Assembly (NCBI RefSeq): GCF_900112795.1
Contig: NZ_FONA01000018.1
Coordinates: 1 to 64,000, forward strand
Direction of reading: 5' to 3'
DNA: 64,000 nt
DNA from: Thermophagus xiamenensis
GTDB lineage: Bacteria; Bacteroidota; Bacteroidia; Bacteroidales; Marinilabiliaceae
Shown: piece after piece, positions 1 through 64,000 of the stretch
Position numbering within the stretch: the stretch's first letter is position 1
How the letters are laid out: the number at the start of each line of letters is the position of its first letter
The notes under the pieces: model-generated
Told to the model about the DNA's origin: nothing
The model's input: only the letters and a program-made list of their open reading frames with translations
The model's database searches: none
Position numbers and translations under genes: made by a program

Positions 1-52
1 GCCTGTTAGCGCCGATGGTACTGCGTAAAAGCGGGAGAGTAGGTCGCCGCCG
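1..52 (+). rRNA. 5S ribosomal RNA, 3' end only
   Basis: The window opens inside a 5S rRNA. The segment GCGCCGATGGTACTG followed by GGGAGAGTAGGTCGCCGCC is the conserved 3' third of bacterial 5S rRNA (loop E region and the closing strand of helix I). The 5' part lies upstream of the window, so this is the tail of an rRNA operon read on the plus strand. The 3' end is placed by pairing expectation and may be off by a base or two. A strong terminator follows 17 bases later. Confidence 0.9.
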
Positions 53-69
53 ACTTTAAAAGAAAATAG

Positions 70-106
70 AGCTCCGATTCATGAAAATGAGTCGGAGCTT
101 TTTTTT
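70..106 (+). terminator. Rho-independent terminator of the rRNA operon
   Basis: A 13-bp stem (70-82 with 87-99, one G-U wobble) closes a GAAA tetraloop at 83-86 and runs directly into eight T residues. This is a textbook intrinsic terminator placed just after the 5S rRNA. Confidence 0.93.
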
Positions 107-124
107 GTGACCGTAACAAGGCAA

Positions 125-150
125 AAACGCAAAGACGCAGAGGCGCAGAG
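125..150. repeat. Short heptamer-type repeat (CGCAAAG/CGCAGAG)
   Basis: Three successive seven-base units of the form CGCAAAG, ACGCAGA, GGCGCAG follow the rRNA terminator. Seven-base tandem repeats of this general kind are known in intergenic DNA of other bacteria, notably cyanobacterial STRR sequences. No gene overlaps it. The copy is short and degenerate. Confidence 0.55.
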
Positions 151-223
151 TTGAAATAGGTGAGAATTGCCCTGTTGTATTATATTGAGAAGAAATAAAA
201 GAACCGGCAGAAAAGATTTAAAG

Positions 224-372
224 CTGCCTCGATGCGACACAATTGCCTGCATAAAGGTGACTCACTCGCTTGCATAGAGGCGACACAGTCACCTGCTTCG
301 ATGCGATTCAATCACCTGCCCCGATGCGACACAGTCGCCTGCCTCGATGTGACACAGTCGCATGTTTCGGTG
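224..372. repeat. 23-bp tandem repeat array, six copies plus a partial
   Basis: Six full units start at 224, 247, 270, 293, 316 and 339, an exact 23-bp period, followed by a partial unit to 372. A typical unit reads CTGCCTCGATGCGACACAGTC plus two bases. Units differ by several substitutions but never by length. Each contains a small inverted repeat, GCGAC-ACA-GTCGC in the fifth unit, kept by a G-U wobble in the sixth. A short open frame crosses the array but is periodic like the DNA and is not a convincing gene. Confidence 0.9.
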
Positions 373-726
373 TTCCATTGTAGGAAACTTAATTATATAA
401 TAGTAAATAATAAAAAGTTATTTTTGCTTTTAAATTAAATGATGGTGTAGGCCACTAATACTTTTGGTTTTTATGAAGAAAAGGACTATAATCAATAATC
501 ATCTGGAATAGTGTTTATTATTCGGCCAATATTGTTTCTTAATAATGAAGGGAATTCACTGTTAGAGTTGAAAATATTAAATGGTGAGGTGTTGATTGAA
601 TTATATAGGAATTAGAGTTCTGGAAAAGGAATCTTGAAATAAGTAAAATTTGACGGACATCCACATTAGGATTTTGTGTGCTAAAAATATGGTTGATAAA
701 TGTTTTTATTTTGGTAAAGAAGAATT
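373..726. other. AT-rich intergenic leader of the DMT permease gene
   Basis: No gene, tRNA or clear hairpin is visible. The stretch presumably holds the promoter of the permease gene at 727, but I find no exact TAnnTTTG box with a -33 partner. Confidence 0.4.
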
Positions 727-1641
727 ATGAGTCAATCTTCAAAAGGTCTATTTTATGCTACAATTACTGCCCTGTTATGGGGTGTTTTAGCCATAGTATT
801 AAAAGTTTCATTAAACTATTTCGATTCTTATACAATAGTATGGTGGCGGTTCACTATGGCGTTTACTTTTTTGATAGCTTATTTTGGTATAAAGAGCCGC
901 CGCCAATTGTTAATATTAAAAAAACCTCCGTTATTATTGCTTTTAGCTGGATTATTGTTAGGGGTAAACTACATTGGTTTTATGCAGGGTGTTCATTATG
1001 CCGGACCTGCCGTAACACAGGTTATGATACAAATTGGTCCAATAATGCTTGCACTAACAGGCTTTTTGATATTTAAAGAGCAATTGACGCGGCTTAGAGC
1101 CATTGGATTTTTTTTGGCGCTGATTGGCTTTATTTTTTTTTATTACCAACAACTACAAACCATTGTAAGTGATGTTGACTTATTAAACGAAGGTGTTATT
1201 TGGGTATTAACAGGTGCTTTGGCGTGGACTGCCTATGCCATATTAAACAAAATTCTGGTTCGACATATTTCTTCCGGACAAATTAACTTAATTCTGTATG
1301 GTGTTCCTGCTCTTCTTTTTTTACCATTTGCCAATTTTTCCTCTTTATTAGAAATTGAATCGATATGGGAGGTTGTATTGTTATTGTTTTTGGGTGGTAA
1401 CACTTTGGTTGCTTACGGTTCTCTATCGTTGGCCTTGAAGTATGCCGATGCCAATAAGGTAAGTATGGTAATTACCATAAATCCGGTAATCACCTTTATT
1501 TTGATGGAAGTGCTTTTATGGAACCAGGTTACTTGGTTTACTGCTCCTCCGGTTCAGGCAATGTCGTATGTGGGTGCAGCAATGGTTCTTGTTGGGGCAA
1601 TGCTGGCTATTGGTGCCATTGACCGTAAAAAGAAAAAATAA
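727..1641 (+). CDS. DMT-superfamily permease (EamA family)
   Basis: The 304-residue product is very hydrophobic, with about ten predicted membrane helices arranged as two EamA-like halves (roughly residues 6-139 and 153-295), the usual architecture and length of drug/metabolite transporter superfamily exporters. The early segment ATITALLWGVLAIVLK and the second-half GNTLVAYGSLSLAL match the typical start of EamA repeats. The protein ends in a basic RKKKK tail, consistent with a cytoplasmic C terminus. The ATG at 727 sits after a purine-rich AAGAAGAA stretch. It is a single-gene unit between the rRNA tail and the sensor kinase. The substrate cannot be predicted; family members export amino acids, metabolites or drugs. 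Confidence 0.88.
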   Translation: MSQSSKGLFYATITALLWGVLAIVLKVSLNYFDSYTIVWWRFTMAFTFLIAYFGIKSRRQLLILKKPPLLLLLAGLLLGVNYIGFMQGVHYAGPAVTQVMIQIGPIMLALTGFLIFKEQLTRLRAIGFFLALIGFIFFYYQQLQTIVSDVDLLNEGVIWVLTGALAWTAYAILNKILVRHISSGQINLILYGVPALLFLPFANFSSLLEIESIWEVVLLLFLGGNTLVAYGSLSLALKYADANKVSMVITINPVITFILMEVLLWNQVTWFTAPPVQAMSYVGAAMVLVGAMLAIGAIDRKKKK

Positions 1642-2112
1642 TTTTTGCTGTTGAGTGGTTGTTTTACTGATAAACAATAATCAAACAGATTTTAGCTTGG
1701 ACGTAAGGTTTGTGGTAAATAAGAAAAACATAACTAACGTTTTTTAAGATATTAAGTTTATCGTTGAACTTCTTGAATACAGTATTATAACCTAAAAGTC
1801 AAAAAATCGTAAAAAATAATAATTGCAAAAGTCGCCTTAAGCCAAAGAATGAGAAAGACAAAAGACGTTAATCTTGAATAGGGTGGATGTGGAAAGGTGA
1901 AATGGGCGGACTATTCATTAACAATTAGTGGATGGTAGTTTAGGGTTTCCCCATTTTTAGTAATTACAACCCTGTTGGTTGTAGATATTAATTTATGCAT
2001 AAAATCACCAGAGAGAAGGTGAGTATTTTAGGTGTGCATTGCTTTTTTAACAAAAAATCATAAATTAGGTAGTTAGAATGAGGCAGATAGAATTATTCTA
2101 AATACTCAATTA
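1642..2112. other. Intergenic region with one perfect hairpin
   Basis: About 470 bases separate the permease from the sensor kinase. The only structure I can support is a perfect 7-bp inverted repeat TACAACC-CTGTT-GGTTGTA at 1965-1983. It lacks a following T-run, so it is not an obvious terminator and could be an operator or an RNA hairpin. No ORF of interest lies here. Confidence 0.5.
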
Positions 2113-5100
2113 ATGTTATCCATTATTCGATATATTGATTATGTTTTTGCATTTCTTGCAATTGCTTTAATAGTTGTTTTGTTTTTCCAAATAAAAGAAG
2201 ACAAATCAAAAAGTACTTCTGATGGCTTATCTGAAAATTTAATTCCCCAGTGGCTTAACCGGCGGTTTACAATTATTATTCTTTCATTAATTATTTTGAT
2301 TGGTGGGTGGGTGATCTCGGGTGAAGTATCACGCCGACAGGAGGTTTATATGCAGGATGTTTTCATGAACCGGTCAAGGGATTTGTTAACCTTTTTTCCT
2401 TCCGAATATATAGAACAGCTAACATTTTCCAACGAAGACAAAGAGACGGTCTATTTTAAGATCGTTTCGGATTTATTAAACAATTATACTTACCATACAG
2501 GAATTACACATATTTACACATTGAAAAAGCGGGGCGCCAACTACTATTTAGGGCCGATGAGCCTTTTGCCTGATGGTAGTACCTATTTTGAGCCGGGAAG
2601 CAAATATCATTACAACGTACAACTGTTAGATAGGGTAGTCTCAACCTGTACCATTCAATTTGCAAATATAAATGAGGATGGTTTCGGGGAAAATGTAACC
2701 TATTATATTCCTTTGTTTGATAAATACAAAAAAGAGGTTTTATCAATTATAGGTGTTAGTATTTCTGCTCGATTATGGAAGTCTAATTTATTTCGTGTGA
2801 AACTGATTCCTTTAGCTCTTACTTTGTTTTTGCTGATTATAGTATTCATTAATGCCAGATGGTTACGAAAAAGGAAGAAAAAATCAGAAAGGCCATTTTA
2901 CAAAGAAATATTTCATTATAGAGAAGGTGTCTTAATTTTATTATCTGGTCTTATAATTTCTTTATTTATAGCTTTTGTTTCTTATCAAAATGGTTTTCGA
3001 TACCATCGTACGGTTTTTTCACAACAGGCCCATGCACATGGAACTGCTATATCAGAATCGATAAAAACCATTCATATTGCATTACAAGGTTTGGCCCGGT
3101 TATTTGAAGTGAGTGAGAGGGTTACAAACGAGGAATTCATTCATTATATCGAAGAAACCATAAGCTATCCATTTGTTGATGCTGTAGGGTGGGCCAAACA
3201 TATCAGGGATAACCATTATGAGCTGGAATATATTTATTCGCCAAAAGCAATAGTATCCGGAGTGGATTTTTTTACTATAGAGAGAGACTCTTTAAAGCTG
3301 CAACCTGTTTGGGAGACTCTTAACAGTGAGTGTGTCACCGTTGTTCATGGTCGTTTTAACGATAACCGGGAGAGGGTAAATTTGTTTTTACAAACAAAGG
3401 ATAATAGCCTGAATATTAACGGGCTTGTGTTTTTTGCTGTAGATTTTACAAAGCTTATTAATAATGTTTTTGCGGAAAATGCAGGGAATGATACCTATTT
3501 CCAGGTTTCACTAATACCGGCAGATAGACAGGAAGGAAAAAGGTGTGATGATGATAAATTGTTTTTTCTGCCACTATTCAGGAATAAAGATGCATATTGC
3601 TATGGGTATTATGGTTTCTTTTTTGGTGAGATGTATAGAATTTTAGTAACCCCTTTGTCTGCGTATTACAAAGTATATGGCAATAAAACTTTTTTTTCGG
3701 TTTTGATTTTAGGATTATTGGTAAGTATTGTAGTATCAGTCATTTTCTTCATCCTTATAAATAGAAGATATCTTTTAGAGAAACAAATCGATAAATTTTC
3801 TGCCAAACTTCGAGAAAGTCAGAGCCGATTTATGTCTCTTTTCTCACATATGTTGGAAGGAGTTGCCTTTTACAAAGCCACCATTGATCGGGATGGAAAT
3901 CCTGATAAGTTTATAATTCAGGATGTTAATAAATCATTTGAAACATTAACAACCCTTTCTTATGATAAAGTTGTTGGTAAAGATGCACAAAAAGTATTAG
4001 GTTGGTCAAAGTACATACAATATTTTAAAAAGGTAGTTAAGCAGAAAGAATCAGTGATTTTTGATGTTTATTTTGAACCGGCCAATAAATTTATGAAAAT
4101 ATCTGCTGCCCCATGGGGCGATAAAGGGTTTGCCACCTTTTTTTCAGATATTACCAAGCAAGTAATAGCCGAGAAAAAACTTAAGAAAAGTGAAGAACGG
4201 TATCGCCTAATATCTGAAAATGCCGGTGATCTTATTGCCATTTACAATATTCGGTCTAATCGAATTAGTTATATCAGTCCTTCGGTAAAAAAAATATCTG
4301 GTTATTCATATTATGAGGTGGTTGGAAAAAAATTGGAAGAAGTCATTTCTAAGAAATCTTTCGATGAGATAAAAGATCGAATAGCCAAAAGGATAGAACG
4401 TTTTGAAGGAGGGGAAGATTCTGAGAGGGTTAAAAATATTTTGTTGGAGATTAAAACTAAATCAGGTGGTTCGGTGCCGGTAGAAGTGGTTACAACATTG
4501 TTAACCGATAAAGAACAAAAAGTTATTTCTATTTTAGGAGTAGGCAGGGATATAAGAGATCGTCTTAAAGCGGAAGAGGCTCTTAGAAAAAGTGAAAAAA
4601 AATTCAGGTTGTTGGTCGAAAACCAAAATGATTTGGTGGTTAAAGTGGATAAGGATGGTTTTTTGATTTATGTAAGCCCCTCTTATTGCAAATTGTTTGG
4701 AAAATCAGAATCGGAGTTGTTAAATAAGGCGTTTCTTCCATTAGTCCATCCCGAAGATAGAGAGAAGACTAAAGAAGGCATGAAAAAATTATTGAATCCG
4801 CCATATCAGGTAACAATAGAGCAACGTGCGAAGACAGTAAATGGATGGAGATGGATTTCGTGGAATGATACTGCTGTTTTTGATAAGTCAGGGCATTTAA
4901 AAGAGATTATTGGTATAGGGCGAGATATCACTGAGCAAAAGGAGGCCGAAATAGCCCTTCAGAAAAGTAGGGAATTGTTAAAACGTCAGAATGAAGAATA
5001 TGCTGCCTTAAATGAAGAATATATGGCAATGAACGAAGAATTGTCGAAGATCAATGATGAACTTAGCGCTGCCATTGAGAAAGCGGAAGAAAGTGAAAAG

Positions 5101-5778
5101 TTAAAAACGGCCTTTTTGCAAAATATGTCTCATGAGATCAGGACTCCATTAAATGCAATTATTGGCTTTTCAGAGATGTTGGGGATGGATCATCTTACTG
5201 ATTCAGAAAGAAAGGAGTTTATAACTATTATTGTAAATAGTGGCCGTCAGTTGCTCGACTTAGTAAACGATATATTGACTTTATCAGCCATTGAAACCAA
5301 TCAGGATAAGGTAAACCTTTCTTTGGTGAATTTGAACCATTTGCTTAAGGAATTATTTACCATCTTTAAATCAAAAGCCGAAGAAAAAGGGATCGAACTT
5401 AAAATGGCCAAAAGTGCTTCCGATGAAGATGTGAGCATAGAGACCGATGAACTGAAATTGAGGCAAATTTTTGTTAATTTGCTGGGTAATGCTATAAAGT
5501 TTACATCACATGGAAGTGTTGAGTTTGGTTATGAATTGGAAAGGGAGGATGAAATTTTATGTTATGTTAAAGATACAGGAATAGGAATACCCCAAGAAAT
5601 TCAAAATCGAATATTCGATCGATTTGTACAAGCCGACAAAAGCACAAAGTCAACATATGGGGGTACCGGGCTAGGCCTCGCCATATGTAAAGGTCATGTA
5701 GAAATGCTGGGTGGGAAAATTTGGCTTAAATCTACCTATGGAAAAGGTTCTGTTTTTTATTTCACTCTTCATCGTTAG
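2113..5778 (+). CDS. Membrane sensor histidine kinase with two extracellular sensor regions and three PAS domains
   Basis: A 1221-residue kinase. Order of parts: membrane helices near residues 8-25 and 52-70; an extracellular region of about 160 residues with a CACHE-like look; helices near 232-250 and 272-292; a second extracellular CHASE-like domain (about 300-520); a helix near 528-548; three PAS domains starting near 569, 692 and 826; a short coiled coil rich in NEEY/NEEL; HisKA with phospho-acceptor His1007 in SHEIRTPLNAIIGF; and HATPase with N box NAIKFT (about 1125), DTGIGIP (about 1153) and GTGLGLAI (about 1184). There is no receiver or HPt domain and no response regulator next to it, so it is an orphan kinase whose partner must be elsewhere. 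Its last 17 bases overlap, tail to tail, the end of the next gene on the minus strand. Confidence 0.9.
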   Translation: MLSIIRYIDYVFAFLAIALIVVLFFQIKEDKSKSTSDGLSENLIPQWLNRRFTIIILSLIILIGGWVISGEVSRRQEVYMQDVFMNRSRDLLTFFPSEYIEQLTFSNEDKETVYFKIVSDLLNNYTYHTGITHIYTLKKRGANYYLGPMSLLPDGSTYFEPGSKYHYNVQLLDRVVSTCTIQFANINEDGFGENVTYYIPLFDKYKKEVLSIIGVSISARLWKSNLFRVKLIPLALTLFLLIIVFINARWLRKRKKKSERPFYKEIFHYREGVLILLSGLIISLFIAFVSYQNGFRYHRTVFSQQAHAHGTAISESIKTIHIALQGLARLFEVSERVTNEEFIHYIEETISYPFVDAVGWAKHIRDNHYELEYIYSPKAIVSGVDFFTIERDSLKLQPVWETLNSECVTVVHGRFNDNRERVNLFLQTKDNSLNINGLVFFAVDFTKLINNVFAENAGNDTYFQVSLIPADRQEGKRCDDDKLFFLPLFRNKDAYCYGYYGFFFGEMYRILVTPLSAYYKVYGNKTFFSVLILGLLVSIVVSVIFFILINRRYLLEKQIDKFSAKLRESQSRFMSLFSHMLEGVAFYKATIDRDGNPDKFIIQDVNKSFETLTTLSYDKVVGKDAQKVLGWSKYIQYFKKVVKQKESVIFDVYFEPANKFMKISAAPWGDKGFATFFSDITKQVIAEKKLKKSEERYRLISENAGDLIAIYNIRSNRISYISPSVKKISGYSYYEVVGKKLEEVISKKSFDEIKDRIAKRIERFEGGEDSERVKNILLEIKTKSGGSVPVEVVTTLLTDKEQKVISILGVGRDIRDRLKAEEALRKSEKKFRLLVENQNDLVVKVDKDGFLIYVSPSYCKLFGKSESELLNKAFLPLVHPEDREKTKEGMKKLLNPPYQVTIEQRAKTVNGWRWISWNDTAVFDKSGHLKEIIGIGRDITEQKEAEIALQKSRELLKRQNEEYAALNEEYMAMNEELSKINDELSAAIEKAEESEKLKTAFLQNMSHEIRTPLNAIIGFSEMLGMDHLTDSERKEFITIIVNSGRQLLDLVNDILTLSAIETNQDKVNLSLVNLNHLLKELFTIFKSKAEEKGIELKMAKSASDEDVSIETDELKLRQIFVNLLGNAIKFTSHGSVEFGYELEREDEILCYVKDTGIGIPQEIQNRIFDRFVQADKSTKSTYGGTGLGLAICKGHVEMLGGKIWLKSTYGKGSVFYFTLHR

Positions 5779-8700
5779 TTGATTCATCTTGATTGATCAG
5801 CTCTTCTTGATTGCTGTTATTCACATCTTGATTAAAAAAGTCCATGAATTTTTTTAGTCGGTTATTGTTTCCAAGTTGGAAGATATAATTGTCTTGTCCC
5901 AATCCGGTTTTCATTTTACGTTGTTCTATATCCAGCGCTTGAATGGCCGAATTAAATTCTTTGGATGATGATAATACCATCATTTTTTCGTTATTGTAGC
6001 TAAAGAAAAACCAGTTATTGTCATCTGCCTGAATGTGGATTTCGAAAGAATTTCCTCCTCTGCTTCTTTTGATTAAGGCTTTTACATCAACTTCTTTAGC
6101 AATTCCATGATTTTCTATCCAGGCCAGAGTGGCTTTCCCATTGGTAAAATAAGAGCGTGCCGGAGTATCCCATTCAAATTTTATGTCGGAAAAACAGAGC
6201 GTATGTTGCAGATCAGGTGACAGAGCCTCAGAAAGGTCGGATGCCGGCTTTAAATGTTCGACAATTTTTTGGGCGCTATTTGAATTGGTCCATTCTCTTA
6301 ATCTTTTTTCCAACGTTAATTTATCGATCTGAGCATCGGGCGCCTTTGATTGGAGGATAATGTCAACCATTGTTTGAATGCTATTGGGGTCGAGCATGAA
6401 ATTAGCACCAAATAAGGCCTCAAAATCTACCTTATTGTTGTTTCTGTCGTGCCGAATAACGCCGGAGCTATGTAATGTTACCTGTTCTAAGTCAAGGGCA
6501 GTATTTATGATCCCCGTCCCGGAAACGATGCATCCTTTACTGTCGAAACGTAAAATATTGCCGGCCGAATCGGGATAAGCCAACTTTTCTTTTTCTGCGA
6601 TTTCGAAACTGTTTAAATTCTCGTTATATCTCAGATAGCCATGAGAATCAAATACAGTAGAATTATTTATCCCATTTGTTTTTTCCAGGAAGGTGCTATA
6701 CAGGTAAGTAGAGTCGAGTTGCAGAAAAAAATGGTGGCTCAGTTTTTCCATATCCGTATTAACGGGTTTTTCTTCAATGGGAATTTGGATGTCATTGGGG
6801 TTAATTTTTGCTGTAAATCGGATATAGTCCTGTGGACCCAATTGATGACATGAATGTAATAGTTGTGTGCCACCGTCAAAGGTTAGAAGGGGATCTTTGG
6901 CATTTAATTCCACATCACCCTTAAAGGCAAAGTGTCGGTTAAAAGTAATATCGTCCGGTACAGTTCCTTGGGCAATAGTTGTCTGGTTTTTATCGTCGAA
7001 GGTAATGTTACTAAAGGTTATGGTGTAAGTTTTGTTATCTCCGTTAACAAAATCATATTCTCCCGAACCTTTATAACTGTATTTCCCTTCAATGGATACT
7101 TGTGCATTTTTAAATTGGTGAGGTGAATCATTAATTAAAATGATGGTTGAGTCGAGTGGTTCCATTTCTGCATTTTGATGGATACGAATGGTTCCGTCAT
7201 TAAGAAGAATGTCGGCATCAGCAACATTAATATGGGATACTTCCTTTGCAACAATGGTTTTATTTTGTACGTCGTAAACAGCTATAGGGGCAATAAAGTC
7301 GAGAGAATCCTGACGTCGGTGTACCGAGACAAAGCGATTGCCTTCGGAGCCACTGGCACCCATCACAATTTCATTGTTATCCATGTTCCAGGTAAAGGCA
7401 TTGATATAAGCAATGTATTTGTTATCGGTAAATTCAACAATGTTGGCTAAATCCCGGGACTGGAATTGTCCAATTCTTTTTTCAAAATCGAGATGAGCTT
7501 TAAGGTCATTGGTTTTGAAAGATATCCCGTCCACGTTTTGGCCGCCAACGAGGTGGAAATCGGCACTGTCGGCCATTAATGCGTGATGTGTTAGATCCAT
7601 TTTCTCTGAAATAAGATTGGCGGTAGGCATTAAAATTTTACCACTAGCTTCCAGTCCGTTTGGAGAATAGACGAGACTACCTTCTAACGCAGTTTCTTCG
7701 TTAAAAAGAATAAATTGTTTGTCGGTTTGTTTGGCGAGTAGTTGGTCTTCGAAGGGGAGGAATTTAATAGATATATTTTTCCCCTGCACATCGGGTAATT
7801 CAATGCCGGTAGTTTGAGGTTCAATGGAAAAGGATTGTGCAATACCCGTTGTTTGGTCGGGCAGAAAAGTGAAAGCTTCCGAATCGGCAACTGTATTTCC
7901 GTAACGTAGGCTTCCTTTTCCTATAAGTCCCTGGTTACTTAAATCAATGATATTTGTGAAAGTGGCTTTATTTTGATATATGGGATAGCCTTGGGGAGGT
8001 GATTGTTTCACAAAACCTAAAGAGAAATCCTTGCGCACGCGGAGTTGATCTTGTATATCAGGAAAGATATTGCTTTTAAGAGTCCCGTTGAATACGATGT
8101 TTCTTTTGTTTAGTTCGTTGAGACTGTCAATCTCAAACGGTTGAATTTCAAAGTGGAAATTTTCTTTTGTATACGCCCCGTTTTGAATGTCGGGTCGATC
8201 ATAATAGACATAAGATTTTTTGTTGCTGACCAGTACCGGGAACTTGGGATAATGAACCAACCCTGATTTATTGTTGGCTGTATCAATTTGGAGGTAACCG
8301 GATAATTTGGCAATGGTATTGTCGATGGGGCGAAGAACAGGTCGGCCGTACTGATCAATTTGATCTGTTCCAATATTCATACGCATGGAATCGATAGTTG
8401 TTAAATCAATCCGGAAGTCATCGTATGAGAAAAAGAAACCATCACCGAAGAGTTCGATCATCCCTGCAATGATTTTGCCGTTAAAACTGAAATTTCGGTT
8501 GTATTTAAGTGTAACTTCCTGGTTATCCGGAATAAAACTTACATTTTGACGATCGCTGATAGAGATGTTATTGACGCCTTTAAGTGCCAAATCATAATTT
8601 TTCAGGTCAAATCGGGCATTGGGAATATTTTTGGGGGTTATGGAATTAAAACGAATGACGTCATGGTCTTTTTTCCCCATTCGAAAGAGGATATAGTCAT

Positions 8701-10273
8701 TCAGTCTTTTTTGAATTTTTATGGTATCGGTGTTGGTATTGTAGTCAATAAATCCGTAAAACGATAATTGAAGGAGCTGTTGTCTGACCTGGCTAACCGG
8801 TTTGTTGAGGTACCGGGCATAATGCTCTGCTGAAAAAGGTTGTTTATTATTTTGGAGATAGCACTTTCTTAGGCCAAAAAGAGGATGAATGGCGTCCATT
8901 CCCTGAAGTTTGGTAAAAAATGCTTCACGGTAATAATCCATTGATTCAAAGAATGAATAATTTTTTGCGGAACCCGGAAGCATTCTCAGTTCCATGTAGT
9001 CGGTGTCTAATTGCCAGTATATTACTTCTGAATCAATAGTGACATTATGATAGGTATCAAAGAATGGACTTTGAGAAATTCCTTCTCCATTCCTTATCAT
9101 ATATAATTCCCGCGATGGAACCATAAATTTAAATTCCAGGCCTGGATGACGTATTTCACCGGTATCGAGATGAATGGTGATTTGGGTTTTACGGCTCAAA
9201 ATTTCATCATCACGAAGCGAGAAAATAAGTGATTTTGCTGTGATGAAAGCTTGGTCGTTTCTGAAAATGGTAATGGTTGCCGGATGCGAATTGGTCCCTG
9301 AACCCAAAAATTTAGCTCCATGTTGGGAAAAGCCGCCTTTATAATTTATGTTCGGATGAATATTTTCGATTTGAAACATCTGCTTATGAGAGGTGAATTG
9401 GGGATAGGTACTTGCAGAGGGTTCACGTATAAACATTACTTTGTGCTTTACCCTTCCTATTAGTGATTGGTTAAAGTAATATTTATTGTAGAATGTGACA
9501 TCTTGAACTTCGAAGTCGGGACGGTTCATATTAATGGTGTATTGCTTAAATGTGGCATACACCTTATCCTCGGGGAAACCACTTCTTTCCCAGGTTATTT
9601 TGCCGGAAGTACCATCCCAAATTCCTGTAACTACGTTAAGCCTGCCACTTGTATTAAAAACTTGAATACTATCGTTTTTAGAGTGGCAAACCAGAGTGGT
9701 ATTGTTGAGGACTAAAAAGAGAGAATCGTTTTCAAATTTGAAAGTATAGTCAGGGTTTCTGGAATACCATTTTACACTTGAAGTGCTGTAAATTTTTTGT
9801 TCTTCTACGATACCCTTTGTGATATTTAGCAGCTCTACAAAATGGCGAACATAATATCGCCGTTGATTAAGAAAATTGAGGGCTGCCTCTTTCCACGTAT
9901 AAAAATTGGGATTGGGTGCACCATTATTTACAAATGATTGTATGGTTTCGAGAAATAGATAATAGTCGGGGAAGGCTCTTGCCTGCTTTAAATAAAGTTT
10001 GTCTGATATTTCGATAATAGTTGTTTTAATATCATCGGAAGTGGATGGTGAATTCCAGAATTCTTCGAAATGGTCTAAAAATTCTTTGGCTCTTTTCTTT
10101 TCGGCTGAGACTTTGAAAATGGATTCTATTTTGTTGAAATACTCAGATTCGCCTGAGGAGGAAAAATAATTTTCGTTGCTTTGAGAAAAAGCCGATAAAT
10201 AGGTAAAGAAAAATAATAAAATAAAATGATAAGCTGCTCGGGGTTTATTGAACAAACAATTGAATTTTTTCAT
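5762..10273 (-). CDS. Very large exported protein of unknown function
   Basis: From the ATG at 10273 the product is 1503 residues. I prefer this start because the protein then begins MKKFNC and runs into a hydrophobic signal segment (HFILLFFFTYLSAFSQ); a longer frame from 10345 would place 24 extra residues before it. The mature protein starts with a helical region (to about residue 150) and then consists mostly of alternating short beta-strand-like stretches, suggesting an elongated beta-rich fold in the periplasm or at the outer membrane. Some blocks such as NLISEKMDLTHHALMADSA recall OstA/LptA-like beta repeats, but that is only an impression. The C terminus is strongly acidic (NQEELINQDESTNDEE). 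No catalytic motif is recognised. prmA lies 173 bp upstream on the same strand. I do not know the function. Confidence 0.8.
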   Translation of the reverse strand: MKKFNCLFNKPRAAYHFILLFFFTYLSAFSQSNENYFSSSGESEYFNKIESIFKVSAEKKRAKEFLDHFEEFWNSPSTSDDIKTTIIEISDKLYLKQARAFPDYYLFLETIQSFVNNGAPNPNFYTWKEAALNFLNQRRYYVRHFVELLNITKGIVEEQKIYSTSSVKWYSRNPDYTFKFENDSLFLVLNNTTLVCHSKNDSIQVFNTSGRLNVVTGIWDGTSGKITWERSGFPEDKVYATFKQYTINMNRPDFEVQDVTFYNKYYFNQSLIGRVKHKVMFIREPSASTYPQFTSHKQMFQIENIHPNINYKGGFSQHGAKFLGSGTNSHPATITIFRNDQAFITAKSLIFSLRDDEILSRKTQITIHLDTGEIRHPGLEFKFMVPSRELYMIRNGEGISQSPFFDTYHNVTIDSEVIYWQLDTDYMELRMLPGSAKNYSFFESMDYYREAFFTKLQGMDAIHPLFGLRKCYLQNNKQPFSAEHYARYLNKPVSQVRQQLLQLSFYGFIDYNTNTDTIKIQKRLNDYILFRMGKKDHDVIRFNSITPKNIPNARFDLKNYDLALKGVNNISISDRQNVSFIPDNQEVTLKYNRNFSFNGKIIAGMIELFGDGFFFSYDDFRIDLTTIDSMRMNIGTDQIDQYGRPVLRPIDNTIAKLSGYLQIDTANNKSGLVHYPKFPVLVSNKKSYVYYDRPDIQNGAYTKENFHFEIQPFEIDSLNELNKRNIVFNGTLKSNIFPDIQDQLRVRKDFSLGFVKQSPPQGYPIYQNKATFTNIIDLSNQGLIGKGSLRYGNTVADSEAFTFLPDQTTGIAQSFSIEPQTTGIELPDVQGKNISIKFLPFEDQLLAKQTDKQFILFNEETALEGSLVYSPNGLEASGKILMPTANLISEKMDLTHHALMADSADFHLVGGQNVDGISFKTNDLKAHLDFEKRIGQFQSRDLANIVEFTDNKYIAYINAFTWNMDNNEIVMGASGSEGNRFVSVHRRQDSLDFIAPIAVYDVQNKTIVAKEVSHINVADADILLNDGTIRIHQNAEMEPLDSTIILINDSPHQFKNAQVSIEGKYSYKGSGEYDFVNGDNKTYTITFSNITFDDKNQTTIAQGTVPDDITFNRHFAFKGDVELNAKDPLLTFDGGTQLLHSCHQLGPQDYIRFTAKINPNDIQIPIEEKPVNTDMEKLSHHFFLQLDSTYLYSTFLEKTNGINNSTVFDSHGYLRYNENLNSFEIAEKEKLAYPDSAGNILRFDSKGCIVSGTGIINTALDLEQVTLHSSGVIRHDRNNNKVDFEALFGANFMLDPNSIQTMVDIILQSKAPDAQIDKLTLEKRLREWTNSNSAQKIVEHLKPASDLSEALSPDLQHTLCFSDIKFEWDTPARSYFTNGKATLAWIENHGIAKEVDVKALIKRSRGGNSFEIHIQADDNNWFFFSYNNEKMMVLSSSKEFNSAIQALDIEQRKMKTGLGQDNYIFQLGNNNRLKKFMDFFNQDVNNSNQEELINQDESTNDEE

Positions 10274-10446
10274 ATTCAAAAGCGTGCCTAAGAAACAATA
10301 TAATGTCTTATGGAATAATTTTTCTAATTGAAATAATATATCCATTAAATTAAAAAATAGTAACCTATGTTGGTTATGAATACACTTTTATCAGACAGCA
10401 GCCGGGTAAAGAGAATAGATTCCTTTTCTAATTTACCGGCCAAATA

Positions 10447-11307
10447 TTATTTGCCTGTGATGTTTTTTCTATACGATAGAGCGATCCAATTGTTTTGTTC
10501 TTTTGTGGAAATGTGTTGCCAATTTAGTTTTTTAGCCACTTTGTTTATTTGTTCGAAGTCGGAGTTAAAGAAGCCGCTGAGTAATACATATCCATTGTTT
10601 TTGAGGACTTTATCATAGATGGGCATATCCTGGAGAATGATGTTTCGGTTAATATTGGCCAGGATAAGATTAAAAGGCATTTTGTTGTTAAGGCAAGATG
10701 CATCGCCCTGTTCGACCACGACATTGGCTATTTTGTTGAGTTTAAGGTTTTCAATGGCATTTTGGGTGGCCCATGAATCGATGTCTATGGCGGTAATTTT
10801 GGATGCGCCACGAAGCGAAGCCAGAATACTCAAAATGGCGGTTCCACACCCCATATCTAATACATTCATTCCTTTCAACTCCATCTTTAGTAGTTGTCGA
10901 ACCATTAAAGTGGTTGTTTCATGGTGTCCGGTTCCAAACGACATTTGGGGGTTAATTAAAATTTCGTATGGCGGTTTTTGTGACGGCGCTTCGTGAAATG
11001 TGGACCGCACCAGGCATTGCCCATCAATAATGACTGGCTTAAAATAGTTTTTTTCCCATTCGATGTTCCAGTTTTTTTCCTCTAATTTTTCGGTTGAGAT
11101 AGAGAATCGATATTGAGGCGAAGAGAGAAATGGCAGGTTTTCGGGATTAATTGGTGAAAATTGTTGCGATGAGATATAAGCTTCTACACCTGAATCAGTT
11201 TCCATAAAACTGTCGTATCCCAGTTGACTTAACTGGGCGATCAGAATTTCCCGGGCTATGGCGTCAACAGGTTCTATTTTAATTGTTGTTTTTATATAAT
11301 AATCCAT
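10447..11307 (-). CDS. prmA: Ribosomal protein L11 methyltransferase
   Basis: PrmA trimethylates ribosomal protein L11 using S-adenosylmethionine. The 286-residue product has the expected N-terminal alpha/beta substrate-recognition domain (to about residue 110), a PrmA-type FGTGHHETT motif at 124-132, SAM-binding motif I DMGCGTA at 151-157, and a late LANINRNI stretch corresponding to the NPPY-like active-site motif (ANI in PrmA). The length is near the family norm. The ATG at 11307 begins the canonical N terminus (MDYYIKTTIKIEP). The gene lies downstream of tpiA on the same strand but is separated from it by a terminator-like hairpin, so it may be transcribed independently, possibly together with the giant exported protein that follows. 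Confidence 0.93.
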   Translation of the reverse strand: MDYYIKTTIKIEPVDAIAREILIAQLSQLGYDSFMETDSGVEAYISSQQFSPINPENLPFLSSPQYRFSISTEKLEEKNWNIEWEKNYFKPVIIDGQCLVRSTFHEAPSQKPPYEILINPQMSFGTGHHETTTLMVRQLLKMELKGMNVLDMGCGTAILSILASLRGASKITAIDIDSWATQNAIENLKLNKIANVVVEQGDASCLNNKMPFNLILANINRNIILQDMPIYDKVLKNNGYVLLSGFFNSDFEQINKVAKKLNWQHISTKEQNNWIALSYRKNITGK

Positions 11308-11395
11308 TTGTCCACAATAATAAATTTTGGTTCCGGTTTGCTTTTAAGGTCAAATTTTTAGAGGGTATTTCTATTAACCTCCTAAAATACAAACA

Positions 11396-11432
11396 GTGCC
11401 AAACGGTAATTAGTAGAAATACCATTTGGCAC
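11396..11432 (-). terminator. Terminator-like hairpin after the tpiA operon
   Basis: Arms at 11396-11408 and 11420-11432 pair over 13 bp (GTGCCAAACGGTA with TACCATTTGGCAC, one wobble position) around an 11-base loop. Read on the minus strand, the hairpin is followed by the T-rich tail TGTTTGTATTTT. It fits an intrinsic terminator downstream of tpiA. Confidence 0.65.
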
Positions 11433-11579
11433 CAACTTGGTTAATTGTATGGCTGATTCTAAAAACAAAAAATAATAATCATTTTATTTTTTGAATTTGC
11501 TTTCTGCCTATACCTTAATGTCCTAATAAACTTAACCTAAATAGAATTTTAGGATTTGTAATAGGGACGAAATCTAAAA

Positions 11580-12335
11580 TCAAAAAGCATTAATAATACC
11601 CATGAAGTCTTCTGCTTTAAGAGAAGCCCCCCCTATTAAACCACCATCCACATCCGGATTGGCAAACAGTTCCTTGGCATTTGATGGTTTACAACTACCA
11701 CCATAAAGAATTGAAATTTCATCAGCAACACTTTGTTGGTACTTTTCTGCCAACGTTTTGCGAATAAATGCATGCATTTCCTGCGCTTGTTCAGGAGAAG
11801 CCGTTTTTCCGGTTCCAATAGCCCAGACAGGTTCATAAGCTAAAATGATTTTCTTAAATTCATCTGCAGAAAGGTGGAATAATGCTTCTTCAATCTGGCT
11901 TTTCACAACATCAAAGTGTTTGTTACTTTCTCTTTCTTCCAGAACCTCTCCGATGCAGAAAATAGGCGTTAAACCGTTTTTCAATGCCAGGTCAACTTTT
12001 GTTTTCAAAATGGCATTATCTTCATGGTAGTATGCTCTACGTTCACTATGACCAAGAATAACGTAAGTGGCACCGGTTGATTTAACCATTTGAGCCGATA
12101 CTTCACCGGTGTAGGCCCCTGACTCATGATCGGCACAATTTTGAGCTGATACACCTATAAGGTCTTGGTCAACGATTTTACAAACTTCAGTCAGATGAAT
12201 GAAAGGAGTTCCAATAATTACTCTGCAATTAGGTTTTTGAGCCTGCAAGGCTTCCTTGAGTTCTTTAGCCAATTCAACTCCTTCTTGCAGGGTTTTGTTC
12301 ATTTTCCAGTTTCCGGCTACAATGTTTTGTCTCAT
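11580..12335 (-). CDS. tpiA: Triosephosphate isomerase
   Basis: The enzyme interconverts dihydroxyacetone phosphate and glyceraldehyde 3-phosphate in glycolysis and gluconeogenesis. The 251-residue product is complete. It shows the catalytic Lys11 in AGNWKMNK, the electrophilic His96 in ILGHSERR, the general base Glu168 in [12 protein letters not shown] (also the start of flexible loop 6), and the phosphate-binding GGSCKPSNA and GGLIGGASL near the C terminus. It is the last gene of a minus-strand run DUF1599, DoxX, tpiA with gaps of about 20 bp, an arrangement I recognise from other Bacteroidota, including Bacteroides. The coupling with the DoxX membrane protein is conserved but unexplained. 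Confidence 0.97.
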
Positions 12336-12357
12336 TGTTTTTGCTTGTTTTATTGTT

Positions 12358-13581
12358 TTACTTAATTCTAAAATTCAAAATCATAGCTGCTGCGAAGACA
12401 AGGGCTGCCATTTGGCCGAAGATTAATAAATTATTCTTCTTTTTTTGTTGCTGTTGTATGGCTAAACTAAGCGGATGTTCCATTTGAGATGGCTTGGGCA
12501 GATCTTTAAAATGCCATTTACCAACAACGGTCCCTTTAAGAATCATTACCAGTCCGGGGTTAGAGCGTATAATGGTTTTCAGATTGGTTTCATCACCTTG
12601 AAGAAAGGTAAAATTTATTTGGTACTCTTGATTGATTTTTTCTGCCTCGGCCAGGGTTGAGGATGTAACAACGTAAAATTGTGCATTCTGCATATTGGCC
12701 GTTTGTTGCAATTCAGCCAATTGGAGGGCGGTTTCTTCTTTTAACCGGGTGATGTCAGACGAAATCACAAGAAATAGAGGAACATCCAAATCCATTAATC
12801 GATCGGTAATGTTGCCTTCAAGTGGGTGTTGCAATACAAAGTCATGAATTGGGGGCTGGTAGCCCTCAGAAATAACTTTTGTTTTACTGTCGATGAAAAC
12901 CCAGGTGGTATCATCGTAGGGATAATTTTCTTCGGTGAACTCTTTCCTGATATTGTCTTTTTCAAGGATAAATGTGGTTTTATATTCCGGCTGAGGAGCC
13001 CCTTCCGGGATTTCCATGCCTGAAGGGATATGAGTTCCGATGGCATAAGGTCTGAAATCCAAAATGGGAAGGTGATTTAAGCTATATATTGCTATACTTA
13101 TAATCCATATTACAGTTATTCCCCCAAAAATAGTTTGACGTTTTAGCGAATATGAGCAGATAAGGTTGTCTTTATTGAAAAATAAGAAGGTTGCGAAAAC
13201 CATAATAATCATATTCTTCCAAAAGGTTTGCCAGTTGGTCAGTTTAATGGCATCACCAAAACACCCACAGTCGGTCACTGGATTGAAGATGGCCAAAATC
13301 AATGTGAGCAGCGTGAAAAAACTAAGAAAATAAAAGGCAGCAGTGGTTGCCAGGCGCGGAAATACGTTGAATACCAGCAAAACGCCCATAACGAACTCAA
13401 GTGCGGCCAGGCCTATCCCCAAAGGAAGGCTAAGCGGCGATAACCATTCAAAATGGAAGGCCTGAAAATAATCTTGGAATTTAATACTACTTCCAACCGG
13501 ATCAACGGCTTTTACAAAGCCGGAAAAAACAAATGTTAAACCAACTAAAATACGGCTAAACGTTCGTAAAAAATTCCACAT
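12358..13581 (-). CDS. DoxX/MauE-like membrane protein with thioredoxin-like tail (BT_3928 family)
   Basis: The 407-residue protein starts with four membrane helices typical of DoxX/MauE proteins (about residues 10-150) and carries the MauE-like motif TDCGCFGD with Cys105 and Cys107 at the membrane face. A long soluble domain follows (about 170-380); its segment [17 protein letters not shown] and later [18 protein letters not shown] resemble a thioredoxin-like fold that has lost the CXXC pair. A final hydrophobic helix near 385-402 anchors the C terminus. By analogy to MauE and DoxX proteins it may pass electrons or support disulfide chemistry at the envelope, but the real role is unknown. 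It sits between DUF1599 and tpiA in a tightly spaced operon. Confidence 0.82.
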
Positions 13582-13601
13582 TTTACTGATTTGTTTTGAG
13601 G

Positions 13602-14186
13602 TTAATTAATTTCCTTTTCTGAAGAAAAGGTATCAATATCATCTTCAGGGAATTCGAGTTTAATAAGTCCAAAAACCGCGTAATTAATGATGTCCATATA
13701 ATTGGCATCTATTCCTTCCGACACGATGGTCTTACCATGATTGTCTTCGATTTGTTTGGTTCTGTGTATTTTCATTAAGATAAGATCGGTAAACGAACTG
13801 ATACGCATATTTCGCCAGGCTTCGTCATAATCGTGATTTTTGTTGTCCATTAATCGTTTAGCCTGATAAATATATTTATCGTAAAGTTCTATTGCTTCCT
13901 GCGGTTTCATGGATGGTTGATCGCTGGGACCCAAATCCAGCTGGATAAGCCCCATTGTGGCATAATTAACTATACCGATAAATTCGGAACGAATATCTTC
14001 ATCAATTTTTGCCTGACCCTTAGTTTCGATGCTGCGGATCCGCTGCGCTTTAATAAATAGCTGGTCGGTCATGGAACTGGGACGAAGGATGCGCCAGGCG
14101 GTGCCATAATCTTTCATTTTTTTTTTGAAAACATCCCTGCACAGCGAAATGACATGTTCGTATTGTTGGTCTGTTTTTTCGGGCAT
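13602..14186 (-). CDS. DUF1599 protein, two internal repeats
   Basis: The 194-residue product consists of two copies of one domain: residues about 13-85 (FKKKMKDYGTAWRILRPSS, then DQLFIKAQRIRSIE) and about 100-175 (MDNKNHDYDEAWRNMRISSF, then DLILMKIHRTKQIE). Each repeat carries the same D-Y-x(2-3)-AWR-x-(L/M)-R-x-SS pattern. This is the DUF1599 family, which has also been grouped with nucleotide-modification-associated domains; that functional link is known only from comparative genomics and I cannot confirm it here. It is the first gene of the operon with the DoxX protein and tpiA. No signal peptide or membrane helix, so it is cytoplasmic. Confidence 0.85.
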   Translation of the reverse strand: MPEKTDQQYEHVISLCRDVFKKKMKDYGTAWRILRPSSMTDQLFIKAQRIRSIETKGQAKIDEDIRSEFIGIVNYATMGLIQLDLGPSDQPSMKPQEAIELYDKYIYQAKRLMDNKNHDYDEAWRNMRISSFTDLILMKIHRTKQIEDNHGKTIVSEGIDANYMDIINYAVFGLIKLEFPEDDIDTFSSEKEIN

Positions 14187-14391
14187 AGTTTTATTTTGAG
14201 CTGTAAAAATACAAAAAAGCTGTGTAAAGTATGGAGCTAACGCACTATTTTTGTCATTTAATGGTCGGACAATTGAATGGGTTGTTTGGTGGCTATAAGC
14301 TCAAAACGATTTTGCAGGCGGCATGATATAGCTTTACTGGTTTCATGATTGGAAATAACTTTTAATCGTATTAATATTATCTATGTTGTTG

Positions 14392-14466
14392 TCCGAAAGG
14401 AACTCGTATGGCTTAACCAATTTTATGCATCTTATTTAATGACCAAAGCTGCCATGTTCGTTTCAT
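14392..14466 (-). repeat. Dispersed hairpin repeat A, single diverged copy
   Basis: Within the 350-bp divergent gap between DUF1599 and folP lies one copy of the A element in reverse orientation. From left to right it has the right arm (CCGAAAGGAACTCGTATGGC), a spacer containing ACCAAAGCTG, and the left arm (GCCATGTTCGTTTCAT). The internal CTTTTG-CAAAAG hairpin seen in other copies is eroded. The rest of the gap (14187-14391) shows no other structure that I can support. Confidence 0.75.
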
Positions 14467-14536
14467 TTATTCTCTTGAATTATTATTCCGGATGTTTGAA
14501 AAAAATATTGATATTTAAAATGATATAAGCAGAAGG

Positions 14537-15406
14537 ATGAAGAATTTTGAAGTAAAAAATAGTTGTTTAGCCAATAGGTTTACAATAAATTGCCGAGGCA
14601 AATTAATAGATCTTTCTAAGCCGGTAGTGATGGGAATTTTAAACCTTACGCCCGACAGTTTTTATTCCGGAAGCAGGATTACCACACTGGATGATTCGGT
14701 GCAACGGGTGGAGGAGATAATATCGGAAGGCGGCGTAATAGTTGATATCGGCGCTTATTCGTCTCGTCCCGGTGCCAATGATGTTTCGGAACAGGAAGAA
14801 GGACGTCGCCTTTGGCCAATATTGGACGCTATTCGAAAGCGTTGGCCTGACATTATAATATCTGTTGACACGTTTCGTAGTACCATAGCTCAAAAGGCGG
14901 TAGCCGAATATGAGGTGGATATTATTAATGATATCTCTGCCGGGATGATGGATGCAGCCATGTTTGAGACCATTGCACGACTGAATGTTCCTTACATATT
15001 GATGCATATGAAGGGGACACCTCAAAATATGCAGAAGCACCCCCAATATGAGGATGTTACCGGTGAAGTGTTGTTGTTTTTGTCGGAAAAGGTTAACCAG
15101 TTACGAGCATTGGGTGTTGCTGATATAATAATAGACCCTGGCTTTGGATTTGGTAAAACTCTAGAGCATAATTATCAATTATTGAGGGATTTGCAGCAGT
15201 TTAGGATGTTTGAGTTGCCTCTGTTGGTCGGGGTGTCGCGTAAGTCTATGATATATAATGCACTAAACTCTAAACCCGAGGAGGCTCTCAATGGTACCAC
15301 TGTTTTGCATGCATGGGCTTTGACCAAAGGAGCAAACATTTTAAGGGTGCATGATGTGAAAGAAGCTGTAGAATGTGTTAAATTAGTATCAAAAATTATG
15401 GAATAA
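14537..15406 (+). CDS. folP: Dihydropteroate synthase
   Basis: The enzyme condenses p-aminobenzoate with dihydropterin pyrophosphate in folate synthesis and is the sulfonamide target. The 289-residue product carries all family hallmarks in order: MGILNLTPDSFYSGSR, VDIGAYSSRPGA, IISVDTFRS, DIINDISAG, MHMKGTPQNMQ, IIDPGFGFGKT and VGVSRKSM. Length is normal. The ATG at 14537 is preceded by AGAAGG. It reads towards cdaA; folP and cdaA are neighbours in many Bacteroidota, but here a 673-bp repeat-filled gap separates them. Confidence 0.96.
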   Translation: MKNFEVKNSCLANRFTINCRGKLIDLSKPVVMGILNLTPDSFYSGSRITTLDDSVQRVEEIISEGGVIVDIGAYSSRPGANDVSEQEEGRRLWPILDAIRKRWPDIIISVDTFRSTIAQKAVAEYEVDIINDISAGMMDAAMFETIARLNVPYILMHMKGTPQNMQKHPQYEDVTGEVLLFLSEKVNQLRALGVADIIIDPGFGFGKTLEHNYQLLRDLQQFRMFELPLLVGVSRKSMIYNALNSKPEEALNGTTVLHAWALTKGANILRVHDVKEAVECVKLVSKIME

Positions 15407-15430
15407 AATGAGCCTGACCTACAAAACTAA

Positions 15431-15863
15431 GGCAGAAGTGCACAGGCCGAAGGCAGAAGAAGTCAATAGTTATTAGTCAACAGTCATTAGTGTTAATGGA
15501 CTAGTGACTAATGACTAACCACTAATGACTACTTTTAAGAAACAATATATCAAATGAAGTAAGTAAAATTTATACGGATGAAACGAGCATGACAATGAGA
15601 GATTTTCACAAAAGAGAATGTATAAAACTCTTTGTCATGCGAGTTCCATCCGGCCCATAACTTGGATAAATTTTATACGGATGAAACGAGCATGGCAGCT
15701 TTTGCCACAAAAGAACATGTATAAATTTTATTAAGCCATGCGAGTTCCATTCGGCCAATGAGTTAAATAAATTATATACGAATGAAACGAGCATGGCGAC
15801 TTTTGCCACAAAAGAGCATGTATAAAATGATATAGGCAGAAGTGCACAGGCAGAAGGCAGAAG
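15431..15863 (+). repeat. Composite repeat: B, C, linker, three tandem A elements, B
   Basis: The largest copy of the dispersed repeat family. Module B (15431-15459) is built from GGCAGAA heptamers. Module C (15461-15532) is a long hairpin of TTAGTCA-type heptamers and their complement. After a linker, three A elements follow with ATGAAACGAGCATG at 15578, 15681 and 15782 (periods 103 and 101). In the first A element the arms 15575-15595 and 15632-15652 are 21 nt each and pair at 18 positions. A second B module (15835-15863) follows the third A, which has lost its right arm. No ORF of interest is present. Confidence 0.92.
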
Positions 15864-16079
15864 TGAGATTTATCGATTTTATGATTGCGGGTTGGGAAAT
15901 TTCCCCTTTAGGGGATTAAGGGGTGAGGGATGGCCATAATGGACTTTAAACTAATTATATAAGTAAATTTTATACGAATGAAAACTTTGTTTTTTCTCTA
16001 TTGATTGGAAAAGTAAGCACTAATATTTTAAATAGAATTACAGGGAATGAAGACACAAGTAAAATTATAAAGAATTAGT
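15864..16079. other. Leader of cdaA with short palindrome and partial repeat
   Basis: A CCCCTTTAGGGG palindrome lies at 15903-15914. A short partial A element (AAATTTTATACGAATGAAAA) occurs near 15964. No exact -7 box is apparent upstream of cdaA. Confidence 0.45.
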
Positions 16080-16865
16080 ATGACTTTCTTAGAGATTCGT
16101 TTTATCGATTTAGTCGATATATTTTTAGTAGCCTATTTAATGTTCCGGCTCTATAAATTAATAAAAGGGACAGTTGCGCTCAATATATTCATCGGCATAT
16201 TTTCCTTTATAGTTTTCTGGCTTTTGATCAAATCCCTCAAAATGGAATTATCTTCTACCATTCTGGATAATTTTGTAAATGTTGGGGTGCTGGCCATTAT
16301 TGTAGTTTTTCAGCAGGAGATAAGACGATTTTTGCTTTTACTGGGAAGTCGTTACAATTTACACAATAAGTTTTCGTTTGAGCGCTTTTTTGAAGGGAAA
16401 TCACGAGGAGCCGGAATGATGAACATATATATCAAACCCGTTGTACAGGCCTGTGATTATTTTACCCGTACCCGTACCGGTGCTTTGATTGTGATAACTA
16501 AAAACTCCGAATTGCTTGACTTTGTGCATACCGGCGAATTGCTCAATGCGGTTATTTCGCGTCGGTTACTGGAGACTATATTTTTTAAAAACAACCCGCT
16601 TCACGATGGTGCAGTAATTATTAATAGAAATAAAATTAAAGCTGCCGGATGTATTTTACCCGTTTCACAAAACATGGATATTCCCAAACGTTTTGGGCTT
16701 CGTCACCGCGCCGGGATGGGCATTACCGAATCAACCGATGCTGTGGCAATTGTGGTATCGGAAGAGCGGGGAAGAATTAGTTTTTTCCAAAATGGAAGAG
16801 GCGAATTTAATATTTCGGTCGAAGAGTTGGAAAAACGCCTCGAAGCAGCAGGTTTGACACGTTGA
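16080..16865 (+). CDS. cdaA: Diadenylate cyclase, CdaA type
   Basis: CdaA makes cyclic di-AMP from two ATP molecules at the membrane. The 261-residue product has three N-terminal membrane helices (about residues 12-28, 35-52, 65-78) and a cytoplasmic DAC domain with both signature motifs: DGA at 176-178 within NNPLHDGAVII and RHR at 208-210 within GLRHRAGMGITE. This matches the three-helix CdaA/TIGR00159 class, not DisA or CdaS. Proximity to folP is typical for Bacteroidota. No CdaR or GlmM partner gene accompanies it here, unlike Firmicutes. The upstream region is filled with repeat family A/B/C. Confidence 0.95.
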   Translation: MTFLEIRFIDLVDIFLVAYLMFRLYKLIKGTVALNIFIGIFSFIVFWLLIKSLKMELSSTILDNFVNVGVLAIIVVFQQEIRRFLLLLGSRYNLHNKFSFERFFEGKSRGAGMMNIYIKPVVQACDYFTRTRTGALIVITKNSELLDFVHTGELLNAVISRRLLETIFFKNNPLHDGAVIINRNKIKAAGCILPVSQNMDIPKRFGLRHRAGMGITESTDAVAIVVSEERGRISFFQNGRGEFNISVEELEKRLEAAGLTR

Positions 16866-17090
16866 AAAGATTATTAGGCTATTGGGTTAGTAGAAAAGAT
16901 GAGGTTGAAAATATGCAGCTTGAAGTTAGAAAAAATTAGTAGTAAATTGATGTTTTATAGAAATAGGTTAGTAATATAAATTTCGGACGACAGGCTTGAA
17001 TCGCTAAAATCCGGCCATCAAAGGGCGAAGCCTAAGTTGATGCAATAAATAGCTTGGTACAAATTACTAAGGTTATTCGAAATAATCATC

Positions 17091-17948
17091 ATGAAAATAG
17101 CCATAAGCGGAATAACAGGACTTATTGGGAGTTCCTTGTCTGAACATTTTAAAAGGCAGGGACATGAGGTAGTCGGTTTGTATCGCCGGGATTTTGAAAA
17201 AGGAGAAAGTCATTTGGCTCAGAAATTACAGGAATGCCGGGTGGTGGTTAATTTGGCAGGTGCACCTATTTTGAAAAGATGGAGTGTTGCCTGGAAAGAG
17301 AACATTTATACCAGTCGCGTCAATACTACTTCGAAAATAATAGGCGCCTTCAATAAAATGCGCATTTGCCCTCATACATTTGTGTCGGCATCGGCAGTTG
17401 GAATTTATGACACGCAGAATGTGCATGATGAGTATTCTACCAGTTATTCGGAAGGCTTTTTGGGGAAGGTATGCAAAGATTGGGAAGAGGAAGCACTTAA
17501 AGCTACCAGGTTAGGTATCCGTGTGTGCCTCACCCGGTATGGCGTTGTTTTGTCGAACAAAGGTGGAGCACTTAAGAAAATGATTCTTCCTTTTAAGTTG
17601 GGTTTGGGTGGAAAAATTGGAAATGGTTTGCAGCCCATGCCCTTTATTCATATTGAAGATGCCGTGTCGGCTGTTGAATGGCTATTAATGAACGAACAGC
17701 AAGAGGGTATTTTCAATATGGTGGCCCCTCAAATAATTTCAAATAAAGATTTTACAAAGGCATTAAGTGGCATACTGCATAGACCGGCATTAATGACTGT
17801 TCCTGCCTGGGTCTTAAGGATGGTCTATGGCGAGGGCGTTGAAGTATTGACAGAAGGTCAGAAAGTTGTATGTCGCCGCTTACAGGAAGGTGGTTTTCAA
17901 TTCTCATATGCCGATATCAAGTCTGCGTTAATGGATTTAATTTCGTGA
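17091..17948 (+). CDS. NAD(P)-dependent epimerase-like protein, TIGR01777/SDR39U1 family
   Basis: The 285-residue product is an extended short-chain dehydrogenase. It opens with the nucleotide-binding motif ISGITGLIGSSL (residues 4-15), a slight variant of TGGTGFIG, and has NLAGAPI, SASAVGIY (near residue 105), a VCLTRYGVVLSNKGGAL segment and PFIHIEDAV, the hallmarks of the TIGR01777 group. In this family the catalytic YxxxK is often degenerate, and no clear YxxxK is seen at the expected place. Its substrate is unknown; homologues have been implicated in cell division or membrane processes in some bacteria. It ends before a shared terminator with pckA. Confidence 0.88.
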   Translation: MKIAISGITGLIGSSLSEHFKRQGHEVVGLYRRDFEKGESHLAQKLQECRVVVNLAGAPILKRWSVAWKENIYTSRVNTTSKIIGAFNKMRICPHTFVSASAVGIYDTQNVHDEYSTSYSEGFLGKVCKDWEEEALKATRLGIRVCLTRYGVVLSNKGGALKKMILPFKLGLGGKIGNGLQPMPFIHIEDAVSAVEWLLMNEQQEGIFNMVAPQIISNKDFTKALSGILHRPALMTVPAWVLRMVYGEGVEVLTEGQKVVCRRLQEGGFQFSYADIKSALMDLIS

Positions 17949-17971
17949 ATCAATTATTTATTAAATCATAA

Positions 17972-18011
17972 AAAAGGGACAGAAATTTGTAAAACAAACC
18001 CTGTCCCTTTT
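17972..18011. terminator. Bidirectional terminator between the SDR gene and pckA
   Basis: Arms 17972-17982 (AAAAGGGACAG) and 18001-18011 (CTGTCCCTTTT) form an 11-bp perfect stem, with a small inner TTTGT-ACAAA hairpin in the loop. A-rich and T-rich flanks allow termination for both convergent genes. Confidence 0.85.
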
Positions 18012-18060
18012 ATTTAAAATTTTACTGGCGTGTCTTTCTAAAAAGATGAGCCATTAAACA

Positions 18061-19668
18061 TTAGTCTAATTGAGGACCAGCAGCAACAAGAGCCTTGCCT
18101 TCTTCGTTGTCAGTATATTTTTCGAAGTTTTTGATGAATCTGGCGGCCAGGTCTTTGGCGCGTTTTTCCCATTCAGCAGGATCGGCATAGGTGTTGCGAG
18201 GATCCAGAATTTCGGTGTTAACGCCTTCCAGTTCAACAGGGATTTCCAGGTTGAAAATAGGAATAACTTTGGTTTCAGCTTTTTCAATAGATCCATCAAG
18301 AATACGGTCGATAATGGCTCGGGTATCCTTAATTGAAATTCGTTTTCCGGTACCATTCCATCCGGTATTTACCAGATAAGCTTCGGCACCCACTGCTTCC
18401 ATTCTCTTAACCAACTCTTCCGCATATTTTGTGGGGTGGAGGGAAAGGAAAGCTTCACCGAAACAAGCAGAGAAGGTAGGAACAGGTTCAGTAACACCAC
18501 GCTCAGTACCGGCTAATTTAGCGGTAAAACCTGAAAGGAAGTGATATTTGGTTTGTTCTGATGTCAGTTTAGATACCGGGGGCATTACACCAAAAGCATC
18601 TGCTGTTAAGAAGATAACTTTTTTGGCATGTCCGGCTCTTGAAACAGGTTTTACAATATTTTTAATGTGGTAAATGGGGTAAGAAACCCTGGTATTTTCG
18701 GTTTTTGAACCGTCGCTGAAATCAACTTTTCCGTTTTCATCAACCACAACATTTTCCAACAAAGCATCGCGCTTGATGGCATTGTAAATGTCGGGCTCAG
18801 CTTCAGGATCGAGGTTGATGGTTTTGGCATAGCAACCACCTTCAAAGTTAAATACGCCATCGTCATCCCATCCGTGTTCGTCATCACCGATAAGGGCACG
18901 TTTGGGGTCGGTTGACAAGGTGGTTTTACCTGTTCCTGAAAGACCAAAGAAGATAGCGGTGTCACCATCTTTACCTACATTAGCGGAGCAGTGCATAGAG
19001 GCAATACCACGTAATGGCAGATAGTAGTTCATCATTGCGAACATACCCTTTTTCATTTCACCGCCATACCATGTGCCACCAAGAACATGCATCTTTTCAG
19101 TAAGGTTGAACACAGTGAATACTTCTGAATTCAAACCATGCTCTTTCCATTTGGGATTGGTGGTTTTTGCGGCATTCAATGAAACAAAATCGGGTTCACC
19201 AAAGTTTTCCAATTCTTCTTTGGTTGGACGAATAAACATATTGGTAACGAAATGAGCCTGCCAGGCCACTTCCATGATGAAACGGATCTTGAGCCGTGTC
19301 TCGGGATTAGCACCACAGAAAACATCTACAACAAACAATCTTTTCCCTGAGAGCTGTTTTACTGCTAATTCTTTCAGTTCTTTCCATACTTCGGGCGATA
19401 CCGGTTTGTTGTCGTTTGGTGCATGTTCTGAAGTCCACCAGATGGTATCTTTGGTCGTCTCGTCTTTTACTATGTATTTGTCTTTGGGAGACCGACCAGT
19501 GAAAATACCGGTGTCTACTGCTACGGCACCTAATTCCGTAACTACACCTTTTTCATAACCTTCCAAATCAGGACGGGTCTCTTCCTTAAATAACTCTTCA
19601 TACGAGGGATTGTGGACAATTTCTTTCACATCCGTAATCCCGTACTTACTCAAATCCAAATTTTGCAT
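18061..19668 (-). CDS. pckA: Phosphoenolpyruvate carboxykinase (ATP)
   Basis: The enzyme interconverts oxaloacetate + ATP and PEP + CO2 + ADP. In Bacteroidota it commonly runs in the PEP-carboxylating direction during fermentation. The 535-residue product has the substrate-binding GRSPKDKY (about residue 60), [10 protein letters not shown] (about 200-209), the metal ligand His in MHCSANVG (about 227), the kinase-1a P-loop [11 protein letters not shown] (about 242-252) and the kinase-2 GDDEHGW. Length and motifs are complete for the ATP-dependent class. It is a single-gene unit with its own promoter box and a shared terminator. A second candidate PEPCK of an unrelated size class is at 60349. 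Confidence 0.97.
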
Positions 19669-19731
19669 ATTTCTATGAGTTTAAATTAAATTATTAGGAT
19701 ATTTGATTATGCGATTTGATTTCTTTTGCGT

Positions 19732-19739
19732 CAAAAGTA
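19732..19739 (-). promoter_or_regulatory. Promoter -7 box for pckA
   Basis: On the minus strand the sequence reads TACTTTTG, an exact TAnnTTTG match, 63 bases upstream of the pckA start. A clear -33 TTTG at the standard distance is not visible. Confidence 0.55.
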
Positions 19740-19990
19740 TAAAAAAAGGTATTAAAGAAAAATATCTTTAATGTTTTTTTAATCCGAATGAACAATTTTT
19801 AATGTTGGACAGGAGTTTTTGTATCCTGAATTATATTACCAAACAGATGCTGTTTCCTAGTTCCAGACAAGGAAGAGATTATCCAATCAATAACATTATT
19901 TTGGGCGATTGACGGGGTTGTTTTTTGGGTCGGTTAAAAATAGATATTAGTGATTAAATAGGCAACCTTTTAATTGTTATATAATATAAA

Positions 19991-20051
19991 AAGTCTTCAA
20001 CAATTTTGAAAAAGTGGCTGTTGCCAAATTTTCAAAAACTGTTGAAGACTT
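19991..20051 (-). terminator. Long hairpin after xerD
   Basis: AAGTCTTCAACA (19991-20002) pairs perfectly with TGTTGAAGACTT (20040-20051), and the pairing continues inward through ATTTTGAAAA with TTTTCAAAA and a GGC-TGTT-GCC tip, giving a nearly continuous 61-nt hairpin. On the minus strand it is followed by TTTATATT. A smaller TTCCCTT-AAA-AAGGGAA hairpin lies between it and the xerD stop. Probably the terminator of xerD. The stem is longer than most. Confidence 0.65.
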
Positions 20052-20093
20052 AAATGCTTTAATATCTATATCTTCCCTTAAAAAGGGAAAAAG

Positions 20094-21005
20094 TTATGAC
20101 CTTGGATGGTACTGAATAATGGTATTTTTCAGGTACTCTTTATCCAGATGGGTATAAATTTCCGTTGTAATGATTGATTCGTGCCCCAGCATTTCCTGAA
20201 CCGCTCTCAGGTTTGCACCTCCATCGATGAGGTGGGTAGCAAATGAATGACGGAAAGTGTGAGGACTGATATTCTTTTCAATTCCTAATTTTCTGGTAAT
20301 GTTTTTAATAATCGTAAAAATCATTACTCTTGAAAGCTTTTTACCTCGTCGATTTAAGAAAAGAATATCTTCGTGGTCGGGGTGAATTTTTAAATTCCGC
20401 CGATATTCGCTAAGATAAAGGTTAATTTCCTTTATGGCTTTGGTACTGATGGGAACTAACCTTTCTTTACTTCCTTTGCCTTCAATTTTAACAAACCCCG
20501 ACTCAAAGAAGAGGTTTGAAATTTTCAGGTCAATCAGTTCGGAAACCCTGAGGCCGCAGCTGTATAAAGTTTCAAGAATGGCCTTGTTGCGTTGTCCTTC
20601 CGGTTTTTTTGTGTCGACCGCATTAATAATGGTATCAATTTCTTCGACCGAAAGAATTTCCGGAAGTTTGCGCCCCACTTTAGGGGTTTCAAGCAGTGCA
20701 GTAGGATCTCTGTCGACTTTTTCTTCTATCAACAAATATTTATAAAACGATTTAATACCACTAATAATACGGGCCTGGGTCCGTGGGCTGATGCCTTTAT
20801 CATTAACCCACTCAATCATTTCTTTTAGGTGCTCAAGTTTTACTTGCTCAGGACTAACATCATATTCCTTCTCTTTTAAAAACTGAACCAGTTTAAGAAG
20901 GTCAGTGATGTAGGCATGAATGGAATTATCCGAAAGGCCCTTTTCTACTTTTAAATAATTCCGAAATCCGTTAATTTCATTTTCCCAATTCATGTCGCTG
21001 TTCAT
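20094..21005 (-). CDS. xerD: Tyrosine recombinase XerD
   Basis: XerD resolves chromosome dimers at dif together with XerC. The 303-residue product has the N-terminal SAM-like core-binding domain (to about residue 100) and a catalytic domain with every tyrosine-recombinase residue in place: Arg153 (SCGLRVSEL), Lys177 (EGKGSKERLVP), His249 and Arg252 (SPHTFRHSFATHL), His275 (MLGHESI) and Tyr284 (TEIYTHL). Size and the absence of integrase-type arm domains argue for the housekeeping Xer class, not a phage integrase. A second ATG at 20993 is an equally plausible start. It is divergent from aroQ, an arrangement familiar in Bacteroidota. Confidence 0.9.
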   Translation of the reverse strand: MNSDMNWENEINGFRNYLKVEKGLSDNSIHAYITDLLKLVQFLKEKEYDVSPEQVKLEHLKEMIEWVNDKGISPRTQARIISGIKSFYKYLLIEEKVDRDPTALLETPKVGRKLPEILSVEEIDTIINAVDTKKPEGQRNKAILETLYSCGLRVSELIDLKISNLFFESGFVKIEGKGSKERLVPISTKAIKEINLYLSEYRRNLKIHPDHEDILFLNRRGKKLSRVMIFTIIKNITRKLGIEKNISPHTFRHSFATHLIDGGANLRAVQEMLGHESIITTEIYTHLDKEYLKNTIIQYHPRS

Positions 21006-21815
21006 TTTATTTATAATTCAAAAATAATAGATTTATCAACTCTTTTTTTATCATATAGTGTTATAGTGTTTGGTTTGCATTGATGAATGGCCGACTTTAA
21101 AGTAAATATACAATACAATTTAATAAAAGTACAATATTAATTTTACTGTAGACCTGTAAATTGATAATAAGTTAAAAAGCTTAATTTCTAAACCTTTAAA
21201 AATTAGCAATTACCAAAATTGAACTTGTGCCTCAATTTTTATTAATGGGATAGGGTCGAATTTAAAAAGTCTTACAACTCAGTTAATTGTGATTATATAT
21301 TTGCCGTTTTATGGTCTGAAGTGGATTGAGTTATGTTGAAATATTCTTATTGTTCTAACAATGAATTTGTTGAGTTGTAATAAAATTAGTTATATCTGAT
21401 TTTTTTAAGTTAGATATTTATGCATGCATTAAGTTACCCGGGTTTACTAAAATGTATCTTTTTGTTTTTAAACCAATTAAAGCTTATTTCCTTCTTTTGT
21501 TTATTTCTGCGAAGATAATAATTAATTAGTTAAAAATAAACAGTAAATTGTTGAAAATTTATTTTGATATGATAGGGTTTATCTTTCACCCATGTTTAAA
21601 ATAATTTATAAAAACATTGGAGTTAAGTTAATTATCAAGTCGGATTTCAAAGAGTGTGCCAAATATTTTGATGGTTGTTTCAATTTATAAGTGAAAAGTG
21701 TAATGAATTGTTATTGTATGCAAATTTTTGAATTGATTCTTTAATGGATAATGGATTGTTTATCAATGGCATATAATTTAAGGGGATGGCAGTTTTTTAT
21801 TTTATATCGATATCT
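21006..21815. other. Long AT-rich divergent intergenic region with an orphan promoter box
   Basis: More than 800 bases separate xerD and aroQ without a credible gene on either strand. The region is very AT-rich. One exact -7 box TATATTTG lies at 21296-21303 on the plus strand, over 500 bases before aroQ; it could start a small RNA or be chance. I see no terminator hairpin after it and no recognisable riboswitch. Confidence 0.4.
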
Positions 21816-21823
21816 TATTTTTG
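21816..21823 (+). promoter_or_regulatory. Promoter -7 box for aroQ
   Basis: TATTTTTG is an exact TAnnTTTG match. TTTT at 21793-21796 occupies the -33 position with 19-base spacing. The predicted transcript start falls a few bases before 21835, which decides in favour of the ATG at 21848. Confidence 0.65.
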
Positions 21824-21847
21824 CAAACAATTAAATCAGGAAAATTC

Positions 21848-22267
21848 ATGAAAATTCTCATTATCAATGGCCCAAATTTAAATTTATTGGGAAAGCGTGA
21901 ACCGCATATTTACGGAAATGAATCTTTTGAGAACTACCTTGCTACATTACAAAAGAAATATTCAGCTATCCCCATTGAGTATTATCAGTCAAATATAGAA
22001 GGCGAGTTGATCAATAAGATTCAGGAATGTGGCTTTTCTGACTATGGTATTGTGTTAAATGCCGGCGCTTATACACATACCTCTGTTGCATTGGCCGATG
22101 CTATTGCTACCGTCACTGCACCCGTAATTGAGGTTCATATTTCAAATGTATTTAAACGAGAAAGTTTTCGACACCACTCATTTCTTTCGCCGGTTTGTAG
22201 GGGAGTGATATGTGGTTTTGGCCTTGATTCCTATCGATTGGCTATAGAAGCACTTTTAAATCAATAA
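21848..22267 (+). CDS. aroQ: 3-Dehydroquinate dehydratase, type II
   Basis: The enzyme removes water from 3-dehydroquinate in the shikimate pathway by the type II (trans) mechanism. From the ATG at 21848 it has 139 residues and starts MKILIINGPNLNLLGKRE, the usual N terminus. Arg17 and the catalytic Tyr22 are in the lid region GKREPHIYG. The substrate-binding NAGAYTHTS and the catalytic-His segment VEVHISN follow. An upstream in-frame TTG at 21821 is rejected because the promoter box overlaps it. CAGGA just upstream is a weak ribosome-binding sequence. The gene is followed after 35 bp by pyk, probably in one transcript. Confidence 0.95.
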   Translation: MKILIINGPNLNLLGKREPHIYGNESFENYLATLQKKYSAIPIEYYQSNIEGELINKIQECGFSDYGIVLNAGAYTHTSVALADAIATVTAPVIEVHISNVFKRESFRHHSFLSPVCRGVICGFGLDSYRLAIEALLNQ

Positions 22268-22302
22268 ATTGAAACAGGAGAACGAGTTAAAAAAATTAGG
22301 GA

Positions 22303-23739
22303 ATGAAGAAATTCACGAAAATTGTTGCAACCATTTCAGACAAAAGGTGTGAAACAAGTTTTATAAGAGAACTTTTTGAGGCAGGGATGAATGTGGCCAG
22401 GCTAAATACAGCCCACCTCGATTTTGATGGGTTAAACAAAATTGTTACCAATATTCGGGAAGTATCTGATGCCATAGCAATATTGATAGATACCAAAGGT
22501 CCGGAGATTAGGACAACTAAGACCGACCAGGATTTCGAACTGAAGGCCGGCAGTGAAATTCTTTTGGTCGGCAATCCCGATTGTGAAACCACTTCCGAAA
22601 AAATTTGTGTCTCTTATCCGAAAATAGCTGAAGATGTTTCGGTTGGTACCAATATTTTGATTGACGATGGAGAAATAGGATTGGTTGTGCTGGAGAAAAA
22701 GTCTGATGGTTTAATATGTAAGGTTTTAAACGATGGATTGCTGGGAAGCCGCAAAAGTGTTAATGTTCCCGGGGTGCGAATTAATTTACCATCATTGACA
22801 CAGCGTGATATCGGTTTTATTAAATACGCCATAGAAAATGATTTGGATTTTATTGCCCACTCTTTTGTCAGAAATAAGGAAGATGTTTTGGAAGTCCAAA
22901 AAATCCTGGATGAGTATGATAGTCCGGTTAAAATTATAGCCAAAATAGAAAATCAGGAAGGGGTCGAAAAAATCGATGAAATTTTAGAGCATGTATATGG
23001 TGTAATGGTTGCCAGAGGTGACCTTGGTATAGAAATCCCTCAGGAAAAGATTCCGGGCTTGCAGCGGCAACTGATTCGGAAATGCGTGGAAGCCAAAAAG
23101 CCGGTAATTGTTGCAACGCAGATGTTGCATTCCATGATTCATAATCCTCGACCTACACGGGCCGAAGTGACCGATGTGGCCAATGCAATTTACTATCGTA
23201 CCGATGCCATAATGTTGAGTGGTGAAACGGCTTACGGAAAATATGCCGTTGAATCGGTAAAAACCATGTCGCGCATTGCGGAAGAGGTTGAAGCGGCAAA
23301 AGATAGCCGAAACGATATTCCGGTAGATGTTGTTAAACATGATATTACCGCCTATTTGGCCGATACAGCGGTTAAAGCTTCGAAAGAGTTGGATATAAAG
23401 GCTGTTTTGACAGATAGCTTAACCGGAAAAACGGCGCGCTATTTGGCTGCCTTTAGAGGACCTAACCCCGTTATTGCTCTTTGCTATAATAAAAGGGTGG
23501 GCCGTCAGCTGGCCCTCTCATATGGCGTTTTCCCTGAATTAACAGAGCCGGGACGTTCAAAAAGTGAGATTTTAAGCAATACACTTTTACGGTTGAAAAA
23601 ATTCCATACCATACAAAACGATGAATTGGTGGCTTATCTTGGCGGAAGTTTTGGCATTGGCGGGGGAACAACCTATTTGGAAATAATGACCGTTGGAGGA
23701 TTGCTTAAAAAGCATAACCGATTTTCAAACAATGAGTAG
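22303..23739 (+). CDS. pyk: Pyruvate kinase
   Basis: The enzyme converts PEP and ADP to pyruvate and ATP. The 478-residue product has the ATISDKRC start, AGMNVARLNTAH, the ligand loop DTKGPEIRTT, the catalytic IIAKIENQEGVE, the metal-binding VARGDLGIEIP, VATQMLHSM and LSGETAYGKY, followed by a C-terminal regulatory domain. The monovalent-cation/ATP motif reads NTAH where most enzymes have NFSH, so the usual potassium-coordinating Ser is Ala; the Glu of KGPEIRT, typical of K+-dependent forms, is kept. I remember NTAH as usual in Bacteroides enzymes, so this is a lineage feature more than damage. Likely cotranscribed with aroQ. Confidence 0.95.
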   Translation: MKKFTKIVATISDKRCETSFIRELFEAGMNVARLNTAHLDFDGLNKIVTNIREVSDAIAILIDTKGPEIRTTKTDQDFELKAGSEILLVGNPDCETTSEKICVSYPKIAEDVSVGTNILIDDGEIGLVVLEKKSDGLICKVLNDGLLGSRKSVNVPGVRINLPSLTQRDIGFIKYAIENDLDFIAHSFVRNKEDVLEVQKILDEYDSPVKIIAKIENQEGVEKIDEILEHVYGVMVARGDLGIEIPQEKIPGLQRQLIRKCVEAKKPVIVATQMLHSMIHNPRPTRAEVTDVANAIYYRTDAIMLSGETAYGKYAVESVKTMSRIAEEVEAAKDSRNDIPVDVVKHDITAYLADTAVKASKELDIKAVLTDSLTGKTARYLAAFRGPNPVIALCYNKRVGRQLALSYGVFPELTEPGRSKSEILSNTLLRLKKFHTIQNDELVAYLGGSFGIGGGTTYLEIMTVGGLLKKHNRFSNNE

Positions 23740-23755
23740 GAATCGATAATTTAAC

Positions 23756-23935
23756 TAGTCATTAGTTATTTAGTCATTTAGTCATTAGTGCTGTGTGTAA
23801 CCAACACTAATGACTATTGACTAACCATTAATGACTAATAAATGTTGCCTACTCCTCCTTCTGTCTGTGCTCTTCAGCATTTATATTATTATTCATGCGC
23901 TTATGAGGTAAAAGTCACCAGGTTGGTTTCATTTT
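23756..23935 (-). repeat. Dispersed repeat, C-B-A in reverse orientation (diverged)
   Basis: Left to right: a C hairpin (TAGTCATTAG arms around an ACACTAATGACT return strand, to about 23842), a reversed B module (CTCCTTCTGTCTGTGC), and a reversed A left half (TCATGCGC...AAAAGTCACC...GGTTTCATTTT). The order matches the A-B-C copies elsewhere, but the sequence has drifted further. The rest of the gap to the tRNA genes is A-rich. Confidence 0.8.
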
Positions 23936-24001
23936 CAGACATGGACGGCTCTACCAAAAGAAAAAATTGAAAAAAAAAATTACATTTTCGATGGGATATC
24001 T

Positions 24002-24032
24002 ATTGCAGAATAAAAAAGAACCGTTATCTTTG
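24002..24032 (+). promoter_or_regulatory. Promoter of the tRNA-Asp pair
   Basis: ATTG at 24002-24005 (three of four -33 TTTG positions) and an exact TATCTTTG at 24025-24032, with a 19-base spacer. It lies 36 bases before the first tRNA. Confidence 0.7.
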
Positions 24033-24067
24033 CAACGCTTTTAAAACAAAGGGGTGCATCCCCATCC

Positions 24068-24144
24068 GGTCTGGTAGTTCAGATGGTTAGAATGCCGGCC
24101 TGTCACGCCGGAGGTCGCGGGTTCAAGTCCCGTCCAGACCGCCA
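24068..24144 (+). tRNA. tRNA-Asp (GTC), first copy
   Basis: The acceptor strands GGTCTGG and CCAGACC pair fully, the discriminator is G and CCA is encoded. The anticodon stem CCGGC/GCCGG closes the loop CTGTCAC, giving anticodon GTC for aspartate. The T arm contains GGTTCAAGTCC. The length is 77 nt. Confidence 0.97.
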
Positions 24145-24173
24145 CCGGAGATTTTATTGAAAACAACCTTTTT

Positions 24174-24250
24174 GGTCTGGTAGTTCAGATGGTTAGAATG
24201 CCGGCCTGTCACGCCGGAGGTCGCGGGTTCAAGTCCCGTCCAGACCGCCA
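24174..24250 (+). tRNA. tRNA-Asp (GTC), second identical copy
   Basis: Identical to the copy at 24068 over all 77 bases, including encoded CCA, and separated from it by 29 bases. Both lie between one promoter and one terminator and are presumably processed from a single transcript. Confidence 0.97.
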
Positions 24251-24252
24251 TC

Positions 24253-24286
24253 AAAAAAGCTATTCACTTACGAATAGCTTTTTTTT
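24253..24286 (+). terminator. Terminator of the tRNA-Asp operon
   Basis: A 13-bp perfect stem (24253-24265 with 24272-24284; AAAAAAGCTATTC/GAATAGCTTTTTT) with a six-base loop and a T-run of eight, starting two bases after the second CCA. Confidence 0.93.
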
Positions 24287-24440
24287 GTTTTATACATGAT
24301 TAAAAATAATTCTTATTGTCTTCTCTTTTAAGTTTGATGGGGAGTATCGTTGACGAAAGATACAATTCTTCCGGTTATTTTCTGCTTCTTCCGGTATAAT
24401 TTTAAGCTGTAAAATTTATTCTTAGAATTATGAGTTGAGG

Positions 24441-24974
24441 CTATCGGAAAAAAGTAAAATTTACTTTCCCGTAACGACGATTTTGCCAAAAATGTGGGCT
24501 GTCCTCAAAGTTATATTCCGGTCCGTGTTCAAGGATAAAAAGGCCATTTTCCAATAACAATTGGGAATTAAAAACCATTTGAGGCAAATCTGTGATGGTG
24601 GATAGAGCAAAAGGTGGATCGGCAAATATTAATGTGTAATTACCTTCCATTTTATTGAGGACTTTAAACACGTCTGCCTTGATAACTTGTATTTGTTTGT
24701 TTAGGCCCCACGAGCTTACCGTTTTTTTTATAAAAGAAAAATAAGCATAGTTTTTTTCAACGGCGGTAATTGACTGACATCCTCGTGAGGCAAATTCCAG
24801 CGATATGGCACCGGTACCGCTAAAAAGATCTAATACAATTTGGCTCTTGAAATCGATCAAGTTATTGAGTATGTTGAAGAGACTTTCTCTGGCCCGGTCG
24901 GTAGTAGGTCTGGCACGAAACGAGGCCGGAGGAGAAAGTTTTCGTCCTTTTAATTCCCCACTTACGATACGCAT
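24441..24974 (-). CDS. rsmD: 16S rRNA (guanine966-N2)-methyltransferase
   Basis: RsmD methylates G966 in the 30S subunit. The 177-residue product starts MRIVSGELKGRKL, continues with RPTTDRARESLFNIL, has SAM motif I LDLFSGTGAIS at 48-58 and the catalytic DPPF at 119-122. It is slightly shorter than E. coli RsmD but complete. Its start overlaps the end of the DUF3822 gene by 13 bp, showing translational coupling; DUF3822 next to rsmD is a recurring Bacteroidota arrangement. Third gene of a minus-strand operon from 26469. Confidence 0.94.
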   Translation of the reverse strand: MRIVSGELKGRKLSPPASFRARPTTDRARESLFNILNNLIDFKSQIVLDLFSGTGAISLEFASRGCQSITAVEKNYAYFSFIKKTVSSWGLNKQIQVIKADVFKVLNKMEGNYTLIFADPPFALSTITDLPQMVFNSQLLLENGLFILEHGPEYNFEDSPHFWQNRRYGKVNFTFFR

Positions 24975-25825
24975 GATGCCAAAGTTAACAAGTTGTAATA
25001 TCTGTGCCCCGGAACGCTTTTAAAAAGGTAGCTGTATTGAAATCCTGATGGTAACCCGGGAAATTTAACATGTTTTACATATTTCTCAATGGTTTGCTTT
25101 ATTTCATTAAAATTGTGATGATACCCTGTGATTTGGACATCAGTTTTTGAAGGTGAAAGCTGTAGCTGATCAAAAATAAATAAAGTATAATAGAGTAAAT
25201 CGTTTTTCCCTTTAATTTGAAACGAATTGCAAAGCTTTAAGTTGTTATTTTCTATAACAACTACATCGAAATAGTCTTTTTGCAGATTAATAATAAATTG
25301 AATTTTTCCCATGCCGGGCCGGCTGATAGCCAGTTTTGACTCTGTCATTGGAACGTACTGCTGAAAAATTATCGGTTCGGGAAATTGCCTTTCAAATATA
25401 TCATAAAGAGTGGCAGGAATAGCGAAAATATTCCATGCATCGGCTAATTTCATTTGAGAACTAACAACTTTGTAATTGCCTGGTACTTGATGAGTAAAAA
25501 ACAACCATTGGGAAGCTTCTTCGTGGTTAAATAAACCCGACGGAACCACAGTTGAATATCGTGTAGGTATTAAAATGAATACTTTTTTGAACGGTAAATT
25601 AAGCAATTCATTTTCTTCAAATACCTTATTGGTCAGCTTTGGTAAATCCGCTTCTGTTATATGATCCTGCAAGGCATAACTACTGAACTGTATGTATTTG
25701 TTGCGTATAGGATCGAGGATAGAAAAAGAAAATCCATCCAGGCTGGCCTGGATGGATAAAAAATAAGATGATGAAATATTAGCATCAAAGGTTTCGTCTA
25801 CAATCGAAAGGTCGGGAACCATCAT
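24962..25825 (-). CDS. DUF3822 protein
   Basis: The 287-residue product resembles the DUF3822 family, found in Bacteroidota beside rsmD. It has no signal peptide or membrane helix. Recognisable blocks are FSFSILDPIRNKYIQFSSY near the start, YSTVVPSGLFN in the middle (about residue 90) and SRPGMGKIQFIINLQKDYFD before the last third. The family has been suggested to have an actin-like fold; the sequence alternation here is compatible, but I cannot demonstrate nucleotide-binding residues. Its neighbour upstream is a single-span, pseudopilin-like protein, 14 bp away; a cytoplasmic actin-like protein paired with a single-span protein recalls PilM/PilN or GspL-type pairs, which is inference only. 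Confidence 0.75.
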   Translation of the reverse strand: MMVPDLSIVDETFDANISSSYFLSIQASLDGFSFSILDPIRNKYIQFSSYALQDHITEADLPKLTNKVFEENELLNLPFKKVFILIPTRYSTVVPSGLFNHEEASQWLFFTHQVPGNYKVVSSQMKLADAWNIFAIPATLYDIFERQFPEPIIFQQYVPMTESKLAISRPGMGKIQFIINLQKDYFDVVVIENNNLKLCNSFQIKGKNDLLYYTLFIFDQLQLSPSKTDVQITGYHHNFNEIKQTIEKYVKHVKFPGLPSGFQYSYLFKSVPGHRYYNLLTLASCVS

Positions 25826-25839
25826 AGTTGCATTTGTAT

Positions 25840-26469
25840 TTATTCCCAGTTCCCGGCACTGTTGTTGGCTTCGGTCAATGATCCAACTTTAAGACCGGGA
25901 TATTTTTCGTAAGCTTCAGCTTCTTCGTTTATGTTAACAATAAGTTGTCGGTCAAGACCTTGGAGGAAAACGTTGTTGTGTACCTTGGCTTCAAATACTG
26001 GTACTTCTACGCCTGATGCCGTTTTTAGAGTTGTTGCGGCCATCTCAAATTCTACCTGGTCGGTAAAAGGCACGTATCTAATTGAATCAGCTATAAAATT
26101 TCTGCCAAAAAGAGAATCTTTTACAGCTACATAGGAAGTATCCCGTTTGATAATGCCAAGTTTCAGAGCTTTTAACTCTGTTATCCCTTCTTCTATCATA
26201 CTATCCGTTAACCGGCCTTCCATACGAATCAACGGCAGAGAATCTTTGTCGATGAAGCTTATGAGCGTATCAAAGCTACCAGTGAATTTTCCATATACGG
26301 ATTTATAGGCTCTCTGTGCTTTCCTGATTTGTTGAAGGCGCTCAATAACTTTCTCCTGCCTCATCAATCTGGCGGCTTTAAATCGTACGGGTTTCTGAAT
26401 GCTCTCCCAACACAAGTATCCTAAAGTAAGGATGGCAATAGTCAGAATGATCTGGATGGCTGTTTTCAT
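25840..26469 (-). CDS. Single-span membrane protein, pseudopilin-like layout, unknown function
   Basis: The 209-residue product has one N-terminal hydrophobic helix (about residues 5-22) that runs directly into a long amphipathic helix (RLMRQEKVIERLQQIRKAQRAY; I give only its key features: charged, heptad-like, ending in AYKSVYGKF at about residue 61). That layout, including the QIRKAQRAYKxxxGxF phrase, is like type II secretion pseudopilins, although no prepilin peptidase motif (G followed by FTLIE-like residues) is present. The C-terminal two thirds are soluble and beta-rich. It heads the operon with DUF3822 and rsmD. No function is known to me. Confidence 0.7.
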   Translation of the reverse strand: MKTAIQIILTIAILTLGYLCWESIQKPVRFKAARLMRQEKVIERLQQIRKAQRAYKSVYGKFTGSFDTLISFIDKDSLPLIRMEGRLTDSMIEEGITELKALKLGIIKRDTSYVAVKDSLFGRNFIADSIRYVPFTDQVEFEMAATTLKTASGVEVPVFEAKVHNNVFLQGLDRQLIVNINEEAEAYEKYPGLKVGSLTEANNSAGNWE

Positions 26470-26499
26470 TATCTATACAATTTTATTTTTTTGATTGCA

Positions 26500-26507
26500 C
26501 AAATTTA
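26500..26507 (-). promoter_or_regulatory. Promoter -7 box for the DUF3822-rsmD operon
   Basis: On the minus strand TAAATTTG is an exact TAnnTTTG match, 31 bases before the ATG at 26469. The -33 partner is not evident. Confidence 0.5.
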
Positions 26508-26733
26508 AAAAAAAAATCAAACCGCTATTTCTTTATGGGAAATTATTCTAAAATCTTTGTCTCGACATGGGTTTTTTTCATTTCTTTGAGTGGATATTTG
26601 AAACAACAATTCTGCTGGTTTTGGCGATTGGTTCTGTGTTGAAGATGTTTTTCTTAAAAAGGATGATAATACGCTCTTTTACATTTATCGTAGATAAATA
26701 GCTTGTTGCTTCAATATTATTGCCTACTGGTTT

Positions 26734-26741
26734 TACTTTTG
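26734..26741 (+). promoter_or_regulatory. Promoter -7 box for the RecD-like helicase
   Basis: TACTTTTG is an exact TAnnTTTG match, 35 bases before the ATG at 26777. It rules out an in-frame TTG start at 26720. The rest of the 307-bp divergent gap carries no other feature. Confidence 0.6.
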
Positions 26742-26776
26742 CGGTATTAAAGATTAATTTGAGGTTAAGAAATACT

Positions 26777-28192
26777 ATGTTAATAGATTTTTTAAAAGAC
26801 AAAATATTAAAAGAATTCAATTTTAAACCAACCCAATCACAATTTCAATGTATTGACAGGTTGGTAAGCTTCTTAACCGATGAGCAGGAAAAATCTGCCT
26901 TTGTGTTAAAAGGTTATGCCGGAACCGGTAAAACAACATTGGTGCGGAGTGTAATAAAGGTATTGAACCAATTGGGCCAAAAGTCGGTGCTTCTGGCTCC
27001 TACCGGTAGAGCCGCAAAAATTTTGGGTAGCAATATTGGGATGTCGGCCTTTACCATTCATAAGATGATTTACCGGCAAAAGTCATCAAATGATGGTTTT
27101 GGTGCTTTTGACCTGGATCGTAATTTGTTTAAGAATGCTTTATTTGTAGTTGATGAAGCGTCAATGATTGCGAATGATGGCGGTGGATTTTTTGGTTCGG
27201 GTCGTTTGCTCGACGATTTGATAAAGTATGTTTATAGCGGTAATCATTGCCGGTTGCTGCTGGTTGGTGATGATGCTCAGCTGCCGCCCGTCGGGTCGCC
27301 TTATAGTCCAGGACTTGAAACCACCAATGTTGAAGCATATGGATTAAAGGTTTATACGGCCACTTTGACCGACGTGGTTCGGCAAAAAAGTGACAGTGGA
27401 ATTATTTTTAATGCTACCCATCTTAGAGAAATATTGGATCATAATTCTGATGTTTTTGACTACCCAAAGTTCCGTGCCGACGGATTTCCTGATGTTTTTC
27501 GTATTACGGGCAGTGAGTTGATCGAGGAGTTGGATTATTGTTATAACCATTACGGTTTGGAAGAAACATTGGTGATTTGCCGGTCCAATAAAAGGGCCAA
27601 CCTATATAATCAAGGTATCCGTAATTCTATTCTTTATCGTGAGGAACAGCTTGCCGTTGGAGATTATCTACTTATAATGAAAAATAATTATCACTGGATA
27701 AAAGATCACAAAGAGATTAACTTCATTGCCAATGGTGATATTGCCGAAGTAAGCAGAATACTTCACTACCGGAACCTTTACGGTTATCATTTTGCCGATG
27801 TGGTATTGCGTCTGGTCGACTATAAAGAAATTGAAATTGATGCCCGTATTATTTTGGATTCGCTTATGAGCAACGGGGCAGGGCTGAGCCAGGAAGAACA
27901 GGAGAAATTTTTCTATGAAGTTAAGAAAGATTATGAGGAGCTGGGTGATGCAAAAAAAATCTATAAACAAACCCGTGAAAATGACTTTTACAATGCACTA
28001 CAGGTGAAGTTTGCCTATGCCATGACCTGTCATAAATCACAGGGCGGTCAGTGGAAAGCTGTTTTTGTGGATTTGGGATATTTTACTGAAGATTACTTGT
28101 CACGCGATCTGTATCGCTGGCTGTATACCGCATTGACGAGGGCAACCGAGCGCCTTTATTTTGTTAATTTCCCGGATACTTTCTTTGAATAA
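26777..28192 (+). CDS. RecD-like superfamily 1 DNA helicase/ATPase
   Basis: The 471-residue product is a compact SF1B-type helicase. It shows a Q-like motif TQSQFQCI, Walker A GYAGTGKTTLV (about residue 48-58), motif Ia LLAPTGRAAKIL, Walker B FVVDEASMI, motif III LLLVGDDAQLPPVGSP, and the C-terminal motifs AMTCHKSQGGQWKAVFV and WLYTALTRATERLYFV (motifs V and VI). RecB/RecC partners are absent, so it belongs with short RecD-like or Pif1-like proteins common in Bacteroidota, not with RecBCD. The start at 26777 is chosen because a promoter box lies between 26720 and this ATG. It is a single gene ended by a strong bidirectional terminator. Confidence 0.9.
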   Translation: MLIDFLKDKILKEFNFKPTQSQFQCIDRLVSFLTDEQEKSAFVLKGYAGTGKTTLVRSVIKVLNQLGQKSVLLAPTGRAAKILGSNIGMSAFTIHKMIYRQKSSNDGFGAFDLDRNLFKNALFVVDEASMIANDGGGFFGSGRLLDDLIKYVYSGNHCRLLLVGDDAQLPPVGSPYSPGLETTNVEAYGLKVYTATLTDVVRQKSDSGIIFNATHLREILDHNSDVFDYPKFRADGFPDVFRITGSELIEELDYCYNHYGLEETLVICRSNKRANLYNQGIRNSILYREEQLAVGDYLLIMKNNYHWIKDHKEINFIANGDIAEVSRILHYRNLYGYHFADVVLRLVDYKEIEIDARIILDSLMSNGAGLSQEEQEKFFYEVKKDYEELGDAKKIYKQTRENDFYNALQVKFAYAMTCHKSQGGQWKAVFVDLGYFTEDYLSRDLYRWLYTALTRATERLYFVNFPDTFFE

Positions 28193-28216
28193 CAAATATT
28201 AAATTGTTATGGAATA

Positions 28217-28256
28217 ATAATAAAAAAACCGGGACCAATCCCGGTTTTTTTATTAT
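28217..28256. terminator. Bidirectional terminator between helicase and phosphoglucomutase
   Basis: A perfect 18-bp inverted repeat (28217-28234 with 28239-28256) around the loop CCAA; the core is ACCGGGA/TCCCGGT flanked by A7 and T7. It serves both converging genes. Confidence 0.95.
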
Positions 28257-28286
28257 CGCTTTTATCTAAAAATCTAATTATCTAAC

Positions 28287-30038
28287 TTATACTCCCATAT
28301 CCTCCATAATCTGGTCGATTTTCTTCAAGGCTTTTTCGGTTACTGCATTAAACTCTTCACGGCTATTAAGTTGATCTTTGACTTCAAAGTAGAATTTAAT
28401 CTTTGGTTCGGTGCCGGAGGGTCGTACCGAAACTTTAGAGCCATCCTCGGTAAAAAATTGAAGAACATTTGATGTTACCGGTTTGTCGGTAATTTTGGTT
28501 TCTTCCCCGGTGGAGGTGTTTTTAGTTTTCAGTGTCAGGTAATCTTTAATTAGGGTAACTTTTGAGCCACCTAATTGTGCCGGTGGTGTTTCTCTGAATT
28601 TCTTCATTAGCGCTTCAATCTCTTCGGCACCGCTTTTCCCTTTACGAACAATGTATTTCATTTTTTCTTGTGAAAAGCCGTGGGTAATATATATATCCAA
28701 AAGCAGTTCGAAGAGGCTTTTGCCCTGATCTTTGGCCCATGCAGCTATTTCACTGATCATAACTACCGAACCTACCGAATCTTTGTCACGAACATAATCG
28801 CCCGGCAAGAATCCGTAACTCTCTTCACCGCCGCAAATGTATTTTTTCTTGCCTTCCAGTTCACGGATGATGCTGGCAATCCATTTAAAACCTGTATAGG
28901 TGTCAAAACATTCAACCCCGGCAGCATCGGCAATGGTTTTTATCATTTCAGATGTTACAATGGTCTTAATGGTAAATTCATTTCCTGTTAATCGACCTTT
29001 TTCTTTCCATTGATTAAGCATATACCAGGTAAGCAAAATGGCTGTTTGGTTTCCGTTGAGCAGCACAAATTTTCCGGTTTCGTTACGGACGGCTACCCCC
29101 AGCCGGTCACCATCGGGGTCGGTAGCAACAACCAGATCGGCATTGGTTGCTTCAGCTTTGGCAATGGCCATTTCCAGAGCTGCCGGTTCTTCGGGGTTGG
29201 GTGAAACAACCGTGGGGAAATCGCCGCTTACAACATCCTGTTCCGGTACATGGATGATGTTTTCAAAACCTATGCGATTCAGTGCTGCCGGAAGAATTTT
29301 GACAGTGGTGCCGTGGATGGGACTGAAAACTATCTTCATCTCTTTTTGACGCTTAATAACGTCGGGATTAAAAGAGAGTGAAGCAACAGTATCGATGAAT
29401 TTTTCATCCATTTCGGCCCCGAGAATTTCTATGAGTTCCGGATTACCATCAAATTTAATGCTACTAACATCTGATATTTTTCGTACTTCTTCGATGATGT
29501 TTTTATCGTGGGGTGCCACAATTTGAGCGCCGTCGTTCCAGTAGGCTTTATAGCCATTATATTCTTTGGGGTTATGTGAGGCCGTCAGGATAACACCACT
29601 CTGGCATCCTAATTCTCTAATGGCAAATGAAATTTCGGGTGTGGGACGTAAATCTTCAAACAAAAAAGCTTTAATGCCGTTGGCTGAAAATATGTTGGCT
29701 ACCGTTTCTGCAAAATAACGACTGTTGTTTCGACAATCGTGACCAATCACTACTTTGATTTCCTCAAGGTCAGAAAACTCTTTTTTCAAATAATTGGCCA
29801 GCCCTTGTGTTGCTGCCCCAATGGTATATTTGTTCATCCGGTTGCTGCCTACCCCCATTATGCCACGCAACCCTCCGGTACCAAATTCCAAATCTTTATA
29901 AAAGGCATCGACCAGTTCAGTAGGGTCATCACTTTCTAACATCTCTTGCACTTTGGCCCGGGTTTCAGCGTCGTATTTTTCAGTGAGCCATTCTTGCGCT
30001 TTTTGTTTTACTTGTTCCGGAATGTTTTGTGTTGTCAT
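28287..30038 (-). CDS. Phosphoglucomutase/phosphomannomutase family protein
   Basis: The enzyme moves phosphate between C1 and C6 of hexose (probably glucose or mannose) phosphates. The 583-residue product matches the long alpha-D-phosphohexomutase class: GTGGLRGIMGVG near the N terminus, the phosphoserine loop TASHNPKEYNGYK (about 145-157), the metal-binding loop DPDGDRLG (about 308), the sugar-specificity loop GGEESYGFLPGD, and the phosphate-binding RPSGTEPKIKFY at the C terminus. It could feed the nucleotide-sugar genes just upstream by supplying glucose 1-phosphate, but the 800-bp array between them argues for a separate promoter. No exact -7 box is seen; TGACCTTTG before the start is close. 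Confidence 0.93.
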   Translation of the reverse strand: MTTQNIPEQVKQKAQEWLTEKYDAETRAKVQEMLESDDPTELVDAFYKDLEFGTGGLRGIMGVGSNRMNKYTIGAATQGLANYLKKEFSDLEEIKVVIGHDCRNNSRYFAETVANIFSANGIKAFLFEDLRPTPEISFAIRELGCQSGVILTASHNPKEYNGYKAYWNDGAQIVAPHDKNIIEEVRKISDVSSIKFDGNPELIEILGAEMDEKFIDTVASLSFNPDVIKRQKEMKIVFSPIHGTTVKILPAALNRIGFENIIHVPEQDVVSGDFPTVVSPNPEEPAALEMAIAKAEATNADLVVATDPDGDRLGVAVRNETGKFVLLNGNQTAILLTWYMLNQWKEKGRLTGNEFTIKTIVTSEMIKTIADAAGVECFDTYTGFKWIASIIRELEGKKKYICGGEESYGFLPGDYVRDKDSVGSVVMISEIAAWAKDQGKSLFELLLDIYITHGFSQEKMKYIVRKGKSGAEEIEALMKKFRETPPAQLGGSKVTLIKDYLTLKTKNTSTGEETKITDKPVTSNVLQFFTEDGSKVSVRPSGTEPKIKFYFEVKDQLNSREEFNAVTEKALKKIDQIMEDMGV

Positions 30039-30315
30039 ATTTTAACTTTTTTATAATTCAATTATTTATAATTTTAATATTGCAAAGGTCATTCAGGTTT
30101 TAATGAGGCTATTTATTTGTATAATATACCTCTATGGTTTCGATTTGGAAACTGTAAAATTACTGAAATTTTCTGTTTGGCAGACCTTTTTTGCGAAATT
30201 AAACCAAGTTGCAATTAATATCCATAAGCAAAATGTCGAATCTTGTTAAAATTGCCGGTATAAGAATGTTTTTACTGGTTTCGATGATTGTATGGTTATT
30301 TGTTTAAATGGTTTA
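30039..30315. other. Leader of the phosphoglucomutase gene
   Basis: AT-rich, no gene. On the minus strand GACCTTTG near 30087 is one mismatch from TAnnTTTG and is the best promoter candidate for the mutase gene. Confidence 0.35.
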
Positions 30316-30791
30316 GACAAGAAAATCAGTTGCCGAAATCGAATCTAAAAAATTTTAGGACGAAAATCAGCGGTTAAAATCGAATCTAAAAAATTTTAGG
30401 TCGAAAATTGGCGGTTGAAATTGAATCTAAAAAATTTTAGGACGAAAATTGACGGCCGAAATTGAATCTGTAAAATTACAGGACGAAAATCGACGGCCGA
30501 AATCGAATCTGTAAAATTACAGGACGAAAATCGGCGGTTGAAAACGAATCTGTAAAATTACAGGTCGAAAATCGGCGGTCAAAAATGAATCTGTAAAATT
30601 ACAGGTCGAAAATTGACGGTCAAAATTGAATCTGTAAAATTACAGGACGAAAATTGACGGTTGAAAACGAATCTGTAAAATTACAGGACGAAAATCGGCG
30701 GTCAAAATTGAATCTGTAAAATTACAGGACGAAAATTGACGGTTGAAAACGAATCTGTAAAATTACAGGACGAAAATTGACGATTAAAAAC
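30316..30791. repeat. 41-bp tandem palindromic repeat array, 11 copies
   Basis: GAATCT recurs at 30341, 30382, 30423, 30464, 30505, 30546, 30587, 30628, 30669, 30710 and 30751, an exact 41-bp period with no indel, preceded by a partial unit. Each unit has a central inverted repeat. In the first three units it is CTAAAA-AA-TTTTAG, in the other eight CTGTAA-AA-TTACAG, so both arms changed together. The rest of the unit (GGACGAAAATCGGCGGTTG and similar) varies at a few fixed positions. There are no spacers, so it is not CRISPR, and all frames are interrupted. Confidence 0.95.
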
Positions 30792-30841
30792 AAATCACTA
30801 CCATAGATAAAAGATAAAAATATAAAAACGTGCTACTTAAT

Positions 30842-31717
30842 TTATTCGTTTTTTAAAGCATTGATACATTTAATCAAACTGTCCTGCCAATGAGGTATTG
30901 AGATATTATAATTTTGTTTGATAAGAGATTTATCAAGAACAGAGTAAAAAGGCCGTTTGGCTTTTGTGGGAAATTGGTCGGATGTTACGGGAAAAACCTG
31001 ACAATTGATGCCGGTAATTTTGAAAATTGCTTGTGCGAAGTCGTACCAACTGCATACTCCTTCGTTGGAAAAATGGTAAATTCCCGGCCGTAAGTTACTT
31101 TTATCTGTTGATACCTTATAGATTATAGAAAGAATGGCAGCTGCCAAATCTTCGGCATAAGTGGGAGTGCCAATCTGGTCGAAGACAACGTTTAAGGATG
31201 ATTTTTCCTGCCCCAAACGGATCATGGTTTTCAAAAAGTTTTGACCAAAGGGTGAATAAAGCCATGAAGTTCGAATAATTATACTGTTGGGATGAATTTC
31301 AAGCACCTCTTTTTCGCCTTGTAATTTGGATTTACCGTAAACCGAAACGGGGTTAGGATTATCATCCGGAGTGAGCGGACGATAATGGTTTCCGTCAAAA
31401 ACGTAGTCGGTAGAAATGTGTATAAAAACAGCATTTATACGTTTTGCTTCATGCGCGAGCAGGGCAGGGGCCTCGGCGTTAAGACGGAATGCCGCATCAG
31501 AATCTTCTTCGGCCTTGTCAACAGCGGTATAGGCGGCACAATTAACTATAAAATCGAAAGATTTACCGGCAAAAAACTGCTTTATCGACCGTGGTTCCAT
31601 AAGATTTAACTGGTCGATTGTGGAAAAGGTGAAGTTATCCTGTGGATACTGTTCAGATAACTTATAAAAGGTGGTTCCTAATTGTCCTTCTTTACCAATA
31701 ATAAGTATATGGGGCAT
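30842..31717 (-). CDS. rfbD: dTDP-4-dehydrorhamnose reductase
   Basis: RfbD (RmlD) makes the last step to dTDP-L-rhamnose using NAD(P)H. The 291-residue product has the dinucleotide motif IGKEGQLGTTF, NCAAYTAVDKAE, ISTDYVFDG, the catalytic YGKSKLQGE (YxxxK) and a C-terminal RPFYSVLDKSLI typical of RmlD. It is the last gene of the minus-strand nucleotide-sugar cluster, 6 bp after rfbC. The 41-bp array begins about 50 bp downstream. Confidence 0.94.
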   Translation of the reverse strand: MPHILIIGKEGQLGTTFYKLSEQYPQDNFTFSTIDQLNLMEPRSIKQFFAGKSFDFIVNCAAYTAVDKAEEDSDAAFRLNAEAPALLAHEAKRINAVFIHISTDYVFDGNHYRPLTPDDNPNPVSVYGKSKLQGEKEVLEIHPNSIIIRTSWLYSPFGQNFLKTMIRLGQEKSSLNVVFDQIGTPTYAEDLAAAILSIIYKVSTDKSNLRPGIYHFSNEGVCSWYDFAQAIFKITGINCQVFPVTSDQFPTKAKRPFYSVLDKSLIKQNYNISIPHWQDSLIKCINALKNE

Positions 31718-31723
31718 AATAAA

Positions 31724-32284
31724 TTAGTTGTTAAATACAAAGTTGTGTTCAGCCTCTTTAAAAGCGGGCAGGATACTATCTTTTGCGGAAACAATAACTT
31801 CGTTTTCGGGTAGTTGCCAGTCAATATTTAAAACCGGGTCATTGTAATGGATGCCTCTTTCGGCTTCTTTGTTATAGAAATTATCGCATTTATATGAGAA
31901 AATAACCTCATTGCTCAAAACCGAAAAGCCGTGAGCCATACCTCTGGGAATAAAGAACTGTTTATGATTATCATCACTCAGTTCTACGGCAACATATTCA
32001 CCAAAAGTAGGAGAACCTTGGCGTAAGTCGACCGCGACATCGAGCACTTTTCCTTTAAGAACCTGTATCAACTTAGCCTGAGCATATGGTGCCAGCTGAT
32101 AATGCAATCCGCGGATTACCCCTCTGGATGAGGAGGAAACATTATCCTGCACAAAATGTGTGGGTATACCCAGCTTTTGGTAACGTTCTTCATGATACGA
32201 CTCGAAAAAAAATCCTCTTTGATCTTTATGTACTACCGGTTCAATGATTACCAGACCGGGAATTTTTGTCTCTTGTATTTTCAT
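31724..32284 (-). CDS. rfbC: dTDP-4-dehydrorhamnose 3,5-epimerase
   Basis: RfbC (RmlC) epimerises C3 and C5 of dTDP-4-keto-6-deoxyglucose. From the ATG at 32284 the product has 186 residues and begins MKIQETKIPGLVII. A cupin fold is indicated by DQRGFFFESYHEERY, GVIRGLHYQLAPYAQAKLI (with the catalytic His), GKVLDVAVDLR and PRGMAHGFSVLS. An in-frame TTG two codons upstream is less likely. It starts 7 bp after the rfbA stop, indicating cotranscription. Confidence 0.95.
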   Translation of the reverse strand: MKIQETKIPGLVIIEPVVHKDQRGFFFESYHEERYQKLGIPTHFVQDNVSSSSRGVIRGLHYQLAPYAQAKLIQVLKGKVLDVAVDLRQGSPTFGEYVAVELSDDNHKQFFIPRGMAHGFSVLSNEVIFSYKCDNFYNKEAERGIHYNDPVLNIDWQLPENEVIVSAKDSILPAFKEAEHNFVFNN

Positions 32285-32290
32285 GAACAA

Positions 32291-33193
32291 TTATAGTTGT
32301 TGTTGAATATTTTTCAGGTTTTGTTGGGCAATTTTTACCAGGTATTGTCCATAATCGTTTTTCTTGAGCGGCTCGGCCAATTTAAGGAGTTGTTGTTTGT
32401 TGATAAATTGCTTTTTGTATGCAATTTCTTCAATGCAGGCAATTTTAAGGCCTTGTCGTTTTTCGATGGTAGCAATGAAATTTGAGGCCTGCAGGAGGCT
32501 ATCGTGTGTTCCGGTGTCGAGCCAGGCCATTCCACGTCCCAGCAATTTGGTTTTAAGTCTTTTTTCATTCAGGAAAAGGCGGTTCAAATCGGTAATTTCC
32601 AATTCACCGCGCCGGCTGGGTTTTAAGGTTTTAGCCTTTTCTACCACATCGGGAGGATAAAAGTAGAGCCCTGTAATGGCATAGTTGGATTTTGGCTTAG
32701 ATGGTTTTTCTTCAATGCTCAGCACATTACCATTGTCATCAAACTCCGCTACCCCGTATCGTTCGGGATCTTTGACATAATAGCCAAAGATCACTGCCTG
32801 GTCATCCCTGGCATCAATGCTGTTGAGTACTTTGCTAAACTCATAACCAAAAAAAATATTGTCGCCCAGAATCAGGCAAACCGGATCGCTGCCTATAAAC
32901 TCCTCGCCAATGATAAAAGCTTGTGCCAATCCATCGGGTGAGGGCTGCTCGGCATATTCAAATTTCAACCCCCATTGGGATCCGTCTTTGAATAATTTGC
33001 GATACAACGGAAGATCATGGGGTGTAGAAATAATAAGAATTTCGCGAATACCTGCCAGCATTAATACAGACAGCGGATAGTAGATCATTGGTTTGTCGTA
33101 AATGGGAATGATCTGTTTAGAAATGCTCTGAGTGGCGGGATAAAGGCGTGTTCCGGAACCCCCTGCCAGAATTATACCCTTGTAGTTGGTCAT
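32291..33193 (-). CDS. rfbA: Glucose-1-phosphate thymidylyltransferase
   Basis: RfbA (RmlA) joins glucose 1-phosphate and dTTP to dTDP-glucose. The 300-residue product has the nucleotide-binding signature [13 protein letters not shown], then [59 protein letters not shown] and [15 protein letters not shown], all diagnostic of RmlA. Length is normal. It lies between the UDP-xylose synthase gene (13 bp gap) and rfbC. The expected neighbour rfbB (dTDP-glucose 4,6-dehydratase) is missing. Confidence 0.96.
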
Positions 33194-33205
33194 GTGGTTA
33201 ATGGT

Positions 33206-34153
33206 TTATTTTTGATTTTTCAGCAATTGATCAAAATATTCGATGGTTTTGGTCAACCCTTCGCGCAATTGCACTTTGGGTTCCCAATTATTCAACTCTT
33301 TTTTTGCCAGCGAAATATCGGGCTGACGCTGTGTGGGGTCATCTTCGGGTAAGGGTTTAAAAACAATTTTGGACCGAGACCCGGTTAAGTCAAGTACTTC
33401 TTTGGCCAGTTCGAGCATAGAAAACTCATTGGGGTTTCCGATGTTTACCGGTCCGCAGAAATCTTCACGCGTTTCCATCATTCGCATCATGGCCTCAACA
33501 AGGTCGTCGATGTACTGAAAACTTCTGGTTTGATGCCCGTCACCAAAGATGGTTATGGGTTGATTTTTCAGTGCCTGAACGATAAAGTTGGAAACCACCC
33601 GTCCGTCATTGGGATGCATCCGTGGTCCGTAAGTATTGAAGATTCTGATGATTTTTATGGTTACCTGATTTTGTCGGTGATAGTTCATAAACAAACTTTC
33701 GGCACACCGTTTCCCTTCATCATAACAAGAGCGGACACCTATAGGATTAACATTACCCCAATAATTTTCGACCTGAGGGTGTGTCAGCGGATCACCATAC
33801 ACTTCGCTGGTAGATGCTTGCAAAATTTTCGCTTTAATGCGTTTGGCCAACCCCAACATATTGATGGCACCCATCACCGAGGTTTTGATGGTTTTTATGG
33901 GATTGTATTGATAGTGAATGGGAGAGGCGGGACAGGCAAGGTTATATATTTCGTCCACCTCCGCGAAATAGGGATGAGTAACATCATGCCTTACCAACTC
34001 GAAGTATGGACTATCCAACAGGTGAATGATGTTTTGTTTCGACCCGGTGAAATAATTATCAAGGCAGATTACATCATGTCCTTGTGCAATAAGAGTATCA
34101 CACAAATGCGACCCGATGAATCCGGCACCTCCGGTAACTAATATTCGTTTCAT
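33206..34153 (-). CDS. UDP-glucuronate decarboxylase (UDP-xylose synthase)
   Basis: The extended SDR converts UDP-glucuronate to UDP-xylose with bound NAD. The 315-residue product has [49 protein letters not shown], the catalytic [12 protein letters not shown] (YxxxK) and [18 protein letters not shown], a set that matches UXS and not RmlB or UDP-glucose epimerase. The preceding gene is ugd, which makes its substrate, supporting the call. A dispersed repeat of about 150 bp separates the two. A dTDP-glucose dehydratase role replacing rfbB is unlikely on these motifs. Confidence 0.92.
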
Positions 34154-34200
34154 TAGAGTTTTTGATTTACTTGTTTTATTGAACTATTGGTGCTTAGAAT

Positions 34201-34352
34201 TAGTCATTAGTGGTTAGTCGTTAGTCACTAGTTCATTAACACTAATGACTGTTCACTAATGACTATTGACTACTTCTGCCTTCTGTCTGTGCACTTCTGC
34301 CTTTGTCTTTTATACATGTTCTTTTGTGGCGAAAGCCGTCATGCTCATTTCA
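34201..34352 (-). repeat. Dispersed repeat, C-B-A left half in reverse orientation, inside the sugar operon
   Basis: Left to right: a C hairpin (TAGTCATTAGTGGTTAG to ACTATTGACTA), a reversed B (CTTCTGCCTTCTGTCTGTGC), then the A left half reversed (ATACATGTTCTTTTGTGG, GTCATGCTCATTTCAT). It stops right at the ugd stop codon (34353). The A right arm is missing. It is the only large gap in an otherwise tight five-gene run. Confidence 0.88.
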
Positions 34353-35681
34353 TTATCTTTTATTAAGAGAGCGTCCAATTCCGAAGTAATCAAACCCTTT
34401 TTCTTCCATTTCGGCAGCATCATAAATATTACGACCATCGAAAACCACTTTATGGTTCATTAACTTGGCCATCACTTTGTAATTGGGGATACGGAATTCG
34501 GGCCATTCAGTTAAGAGTAATAAACCGTCGGCATCTATGAGCACGTCATAAGGATCTTGTCCATACTGTATGGTGTTGCCAAACTCTTTTTTGGCTTCGT
34601 TCATTGCAACGGGGTCGTAAGCCTTTACTTTGGCACCGGCTTGCATCAACTCGTTAATGATAACTTTAGAGGGCGCTTCACGCATATCATCGGTATGTGG
34701 CTTAAAGCTAAGGCCCCAAATGGCAAAGGTTTTTCCTTTTACATCGTCATTAAAGTATTTTTTAACTTTTGTTACCAGGATGCGTTTTTGGTCTTCATTG
34801 ATGTCTTCAACAGCCTGGAGCAACCGCAAATGGTAATTGTATGATTTAGCTGTTCGAATAATGGCTTTAACGTCTTTGGGGAAACAACTACCTCCATAAC
34901 CAATGCCGGGATAGATAAATTTGTTGCCGATGCGGCTGTCACTTCCAATACCTTTCCGTACCATATTAACATCGGCCCCAACCAGTTCGCACAAATTGGC
35001 AATATCGTTCATGAAACTAATTTTTGTGGCCAACATGGCATTGGCAGCATATTTGGTAAGTTCGGCCGAGGGGATGTCCATGAACAATATGGGGTGGTTG
35101 TTTAAAAGGAAAGGTTTATACAGTCGACGAATCACTTTTTCGGCTTCTTCGGAATCGGTACCCACAACAATGCGGTCGGGTTTCAGGAAATCTTCTACTG
35201 CATTACCTTCTTTCAGGAATTCCGGGTTGGAAGCCACGTAAAAGGTTATGTCTACGCCTCGTTTTTCCAACTCTTCGCGTATCGCTTTACGTACTTTTTC
35301 GGCGGTACCAATGGGCACGGTACTTTTGGTAACTACCACCATGGTGTGGTCGAGGTGTTTGCCTATTTCGTGGGCAACATTTAACACGTGACTTAAATCG
35401 GCACTTCCGTCTTCGCCGGGAGGTGTTCCTACTGCGATAAAAATCACTTCAGCCTGGTCAAGGCTTTCTTTCAGGCTGGTGGTGAAATGTAGCCTGCCCT
35501 TTTCAACATTGTTTTTTATCATATTTTCCAGGCCCGGCTCATATATGGGTATTATACCTTTTTTAAGTTTGGATATTTTTTCTTCGTCAATATCCACGCA
35601 TGTAACATTGACGCCTGTATCGGAAAAACATGTTCCTGTTACTAAACCTACGTAACCGGTTCCTACTATCGATATTTTCAT
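34353..35681 (-). CDS. ugd: UDP-glucose 6-dehydrogenase
   Basis: The enzyme oxidises UDP-glucose to UDP-glucuronate with two NAD+. The 442-residue product has the Rossmann motif VGTGYVGLVTG at 5-15, VDIDEEKI, VGTPPGEDGSADL, FLKEGNAVEDF and the catalytic Cys in GYGGSCFPKDVKA (about residue 263), then FKPHTDDMREAPS and FDGRNIYD. Complete and of normal length. First gene of the minus-strand cluster; together with the next gene it makes UDP-xylose from UDP-glucose. Repeats flank it on both sides (34201-34352 and 35716-35788). Confidence 0.96.
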   Translation of the reverse strand: MKISIVGTGYVGLVTGTCFSDTGVNVTCVDIDEEKISKLKKGIIPIYEPGLENMIKNNVEKGRLHFTTSLKESLDQAEVIFIAVGTPPGEDGSADLSHVLNVAHEIGKHLDHTMVVVTKSTVPIGTAEKVRKAIREELEKRGVDITFYVASNPEFLKEGNAVEDFLKPDRIVVGTDSEEAEKVIRRLYKPFLLNNHPILFMDIPSAELTKYAANAMLATKISFMNDIANLCELVGADVNMVRKGIGSDSRIGNKFIYPGIGYGGSCFPKDVKAIIRTAKSYNYHLRLLQAVEDINEDQKRILVTKVKKYFNDDVKGKTFAIWGLSFKPHTDDMREAPSKVIINELMQAGAKVKAYDPVAMNEAKKEFGNTIQYGQDPYDVLIDADGLLLLTEWPEFRIPNYKVMAKLMNHKVVFDGRNIYDAAEMEEKGFDYFGIGRSLNKR

Positions 35682-35715
35682 AGTTTATTGTTAATTTTTA
35701 ATTAGTGGTTCGATC

Positions 35716-35788
35716 TTTAGTCATTAGTCATTAGTGGTTAGCCATTATTTAGTGTAATCAGCACTCATGACATTTCACTAATCACTAA
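35716..35788. repeat. Dispersed repeat, C module only
   Basis: A degenerate C hairpin with TTAGTCATTAGTCATTAGTG on the left and CACTAATCACTAA on the right. No B or A part is recognisable. It lies in the divergent gap upstream of ugd and rpsA. The remaining sequence (35789-36136) has no other supported feature. Confidence 0.7.
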
Positions 35789-36136
35789 AAACATCTTTTA
35801 GCTATGCACTTTTTAAGGATTTTGTCTTAATTCAAAACTCAAAAGTATGAAAAATTATTGCCGGAAGTAAATTTTTTTGTTCAAGAGCAAATATAATTCA
35901 ATGTTTTCAGTTCAAAGTACAGCTTCTGGTTTTAGATAATACTTAAATCAAAGTGCATTAAAATTTGTTCAGAACAGATAGAATTACTCATGGCATTTTA
36001 TTTTAATTGATTGACTTTTTCCCCTTTAAAGACTAAATTTAAGGCCTGTAGAATGAATCGGTTGTTTTGAATGAGTTGGAAAGTCCTATAGATAATTAAA
36101 AAGTTATTTAACGGTGAGAAAATTAGGAGATTATTA

Positions 36137-36166
36137 TTTGTTTTGTAAGAAAAGTTCCTATTTTTG
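36137..36166 (+). promoter_or_regulatory. Promoter of rpsA
   Basis: TTTG at 36137-36140 and TATTTTTG at 36159-36166 with an 18-base spacer form an almost ideal Bacteroidota promoter. The leader after it (about 50 nt) contains a four-codon ORF, ATG TCT AAC CAA TAG, at 36188-36202, ahead of the rpsA start. Confidence 0.75.
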
Positions 36167-36222
36167 CAGCGATTTTCAAACAACATAATGTCTAACCAAT
36201 AGATTTTGCGAGGTTTAATTTA

Positions 36223-38175
36223 ATGGCAGAATTAGAAGGAAAAGAAAACGTACAGGAGCAGGAAAAAGTTTCGGACGTTAACGAAAATGTTGAAAAACAA
36301 GAAGTAAAAAGTTCCGAAATGAGCAAACAAGAGCTCCAAAGAGAAAAACAAAAGTTTGAAACCGTTGAAACAGCTGATGCTGATTTCGACTGGGACAAGT
36401 ATGAAAATGGCGATCTAAGTCATGAAACCGGCGATGTTAAAGCCGAAGATTTAGAGAAACTTTATGACCAAACCCTTTCGCCCATATCCGAAAAAGAGGT
36501 TATTGAGGGTACCGTTATTGCTATGAACAAGCGGGAGGTGGTTATTAACATCGGATTTAAGTCTGATGGTATTGTTAGCCGTAATGAATTTCGGTACAAT
36601 CCTGACTTAAAAGTAGGTGACAAAGTTGAAGTCTATGTAGAAAGTCAGGAAGACAAAAAAGGGCAGCTGGTATTGTCACACAAAAAAGCCAGAGCTTTGC
36701 GCTCCTGGGATCGTGTGAATGAAGCCCTTGAAAAAGACGAAGTTATTAAGGGTTACATCAAGTGCCGTACCAAAGGGGGTATGATTGTTGATGTGTTTGG
36801 TATCGAAGCGTTCCTCCCGGGTTCACAAATTGATGTTAAACCCATCCGGGATTACGATGTATTTGTGGGTAAGACCATGGAATTTAAAGTGGTGAAGATT
36901 AATCCCGAATTCAAGAATGTTGTGGTTTCGCATAAAGCCCTCATTGAAGCTGAACTTGAACAACAGAAGAAAGAAATTATTTCTAAACTGGAAAAAGGTC
37001 AGGTACTCGAAGGAACTGTCAAAAACATCACCTCTTATGGTGTATTTATCGACCTTGGTGGTGTTGACGGACTAATCCATATTACCGACCTGTCATGGGG
37101 TAGAGTATCTCATCCCGAAGAGATTGTACAGCTTGATCAAAAGCTCAACGTTGTAATTCTTGATTTTGACGACGAAAAGAAACGTATTGCCTTAGGATTA
37201 AAACAATTAACCCCGCATCCGTGGGATTCGCTTGATCCCAACCTGAAAGTTGGTGATGTAGTAAAAGGAAAAGTGGTTGTAATGGCCGACTATGGTGCTT
37301 TTGTTGAAATTGCACCCGGCGTGGAAGGTTTAATTCACGTTTCCGAAATGTCATGGTCTCAGCACTTGCGTAGTGCTCAAGACTTCCTTAAGGTTGGCGA
37401 TGAAGTAGAAGCTCAGATATTGACCCTCGACAGGGAAGAGCGCAAAATGTCGCTGGGCATGAAGCAACTGAAGCCTGATCCCTGGGATAATATCGAGGAA
37501 AAATATCCTGTTGGCAGCAAACATAAAGCCAAAGTCCGTAACTTCACTAACTTTGGTGTATTCGTGGAAATTGAAGAGGGGATTGACGGTTTGATTCATA
37601 TTTCAGATCTTTCCTGGACCAAGAAAGTAAAACATCCTGCTGAATTTACCAACGTTGGCGAAGATATCGAAGTAGTTGTTCTTGACATCGACAAGGAAAA
37701 TCGCCGGTTGAGTTTGGGACACAAACAACTGGAAGAAAATCCATGGGATGTTTTCGAATCTATTTTCACAATAGATTCTGTTCATGAAGGAACAATTGTT
37801 GACATTTTCGATAAAGGTGCCGTAATTGCATTACCATACGGTGTAGAAGGTTTTGCAACACCTCGTCATCTGGTTAAAGAAGACGGAACTCAGGCTAAAG
37901 TTGATGAAAAATTGCCATTTAAGGTTATTGAATTCAACAAAGCCACCAAACGTATCATATTGTCGCATTCGCGGGTCTTCGAGGATGAAAAACGTTCTGA
38001 AGAGCAATCGGCAAAAAGTGCACAAGCCAAGAATACTAAAAAAGGTGTTCGTAAGCTTAAAGAAAGTTTGGAAAAAACCACACTTGGTGACATCACCGAT
38101 TTAGCGGCTCTTAAAGATCAAATGGAAGCCTCTGAAAAAAATGATGAAGCCAAGGAACAAAAAAATGAAGAATAG
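36223..38175 (+). CDS. rpsA: 30S ribosomal protein S1
   Basis: S1 binds mRNA on the 30S subunit and helps initiation, which matters where Shine-Dalgarno sequences are weak, as in Bacteroidota. The 650-residue product begins with an acidic, Glu/Lys-rich extension of about 80 residues, then six S1 (OB-fold) domains. Repeat signatures include GTVKNITSYGVFIDLGGVDG, GKVVVMADYGAFVEIAPGVE and AKVRNFTNFGVFVEIEEGID, each followed by IHxSxxSW. A Lys/Glu-rich tail ends the protein. The first two domains are more degenerate (VINIGFKSDGIVSR), as in other S1 proteins, for ribosome docking. The long acidic N-terminal extension is not found in E. coli S1. STAS and rnz follow on the same strand. Confidence 0.95.
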   Translation: MAELEGKENVQEQEKVSDVNENVEKQEVKSSEMSKQELQREKQKFETVETADADFDWDKYENGDLSHETGDVKAEDLEKLYDQTLSPISEKEVIEGTVIAMNKREVVINIGFKSDGIVSRNEFRYNPDLKVGDKVEVYVESQEDKKGQLVLSHKKARALRSWDRVNEALEKDEVIKGYIKCRTKGGMIVDVFGIEAFLPGSQIDVKPIRDYDVFVGKTMEFKVVKINPEFKNVVVSHKALIEAELEQQKKEIISKLEKGQVLEGTVKNITSYGVFIDLGGVDGLIHITDLSWGRVSHPEEIVQLDQKLNVVILDFDDEKKRIALGLKQLTPHPWDSLDPNLKVGDVVKGKVVVMADYGAFVEIAPGVEGLIHVSEMSWSQHLRSAQDFLKVGDEVEAQILTLDREERKMSLGMKQLKPDPWDNIEEKYPVGSKHKAKVRNFTNFGVFVEIEEGIDGLIHISDLSWTKKVKHPAEFTNVGEDIEVVVLDIDKENRRLSLGHKQLEENPWDVFESIFTIDSVHEGTIVDIFDKGAVIALPYGVEGFATPRHLVKEDGTQAKVDEKLPFKVIEFNKATKRIILSHSRVFEDEKRSEEQSAKSAQAKNTKKGVRKLKESLEKTTLGDITDLAALKDQMEASEKNDEAKEQKNEE

Positions 38176-38201
38176 ATTTTTTAATAAAGGGGTGACAAAT
38201 T

Positions 38202-38558
38202 ATGGACTTTAAAATTGACAAACTGGATGGATTTATGGTGGTTAAAGTGTTGAAAGAAAAACTCGACACCAATATAGCCCCCAACCTTAAGTCGGAAATT
38301 GTTTTGCTTTCCGGAAACGGAGAGAAAAACATATTGCTTGATTTGAGTCAATGTAACTATTGTGACTCTTCAGGATTAAGTTCCATACTTGTCGCCAACC
38401 GGTTGTGTAAAAATGCCGATGGAGTGTTTATCATTTCTGGATTGCAACCCGCGGTTGAAAGATTAATAGCGGTATCACAACTCGATACGGTGTTAAATAT
38501 TGCACCTGATGTTGAGGATGGAATCCAAATGATGAGACAATCGATCGGGGAAAAATAA
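38202..38558 (+). CDS. STAS domain protein (anti-sigma-factor-antagonist type)
   Basis: The 118-residue product is a single STAS domain. The phospho-acceptor loop reads CDSSGLSSIL, with Ser56 or Ser57 at the site phosphorylated in SpoIIAA-type proteins. Such proteins switch partner proteins by reversible phosphorylation. No anti-sigma kinase is adjacent, though SiaB-like and HPt proteins occur elsewhere in the window. It lies 26 bp after rpsA and 6 bp before rnz; a STAS gene directly before rnz is common in Bacteroidota, so the pair is probably cotranscribed. Function of the pairing is unknown. Confidence 0.9.
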   Translation: MDFKIDKLDGFMVVKVLKEKLDTNIAPNLKSEIVLLSGNGEKNILLDLSQCNYCDSSGLSSILVANRLCKNADGVFIISGLQPAVERLIAVSQLDTVLNIAPDVEDGIQMMRQSIGEK

Positions 38559-38564
38559 TGTGTA

Positions 38565-39473
38565 ATGGGATTATCTGTCACGATACTTGGCAGTAATTCT
38601 GCACTTCCCACATCCGAAAGAAATCCGACCGCCCAGGTGCTGCGTGCATCCGGGCGGTTTTTTTTGATCGACTGTGGCGAAGGAACGCAGCTTCAGTTAC
38701 GCCGTAATAGGGTACATTTTGGTCGAATCCATCATATTTTTATATCTCATTTACATGGCGACCATGTTTTTGGATTGCCCGGGCTAATTTCATCTTTGGC
38801 CTTGTTGGGTCGTACTGCCGATTTACATGTCTATGCCATGGCCGATTTAGAAAAACTACTAAATCCATGGTTAGACTATTTTTGTAAAAATATGCCATTT
38901 GTAGTGGTTTTTCATGCTGTTGAGCCGGATGTGTCGAAAGTAATTTATGAAGATGAACTTCTGGAAGTAGTTACAATTCCTTTGGAGCATAGGATTCCTA
39001 CTGTTGGTTTTTTGTTTCGTGAGAAACCTAAAGAGCGGAAAATTAACAAGGGAAAGTGTGATTTTTATCAAATACCGCTTCGATGGTTGCCCCGGCTTAA
39101 AAAAGGCGAAGATTTTAATGAGGATGGGCGTTTTATTTCTAATGAGGAACTTACGCTTCCTCCACCTCCAGCAAAAAGTTATGCTTTTTGTTCTGATACC
39201 AGATATAGTGAAAAAATTGTTTCCTTATTGCAAAATGTAGATTTATTATATCATGAGTCCACTTTTTTGACAGATCAGGAAGAATTAGCGGCAAAAACCT
39301 TTCATAGTACTGCCCGGCAGGCAGCATCAATAGCGCATCAAGCCAATGTGGGGAAATTATTGCTGGGCCATTTTTCTTCCCGATACCGTGACCTGGAACC
39401 TTTTCTGGAAGAGGCGCGTGCCGTTTTCGATAATGCCTGGATAGCCACCGAAGGCTCTACTTTTGAGATATAG
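38565..39473 (+). CDS. rnz: Ribonuclease Z
   Basis: RNase Z cuts tRNA precursors at the 3' end when CCA is not encoded. The 302-residue metallo-beta-lactamase protein begins LSVTILGSNSALPT and carries the zinc motif SHLHGDHVFGLPG (residues about 60-72), the AFCSDTRYSEKI segment with a metal Asp, YHESTF and LLGHFSSRY, all typical of the short RNase Z class. The start ATG at 38565 follows the STAS stop by 6 bp, suggesting coupling. The two tRNA-Asp genes in this window encode CCA, so they would not need this activity to create it. Confidence 0.93.
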   Translation: MGLSVTILGSNSALPTSERNPTAQVLRASGRFFLIDCGEGTQLQLRRNRVHFGRIHHIFISHLHGDHVFGLPGLISSLALLGRTADLHVYAMADLEKLLNPWLDYFCKNMPFVVVFHAVEPDVSKVIYEDELLEVVTIPLEHRIPTVGFLFREKPKERKINKGKCDFYQIPLRWLPRLKKGEDFNEDGRFISNEELTLPPPPAKSYAFCSDTRYSEKIVSLLQNVDLLYHESTFLTDQEELAAKTFHSTARQAASIAHQANVGKLLLGHFSSRYRDLEPFLEEARAVFDNAWIATEGSTFEI

Positions 39474-39637
39474 GGGCAGTAGTTGAAGGCTAATCTCTTC
39501 TGACAAAAAATGACAAATGGATAATATCATTTAATAAGTAACTACATGCACTGTTGTTTGAATATGAATGTCGGGGGAAGGGCTGGCCGTTGAAGTTTCA
39601 ATCTGTTGTTTAATAAAAGAAAAAGGTTCAATCTGTT

Positions 39638-39645
39638 TATATTTG
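39638..39645 (+). promoter_or_regulatory. Promoter -7 box for guaA
   Basis: TATATTTG is an exact TAnnTTTG match, 33 bases before the ATG at 39678. It excludes the in-frame upstream TTG at 39606 as start. No -33 box stands out. Confidence 0.6.
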
Positions 39646-39677
39646 CACTGATTTTTAATTCAATTTATTTTATACCG

Positions 39678-41207
39678 ATGCAGGAAAAAATTCTCATTCT
39701 TGATTTTGGGTCTCAATATACACAGTTGATAGCCCGCCGTGTTCGTGAGTTGAATGTTTATTGTGAAATTCATCCGTACAATAATTTTCCCTGGCCCGAT
39801 GAAACGGTAAAAGGTGTTATTCTTTCGGGTAGCCCTTTTAGCGTTCGGGATAAAGAAGCACCAATACCGGACTTGGGTCAAATTAAAGGGAAGTTACCCT
39901 TATTGGGCGTATGTTATGGCGCACAGTTTATGGCTCACCACTATGGAGGAAAGGTAGAAGCATCAGAAACCAGAGAATATGGCCGGGCCAATTTGAAATT
40001 TATTGACCAGACAAATGAGCTGTTCTTTGAAATTGAAAAAGATTCGCAAGTATGGATGTCGCATGGTGATACGATAATAAGACTTCCCGAAAATTATCGG
40101 GTCATTGCCAGCACCGCAGATGTGGAGGTGGCCGGCTATAAAATAGAGGGTGAGCCAACTTATGGTATACAGTTTCATCCCGAAGTTTATCATACTGAAC
40201 AAGGCCTTCAGCTATTATATAATTTTGTTATTGATATATGTGGATGTAAGAGGTCGTGGACCCCGGCTTCTTTTGTAGAAGAGACAGTGGCTTCTTTAAA
40301 ACAGCAAATTGGTAACGACAAAGTAGTTTTGGGCTTGTCGGGGGGTGTCGATAGTTCCGTTGCGGCCATGCTTTTACACAGGGCAATAGGAGAACAGCTG
40401 ACTTGCTTGTTTGTGGATAACGGACTTTTGCGCAAAGGGGAATACGAAAAGGTGCTGGATTCATATAAACACATGGGTTTAAATGTTGTCGGTATAGATG
40501 CACGGGAACGTTTTTTAGGCGAGTTAAAAGGTGTTTCCGATCCGGAGCAAAAACGCAAAACCATAGGTCGGGTATTTATTGAAGTTTTTGATGGCGAGGC
40601 GCAAAAAATTAAAGGCGTCAAATGGTTGGCGCAAGGAACTATTTATCCGGATGTTATTGAGTCCATGTCGGTCAATGGTCCGTCGGCTACGATTAAATCT
40701 CACCATAACGTGGGCGGATTGCCAGAAAGAATGAACCTTAAAGTGGTTGAACCTCTTAAATTGCTATTTAAGGATGAGGTTCGGAAAGTAGGGCAAGAAT
40801 TAAACATTTCGCCCACTATTTTAGGTAGACATCCATTTCCGGGTCCGGGACTAGCCATCCGTATTATTGGTGAAGTTACGGCCGAAAAGGTAGCGCTGCT
40901 TCAGGAAGTGGATAACATCTTTATTGAAGGACTGCGTAAACATGACCTTTACGATAAAGTGTGGCAGGCCGGAGCCATTCTTCTTCCGATTCAGTCGGTA
41001 GGTGTTATGGGTGATGAACGCACCTATGAAAATGTGGTGGCTCTTAGAGCCGTTACATCTACTGACGGGATGACTGCTGACTGGGTGCATCTTCCTTTTG
41101 AATTTTTGGGACGTATATCCAGTGAAATAATTAACCGTGTTAAGGGTGTAAATAGGGTGGTTTATGATATCAGTTCCAAACCACCGGCAACCATTGAGTG
41201 GGAGTGA
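39678..41207 (+). CDS. guaA: GMP synthase (glutamine-hydrolysing)
   Basis: The enzyme aminates XMP to GMP. From the ATG at 39678 it has 509 residues and begins [20 protein letters not shown], the standard start. The class I amidotransferase domain holds the nucleophile Cys79 in GVCYGAQFM and the His/Glu pair in [11 protein letters not shown]. The ATP-pyrophosphatase domain has the PP-loop [12 protein letters not shown] (about residue 222), and the C-terminal dimerisation domain ends in the conserved KPPATIEWE. Complete, single gene with its own promoter box. Confidence 0.97.
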
Positions 41208-41228
41208 TGGGTCCAATACTTCGGATAG

Positions 41229-41247
41229 AGATAATTGTATCTTTTTT
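41229..41247 (+). terminator. Weak terminator after guaA
   Basis: AGATA-ATTG-TATCT forms a short 5-bp stem followed by a T-run, 21 bases after the guaA stop. Short stem, so only tentative. Confidence 0.4.
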
Positions 41248-41250
41248 ATT

Positions 41251-41350
41251 CGTATAAAATTTGTTTAACTCATTGGCCTAATGGAACGCGCATGGCTTAG
41301 CCAAATTTATACATGTCCTTTTGTGGCAAAAGTCGCCATGCTCGTTTCAT
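41251..41350 (-). repeat. Dispersed hairpin repeat A, complete single copy (reverse)
   Basis: An intact A element without B or C: right arm CCTAATGGAACGCGCATGGC, spacer with ATACATGTCCTTTTG, internal hairpin CTTTTG-TGG-CAAAAG, left arm GCCATGCTCGTTTCAT. The two arms pair with only two mismatches in the core, the best-paired copy in this window. The rest of the 387-bp gap holds a perfect 14-bp palindrome, ATATTGGCCAATAT, at 41408-41421. Confidence 0.88.
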
Positions 41351-41594
41351 TTCCCTATGTTTCATTGCAAAGATGTAGGTGAAAGAAGGCGTCAAAAAAA
41401 ACTGTTGATATTGGCCAATATTAGGCTATTCTTAAAAATATTGTTTTGGTGTGTTAACCTCAGTCATACGTCATTGTACAGAGTAAAACAGCAGTATTTT
41501 TGGAAATCTTTTTTACTTGGCATTTAACTCTGGATATACAGAACCTTTTTTGACCTGCAAAGTTTACCAATTTTTACTAAGAATTGTTTGAAAA

Positions 41595-42206
41595 ATGACT
41601 CAATGGTTGTTGCAACACTGGATGGAACTGACTGGTACGGTATTGTCGCTCATATATCTCTATTTTTCGGTTCGTGAAAACATCTGGTTATGGGTTACCG
41701 GCTTTTTCTCTTCACTTTTTTACCTCATTATTTTTTTCCATGAGCGACTTTATGCCGATATGGGGCTGCAGGTTTACTATCTAATCATAAGTATCTATGG
41801 ATGGATAGTCTGGACGATGGGTCGCCAACGGTCGGGAAGGAAAAAGATGCCCATCCGCAAAACCGGAATTAGAAAAGGGCTTATTTTGTTAATTGCGGGA
41901 GGTGGTATTTATCTTATTGTGCTCCTAATACTTTTAAAACTTCCGGCAAAGATTGATATTCCGGCTTCCGATTTGCCCTATTGGGATGCTTTTACCACAA
42001 CTGGCGGCATTGTTGCAACGTGGATGTTGGCCAAAAAATATCTAGAACACTGGTTAATATGGATTATTGTGGATGCAGTAAGCAGTGGAATGTATCTTTA
42101 TAAGGGGTTAAATATTACAGTTTTGCTTTATTTGGTGTATACTGTTGTTGCGGTTGTTGGATATTATGAGTGGCGTCAGAGTATGATAAAAGGGGAGAAG
42201 CTGTAG
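41595..42206 (+). CDS. pnuC: PnuC-family nicotinamide riboside transporter
   Basis: The 203-residue protein has seven hydrophobic segments and the PnuC signature near the C terminus (WMLAKKYLEHWLIWIIVDAV, then GMYLYKGL). PnuC proteins are facilitators that bring in nicotinamide riboside or, in some Bacteroidota, thiamine. Here the next gene is a NadR-like kinase, which traps riboside by phosphorylation, so nicotinamide riboside is the likely substrate. The start ATG at 41595 gives WNWLL-like N-terminal order typical of the family (QWLLQHWMELTGTVLSLIY). No TPP riboswitch is visible upstream. A 14-bp palindrome 174 bases upstream could be an operator. Confidence 0.9.
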   Translation: MTQWLLQHWMELTGTVLSLIYLYFSVRENIWLWVTGFFSSLFYLIIFFHERLYADMGLQVYYLIISIYGWIVWTMGRQRSGRKKMPIRKTGIRKGLILLIAGGGIYLIVLLILLKLPAKIDIPASDLPYWDAFTTTGGIVATWMLAKKYLEHWLIWIIVDAVSSGMYLYKGLNITVLLYLVYTVVAVVGYYEWRQSMIKGEKL

Positions 42207-42239
42207 TGTCAGGTAATTAATTGATTTAATTTGTAATAG

Positions 42240-42767
42240 ATGATTTCAGTAGTAATAACAGGACCTGAATCTACAGGAAAATCGGTATTAACTCAGCAGT
42301 TGGCCAAACATTTTAACGGTTTTGGAGTTAAAGAATATGCACGTCGGTATGTGGAGAATTTAAAGAGACCTTATACATTACATGATGTGGAAGTTATTGC
42401 GCAAAGGCAGATAGAGGAATATAATATTATGAAAGCCAAGGCCGGGGAAAGGCAATTGGTATTTTTTGATACCTTTTTGATAATCACCAAGGTGTGGTTT
42501 GAGGCGGTATTTCAAATTTGCCCTCAATGGCTTCATCATGCCTTGAAAAATATGCACATTGATATGGCATTGCTTTGTTATCCTGATCTGCCATGGGTTC
42601 CCGATGGTGTGAGAGAGAATCCTGACAAACGAGCTTATCTCTATCAAAGATATCTTGAGGAGTTAGAGTTTTATAACATTCCCTACCGGATTGTTAAAGG
42701 AGAGGGGGAAAAAAGGACTGAACGTGCCATTAATTATATTAACAAATTGAAATTTAAACTTCATTAA
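42240..42767 (+). CDS. NadR-like ATPase, probable nicotinamide riboside kinase
   Basis: The 175-residue protein carries a P-loop GPESTGKS at 8-15 and continues KEYARRYVENL, VFFDTFLIITKVWFE and LPWVPDGVRENPDKR, which correspond to the C-terminal ribosylnicotinamide kinase domain of NadR. The adenylyltransferase and DNA-binding domains of full NadR are absent. It would phosphorylate nicotinamide riboside to NMN right after uptake by PnuC, 33 bp upstream. It is followed after 14 bp by a serine acetyltransferase gene, so three genes probably form one transcript. Confidence 0.9.
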   Translation: MISVVITGPESTGKSVLTQQLAKHFNGFGVKEYARRYVENLKRPYTLHDVEVIAQRQIEEYNIMKAKAGERQLVFFDTFLIITKVWFEAVFQICPQWLHHALKNMHIDMALLCYPDLPWVPDGVRENPDKRAYLYQRYLEELEFYNIPYRIVKGEGEKRTERAINYINKLKFKLH

Positions 42768-42781
42768 AAAGGAAAATACTT

Positions 42782-43708
42782 ATGCGCTATATGGAATATC
42801 CCAGGAGATTAAAAGATGTGATTGAAGAGCTATCGAGAGAAGAATCCTATCAATCGGTATGTCATCGGCATCATCCGGATCAACCTATGCCTTCATCCCG
42901 GGTGCTGGGTGAGATTGTGGATTTATTGCGTGAAATAATCTTTCCGGGATATTTTGGAGAATCCTCTACTCGAGCTGAAAGTATTCGCTATTATCAAGGT
43001 GTAAATGTTGAAAAGCTTTATGAATTATTGCGCCAACAAATCTATGCGGGATTATGTTTTGATTGTAAGATGGCGAATCAAAAAGATTTGTGGATGCGGA
43101 AAGAGAAGGCAGCCGAAATCACATTGAAGTTTATTGAAAAATTACCTCAAATTCGGAGGTTGTTAGCTACTGATGTAGAAGCTGCTTATCTGGGTGATCC
43201 TGCGGCGCAAAGCACTGCCGAAGTTATTTTTTGTTATCCGGCTATCCGTGCCATTACTAATTATAGAATAGCACACGCGTTGTTGGAACTTGGTGTGCCG
43301 TTGATTCCGCGCATCATATCTGAGATGGCTCATTCTGAAACAGGGATTGATATACATCCCAGAGCCCGGATTGGCCATCATTTCACCATTGACCATGGGA
43401 CAGGCGTGGTTATTGGGGCCACTTCCATTATTGGCAATCATGTTAAGATATATCAAGGTGTTACTTTAGGGGCAAAAAGTTTTCCGCTGGATGAAAACGG
43501 AAACCCAATTAAAGGCATTGATCGACACCCAATTGTAGAAGATAATGTTATTATTTATGCCCAGGCCACAATTTTAGGACGAATAAGAGTCGGTGCCAAT
43601 TCAATTATAGGTGGAAATGTGTGGTTAACTACCTCTGTGCCACCCAATAGTAAAATTTTGCAGGAAAAATACCGGCATAGTGGTTTTATGGACGGTGACG
43701 GCATTTAA
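42782..43708 (+). CDS. Serine O-acetyltransferase
   Basis: The enzyme acetylates serine at the start of cysteine biosynthesis. The 308-residue product has a long helical N-terminal domain (to about residue 175) and a left-handed beta-helix of hexapeptide repeats. HSETGIDIHPRARIGHHFTI contains the catalytic His region, followed by DHGTGVVIGATSIIG, KIYQGVTLGAKSF and the loop before the C-terminal GRIRVGANSIIGGNVW. The N-terminal domain is longer than in many CysE proteins and resembles the EpsC/SAT class. Cysteine synthase is not next to it. Its place after NAD-salvage genes is unexplained. Confidence 0.92.
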   Translation: MRYMEYPRRLKDVIEELSREESYQSVCHRHHPDQPMPSSRVLGEIVDLLREIIFPGYFGESSTRAESIRYYQGVNVEKLYELLRQQIYAGLCFDCKMANQKDLWMRKEKAAEITLKFIEKLPQIRRLLATDVEAAYLGDPAAQSTAEVIFCYPAIRAITNYRIAHALLELGVPLIPRIISEMAHSETGIDIHPRARIGHHFTIDHGTGVVIGATSIIGNHVKIYQGVTLGAKSFPLDENGNPIKGIDRHPIVEDNVIIYAQATILGRIRVGANSIIGGNVWLTTSVPPNSKILQEKYRHSGFMDGDGI

Positions 43709-43840
43709 TTTATCATGATTTTGATGAATTTGACCAAAAGTTTTTTTGTCTTAGCCAAAAAAGATAAAATAACAAGGGCTTATTTGAATATAAATGATTA
43801 AACTTCGTTGATTTTAAAGACTATAAAAATAATATTTTAA

Positions 43841-43848
43841 TATATTTG
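43841..43848 (+). promoter_or_regulatory. Promoter -7 box for the SiaB/SiaC pair
   Basis: TATATTTG is an exact TAnnTTTG match only 11 bases before the ATG at 43859. With a start point 5-7 bases downstream, translation from 43859 would be nearly leaderless, which makes the second ATG at 43874 a serious alternative. Confidence 0.6.
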
Positions 43849-43858
43849 CGAGGGATCA

Positions 43859-44422
43859 ATGGTGGACATTAGGATGGGATTTAATCTCGAAGAATGGTAT
43901 GCACATAAACTTCAGGGTGATGTAATTCTTAAACATGTAGGAAGTATTTCTCCCGAGATGATAACCCATGCTTTGGACGCAGTTGAAACCCATTCGCAGT
44001 TTAAGCATCAAAGATTACAGACCCGCAAAAAACTCTACAATGTTTTTGTCGAATGCATGCAAAATCTGTATCATCATGTAGATCCGCCACCTGCTGATCT
44101 TTCGGTTGAGGGAACCTCCAATTTTGGTATTGTAATTGTTGTTCAGGATGGTTCCTTTTTTCGTATTACAACAGGAAACTTTATAAATCGGTCAAAGGTT
44201 AGTTTTATTAAGGATCGAATAGAGCAATTAAATTCATTGTCGGATGAGGAAGTGCGGCTATTATATCGTGATATATTAGGGAACGAAAGTATTTCAGAAA
44301 AAGGGGGCGGAGGCCTTGGAATGTTGGATATTGTTAGAAAAACCGGGAATAAATTGGAATATTTTTTATATCCTTACGACGAAGAACACGTGTTTTTTTC
44401 ATTAGATGTGTATATTAGTTAA
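43859..44422 (+). CDS. SiaB-family protein kinase (DUF6272)
   Basis: The 187-residue protein has a HATPase-like fold: an N-box region NVFVECMQNLYHHV (about residue 61-74) and a glycine-rich G box EKGGGGLGMLDIV (about 147-159). This pattern matches SiaB-type kinases, which phosphorylate the small protein SiaC. The next gene encodes such a SiaC protein, which strongly supports the call. A promoter box ends 10 bp before this ATG, so the true start may be 43874 (MGFNLEEWYAHK). The SiaA phosphatase and SiaD diguanylate cyclase of the Pseudomonas operon are not present. Confidence 0.85.
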   Translation: MVDIRMGFNLEEWYAHKLQGDVILKHVGSISPEMITHALDAVETHSQFKHQRLQTRKKLYNVFVECMQNLYHHVDPPPADLSVEGTSNFGIVIVVQDGSFFRITTGNFINRSKVSFIKDRIEQLNSLSDEEVRLLYRDILGNESISEKGGGGLGMLDIVRKTGNKLEYFLYPYDEEHVFFSLDVYIS

Positions 44423-44438
44423 AAGAGATAATTTCATT

Positions 44439-44819
44439 ATGGAAACAATTATTCGTGAAGATACGCCGAAAACACCTTTTGTAAGACTGGATGGAGAAAA
44501 AGGGTTTGTTGAAATTAAAGGACGGTCGATTCCCGAAAATTCTGTCGATTTTTATAAACCGTTAATCGACTGGATTGATCAGTATGCCAAGTCACCACAA
44601 GAAAATACGGTAATTAATATTCAGCTGGAATACTTTAACACATCTTCTTCGAAATGCATTTTGGATATTTTTAAAAAACTGGAACTGTTGCATAAAAAAG
44701 GGCATAAAGTGCAAGTTAACTGGTATTATGAAGAGGATGATGAAGATATGTTTGAGGCCGGCGAGGATTATCAGTCAATCATCAACCTGCCTTTCAAGAT
44801 GATTGAAATGGAAGAATAA
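44439..44819 (+). CDS. SiaC-family regulatory phosphoprotein (DUF1987)
   Basis: From the ATG at 44439 the product has 126 residues. It matches the DUF1987/SiaC family: TPKTPFVRLDGEKGFVEIKG near the start, then YKPLIDWIDQY and LEYFNTSSSKCILDIF. The family's phosphorylated threonine falls in the FNTSS motif; counting from this start it is Thr68, the same number as the phosphosite reported for Pseudomonas aeruginosa SiaC. An upstream ATG at 44406 would overlap the kinase gene by 17 bp and add an atypical N terminus. The pair is a kinase-substrate module; in Pseudomonas dephosphorylated SiaC activates a diguanylate cyclase, but no such output is encoded here. Confidence 0.88.
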   Translation: METIIREDTPKTPFVRLDGEKGFVEIKGRSIPENSVDFYKPLIDWIDQYAKSPQENTVINIQLEYFNTSSSKCILDIFKKLELLHKKGHKVQVNWYYEEDDEDMFEAGEDYQSIINLPFKMIEMEE

Positions 44820-44845
44820 TAAATACTTTTGGTAGAAGAAGACAT

Positions 44846-44876
44846 AAAACCACAGGATTTTTCCCTGTGGTTTTTT
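44846..44876. terminator. Bidirectional terminator between siaC and the ABCG gene
   Basis: AAAACCACAGG (44846-44856) pairs with CCTGTGGTTTT (44864-44874), an 11-bp stem with a seven-base loop. T-runs follow on the plus strand and A-runs precede it, so it can serve both converging genes. Confidence 0.88.
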
Positions 44877-44923
44877 ATTGTATGGTTTATCCTTTATTCT
44901 TCGGTCAAGACTAACTTACGTTG

Positions 44924-47900
44924 TCAACCTCGTTTCTTTTTTGCTTTTCGCAAAAAACTTTTGGCGTTATATTTTCCCTTAGAGAGTATTTTATTCAATG
45001 TTTGATGGTATAATAGCAGGAATAAAATGAAATTCATCAACCATATCACCATTAAATTAACCCCAAAGGTATCTATTTCCAATGATCCGATTTTTTTGAT
45101 GGGGGCCATGAAATGTGCTCTAAGAAAATTATTTTCGGGTTTTTTATAAATGGGGTCAACTTTTTGGATGAATCGGTTCTTGTACCGAATAATTCTTTTG
45201 GAAAAGAAATCATCGGTTTTTCGTACAAATCGTTCCAGCCCGTTGTTGTGATAAGTATTTTTTAGCTTTGTTAGATTAGTCTCTTTTTCTTCAGGGTAAC
45301 GGGCAATGATATCCATGCGACGTTCATCTTGCTTAAGATCTGCCTCATTGTAAAGGGCGATGTAATAATTCTTAATTTTATCCAGGAAATTGCGGGATGC
45401 TGCTATATCTTCAGTGTTAGAATTTATGGAAAGTAAGGGTGTTGCCTGGGCCTGAAGATAAAGAGGTAACTCAGGCTTTATTGCTGAAAATTCATTATTG
45501 AGTAATTGGACCGTACTTTTAAAAAGAACAGAATCTTGCAAAGTTTCCAACAACTGAAGTTCCGATTTCATGGCAGGATACCAGAAATCTTTTCGGTAAG
45601 CTGCACTACTTTTTAATTGTTCGTAAAGAAAAAATTGCTTTTGATAAGGATTATCCTTGAATTGTGATACAGCCAAAGCTTCAAATGCCCACCGGGCGGT
45701 TATCAACTCCCCGTACCAGGGAATATCTGATATGGATGAAAATTTGGGATTGAGACGGTCATATGAAACAAATACTCCACTTAATACAAGTTGAGGAATG
45801 ATGAGAAAAGGAATCAAAATATAAATGTTTACAGATTTTTTGAGTGAATCGGAAATTATTAAACCAAGCAGGTTGGCAAAAACGGCCGATGAAAACAAAA
45901 TAAGCCAATAAGAAGCAAACATTTCTTTTATTTGAAGAATATGATTGCCTATCCCAACCAGCAGAAAAACCTGAATGGCTGAAATAATGGCCAGAATGGC
46001 CACCTTTGATAATAAATAGCTGAATCGGCTTAAGTTCAAAAAGGCTTCGCGCTTCAGGATTTTTTTGTCATTGATAATTTCTTCAGCACTAACCGTTAAG
46101 CCAACAAAAAGGGCTATTATTACTGTAATTATTATATATAAAACTATATTGGGGTTATTATAATAGATGTATGAGCTGTTAGGGCCATCCACAGGATAAT
46201 AAAAGAGTAATCCGGCCAAAATAAAAGCCAACGCGGGCATTATAGAAAGATTGATAACTAAATACTGCAAATTGGCCAGTTTGGATTGTATATCGCGCGC
46301 AAAGAATATTTTAAATTGCCCCCATCTGTTGGGAACACGGAAAGTGATTTCTGGTAGAGGTAATCTTTTAATTTCTTTTTTCGGCGGGGAAGGGTGTCGC
46401 TTTTTAAAAATGCCAAACCATTCGGATGGTTGGATTTTTCTGGCCGGGGTAGGTATTCCGTATTCATTTAGAACACGGTCATTAACTATATTGAGTATTT
46501 GTTCCGGATTGACATTCCCACATACCGGACATTCATTTTCATCCTTATTAGCATGATTTACACACGATTTAAAATAGTTGATGGCCCCAACCGGATCCCC
46601 ATTGTATATTAAATAACCACCGGTATCAAGAACCAACAATTGGTTAAACATTTTAAATATTTCGGACGAGGGTTGGTGGATAACCACAAAAATCAACTTT
46701 CCTTTTACCGACATATCTTTTAATAGGTCGATAATGTTTTCAGAATCTCGTGATGATAATCCTGACGTTGGTTCGTCTAAAAATAGTACCGATGGTTCCC
46801 GAACTAATTCCAAGGCTATGTTTAGTCGTTTTCTTTGTCCACCGCTTATTTTTTTATTGAGTGTGGAACCAACTTTCATATCTCGTATTTCATACAAGCC
46901 TAGAGTTTTTAAAAGTTGCTCTACTTTTTCCTTAATTTCCTGAGGACTAAGGTGCTCATAGCACAATTTGGTGTTGTAGTATAAATTTTGGAATACCGTA
47001 AGATCTTCCATTAACAGATCATCCTGCGAAACATAGCCAATGAGCCCTTTAATTTTTTCCGGGAATAGGTGTAAATCAATGCCATTAAGTAAAACTTCGC
47101 CCGATGAGGGTAGGTAAATGCCCGTAAGAAGATTAATTAAAGTACTTTTTCCTGCTCCCGAATCCCCCATTATACCCACCAATTGTCCGGAATGGCACGT
47201 AAAACTCATCGGATGCAAGCCTGTTTTTCCATTTTTATCAAATGAAAAAGAGATGTCTCTTGCTTCAAACAATATGGGCGTTTTGTCGGCACTATAGTTG
47301 AAGTGTGTTGCAATATCGCTAAAAGTAATAGGTGTTCCATTTTTAAACCGGATGGAACCACCCGGCCTTAAATATTGAATACGTTGAGGAACCATTAACT
47401 GACCATTTATGGTGAACTGGTCGTTATGATTGGTTTTTAACAGCAATAATGTTTCTGATCGGAGGTTTAATACATATATTTCTGATTTTATGAATTCGCG
47501 ATATATGTACCGTTCTTGATTCTTTTTTTCCTTGGCGTTGCCTATTACTAAAATATTCTGATCTTTGGGAGGAATTTCATGAATACTAAAATTCTTAATA
47601 GAAATATAATCTTCCTGCGGAATGTTGAAGGCAGAAGCAATGGTATCTGCAAATTCATTTTCGATGCCGGTGCCGGTGCTATGCCTTTTTTTCAAATTGA
47701 GAAATTCCAGGAGCTGGGTTATTACAATAGTCTTTTGATAATGTGTCAACTCTTCATTAATGGCCGTGGCAATACGGAGCACTTTTACCGAGTTGGCAGC
47801 ATAAAGTTTGTGTATACGCGTTTTTTCTTTAAGTTTTTCGTGATAGGACTGACAATGGTAATCGAACAGATTTAAATACTCCTCTATAAGTTGGTTATTT

Positions 47901-48013
47901 AGGTGAAGAGATAGATAGTCTTTAACAATATTGCGCCTGGAAACAGCATCCTTAACCGGAACGGCAACAAGGGCAAATAATTGCATTAAAGCTTTTAAGA
48001 TACCTTCACTCAT
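44924..48013 (-). CDS. ABCG-type ABC transporter with TerB-like and FHA-like N-terminal regions
   Basis: A 1029-residue fused ABC transporter. The first 150 residues are helical and TerB-like (KDAVSRRNIVKDYLSLHLN). Residues about 150-250 look like a small FHA-like beta domain. The ATPase domain has Walker A MGDSGAGKST (about 282), signature ISGGQRKRLN (about 388), Walker B VLFLDEPTSGLSS and the switch His in VVIHQPSSE. A linker with CPVCG (two Cys, possible metal site) follows, then an ABC2-type membrane domain (about 580-780 plus a final helix near 1000) split by a large soluble insertion of roughly 200 residues. This fused ATPase-permease order is the ABCG/White layout. The substrate is unknown. 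The gene is a single unit facing siaC. Confidence 0.88.
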   Translation of the reverse strand: MSEGILKALMQLFALVAVPVKDAVSRRNIVKDYLSLHLNNQLIEEYLNLFDYHCQSYHEKLKEKTRIHKLYAANSVKVLRIATAINEELTHYQKTIVITQLLEFLNLKKRHSTGTGIENEFADTIASAFNIPQEDYISIKNFSIHEIPPKDQNILVIGNAKEKKNQERYIYREFIKSEIYVLNLRSETLLLLKTNHNDQFTINGQLMVPQRIQYLRPGGSIRFKNGTPITFSDIATHFNYSADKTPILFEARDISFSFDKNGKTGLHPMSFTCHSGQLVGIMGDSGAGKSTLINLLTGIYLPSSGEVLLNGIDLHLFPEKIKGLIGYVSQDDLLMEDLTVFQNLYYNTKLCYEHLSPQEIKEKVEQLLKTLGLYEIRDMKVGSTLNKKISGGQRKRLNIALELVREPSVLFLDEPTSGLSSRDSENIIDLLKDMSVKGKLIFVVIHQPSSEIFKMFNQLLVLDTGGYLIYNGDPVGAINYFKSCVNHANKDENECPVCGNVNPEQILNIVNDRVLNEYGIPTPARKIQPSEWFGIFKKRHPSPPKKEIKRLPLPEITFRVPNRWGQFKIFFARDIQSKLANLQYLVINLSIMPALAFILAGLLFYYPVDGPNSSYIYYNNPNIVLYIIITVIIALFVGLTVSAEEIINDKKILKREAFLNLSRFSYLLSKVAILAIISAIQVFLLVGIGNHILQIKEMFASYWLILFSSAVFANLLGLIISDSLKKSVNIYILIPFLIIPQLVLSGVFVSYDRLNPKFSSISDIPWYGELITARWAFEALAVSQFKDNPYQKQFFLYEQLKSSAAYRKDFWYPAMKSELQLLETLQDSVLFKSTVQLLNNEFSAIKPELPLYLQAQATPLLSINSNTEDIAASRNFLDKIKNYYIALYNEADLKQDERRMDIIARYPEEKETNLTKLKNTYHNNGLERFVRKTDDFFSKRIIRYKNRFIQKVDPIYKKPENNFLRAHFMAPIKKIGSLEIDTFGVNLMVIWLMNFILFLLLYHQTLNKILSKGKYNAKSFLRKAKKKRG

Positions 48014-48224
48014 TCTGTTAACCGAGTTAAGATTTAAGTAATCTATCCAATTTGCAGTCAGAATTTGACCTAAAAAGAGGAAAGGCCATGTTTGGTGCTT
48101 GTATATAGAAAAATGTTAATAATTTTGGTATATAGTTTTCATCAGACAGCTGCCAAAATCTTTAAGCAATAATATATGCCCAGGGGGATTAAAGACAAGA
48201 ATAATGGTAAATAAAAGATAACCA

Positions 48225-48671
48225 CTAAAAAGAACTTTTCTCAAGACTTTTTACGCCAATGAGAATTACCGCCATCCCCGAATTACCTTCGCCGGGCATC
48301 AATCCGGCTTCTATTTTGCATTCCAGATTTCCTTTAATTTGAAAATCCCATGATGATGAATAGTTATGACGCGTTGTAGAAAACAGTAAATTGTTATTGG
48401 TATCATATATTGAAAACCAAATTTTTTTATTGGTTGGCGAACAGGTGGCAATTCTATAAACATTTCCTTCGAACAATGTGGTTCTGAATTCAGCCACCTC
48501 TGATCCGGTAAGTAAAGCTTTCATGGGTTGACTATTGTGAATAAAACCCTCATCCATTTGTTTCAAACAATCAGAATAGACGGGCAGTGTAGCAGAAGGC
48601 TGACCCATTGCCATCATTACCATTAGGGTTATAAAAAGCAGAGTTAAGGGTAGTGTTTTTTCGGAATTCAT
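48225..48671 (-). CDS. Small exported protein of unknown function
   Basis: The 148-residue product starts with a clear signal peptide (TLPLTLLFITLMVMMAMGQP, cleavage likely after the Gly/Gln region). The mature part is beta-rich: EFRTTLFEGNVYRIATCS, KIWFSIYDTNNNLLFS and SSWDFQIKGNLECKIEA suggest a small beta-sandwich, like the accessory domains that describe deviation from a mean state in Bacteroidota surface proteins. No lipobox or catalytic residues. It is alone, 212 bp from the ABCG gene and 275 bp from the barrel gene, both on the same strand. I do not recognise the family by name. Confidence 0.75.
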   Translation of the reverse strand: MNSEKTLPLTLLFITLMVMMAMGQPSATLPVYSDCLKQMDEGFIHNSQPMKALLTGSEVAEFRTTLFEGNVYRIATCSPTNKKIWFSIYDTNNNLLFSTTRHNYSSSWDFQIKGNLECKIEAGLMPGEGNSGMAVILIGVKSLEKSSF

Positions 48672-48946
48672 GGTGCACTAAATTCTTTAAATATTAAGCA
48701 ATACTTTGTCTTAAGCCAAAGATATTCAAAAAAAAATTATTATTCGATAAATACTTAAAAAATAATCACTTTGTTAATGTCGAAAATTATTATAGATAAA
48801 AACGAGAATGGTTAAAATATTGTTTAAAAAAATTCTATTTTAATTTTAAAAATAACCAACAGATAATTAAGACAGATAAAAAATGTGTTTAGCTTGTTGC
48901 AACATTTGAATGATGAGCTTCTAAAAACTTGTTTGTATTGTGTTCA

Positions 48947-50902
48947 TTAATAGTAAATGGGAGATCCGGGTTGGTCGGGTACAAAATTATTAAAGTCACG
49001 GGTTGATTCTCCGGAAATTCTTAAACTAAAGGGTAATTGTCCGGATGGTACTCTTGGCATTATGGCCAATATGATTTGGAGAGTGTTGAATACCAAATTG
49101 TCATTTCTGATTCTTAACCCACCACCAAAACTGAAGTAGGGTGAATGATGAAAAAGGTTTTTTTCACTTTCTTTTAAGAAGGCGGTGTCGAAAAAGGTAA
49201 AAGCTGCAAATTTAAACCCTAATGGTTGTACATTGGTAAAAAACACTTGCTCGGTTTTAAAAACAATTTTTTCACTTCCTTTTATGGCATTTTTGTAATC
49301 AAAACGATGTAACCCATCTTCATCTTCATCGATGAAAAGATATTCGCCCGGTAATCGTCTAAAGCCATTTACATATTGGATTTCTAAAAAGTTTCTAAAT
49401 TGACCGTTGCCAATATTTATTAATGGTGATATATATTCAGTCAAAACTTTCAGATGCCCTTGTTCGGCCCTATTGCGTTTAAAAAAAGTACCAATGTCGC
49501 CACTAAAATAGAGGTATCCTTTTGAAGGGATTAAAGCTTTTCCTACAGAATGATGAAATTCCAAATAGTGGCGATTTCCATAATTCCCTTTTTGATATCC
49601 ATAATTTAAAGATGTGAGTGACCCATATGGCACATCTTCTGTGCGACCAAAAGAATAGATAAGATTGTTTTTGTAATATCCCCTTCTGGAAAAGGAAAAC
49701 CCACCGAAAAAAAACTTTCCTTCAGGAAGAAATTCCTGTGGCTCTATCTGATCATAGAAATTTACATCAAGATAACGAGTCATAATATATAAATTGGACC
49801 GAATAGGTCGATCAGAAGCCCCTAAAAGAAAAGAACGGCCAGCCCAAAAATTTTGCCTTCGATAGTCGAGGGGTGGTTCCCATTCAATAGAGGGATAGTC
49901 TATTATGCCGGCATTAAGGTATGACCGGTTAATATTGATACCACCGGCATACTTTATTTCGGGAAGAACAAAGTTTTTTTCAATATTGGCCGAAACCATT
50001 TTCAGGTCACTAGTCCTTGCATAATCTATATCAAAATTTACGTATTGACCCGGAAAATTTTCAGCACCAAAACGCTCTCTGAAACCCCAGTCTTTAATGT
50101 CTGTGGTGGGCGTTAATAATGTACTGGAAAGATAAAAACCGCGACCTAATAAATTTTTGTTGATTAATGTGAAGGAGGGTTGTTGATTGCTTAAACCCAA
50201 AGAGATGGCTAGTGGATAACGGTCTTGCACATATACGCTAACATTAACCAAATCTGGATGATTGGGTACGTTCCAAACGACTATTTTGGCATCGTTAATA
50301 AAAGAAAGTGCACGAAGTAGCCGTTCGCTGTCCAAGATATCAGTTTTTTCAAGTGTTTCTCCAGGCTGAAAAGTAAGCGTTTTTAGTATAATACCCGGTG
50401 CTGTTTCGAATCTAAGATTGTTCCCAAGTTTTACGAGCCATGAATCTGAAATTTCAGATGTGTCATTTATCGATGTTCCAAAAGGTGGAATGCTCCGAAT
50501 GTCGATGTAATTAATTTTTTTTCCATAAAATTTTAAATAGTCGGGCGCCGGTTTTACTTCTTCAGCAGATTCTAAACTACTTTTTACGAGCCATTCATGT
50601 AGTTTTCTGGAAAAGAAATTTTTTTCAGAGTATTGCTTTAATATCTCTTCAAGTTTCTTTCCATCATTGTTATTTATTTTACTTAAACTACCTGGCGTTA
50701 TTAACCGAATAATTGTGTCATTTTTCAAAAAAGTTAAAGTATCGGTTGTTTGTGCCTTCAGGGTAATACAGCCCGAAAACACAATACACAACCAAAACAA
50801 AAAAAAGTTTTTTTTAGGTATGTGTGTGATTGGAAACAGGAATAAATAATCACTAATATATAATATTGGCATATTCGGCTTTTTAATTTGAATTCCATAC
50901 AT
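48947..50902 (-). CDS. BamA/TamA-like outer-membrane protein
   Basis: The 651-residue product has a signal segment (NFFLFWLCIVFSGCITLKAQ), about two POTRA-like periplasmic domains (the second includes GIILKTLTFQPGETLEKTDI and VWNVPNHPDLVNVSVYVQDR), and a C-terminal 16-strand-type beta-barrel region from about residue 230, with alternating aromatic strands (GYYKNNLIYSFG, YLYFSGDIGTFFKRN) and a terminal Tyr. This matches the Omp85 superfamily. It is shorter than housekeeping BamA and has fewer POTRA domains, so TamA-like or a paralogue is likely. The Cys in SGCI makes a lipoprotein signal conceivable. The ATG at 50902 puts 27 residues before the hydrophobic core; 50872 is another option. Confidence 0.85.
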   Translation of the reverse strand: MYGIQIKKPNMPILYISDYLFLFPITHIPKKNFFLFWLCIVFSGCITLKAQTTDTLTFLKNDTIIRLITPGSLSKINNNDGKKLEEILKQYSEKNFFSRKLHEWLVKSSLESAEEVKPAPDYLKFYGKKINYIDIRSIPPFGTSINDTSEISDSWLVKLGNNLRFETAPGIILKTLTFQPGETLEKTDILDSERLLRALSFINDAKIVVWNVPNHPDLVNVSVYVQDRYPLAISLGLSNQQPSFTLINKNLLGRGFYLSSTLLTPTTDIKDWGFRERFGAENFPGQYVNFDIDYARTSDLKMVSANIEKNFVLPEIKYAGGININRSYLNAGIIDYPSIEWEPPLDYRRQNFWAGRSFLLGASDRPIRSNLYIMTRYLDVNFYDQIEPQEFLPEGKFFFGGFSFSRRGYYKNNLIYSFGRTEDVPYGSLTSLNYGYQKGNYGNRHYLEFHHSVGKALIPSKGYLYFSGDIGTFFKRNRAEQGHLKVLTEYISPLINIGNGQFRNFLEIQYVNGFRRLPGEYLFIDEDEDGLHRFDYKNAIKGSEKIVFKTEQVFFTNVQPLGFKFAAFTFFDTAFLKESEKNLFHHSPYFSFGGGLRIRNDNLVFNTLQIILAIMPRVPSGQLPFSLRISGESTRDFNNFVPDQPGSPIYY

Positions 50903-51202
50903 CTTTGGGGTTTAGTGCAATTCCGGAAAGTCCGTATATAATAGTCATTCCGGTGAAAAACAACCAAGATGCCGGAGAATGGCGTTACTTTTTCTTCGTG
51001 GGTTGGTGTTCATTTTTAATTCGCTCGATTTTCTTTTTGTTTTATTCTTCTAGGGCTAAATTACATATTTTTTTAAGGATTAGGGTGATTATTGCAAGCT
51101 GAAAAAATGGCATTATTTGTAAAAAAACATAAGACAAAATGACAGTTTGCTGATTTTGGCAGAGACATTGAATGAAATGTATTCGCGAAAAAAAGAACGA
51201 TT

Positions 51203-53788
51203 ATGAATCTGGAAAAATTTACCATTAAAGCACAGGAAGCCATTCAACAGGCTTTTCAAATAGCAGCTGGTCATGAGCATCAGGCCATAGAAGATGCTCA
51301 TTTGCTGAAGGGAATTATTCAAACAGAAGAAAACATACCCCGCTACTTGTTTAACAAGATGGGGGCTGGTGTTGTTTTTCCGGTACTGGATAAAATGATA
51401 GAGTCCTTTCCGCGGGTAAGAGGCGGAGAAGCATATTTAAGTCAAAATGCCAATCAGACACTTCAACAAGCCATTGCCTTTACAAAGGAGATGGGTGACC
51501 AGTTTACAAGTATCGAGCATCTTATTATGGGGCTGTTGAAAAGTGGAGGGCAGGTTTCCAAGATGCTTAAGGATGCCGGCATTACCGAAAAAGGACTCAA
51601 ACAAGCTATTTTGGAACTTCGTAAAGGTCGAAAAGTAGAGAGCCCTACTGCCGAGGATACCTATAATTCATTGGGGCGTTTTGCCATTGATTTGAATGAG
51701 ATGGCACGTACCGGTAAACTGGATCCCGTCATTGGCCGTGATGATGAGATTCGGCGTATATTGCAAATTCTTTCCCGACGCACCAAAAACAATCCCATAT
51801 TAATTGGGGAACCTGGCGTGGGGAAAACGGCTATTGCCGAAGGTCTGGCTCATCGTATTATAAACGGTGATGTTCCGGAAAATCTGAAAAGCAAACGCAT
51901 TTTTTCACTCGACATGGGTGCTTTGATTGCCGGTGCCAAATATAAGGGTGAATTTGAAGAACGACTAAAGTCGGTTGTAAAAGAAGTGGTGGATAGTGAT
52001 GGTGAAGTTATATTGTTTATCGATGAAATTCACACCCTGGTGGGTGCAGGCAAAAGTGAGGGTGCCATGGATGCAGCCAACATTCTCAAACCTGCTCTCG
52101 CGCGAGGAGAATTAAGAGCTATTGGTGCTACCACTTTGGCCGAATACCAAAAGTATTTTGAGAAAGATAAAGCTCTGGAGCGTCGCTTCCAGATTGTGAT
52201 GGTGGATGAGCCCGACTTAACATCTGCCATATCCATATTAAGAGGGTTGAAGGAGCGTTATGAAAATCATCATAAAGTAAGGATTCGGGATGAAGCCATT
52301 ATTGCTGCTGCTGAGCTATCAAAACGTTACATCTCCGATCGGTTCCTTCCCGACAAAGCTATTGATTTAATTGATGAGGCAGCTTCTAAGTTGAGACTTG
52401 AGATGAATTCCGTTCCTGAAGATATAGATGAAATAGAAAGAAAAATACAGCAATTGGAGATTGAACGGGAAGCAATCCGACGGGAGGGCAACCAGCCAAA
52501 AGTAGATGAATTAAGCAAAGAAATTTCTGATTTAAAAGGTGAGAGAGATTCTTTGCGTGCACGGTGGGAAGCTGAAAGAAATATTATTGAACAAATTCAA
52601 AAGAATAAGGAACTAATTGAACAATATAAGTTTGAGGCCCAACAAGCTGAGCGGGAAGGTCTTTATGAAAAAGTAGCAGAATTGCGCTATGGGCGTATTA
52701 AAGAAGCCAATGAAACCATTGAAAGACTCAAAAAAGAGTTGTCGGAACGGCAAGCTGACAGACCGATGATTAAAGAAGAGGTCGATGCTGAAGATGTGGC
52801 TCAAATAGTAAGTCGGTGGACAGGAATTCCCGTGACGCGGATGCTGCAAAGCGAACGCCAAAAATTATTGAACCTTGAGGTTGAATTGCATAAGCGGGTA
52901 ATTGGTCAGGAAGAGGCCATCGCTGCCGTTGCAGATGCTGTCCGCCGAAGCAGGGCCGGATTGCAGGATGCCCGGCGGCCCATCGGTTCATTTATATTTC
53001 TTGGGATGACTGGTGTTGGAAAAACTGAACTGGCGAGGGCTTTGGCTGAATTCCTCTTTAATGATGAGGACTTGATGACACGGATAGATATGTCGGAGTA
53101 TCAGGAGCGGCACTCGGTATCCAGGTTGATTGGTGCTCCTCCAGGTTATGTGGGCTATGATGAAGGCGGTCAACTTACTGAAGCCGTGCGTCGTAAACCT
53201 TACTCCGTGGTTTTATTGGATGAAATTGAAAAAGCTCATCCCGATGTGTTTAATATTTTGCTTCAGGTGCTTGATGACGGACGGTTGACCGACAATAAAG
53301 GTCGGCATGCCGATTTTAAGAATACAATAATAATTATGACCTCTAACGTAGGGTCACATTTGATTCAGAAAAATTTTGAAGAGGCAGGTCGGGAAGGTTT
53401 TAGTGAAAGAGTGGCCGAAAAAACCCGTCAGGAGGTGATGTCGTTGCTAAGGCAAACCATACGTCCTGAATTTTTGAATCGTATCGATGATATTATAATG
53501 TTTAAGCCTTTGACGCGTAATGAGATTAAGGAAATTGTGAAGTTGCAGTTTGGCTTGGTGGCAACGCAATTGAAAAAGCAAGGCGTGGAAATTAATATGA
53601 GTGACGATGCCGTTAAATACATTGCAGAGGCCGGATTTGATCCATTGTTTGGTGCACGACCTATTAAAAGAGCTATGCAACGATGGGTGCTAAATGATTT
53701 ATCAAAAAAGTTACTGGCCGATGAGGTCAACAAGGAAAAACCTATACTGGTTGACTACAATGGCGAAAAGCTGTTGTTTAAAAATTAA
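51203..53788 (+). CDS. clpB: ATP-dependent chaperone ClpB
   Basis: ClpB is a ring-forming disaggregase that works with DnaK. The 861-residue product has an N domain (to about 145), AAA+ domain 1 with Walker [14 protein letters not shown] (about 202-214) and Walker [14 protein letters not shown], the long coiled-coil M domain (about 400-525, rich in Glu/Arg/Lys, present here and distinguishing ClpB from ClpA/ClpC), and AAA+ domain 2 with [16 protein letters not shown] (about 598) and [14 protein letters not shown]. Complete length. No CIRCE element or heat-shock operator was found in the 300-bp divergent gap upstream. It is followed by a 13-bp-stem hairpin. Confidence 0.96.
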
Positions 53789-53805
53789 TGGAATTAAAAA
53801 GACAA

Positions 53806-53846
53806 TAATATTGCGATATTTTGAGATTAAAAGTATCGCAATATTA
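53806..53846. terminator. Hairpin after clpB
   Basis: TAATATTGCGATA (53806-53818) and TATCGCAATATTA (53834-53846) pair perfectly over 13 bp, and the TTTT/AAAA stretch inside adds a few more pairs. There is no long T-run afterwards, so termination is plausible but not certain. Confidence 0.55.
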
Positions 53847-53877
53847 TGATTTATATATAGGTTATTGACAAAAGATA

Positions 53878-54086
53878 ATAAATCAAGCGAGCATGGCAAC
53901 TATTGTCACAAAAGGGAATGTATATAGGCAGAAGTGCACAGGCAGAAGGCAGAAGAAATTTCTAGTCATTAGTCAACAGTCATTATTCATTAGTTAATCA
54001 ACACTAATGTCAAATAACTAACCACTAATCACTAACTTTAAGTCCCATTAGGCCAATAACTCAAGTGATTTTTATACGAATAAAAA
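53878..54086 (+). repeat. Dispersed repeat, A left half - B - C - A right half
   Basis: The most informative copy. The A left half (AAGCGAGCATGGCAAC and an eroded hairpin) runs to 53926, B is at 53927-53955, C at about 53963-54038, and then the A right arm appears (AGTCCCATTAGGCCAATAAC) up to ATACGAAT at 54086. B and C thus sit inside an A element, in place of its usual spacer. The two halves of A are still in the correct order and orientation. Confidence 0.88.
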
Positions 54087-54164
54087 ATACCTCCATAACA
54101 ATGTTGTAATTTTAAAAAACATTGTTAAGCATTTTAGCAATCAAAAGGCGAGAAAGATTTTAAA

Positions 54165-54485
54165 TTATTCTTCGAAATAATCGAAAACTTTATCAAGTTT
54201 CATAAGGGCTAGAAGGTCTTTAACTTCTTTTTGAATGTTAGCCAGGTAAAAGGTTCGGTTGTTTTGGCGAGCAGTTTTAAGGGCTGAGATTAAAACAGCA
54301 ATACCAGTGCTGTCGATGAATCTAATATTTTGGAGATCCAATACAAAACTGACATCCGATTTATTTAATTGGTTATTTAGTTGATCCTTGATTTCTGGAG
54401 CAATTGTGGCATTTAACCTATCAGAGTGGTTAATGGTGCCAACCATGAGGTTGTTTTTCCGAGTTATTGTAAGTTTTGTATCCAT
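54165..54485 (-). CDS. STAS domain protein
   Basis: The 106-residue product is one STAS domain with the acceptor loop FIDSTGIAVLISAL, where Ser59 is the likely phosphorylation site. It begins LTITRKNNLMVGTINHSDR, as in anti-sigma antagonists. Its start codon shares one base with the stop of the HPt gene upstream (TAATG), so translation is coupled. A STAS-HPt pair suggests a relay in which phosphoryl state is passed to or read by the STAS protein; no kinase or regulator gene is adjacent. Confidence 0.9.
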   Translation of the reverse strand: MDTKLTITRKNNLMVGTINHSDRLNATIAPEIKDQLNNQLNKSDVSFVLDLQNIRFIDSTGIAVLISALKTARQNNRTFYLANIQKEVKDLLALMKLDKVFDYFEE

Positions 54486-54961
54486 TATTTGCGAATTTCT
54501 GATTTAAGTTCTTCTTCAGCTTTTGTAAGAGCAGTTTTGAATGTATCAATGATTGATGCTACAGTTTCCTCGGAAGCATGGGTTTTTACCCATTTTTGCC
54601 GTTCTTCATCGTAATCCCTAAGGTTTTTTTCTAATTGTTGAGAAGTCTCTATTTCTTTAATGTCTGGGTTGTCTTTACTTGAAATTTCTCTAACATAAAG
54701 TTCTTTTGCAATAAGTTCCAGGTTTTTAAGATCACGATTCCCTAACTCTTCCATTCCAATTGAAAGGACTGATGATTTTGCTTTATGGGCCAACGCAGCT
54801 AACTCGAGCCATCGCTTTTCTGTGAAACTTTTATCTACGCCTTCTGTGAATTCCGGTATCTGTTCTAAAAAAATGTTAATTAGTTCTTCTATAATGCTTT
54901 CATCACCTTCGGCGATACTTTCCAGATAGCTTAGGTTAATCCATTTATATTGATTTGACAT
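54485..54961 (-). CDS. HPt (histidine phosphotransfer) domain protein
   Basis: The 158-residue product starts with an HPt four-helix bundle. His59 in LAALAHKAKSSVLSIG is the phosphorelay residue, followed by the typical small/polar helix face and LGNRDLKNLE (about 72-81). After the bundle comes a charged helical tail (from about 95) that is unusual for stand-alone HPt proteins. It is the first gene of a two-gene minus-strand operon with the STAS protein. The partners, presumably a hybrid kinase and a receiver, are not nearby; the orphan kinase at 2113 lacks a receiver, so a direct link is not supported. Confidence 0.85.
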   Translation of the reverse strand: MSNQYKWINLSYLESIAEGDESIIEELINIFLEQIPEFTEGVDKSFTEKRWLELAALAHKAKSSVLSIGMEELGNRDLKNLELIAKELYVREISSKDNPDIKEIETSQQLEKNLRDYDEERQKWVKTHASEETVASIIDTFKTALTKAEEELKSEIRK

Positions 54962-54992
54962 AAAAAATAGCTTTTTTCAAGATTGAATAGGT

Positions 54993-55000
54993 CAAATTTA
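54993..55000 (-). promoter_or_regulatory. Promoter -7 box for the HPt-STAS operon
   Basis: On the minus strand TAAATTTG is an exact TAnnTTTG match 32 bases before the HPt start, with TTTA at the -33 position at 19-base spacing (55020-55023). Confidence 0.6.
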
Positions 55001-55048
55001 ATAAAAATAGAATAAGAAGTAAAAAGCATTGGCAACAAATAATTATCA

Positions 55049-55079
55049 TTTGGGCATCTTCTTTTTTATCCTTAATTTG
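55049..55079 (+). promoter_or_regulatory. Promoter of gcvT
   Basis: TTTG at 55049-55052 and TTAATTTG at 55072-55079 (one mismatch to TAnnTTTG) have exactly 19 bases between them. Divergent from the HPt promoter. Confidence 0.6.
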
Positions 55080-55169
55080 CATTTTCTTTAGTAAAATGAA
55101 AATAATATTTCCGTTTCAACAATTTTTTGTGGAAAAGAGCTGCTCAGAACTATGTAAAAATTTAAAACC

Positions 55170-56261
55170 ATGCAAAAAACAGTTTTGAATGAAATTCATA
55201 AACAATTAGGTGCCAGGATGGTTCCTTTTGCAGGCTTTGAAATGCCTGTAGAATATTCAGGAATTACTTCCGAACATATGGCGGTTCGTCGAGCTGCCGG
55301 TATGTTCGATGTTTCTCATATGGGCGAGTTTTTGGTTAAAGGCCCTCATGCTTTTGATTTTGTTCAATATATTACAACCAATAATGTATCCGACCTGCCT
55401 GTTGGTAAAGCACAATATTCCTGTATGCCCAATAATGAAGGGGGCATTGTGGACGATTTAATCGTTTATCACCTGGATGAGGAACTTTTTATGTTGGTGG
55501 TGAATGCCTCCAATATAGAGAAAGACTGGAATTGGTGCAAAACCAATAATCATTTTGGTGCTGAATTGGTCGATATTAGTCAACAAACTTCGTTATTGGC
55601 AGTTCAGGGACCAAAAGCAAAAGAAATTTTGCAACCCCTGACCGCCATCAATCTTTCCGATATTCCATATTATGCATTTGAAACAGGTAATTTTGCAGGT
55701 ATTAATGATGTCATTATTTCGAATACCGGATATACTGGTTCAGGAGGATTTGAACTTTATATTGATAATAAGCATGCCGAATTTGTTTGGACAACATTGA
55801 TGAAGCAAGGCCATGAAAAGGGTTTAGTCCCTGCCGGTTTAGGGGCTCGTGACACTTTACGCCTGGAGGCCGGGTTTGCTTTGTATGGAAACGATTTAAA
55901 TGACACTACCACACCCATTGAAGCCGGGTTGGGATGGATTACCAAGTTGGTCGAGGGAAACAACTTTATTTCGCGTCACATCTTAGAAAAACAAAAAAAG
56001 GAAGGTGTTAACAGACGGTTAAAAGGATTTGTTCTGGAAGAGCGTGGAATTCCACGTAAAGGCTATGAAATTCGTGATGATAAAGGGAATGTAATTGGAG
56101 AGGTTACTTCCGGAACTATGTCGCCAATGCTGAAAAAAGGTATTGGTATGGGGTATGTGAATAAAGGCTTTTGGAAAGAAGAGAGTGAAATTTTTATAAG
56201 AATACGTAATAAAGATGTAAAAGCTAAGATTGTTAAGCCACCATTCGTGAAATTGAAATAA
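55170..56261 (+). CDS. gcvT: Aminomethyltransferase (glycine cleavage T protein)
   Basis: GcvT transfers the methylene group from the lipoyl-bound aminomethyl of GcvH to tetrahydrofolate. The 363-residue product starts with the canonical [15 protein letters not shown] after a short lead, has [10 protein letters not shown], the folate-site Asp region [47 protein letters not shown] and ends with GYVNKGF and a beta-barrel domain, all diagnostic of GcvT and not of its paralogue YgfZ. Complete length. GcvH and GcvP are not in the window, which is common in Bacteroidota where the genes are dispersed. Confidence 0.96.
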
Positions 56262-56546
56262 ATTATATTTTTACGAGCGAATTAGAAACAATTTTAACCG
56301 ATAGTGGTTTATTATCCAATATTTCATGTGTTTAGATGGATTATACGAACAGGGCCAATAAAAGTTGTCACTACAGGCATATGTAAAAAAAAGAGCAAAG
56401 GCAGGCGGGAAGTGGTAAATAGAGGAAGGAAGTCTGAAGCTGATGATAGTTTTATCGGTTTTTGTTGATAGATGAAGGGATTTATAATAGAAGTATAATG
56501 GATAAATCAAGAGCCCATAGACAAAGAGTTTCTAAGCACAAATATT
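56262..56546. other. Intergenic, no feature found
   Basis: About 285 bases between gcvT and comB without a gene, terminator hairpin or exact promoter box. Purine-rich on the plus strand near 56390-56440. Confidence 0.4.
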
Positions 56547-56600
56547 CTAGTTTCATTAGACCAATAAGTTAATCAAATTATATACTGATGAAGCATAACC
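56547..56600 (+). repeat. Repeat A fragment overlapping the start of comB
   Basis: TAGTTTCATTAGACCAATAAG, then AATTATATACTGATGAA, corresponds to the A right arm tail followed by the start of the next A left arm (ATACGAATGAAACGAGCATGG in other copies, differing at several bases). The ATG of comB at 56588 coincides with the ATG of the A element's ATGAAACG. Confidence 0.65.
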
Positions 56601-57325
56601 TGGAAGTTTGTTTTTCTCCTGCGTTATATGATTTATACCACCGGCCGGAAGCTGTAGTGGTTGTTATTGATGTTTTAAGAGCTACCTCGGCCATTTGTAC
56701 AGCATTTATGAATGGTGCAAAGCATATCATTCCGGTTGGAGATTTGGAAGAAGCCAGAGCCTGGAAAGCTAAAGGCCATTTGGTGGCCGCCGAACGCGAT
56801 GGAATTGTTTTAGATTTTGCAGATTTTGGAAATTCACCGTTTAATTTTACCCCCGAACGTGTACAGCAACATGATATAGTTTATAGTACCACCAATGGTA
56901 CCAAGGCCATTCATAAGGCTGCATCGGCTTATGCCGTAGCTATCGGATCATATTTGAATCTTTCGGCCCTTTCGTTTTGGTTGCAAGAGCAACATCGGGA
57001 TGTGATTATTCTCTGTGCGGCATGGAAAGATAAATTCAGTCTGGAAGATGCTTTGTTCGCCGGTGCTTTATCGAAAAAGTTGTTGGATTCGGGATTATTC
57101 ACCACTATTTGTGATTCAGTTCATGCTTCACTTGATCTTTGGAAGTCTGCTCAGCCTAATGTTTATCGGTATATTTTAAAGGCAGCACAAAAACAACGAC
57201 TGGCAAAAAACGGTTTAGACGATGTAATTGAATTCTGTCATACCCCTGATCAAACATCCATCGTTCCTGTGTTAAAGGGTGACCGTCTGGTCGGAGAAAC
57301 TGTCGGGAAGATTTCCTATATTTGA
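56588..57325 (+). CDS. comB: 2-Phosphosulfolactate phosphatase family protein
   Basis: ComB removes phosphate from 2-phosphosulfolactate, a step towards coenzyme M in archaea; bacterial homologues are common and often lack the rest of the pathway. The 245-residue product has VVIDVLRATSAI, VAAERDGIVL, STTNGTKAI and CHTPDQTSIVPVL, which are the family's Mg2+ and phosphate-site blocks. ComA and ComC are absent nearby, so the substrate in this organism is uncertain (sulfolactate or another phosphoester). The start codon lies inside a repeat A fragment. The glycosyltransferase gene starts 16 bp after its stop, so the two are probably cotranscribed. Confidence 0.88.
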   Translation: MKHNLEVCFSPALYDLYHRPEAVVVVIDVLRATSAICTAFMNGAKHIIPVGDLEEARAWKAKGHLVAAERDGIVLDFADFGNSPFNFTPERVQQHDIVYSTTNGTKAIHKAASAYAVAIGSYLNLSALSFWLQEQHRDVIILCAAWKDKFSLEDALFAGALSKKLLDSGLFTTICDSVHASLDLWKSAQPNVYRYILKAAQKQRLAKNGLDDVIEFCHTPDQTSIVPVLKGDRLVGETVGKISYI

Positions 57326-57340
57326 CAAAAACAATCAACA

Positions 57341-58333
57341 ATGCCGTTCATTTCTTTTATAATACCTGTATATAATCGTCCACAGGAAGTTGATGAATTG
57401 CTGGATTCATTTTCTCGTCAAACAGTCAAAGATTTTGAAATTATCGTTGTTGAAGATGGCTCAACCTTGTCATCGCAGGATATTGTGGACGAATGGTCAG
57501 GTTCTTTGACTGTTCGTTACATCTTTCAACCTAATGCCGGGCCAGGTCCGGCAAGGAATACCGGAGCATCCGAAGCAGTAGGTGAGTGGCTTATATTTTT
57601 AGACTCTGACTGTTTGTTACCACCCGATTATACCGAGAAAGTAATTTCAGAACTAAAGAGCGCAGATTTTGATTGTTTTGGTGGACCCGATCGTCCCCAT
57701 GAAGGGTTTAATGCTACCCAAAAAGCAATAGGACACACCATGAGCAGTTTTCTAACCACAGGTGGCATACGTGGAGGAAAAGAAAAAGTGGATAAGTTTT
57801 ATCCGCGAAGTTTTAACCTGGGGGTTAGAAATAGCGTTTTTCATGCGATAAACGGGTTTACCAATATGCGTTTTGGTGAGGATATCGATTTTAGCATGCG
57901 TCTGCTGGAAGCGGGGTATAAAACCGCTTTGCTTCAAGATGTTTGGATATGGCATAAACGTCGAACTAATTTTCGTTCCTTTTTTAAGCAGGTTTTTAAT
58001 TCAGGAATTGCACGTATAAATCTGGAGGCCCGACATCCCGGAACCACCAAATTGGTTCATCTGTTGCCTTCCTGTTTTTCAATAGGATATCCCATTATTT
58101 TTATTTTTGCGTTGTTTTTTCCAGTGCTTTTTTTCTTGTTATTGCTTCCTCCGATAATTGTTTTTATAGATGCTCTTGTCGCTCTCAGGCAATTGAAATC
58201 TGCGATTTTGGCTATTCCCGCTTTTTTTACACAGATGTATGGGTATGGAACGGGGTTTATTTATGCCTGGATAAAGAGAAATATTTTTAAGGAAAAGGAA
58301 TTCAATGCTTTTGAGGAGAGCTTTTACAAGTAG
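57341..58333 (+). CDS. Glycosyltransferase family 2 protein, membrane anchored
   Basis: The 330-residue product has a GT-A domain: FIIPVYNRPQEVDELLDS at the N terminus, VVEDGSTLSSQD, NAGPGPARNTGASEA and the DxD metal site in FLDSDCLLP (about 84-92), then FGGPDRPHEG and RFGEDIDFSMRLLEAGYK with the catalytic ED. From about residue 240 there are two to three membrane helices (FSIGYPIIFIFALFFPVLFF). It probably transfers a sugar to a lipid-linked or surface acceptor at the inner membrane. It follows comB closely; no other glycan gene is next to it. Confidence 0.9.
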   Translation: MPFISFIIPVYNRPQEVDELLDSFSRQTVKDFEIIVVEDGSTLSSQDIVDEWSGSLTVRYIFQPNAGPGPARNTGASEAVGEWLIFLDSDCLLPPDYTEKVISELKSADFDCFGGPDRPHEGFNATQKAIGHTMSSFLTTGGIRGGKEKVDKFYPRSFNLGVRNSVFHAINGFTNMRFGEDIDFSMRLLEAGYKTALLQDVWIWHKRRTNFRSFFKQVFNSGIARINLEARHPGTTKLVHLLPSCFSIGYPIIFIFALFFPVLFFLLLLPPIIVFIDALVALRQLKSAILAIPAFFTQMYGYGTGFIYAWIKRNIFKEKEFNAFEESFYK

Positions 58334-58367
58334 AGGCAAAAAAAAGGGCTTTAATTTTTAAATTGCT

Positions 58368-58375
58368 TACCTTTG
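58368..58375 (+). promoter_or_regulatory. Promoter -7 box for the DUF4494 gene
   Basis: TACCTTTG is an exact TAnnTTTG match, 28 bases before the ATG at 58404. Confidence 0.55.
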
Positions 58376-58403
58376 GCCGGTATTTTTAAAAACAATAATT
58401 GAG

Positions 58404-58889
58404 ATGCTACATACTTGGTTCGAGTGCAAAGTTAAATATATCAAAATAGACGAAAATAGCGGTAAAGAAAAGAAAGTAACTGAACCATATCTGGTCGATG
58501 CAGTTTCATTTACCGAAGCTGAACAGAGGATTCACGAAGAGATGCAATCCATGATTAGAGGCGAATTCCAGGTGACCAATATTCGCAAAGCCGATTATAC
58601 CGATTTATTCCCTAATTTTCCCGGCGATAAGTGGTATAAATGTAAAGTTAGCCATTTGGCCATCGATGAAAATGCACAGAAAGAAAAAAAGGTGACCAGC
58701 AATATGTTGGTTATGGCCGATAATGTGCGGGATGCCTACGAGCATTTGATGGAAGGACTTTCGGATATGGTTGTTGACTTCCATGTGATTAGCATTTCTG
58801 AAAGTCCTTTGATGGATGTTTTTCCTTATGAAGCTGATAAAGCCTTTTCTAAAAATTTGGAGCCCCAACTCAACAATGATGAGGCGTAA
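58404..58889 (+). CDS. DUF4494 protein with internal duplication
   Basis: The 161-residue protein belongs to DUF4494, a small Bacteroidota family. It is visibly duplicated: residues about 2-65 (TWFECKVKYIKIDENSGKEK, then VTEPYLVDAVSFTEAEQRI) and about 78-145 (KWYKCKVSHLAIDENAQKEK, then VTSNMLVMADNVRDAYEHL) align closely, each with a W(F/Y)xCKV start and an EKKVT turn. No signal peptide or membrane helix, so it is cytoplasmic. A single conserved Cys in each repeat is notable. Function is unknown; it has its own promoter box. Confidence 0.85.
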   Translation: MLHTWFECKVKYIKIDENSGKEKKVTEPYLVDAVSFTEAEQRIHEEMQSMIRGEFQVTNIRKADYTDLFPNFPGDKWYKCKVSHLAIDENAQKEKKVTSNMLVMADNVRDAYEHLMEGLSDMVVDFHVISISESPLMDVFPYEADKAFSKNLEPQLNNDEA

Positions 58890-58902
58890 GCATTTTATAG
58901 CC

Positions 58903-59040
58903 AGTCATTAGTGGTTAGTCATTAGTCCATTAACACTAATGACTGTTCACTCGTGACTAATGATGTCTTCTGCCTTTTCTATGTGCACTTCTGCCTATAT
59001 ATTATTGTTGTGACAAACTTTCCTGATTAAGTTTGTTTTA
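58903..59040 (-). repeat. Dispersed repeat, C-B-A left half in reverse orientation (second subfamily)
   Basis: A C hairpin (CAGTCATTAGTGGTTAG to GTGACTAATGA), a partly deleted reversed B (CTTCTGCCTTTTC, then GTGCACTTCTGCC), and a diverged A left half (TTGTTGTGACAAACTTTCC, then TTTGTTTTAT). The A part matches the copy near 60210, with CAAACTTTC in place of the CTTTTG hairpin, so at least two A subfamilies exist. Confidence 0.8.
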
Positions 59041-59175
59041 TTTTGAATTTCAGTGTTTTGGGGATGTCTGATTCTTTTAATATTAATAATCAAAGTTTCT
59101 TTTAATTAATCTGTCCTCAACATTCCTTCTTTTTTTCTGTTTACTGTAGGAATTGATTTTAGTGAATAATCTTTT

Positions 59176-59841
59176 ATGACCAAACGTAAGCAAAAAGATC
59201 TTTTTCCGGTTAAGATAATTGATAATCAGGAGATAGTTCCGGGAGTGTTTTCTTTGGAAACAGAAAAAAAATTTGACTTCATTCCCGGGCAGGTGGTTGC
59301 CGTGGCAATGAATCCAACTGATGAACCTCGACTTTATAGTATTGCCAGTGGAAACAAAAAAGATTTTATCCGTTTAATATTCGATGTTAACCCGCACGGA
59401 AAGCTTACACCCCAATTGGCAAAACTTTCTAAAGGGGATAAGCTGTATATGTCAAAACCTTTCGGCAAATTTTTAGGTACTGTTGAGCCTGCCTGGTGGA
59501 TTGCAACCGGCACGGGAATAGCGCCTTTTATTAGTATGGCAGAATCGGACATGTATGTGGGGAAAAAGTTAATTCATGGTGCTAAAACACCCGCAGAATT
59601 TTTGTTTTCTGAGCTGTTTGTTCAAACTCTTGGGGAGAGTTATCTGCGATTTGCTACTCGGGAAGTTGGACCAGGTATTAATAGTGGTCGCCTAACCTCA
59701 TGGTTAAAAGATCTTAAGGAGTTGCCTGGAGATGTACTATTTTATTTATGTGGCAATCCTGACATGGTTGTTGAGGTTCGGGATATTTTGGTGGGTAAAG
59801 GTATTGCTATCGAAAAGGTAATAGCTGAAATTTATTTTTAA
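59176..59841 (+). CDS. Ferredoxin-NADP reductase-like FAD-binding protein
   Basis: The 221-residue product is a short FNR-superfamily flavoprotein. The FAD motif RxYS is present in PRLYSIASGN (about residue 54), the NAD(P)-binding glycine motif in ATGTGIAPFISM (about 112-123), and CGNPDMVVEVRDIL near the end is the usual C-terminal nicotinamide-site block. There is no iron-sulfur or other extra domain. It may reduce ferredoxin or flavodoxin with NAD(P)H; the exact partner is unknown. It stands alone between two repeat clusters. Confidence 0.88.
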   Translation: MTKRKQKDLFPVKIIDNQEIVPGVFSLETEKKFDFIPGQVVAVAMNPTDEPRLYSIASGNKKDFIRLIFDVNPHGKLTPQLAKLSKGDKLYMSKPFGKFLGTVEPAWWIATGTGIAPFISMAESDMYVGKKLIHGAKTPAEFLFSELFVQTLGESYLRFATREVGPGINSGRLTSWLKDLKELPGDVLFYLCGNPDMVVEVRDILVGKGIAIEKVIAEIYF

Positions 59842-59954
59842 CCGGAATTGACTTTCTCATTTGGTCTCTAAAATCATATAGCATTTCAATAGCTTTGATT
59901 TAGGGATTTTTATTATTATCCGGAAATTTTCATAAGTATATAATTTATCAAAAT

Positions 59955-60244
59955 TATTGGCCGAATAGAATTCGCATGACCATCATTTCCTACATGTTCT
60001 GGTTGATCTGGTTGAGACAAAATTTCTTGGTCATGCTCGTTTTATTCGTATAAAATTTACTTACTTCATTGATATATTGTTTCTTAAAAGTAGTCATTAG
60101 TGGTTAGTCATTAGTCACTAGTCCATTAACACTAATGACTGTTGACTAATGACTATAAACATTTTCTGCCTTCTGCCTGTGCACTTCTGCCTTTATCCAT
60201 GTTCTTGTTGTGTCAAACTTTCTGATCATGCTTGTTTTATTTGC
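59955..60244 (-). repeat. Composite repeat: A, linker, C, B, A left half (reverse)
   Basis: Read on the minus strand, the order is A left half, B, C, linker (TTTTAAGAAACAATATATC and TGAAGTAAGTAAA), then a complete A of the second subfamily at about 59955-60050. The same B-C-linker-A order occurs at 15431-15600, so the composite has moved or been copied as a unit. In the complete A the arms CGAATAAAACGAGCATGACC and GGTCATGCGAATTCTATTCG pair with the same central mismatches as other copies, and two pair changes compensate each other. Confidence 0.9.
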
Positions 60245-60348
60245 TAAAGCAAAATTAAATTGTGCATATTCAAAAAACAAATAGAGTAATATGTTGAATT
60301 TTAAATTGTAATGCTCTATCTTATCCCAGAAAAACAAATATTTTTTAA

Positions 60349-63300
60349 ATGGATTTAAAAAAATCTTTCGGGATTTCCGAAAATGGAATTAATGAAACTC
60401 CAAAACCCAAGCGGCTCATCGAGTATATTAATCTTAAACTGGCAGCAATGGGGCAACCCATCTATAAGTCCCAGTCTCGTATGGGGTTTTTGGAATTGGC
60501 CAATGACTTAATAAAAAATTATAAAGAAAAAAATCAGTTGTTAGCCTCCTATCTTTGTCCGGCCGATCAACGAATTCAAAATTTCCTTGATAATTATTTA
60601 GCCGATTATAAAACTGATATCGATATTAGATTACCGGATAATACTTTTATTGTAGACTATCACGGCGTGGCAAGAGCTTTGTCGCTCCCTCCTGATAAGC
60701 CTTCGTTCAAATCAGATATTATTGAGAGTTATAGAGTAAAGCAAGGTATTCTCAATAATCCTAAAAATGATCGACGTACTACCAAAGGGGTATTTCATAT
60801 TACTGAAGGAGGCTTGCCTATTCCTTACGATAAAAAAGCGGTTCCTAAAATTACTTTTGCAAAACTGCTGGAACAAGCTGTTAATCCTCCCCGCCAATTG
60901 CTGGAGCTACCCTTTACCTCATCTCAGAAAGAAAAGGCGGCTACCTTTGTTTCTCTTCTTTTGAAACCTGTGGTGGAACCATGTGTGGGTAATTGCAAAG
61001 AGAGGAGAATGGAGATACGCTTTTTTGTCCCCGGTAATTTAGTGAGTAATCTCGATTTTGTTGAATCTATCTTTGGCAATGCCGGCGATCCCTTTTTACC
61101 TGAGAACGATTCGGCACTCGATGTAGAAGGCTGGACGGGTCATACCGGCTGCGTTATACTAGCACCTCACCTTACTAAACTAAAAAAAAGGGATTTAGGT
61201 CTTCCTCATGTCAGCAAGGCGAATGAACGGCAGATGCGCGATGGAATGTGCTGGCAGGAAGAGAATGAATTGTATAATGATGGTGAAGCTTTTAAAATCA
61301 CTGCCAGAACTTCTGATGGTGTTATCGTAACAATAATTGCCGATAATTATTATGGTTATTCAAAAAAAGAAGTAAAAACCCAAATAAGTTTTGCAGCCAA
61401 TCTTTTGGGTAATGTTGAAGAAGAACATGCCGGCGGGGCTATTGCTTTTCCTGCTTATAATTTGGGGGATGAATTTTCTGATCGCAATCAATTTTCAGGA
61501 AATGATTTATCCTTCGATGAAATGGTGAAAATTTATGCCGATTTCATGGAGGAACAGCCTGAGGGTTACGCCATTGATAAGATGTATAGAAATATTATTT
61601 ATGTTCCTGAAAATGCTGCATTCAGCCTTATTAATCAGAAAATTTCGTGGATAAGAAATCGTAAGGAACAAAGTATTAGTCTTAAACCCCAATATACCTA
61701 TATTCTTCCGGCTGGATATAAAGTGAGGATGAATAAAAACCCGTATGTGCCGTCCTGGCGACTTATTGGTTCGGTGGCCGAGGGAACATTTTGTCACAAA
61801 CCTTGTACTGTATCGGGAGGCGGCAAGTCGGAAATTTCTAAATCTATTAGCGATGCAATTATATATGGCCCTTTCTTTACAGCTGATTTTGTAAATGACT
61901 TCAAAAAAGTTGAGGAAATAATCAATAAAGATTATTCAGACGTATATTTGGATCATATACACACCGAAAAAGACAGACCCATTTTAAGTCCTAAACGTTC
62001 GTTGGGTTCTGTCATTAAATTATTAACTCCTGCAGCTAACCGATATAAACCTGAATATAATGAATGGTTGAAACGTATCCCATATCATATTAAAGGCTTG
62101 GTTTATATTGTTAAACGCTTTTACAAAGAAGAATGGGGAAACAATTGGAAAGAATATTTTTCAGTTGATATTGTTGATGGACGACACGGAAATGAACTTA
62201 AGTTTAAAAACCGCAAGTTGGTCGCCAGTTATCTCCGTGTTGGTTTAACCAATGATGGCGCCTGGAGAACATTCAAATTACGACAGGATTTTATTGCCTC
62301 CGATAAGCTGCAAATGGAAGATGATATATCAGTTTCAACGGTTGTTCCAAATTCTAAGTTGAAATATTTATCGCCAAATTTTTCTTATCCTGCGGCTAAA
62401 TTTACCAATAACTGTGAATTTCGTTTTTTTCAAAGACCTGATGATGCAATTCATAGAGGATATGATAAACAGGCCGAAAAAGATTTGGCGACACCAAATA
62501 CTTTTATATCCAATTTTGCACCTTTAAATGCGGATGATGCAAGGAAAATCACTGATAATGCTATTGAATTTGATAAGTATAGCAAACCCATGAAAGTTCT
62601 TATCCGTGAAGTAGTGGATAAGAAAGAGAGTACCTTTTTTGTTTCATCATCCCATCCGCGTATTGTTGATGGTAAGCCCTCGGCAAATGTTAGATACCTT
62701 CAAAACAGACCCAATTTAATCCAACATCGTGATAATTATATTGCAGAGATAGGTTCCCGGTTATTTCGGAAAATTCCGCCTAATCAGCCAGTATTGTATC
62801 CTGTCAATGCCGTATTGGCCGGACGAAGAAATAATCCGCCTCAACCGGGCATTCGTTCCCTTGCCGTATATAATCCCATACATTATCAAGAATTGCCTGA
62901 ATTGTTTATGGATTTCATTTGCAGCCTCACCGGAAAATCCCCTTCGACCACCGGTACCGGGTCAGAAGGTGCATTGACCAAAGGGCCTTTCAATGCCTTA
63001 AGTCCTGTTTCTGACCTCAATAATGCTTTGGTGTCATTTATTCTTACCGGTTATCCGGGGTTTACTTCTGCCGCCGGTTATATTGGACCCAAGTTCCGTG
63101 TAGATCATGATATCAGCCTCCTGGTGCCTGAAATCTGGAGTCGTTTGCATCCCGAAGAAAGCCGGCCTGAGTTTCTTATTGAGCACCGATATCTGGAAAA
63201 ATTGGAAGATTTTAATTTTGAAGGACAAAAAGTTCTTGCTTCAAGACTTGGTTACAGAATAACCGCTAAATTTGCCAGAACTTTTTTAGGGAGAATATTT

Positions 63301-63795
63301 GAAAATCCGGACGCCATATTTGACCAGGAGATTTTGAAACCGGAAACTCAGGATTTAGCTGTTTTTGTTGATGGAATCAACAATATAGTTGATACGCAAC
63401 AGCAGATTGCCGAAAGTTATTTCCTGGATGGGAGTGTCGAAGGCGCTATTCCGCCGCTAAAGGCATTATTGCATATTATGGCTTATGGTGAATATAACGG
63501 GAAAGATATCAACCATCCTGATATCCGGAATCTGTTTCTACGCGATAATATGTTGGATAGTGAATGGTATCATCAGCGACTGAAAAATAAGCAGAAGAGT
63601 GATATTGGTTTATGGCAAAAGCATTTGAAATATTTAAAAAATTACAGAGAGTTAAGGTCCAATATTGAACAAAGTGTACTAAATAAGGTTAACTTCAACA
63701 TTGATATAGCTGAAAAAAAAATTAAGCGTTATCAATCTTCTAATTATTTGAAATCACTTGAAGGTTTTATCGGCCTTGATTCTTTTGTGGTGTAA
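60349..63795 (+). CDS. Large protein with PEP carboxykinase-like active-site motifs, candidate PPi-type PEPCK
   Basis: The 1148-residue product has no close match I can name from memory as annotated, but it fits PPi-dependent PEP carboxykinase (known from Entamoeba and Propionibacterium at about 130 kDa). Three PEPCK landmarks appear in the right order: DNYYGYSKKE at 332-341 (YGGEMKKG in ATP-PEPCK), His360 in EEEHAGG about 20 residues later (metal His in MHCSAN), and VSGGGKSEISKS with Lys493 ([11 protein letters not shown]). In ATP-PEPCK the last two are about 22 residues apart; here 133, consistent with a large insertion. There is no signal peptide. PPi-PEPCK would make oxaloacetate and PPi from PEP, CO2 and phosphate, or the reverse. 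The ATP-type pckA is at 18061. Repeats flank the gene on both sides. Confidence 0.7.
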   Translation: MDLKKSFGISENGINETPKPKRLIEYINLKLAAMGQPIYKSQSRMGFLELANDLIKNYKEKNQLLASYLCPADQRIQNFLDNYLADYKTDIDIRLPDNTFIVDYHGVARALSLPPDKPSFKSDIIESYRVKQGILNNPKNDRRTTKGVFHITEGGLPIPYDKKAVPKITFAKLLEQAVNPPRQLLELPFTSSQKEKAATFVSLLLKPVVEPCVGNCKERRMEIRFFVPGNLVSNLDFVESIFGNAGDPFLPENDSALDVEGWTGHTGCVILAPHLTKLKKRDLGLPHVSKANERQMRDGMCWQEENELYNDGEAFKITARTSDGVIVTIIADNYYGYSKKEVKTQISFAANLLGNVEEEHAGGAIAFPAYNLGDEFSDRNQFSGNDLSFDEMVKIYADFMEEQPEGYAIDKMYRNIIYVPENAAFSLINQKISWIRNRKEQSISLKPQYTYILPAGYKVRMNKNPYVPSWRLIGSVAEGTFCHKPCTVSGGGKSEISKSISDAIIYGPFFTADFVNDFKKVEEIINKDYSDVYLDHIHTEKDRPILSPKRSLGSVIKLLTPAANRYKPEYNEWLKRIPYHIKGLVYIVKRFYKEEWGNNWKEYFSVDIVDGRHGNELKFKNRKLVASYLRVGLTNDGAWRTFKLRQDFIASDKLQMEDDISVSTVVPNSKLKYLSPNFSYPAAKFTNNCEFRFFQRPDDAIHRGYDKQAEKDLATPNTFISNFAPLNADDARKITDNAIEFDKYSKPMKVLIREVVDKKESTFFVSSSHPRIVDGKPSANVRYLQNRPNLIQHRDNYIAEIGSRLFRKIPPNQPVLYPVNAVLAGRRNNPPQPGIRSLAVYNPIHYQELPELFMDFICSLTGKSPSTTGTGSEGALTKGPFNALSPVSDLNNALVSFILTGYPGFTSAAGYIGPKFRVDHDISLLVPEIWSRLHPEESRPEFLIEHRYLEKLEDFNFEGQKVLASRLGYRITAKFARTFLGRIFENPDAIFDQEILKPETQDLAVFVDGINNIVDTQQQIAESYFLDGSVEGAIPPLKALLHIMAYGEYNGKDINHPDIRNLFLRDNMLDSEWYHQRLKNKQKSDIGLWQKHLKYLKNYRELRSNIEQSVLNKVNFNIDIAEKKIKRYQSSNYLKSLEGFIGLDSFVV

Positions 63796-63901
63796 CAGGT
63801 TGTTTAGCTCTTTGGAGGACAAGTTAAGTAAGATGAGATAAAGGCGATTGGCTTTGCTAAAAGATTTTTTTTGTAAAGTTGTTGGTTGTTGTGGTTTAGA
63901 C

Positions 63902-64000
63902 CGGTGAAACGAGTATAGTGACTTTTGCCAAAAAGTACATGTTTGAAAAGTACAGTGGCAGAAGGGTGGTAGTTTTTAGTAAAAAGTCATTGGTGTTGGT
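63902..64000 (+). repeat. Dispersed repeat A-B-C, cut by the window end
   Basis: CCGGTGAAACGAGTATAG and CTTTTGCCAAAAAG (A left half), GGCAGAAGGGTGG (B remnant), then AAAAAGTCATTGGTG (start of C) run up to the last base. More of the element presumably lies beyond the window. Confidence 0.75.

Follow-up and report, generated by a model that had tools for sequence, protein, structure and literature searches.

A mobile DNA element of about 100 nucleotides inserting exactly at gene start codons in Bacteroidia

A short repeat in a 64,000-nt stretch of Thermophagus xiamenensis DNA (contig NZ_FONA01000018.1, positions 1 to 64,000; hereafter the window) turned out to be a mobile DNA element of about 100 nt, which is present in hundreds of copies and inserts exactly at gene start codons. 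We refer to it as A. In our judgement, A is probably a non-autonomous mini-element of the Bacteroidia, in which an internal arm acts as a guide by pairing with both ends of the element and which most likely moves as single-stranded DNA in the manner of IS200/IS605 elements, employing a transposase supplied in trans.

The unit consists of the target word ATGAA, the sequence ACGAGC…, the inner arm GAGTTCCATNNG, a linker and the right end CN'N'ATGAA, and is mostly 88-103 nt long; in the window, the arms of the hairpin read ATGAAACGAGCATGRC and GYCATGCGAGTTCCAT. Alignment of the first A copies (39 in the own genome of the window, G000, and 13 in genome G013) revealed a left flank that is strongly conserved at ATGAA only. 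In both genomes, A begins at ACGAGC and terminates with TTATAC-N'N'-ATGAA. Judged from these alignments, whatever lies to the left of ATGAA is part of the flank or of a preceding element, and the unit starts at a different point from the boundary drawn in the initial annotation. Copies occur singly or in tandem with a spacing of about 101 nt. The central stem mismatch, which had been noticed before as recurrent, is a tandem GA/GA kept on its 5' side in 219 and on its 3' side in 218 of the 222 distinct copies, and an additional A.C mismatch of the stem is kept in 213.

In the window, we counted 14 half-sites compared to 1.47 expected. The own genome assembly searched (3.9 Mb, 58 contigs) contains the half-site with up to 3 mismatches at 202 + 169 places, compared to 3 + 1 for a reversed control pattern; for its 166 left ends, the distance mostly falls at 100-119 nt (70 cases) or at 180-219 nt (50 cases), and 21 of them have no right end. 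Two longer groups of relatives, the B and C types, have the left ~45 nt and the right ~25 nt in common with A, contain other middles and mostly measure 160-220 nt overall; the middles of B types vary in length, with one copy (L147) reaching about 370 nt. Both types share these ends and have spread as well, yet most copies lack the arm, which counts against a guide function. At the gathering score, Rfam matched only two tRNAs in the window and left the A hairpin unmatched. A is also no typical MITE, as its ends are not inverted copies of each other and its flanking word is fixed as ATGAA.

Table 1 Copies of A, B-type and C-type relatives and further features in the window
Feature	Position	Strand	Remarks
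A copy 1	15578-15685	+	left end ATGAA at 15578-15582; right end CGG-ATGAA ending at 15685
A copy 1, stem	15575-15599 / 15628-15652	+	arms 84% complementary, 28 nt between them
A copy 1, arm	15639-15649	+	GCGAGTTCCAT, then CCG
A copy 2	15681-15786	+	ATGAA common with copy 1; arm at 15740-15750, then TCG; stem tip GCATGGC/GCCATGC
A copy 2, right end	15782-15786	+	CGA-ATGAA, own end
C-type relative	15782-15982	+	left ~45 nt and right ~25 nt as A, middle differs
C-type relative, right end	15978-15982	+	ATGAA; frame stops after 8 codons; not a listed ORF start
B-type relative	15403-15582	+	decayed left end, heptamer-repeat middle; right ATGAA common with A copy 1
A element	41245-41350	-	between guaA and NMN transporter gene; left end ATGAA, right end ATAAA; arm TTCCATTAG mismatches own right end CGA; tip GCATGGC/GCCATGC
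A element (59955 copy)	59929-60045	-	left end ATAAA, arm TTCTATTCG, right end CTTATGAA; tip GCATGACCA/TGGTCATGC; sole ATA/TAT case
B-type element	60041-60241	-	joined to the left of the A element at 59929-60045
B-type element	34149-34353	-	left end overlaps upstream ORF stop codon by one base; right-end ATGAA is start codon of ORF 33206-34153
B-type element	53882-54084	+	guide-like stretch CCCATTAGGCC kept before right end ATAAA
Decayed A right end	56575-56592	+	ATGAA at 56588 is start codon of ORF 56588-57325
Decayed A element	14372-14466	-	between DUF1599 gene and folP (best folP relative among the matches listed: Marinilabilia salmonicolor, 67% identity); lower limit approximate
Heptamer-like repeats inside B types	15430-15576, 34150-34310, 53920-54045, 60046-60200		CTAATGA/CTAACCA with GGCAGAAGTGCACAGGCAGAAG
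Chromosomal XerD-type recombinase	20094-21005	-	352.2 bits, cut-off 329.6

The arms of the hairpin had initially been described as pairing in the same register while their sequence changes. We analysed this on copies identified by their left end, their arm and the nearest C-N-N-ATGAA further downstream; pairing played no part in the selection, which yielded 231 copies (222 distinct) from 32 genomes and 13 genera of the family. The two variable arm bases NN were Watson-Crick complementary to N'N' of the copy's own right end in 190 of the 222 distinct copies, while shuffling of right ends among copies gave 36 pairings on average and 52 at most. Sixteen more copies pair by G.T and another 16 are unpaired; these 32 copies without a Watson-Crick pair count against the guide model. 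The bases left of ATG, to which the initial annotation had assigned the base of the stem, match the arm in only 41 of the 222, so that the basal partner had been misassigned. Ten NN/N'N' pair types were found, six of them with at least 10 copies in more than one genus. As control for phylogeny we shuffled within genera, using no tree, and the observed pairing exceeded the shuffles at both NN positions (199 compared to a mean of 113 and a maximum of 131; 210 compared to 157 and 172). At the nine pairs of the stem tip, the observed values lie above the within-genus maximum for pairs 1, 3, 6 and 8, equal it for pair 2 and do not exceed it for pairs 4, 5, 7 and 9, indicating that much of the tip signal lies between genera; the tip variants GCATG/CATGC and GCCA/TGGC also compensate largely between genera. 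These shuffles partly answer the objection, raised together with the initial claim of compensatory changes, that covariation might be no greater than expected from phylogeny. The basal change from ATG/CAT to ATA/TAT is real in the copy in which it had been spotted, but constitutes one case: ten distinct copies depart from ATG or CAT at the base and one keeps the pair by a two-sided change.

A balanced set of 59 copies from 12 genera (lengths 86-104, arms ending in G) had 95.3% of its cells paired, with a covariation score of 0.305 compared to 0.096 after shuffling and 0.003-0.046 when the registers were slid by 1-3 columns. Changes on both sides affected 97 cells (38.7 shuffled). Two weak measures gave five pairs with two-sided change compared to 4.4 shuffled (reached by 181 of 500 shuffles) and 15 further pair types compared to 12.5 (reached by 7 of 500). 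In the right-end helix, 96.6% of the cells paired and 50 cells carried a two-sided change; in the left helix, 94.9% paired. Without any structure given, RNAalifold paired AAC-GCCA with TGGC-GTT and the arm CATNNG with CN'N'ATG in the integrated form. An inner CTTTTG-CAAAAG hairpin, correctly reported for the window copies, has no counterpart in the RNAalifold consensus of the 59 copies. Of 60 sampled copies, 45 were predicted to be more stable in the joined form, in which the right end lies next to the left, than when integrated. The bottom strand (mean z -2.68) and the top strand (-2.25) hardly differ in folding, and the wobbles at ten positions (G.T 119 compared to 192 expected, A.C 69 compared to 123) do not tell the folding strand apart. 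The described pairing in constant register is confirmed, and the alignments support selection on pairing far beyond one genome. That the fold rather than the sequence is kept was an apt description with respect to selection on pairing, but there is a better reading than a static hairpin maintained as such: the arm can pair with either end of its element, which is mobile.

Of 158 array-final copies, 110 (70%) have a right end whose ATG opens an ORF at least 60 codons long; the remaining ATGAA words of these loci do so in 363 of 1861 cases. An in-frame stop lies 6-7 codons upstream in 62 of the 110 ORFs. The proportion differs between genera (33/36 in g13, 9/9 in g32, 8/20 in g14 and 0/2 in g9) and amounts to 21/40 in the own genome. 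ATGAA occurs 289 times in the window, with 240 words inside ORFs, 39 in intergenic regions and 10 at gene starts. Measured against these 10 start-codon and 39 intergenic words, start codons are over-represented among the tolerated sites (Fisher p = 1.5e-9 for all copies and 0.002 for the own genome, the yardstick being one 64-kb window of one genome).

Empty sites were found at two genes. In genome G040, the element sits between ATGAA and the rest of dxs, whereas the 60 nt before the dxs start codon are empty in 13/13 other genomes of the genus searched, with a single ATGAA in 12 of these 13 and flanks that align closely on both sides of the insertion. A native sequence resembling a promoter, TTATTATCTTTG, lies upstream of the insertion. 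A MATE gene is filled in G055 and empty in four other genomes; on its upstream side an alignment was possible only with G054, by eye, and G056 and G004 align well at the gene side only. Loose flags over 200 nt hit some of the empty loci (left end and arm in L398; left end in L401, L404, L406 and L407), all of which are free of the element over the 60 nt preceding the start codon. ATGAA is present at both ends, a pattern that fits insertion at a fixed target and equally a fixed 5-bp duplication. Right ends whose ATGAA starts an ORF, together with empty orthologous sites, point towards a mobile mini-element targeting start codons. Ordinary intergenic palindromes, arising by duplication or as assembly artefact without mobility of their own, would be compatible with the tandem arrays and with identical neighbouring matches such as G007:C1:672027 and 672121, but not with precise insertion at orthologous start codons and with occurrence in 13 genera beside many different ORFs. 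The empty sites already contradict this explanation, which would need precise deletions instead, and we consider it highly improbable.

The location at start codons could also be explained by a cis-regulatory RNA leader. In this case, the arm CATNNG would lock the start codon within CN'N'ATG in the mRNA, the upstream ATGAAAC would compete, and usefulness of the switch would preserve the pairing. Such a leader agrees with the RNAalifold prediction for the integrated form, where arm and start codon pair, and also with the ORFs at final right ends, their excess over the sites in the window and the ORF starts at copies from other families (see below). However, pairing is kept about equally in inner copies (62/73), final copies without an ORF (42/48) and final copies with an ORF (95/110), indicating that it is of use to the element itself and not to the gene alone. 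Further, the N-termini listed for the downstream ORFs look diverse, and tandem arrays as well as empty sites favour mobility. No leader peptide is kept from the left ATG, which mostly opens short frames, and element lengths modulo 3 are distributed 70/82/70 for 0/1/2, so a reading frame is not kept either. Hence, we regard a leader as the sole explanation as unlikely. Somewhat less doubtful, though still improbable, appears a combined reading, in which A is a self-guided element targeting the start codon itself, one arm of its single hairpin directing cleavage at both ends and, in the mRNA, also masking or freeing the start codon of the host gene. Some genomes would then have placed a portable translational switch before dozens or even hundreds of genes unrelated to each other, and a so far unrecognised enzyme would move it.

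Within the family, the arm (up to 1 mismatch) was matched in 59 of 71 genomes and 20 of 21 genera. Matches per genome reach 236 + 240 (476, in G031), and the lowest counts may be due to chance, as the reversed control gives 0-3. Outside the family, A appears to be sparse by pattern search: the exact pattern was found in 17 of 395 genomes drawn from the class, 15 of them from other families, with 0 matches for the control. Sixteen of these class-wide loci were examined and 13 parsed, of which 10 keep the pairing and 11 have a right end opening an ORF of at least 60 codons. Loci L424 and L426 from genomes of two families (G106 and G118) have the same element sequence and gene start, which reflects either transfer or mis-binning. 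Three IMG/VR contigs (L298, L299 and L300) carry A, and on the viral contig L298 the right-end ATG opens a 63-codon frame to the contig end. One window copy used as query had no match in plasmid and phage collections, and the pattern found no full element in the named Bacteroidota loci L040-L119 (each about 11 kb or less).

Among the Y1 transposase genes found, none tracks A. The single Y1 match of the own genome is a REP-type protein (locus L031; NF047646, 103.2 bits, cut-off 80). Genome G031, with its 476 arm matches, contains two Y1 matches, one of them nearly full-length in a frame of 159 aa and the other within a frame of 1014 aa, and G007, with 18 arm matches, has no Y1 match at E 0.05. 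Among the flanks of Y1 genes examined, full A-like copies occur in those of L264, L280 and L285 only. An autonomous copy was not seen in the loci examined, where 137 left ends were orphans and 7 of these were followed by a later arm; the distance was 92-284 nt in six cases and 5.1 kb in the seventh, a Pedobacter locus. The reverse transcriptase model PF00078 had no match at E 0.001 in the own genome, G040 and G015 (76% complete), all of which carry A, making a retro-mechanism unlikely. As a side observation, genome G061 yielded 29 reverse-transcriptase and 48 tyrosine-recombinase matches; its multi-copy matches include a XerC-like ORF beside a larger ORF that resembles an IS91-type transposase.

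REP/BIME sequences mobilised by RAYT proteins are short imperfect palindromes between genes, processed as single-stranded DNA according to the accessible part of PMC6006769, and A resembles them as an abundant, short and imperfect intergenic palindrome. A could be the REP sequence of the resident REP-associated tyrosine transposase and be moved by that protein, given that the own genome encodes one and that Bacteroidetes relatives of this protein are reported, in the same accessible text (PMC6006769), to be flanked by atypical structures. In contrast to REP/BIME, A is directional, has defined ends and inserts at ATGAA, and the alignments contain no GT[AG]G tag at the foot of the stem, a tag likewise missing from subclass 2.6 repeats as far as that text extends (PMC6006769). 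In addition, the resident gene (L031:1000-2170) lies between different inverted repeats of the GTTGTGGATTTGTAATCCACAAC type, apparently a second repeat system of the own genome, and its 3.2-kb locus holds only two partial half-site matches (1-3 mismatches). G007 possesses A and lacks a Y1 match, and the two matches of G031 cover other stretches of the model in frames of other lengths than that of the own genome. We therefore give this possibility little credence.

Integron attC sites recombine as single-strand hairpins with an unpaired centre, and their complementarity is completed only upon joining; A is alike, and shares the stem, the unpaired centre and AAC/GTT. A tyrosine recombinase might accordingly recombine the folded single strand of an integron-like cassette into ATGAA sites, and the own genome does encode a XerA/integron-integrase-like recombinase (L288; NF040815, 223.8 bits, cut-off 220). 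This protein, however, scores 212.5 bits against the integron integrase model TIGR02249 (cut-off 265), which no protein of the 14 genomes searched exceeds, while weaker matches at E 0.001 occur in all 14 genomes and in all 14 controls as well. It adjoins an Erm(F)-like gene (L288:539-2328, G000:C28) scoring 553.9 bits against a cut-off of 575 for Erm(F) and 252.1 against 212 for Erm in general. Integron exchange takes place between AA and C of AAC; the base following the right-end ATGAA varies among the listed rows, in which inner and final ends are mixed, and this exchange point thus does not fit. Unlike integron cassettes, A is scattered at start codons. An integron-like origin has, in our estimate, a slim chance of being correct.

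We thus favour transposition as guided single-stranded DNA. A would insert at ATGAA, with start codons reached by preference or by survival, and would leave ATGAA at both ends, so that the start codon of the gene is preserved. As guide, the internal arm GTTCCATNNG would pair with ATGAAAC at the left junction or, alternatively, with CN'N'ATG at the right end. We infer a circular or joined form, in which both pairings would merge into one long hairpin; this would account for the covariation of NN with the right end of its own element rather than with the neighbour on the left. The single strand, putatively the lower one with the order target TTCAT, N'N'G, linker, guide CNNATG, hairpin and TTCAT, would most likely be cleaved next to the guide-paired ends in the IS200/IS605 manner; one hairpin and one guide would serve both ends, with the transposase acting in trans.

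Short derivatives of IS200/IS605 elements are known as PATEs. With IS608 and ISDra2 of this group, A has in common an imperfect hairpin and a fixed short flanking sequence kept at insertion, and by sequence alone its arm behaves as a guide, covarying with the right end and being conserved in its complementarity to the left. IS200/IS605 ends carry two hairpins, whereas A has one conserved stem, one guide for both ends and an alternative partner of the arm in place of two subterminal hairpins; the lower strand of A may be viewed as an IS608 whose left and right ends have been merged into a single hairpin. A also differs in having no internal gene, no identified cognate transposase and a target made up of the start codon plus AA. 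In IS608 and ISDra2, the guide pairs with both cleavage sites and, in ISDra2, with the base just past the cut, as stated in the accessible part of PMC5934647. In A, the guide pairing reaches three bases past the presumed cut; at the right end it would cross the presumed cleavage point, which counts against the guide model.

Small repeats reused beside unrelated genes have also been described in Bacteroidales as putative mobile promoters or MITEs (BrickBuilt; accessible parts of PMC9208149 and PMC4596501), and A is similar in this respect. BrickBuilt repeats lie 49-591 nt from coding sequences (PMC4596501, in the text at hand), whereas A reaches as far as the start codon, replacing the bases before it, and has a fold that covaries. 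Heptamer repeats near start codons, TAACTGA among others, are mentioned in the available section of PMC4679880; the middles of B types likewise hold heptamer-like repeats near start codons, though with different heptamers and inside a larger element. Our literature search, with few subscription papers within reach, retrieved nothing describing A.

A shows how a transposable element can live in dense bacterial genomes: it aims at the start codon and returns it. Annotation of gene starts and 5' leaders as well as studies on translation initiation in these bacteria would be affected by its presence. The covarying guide provides a direct handle for finding the enzyme of A, and A may represent a natural case in which DNA guides insertion at gene starts.
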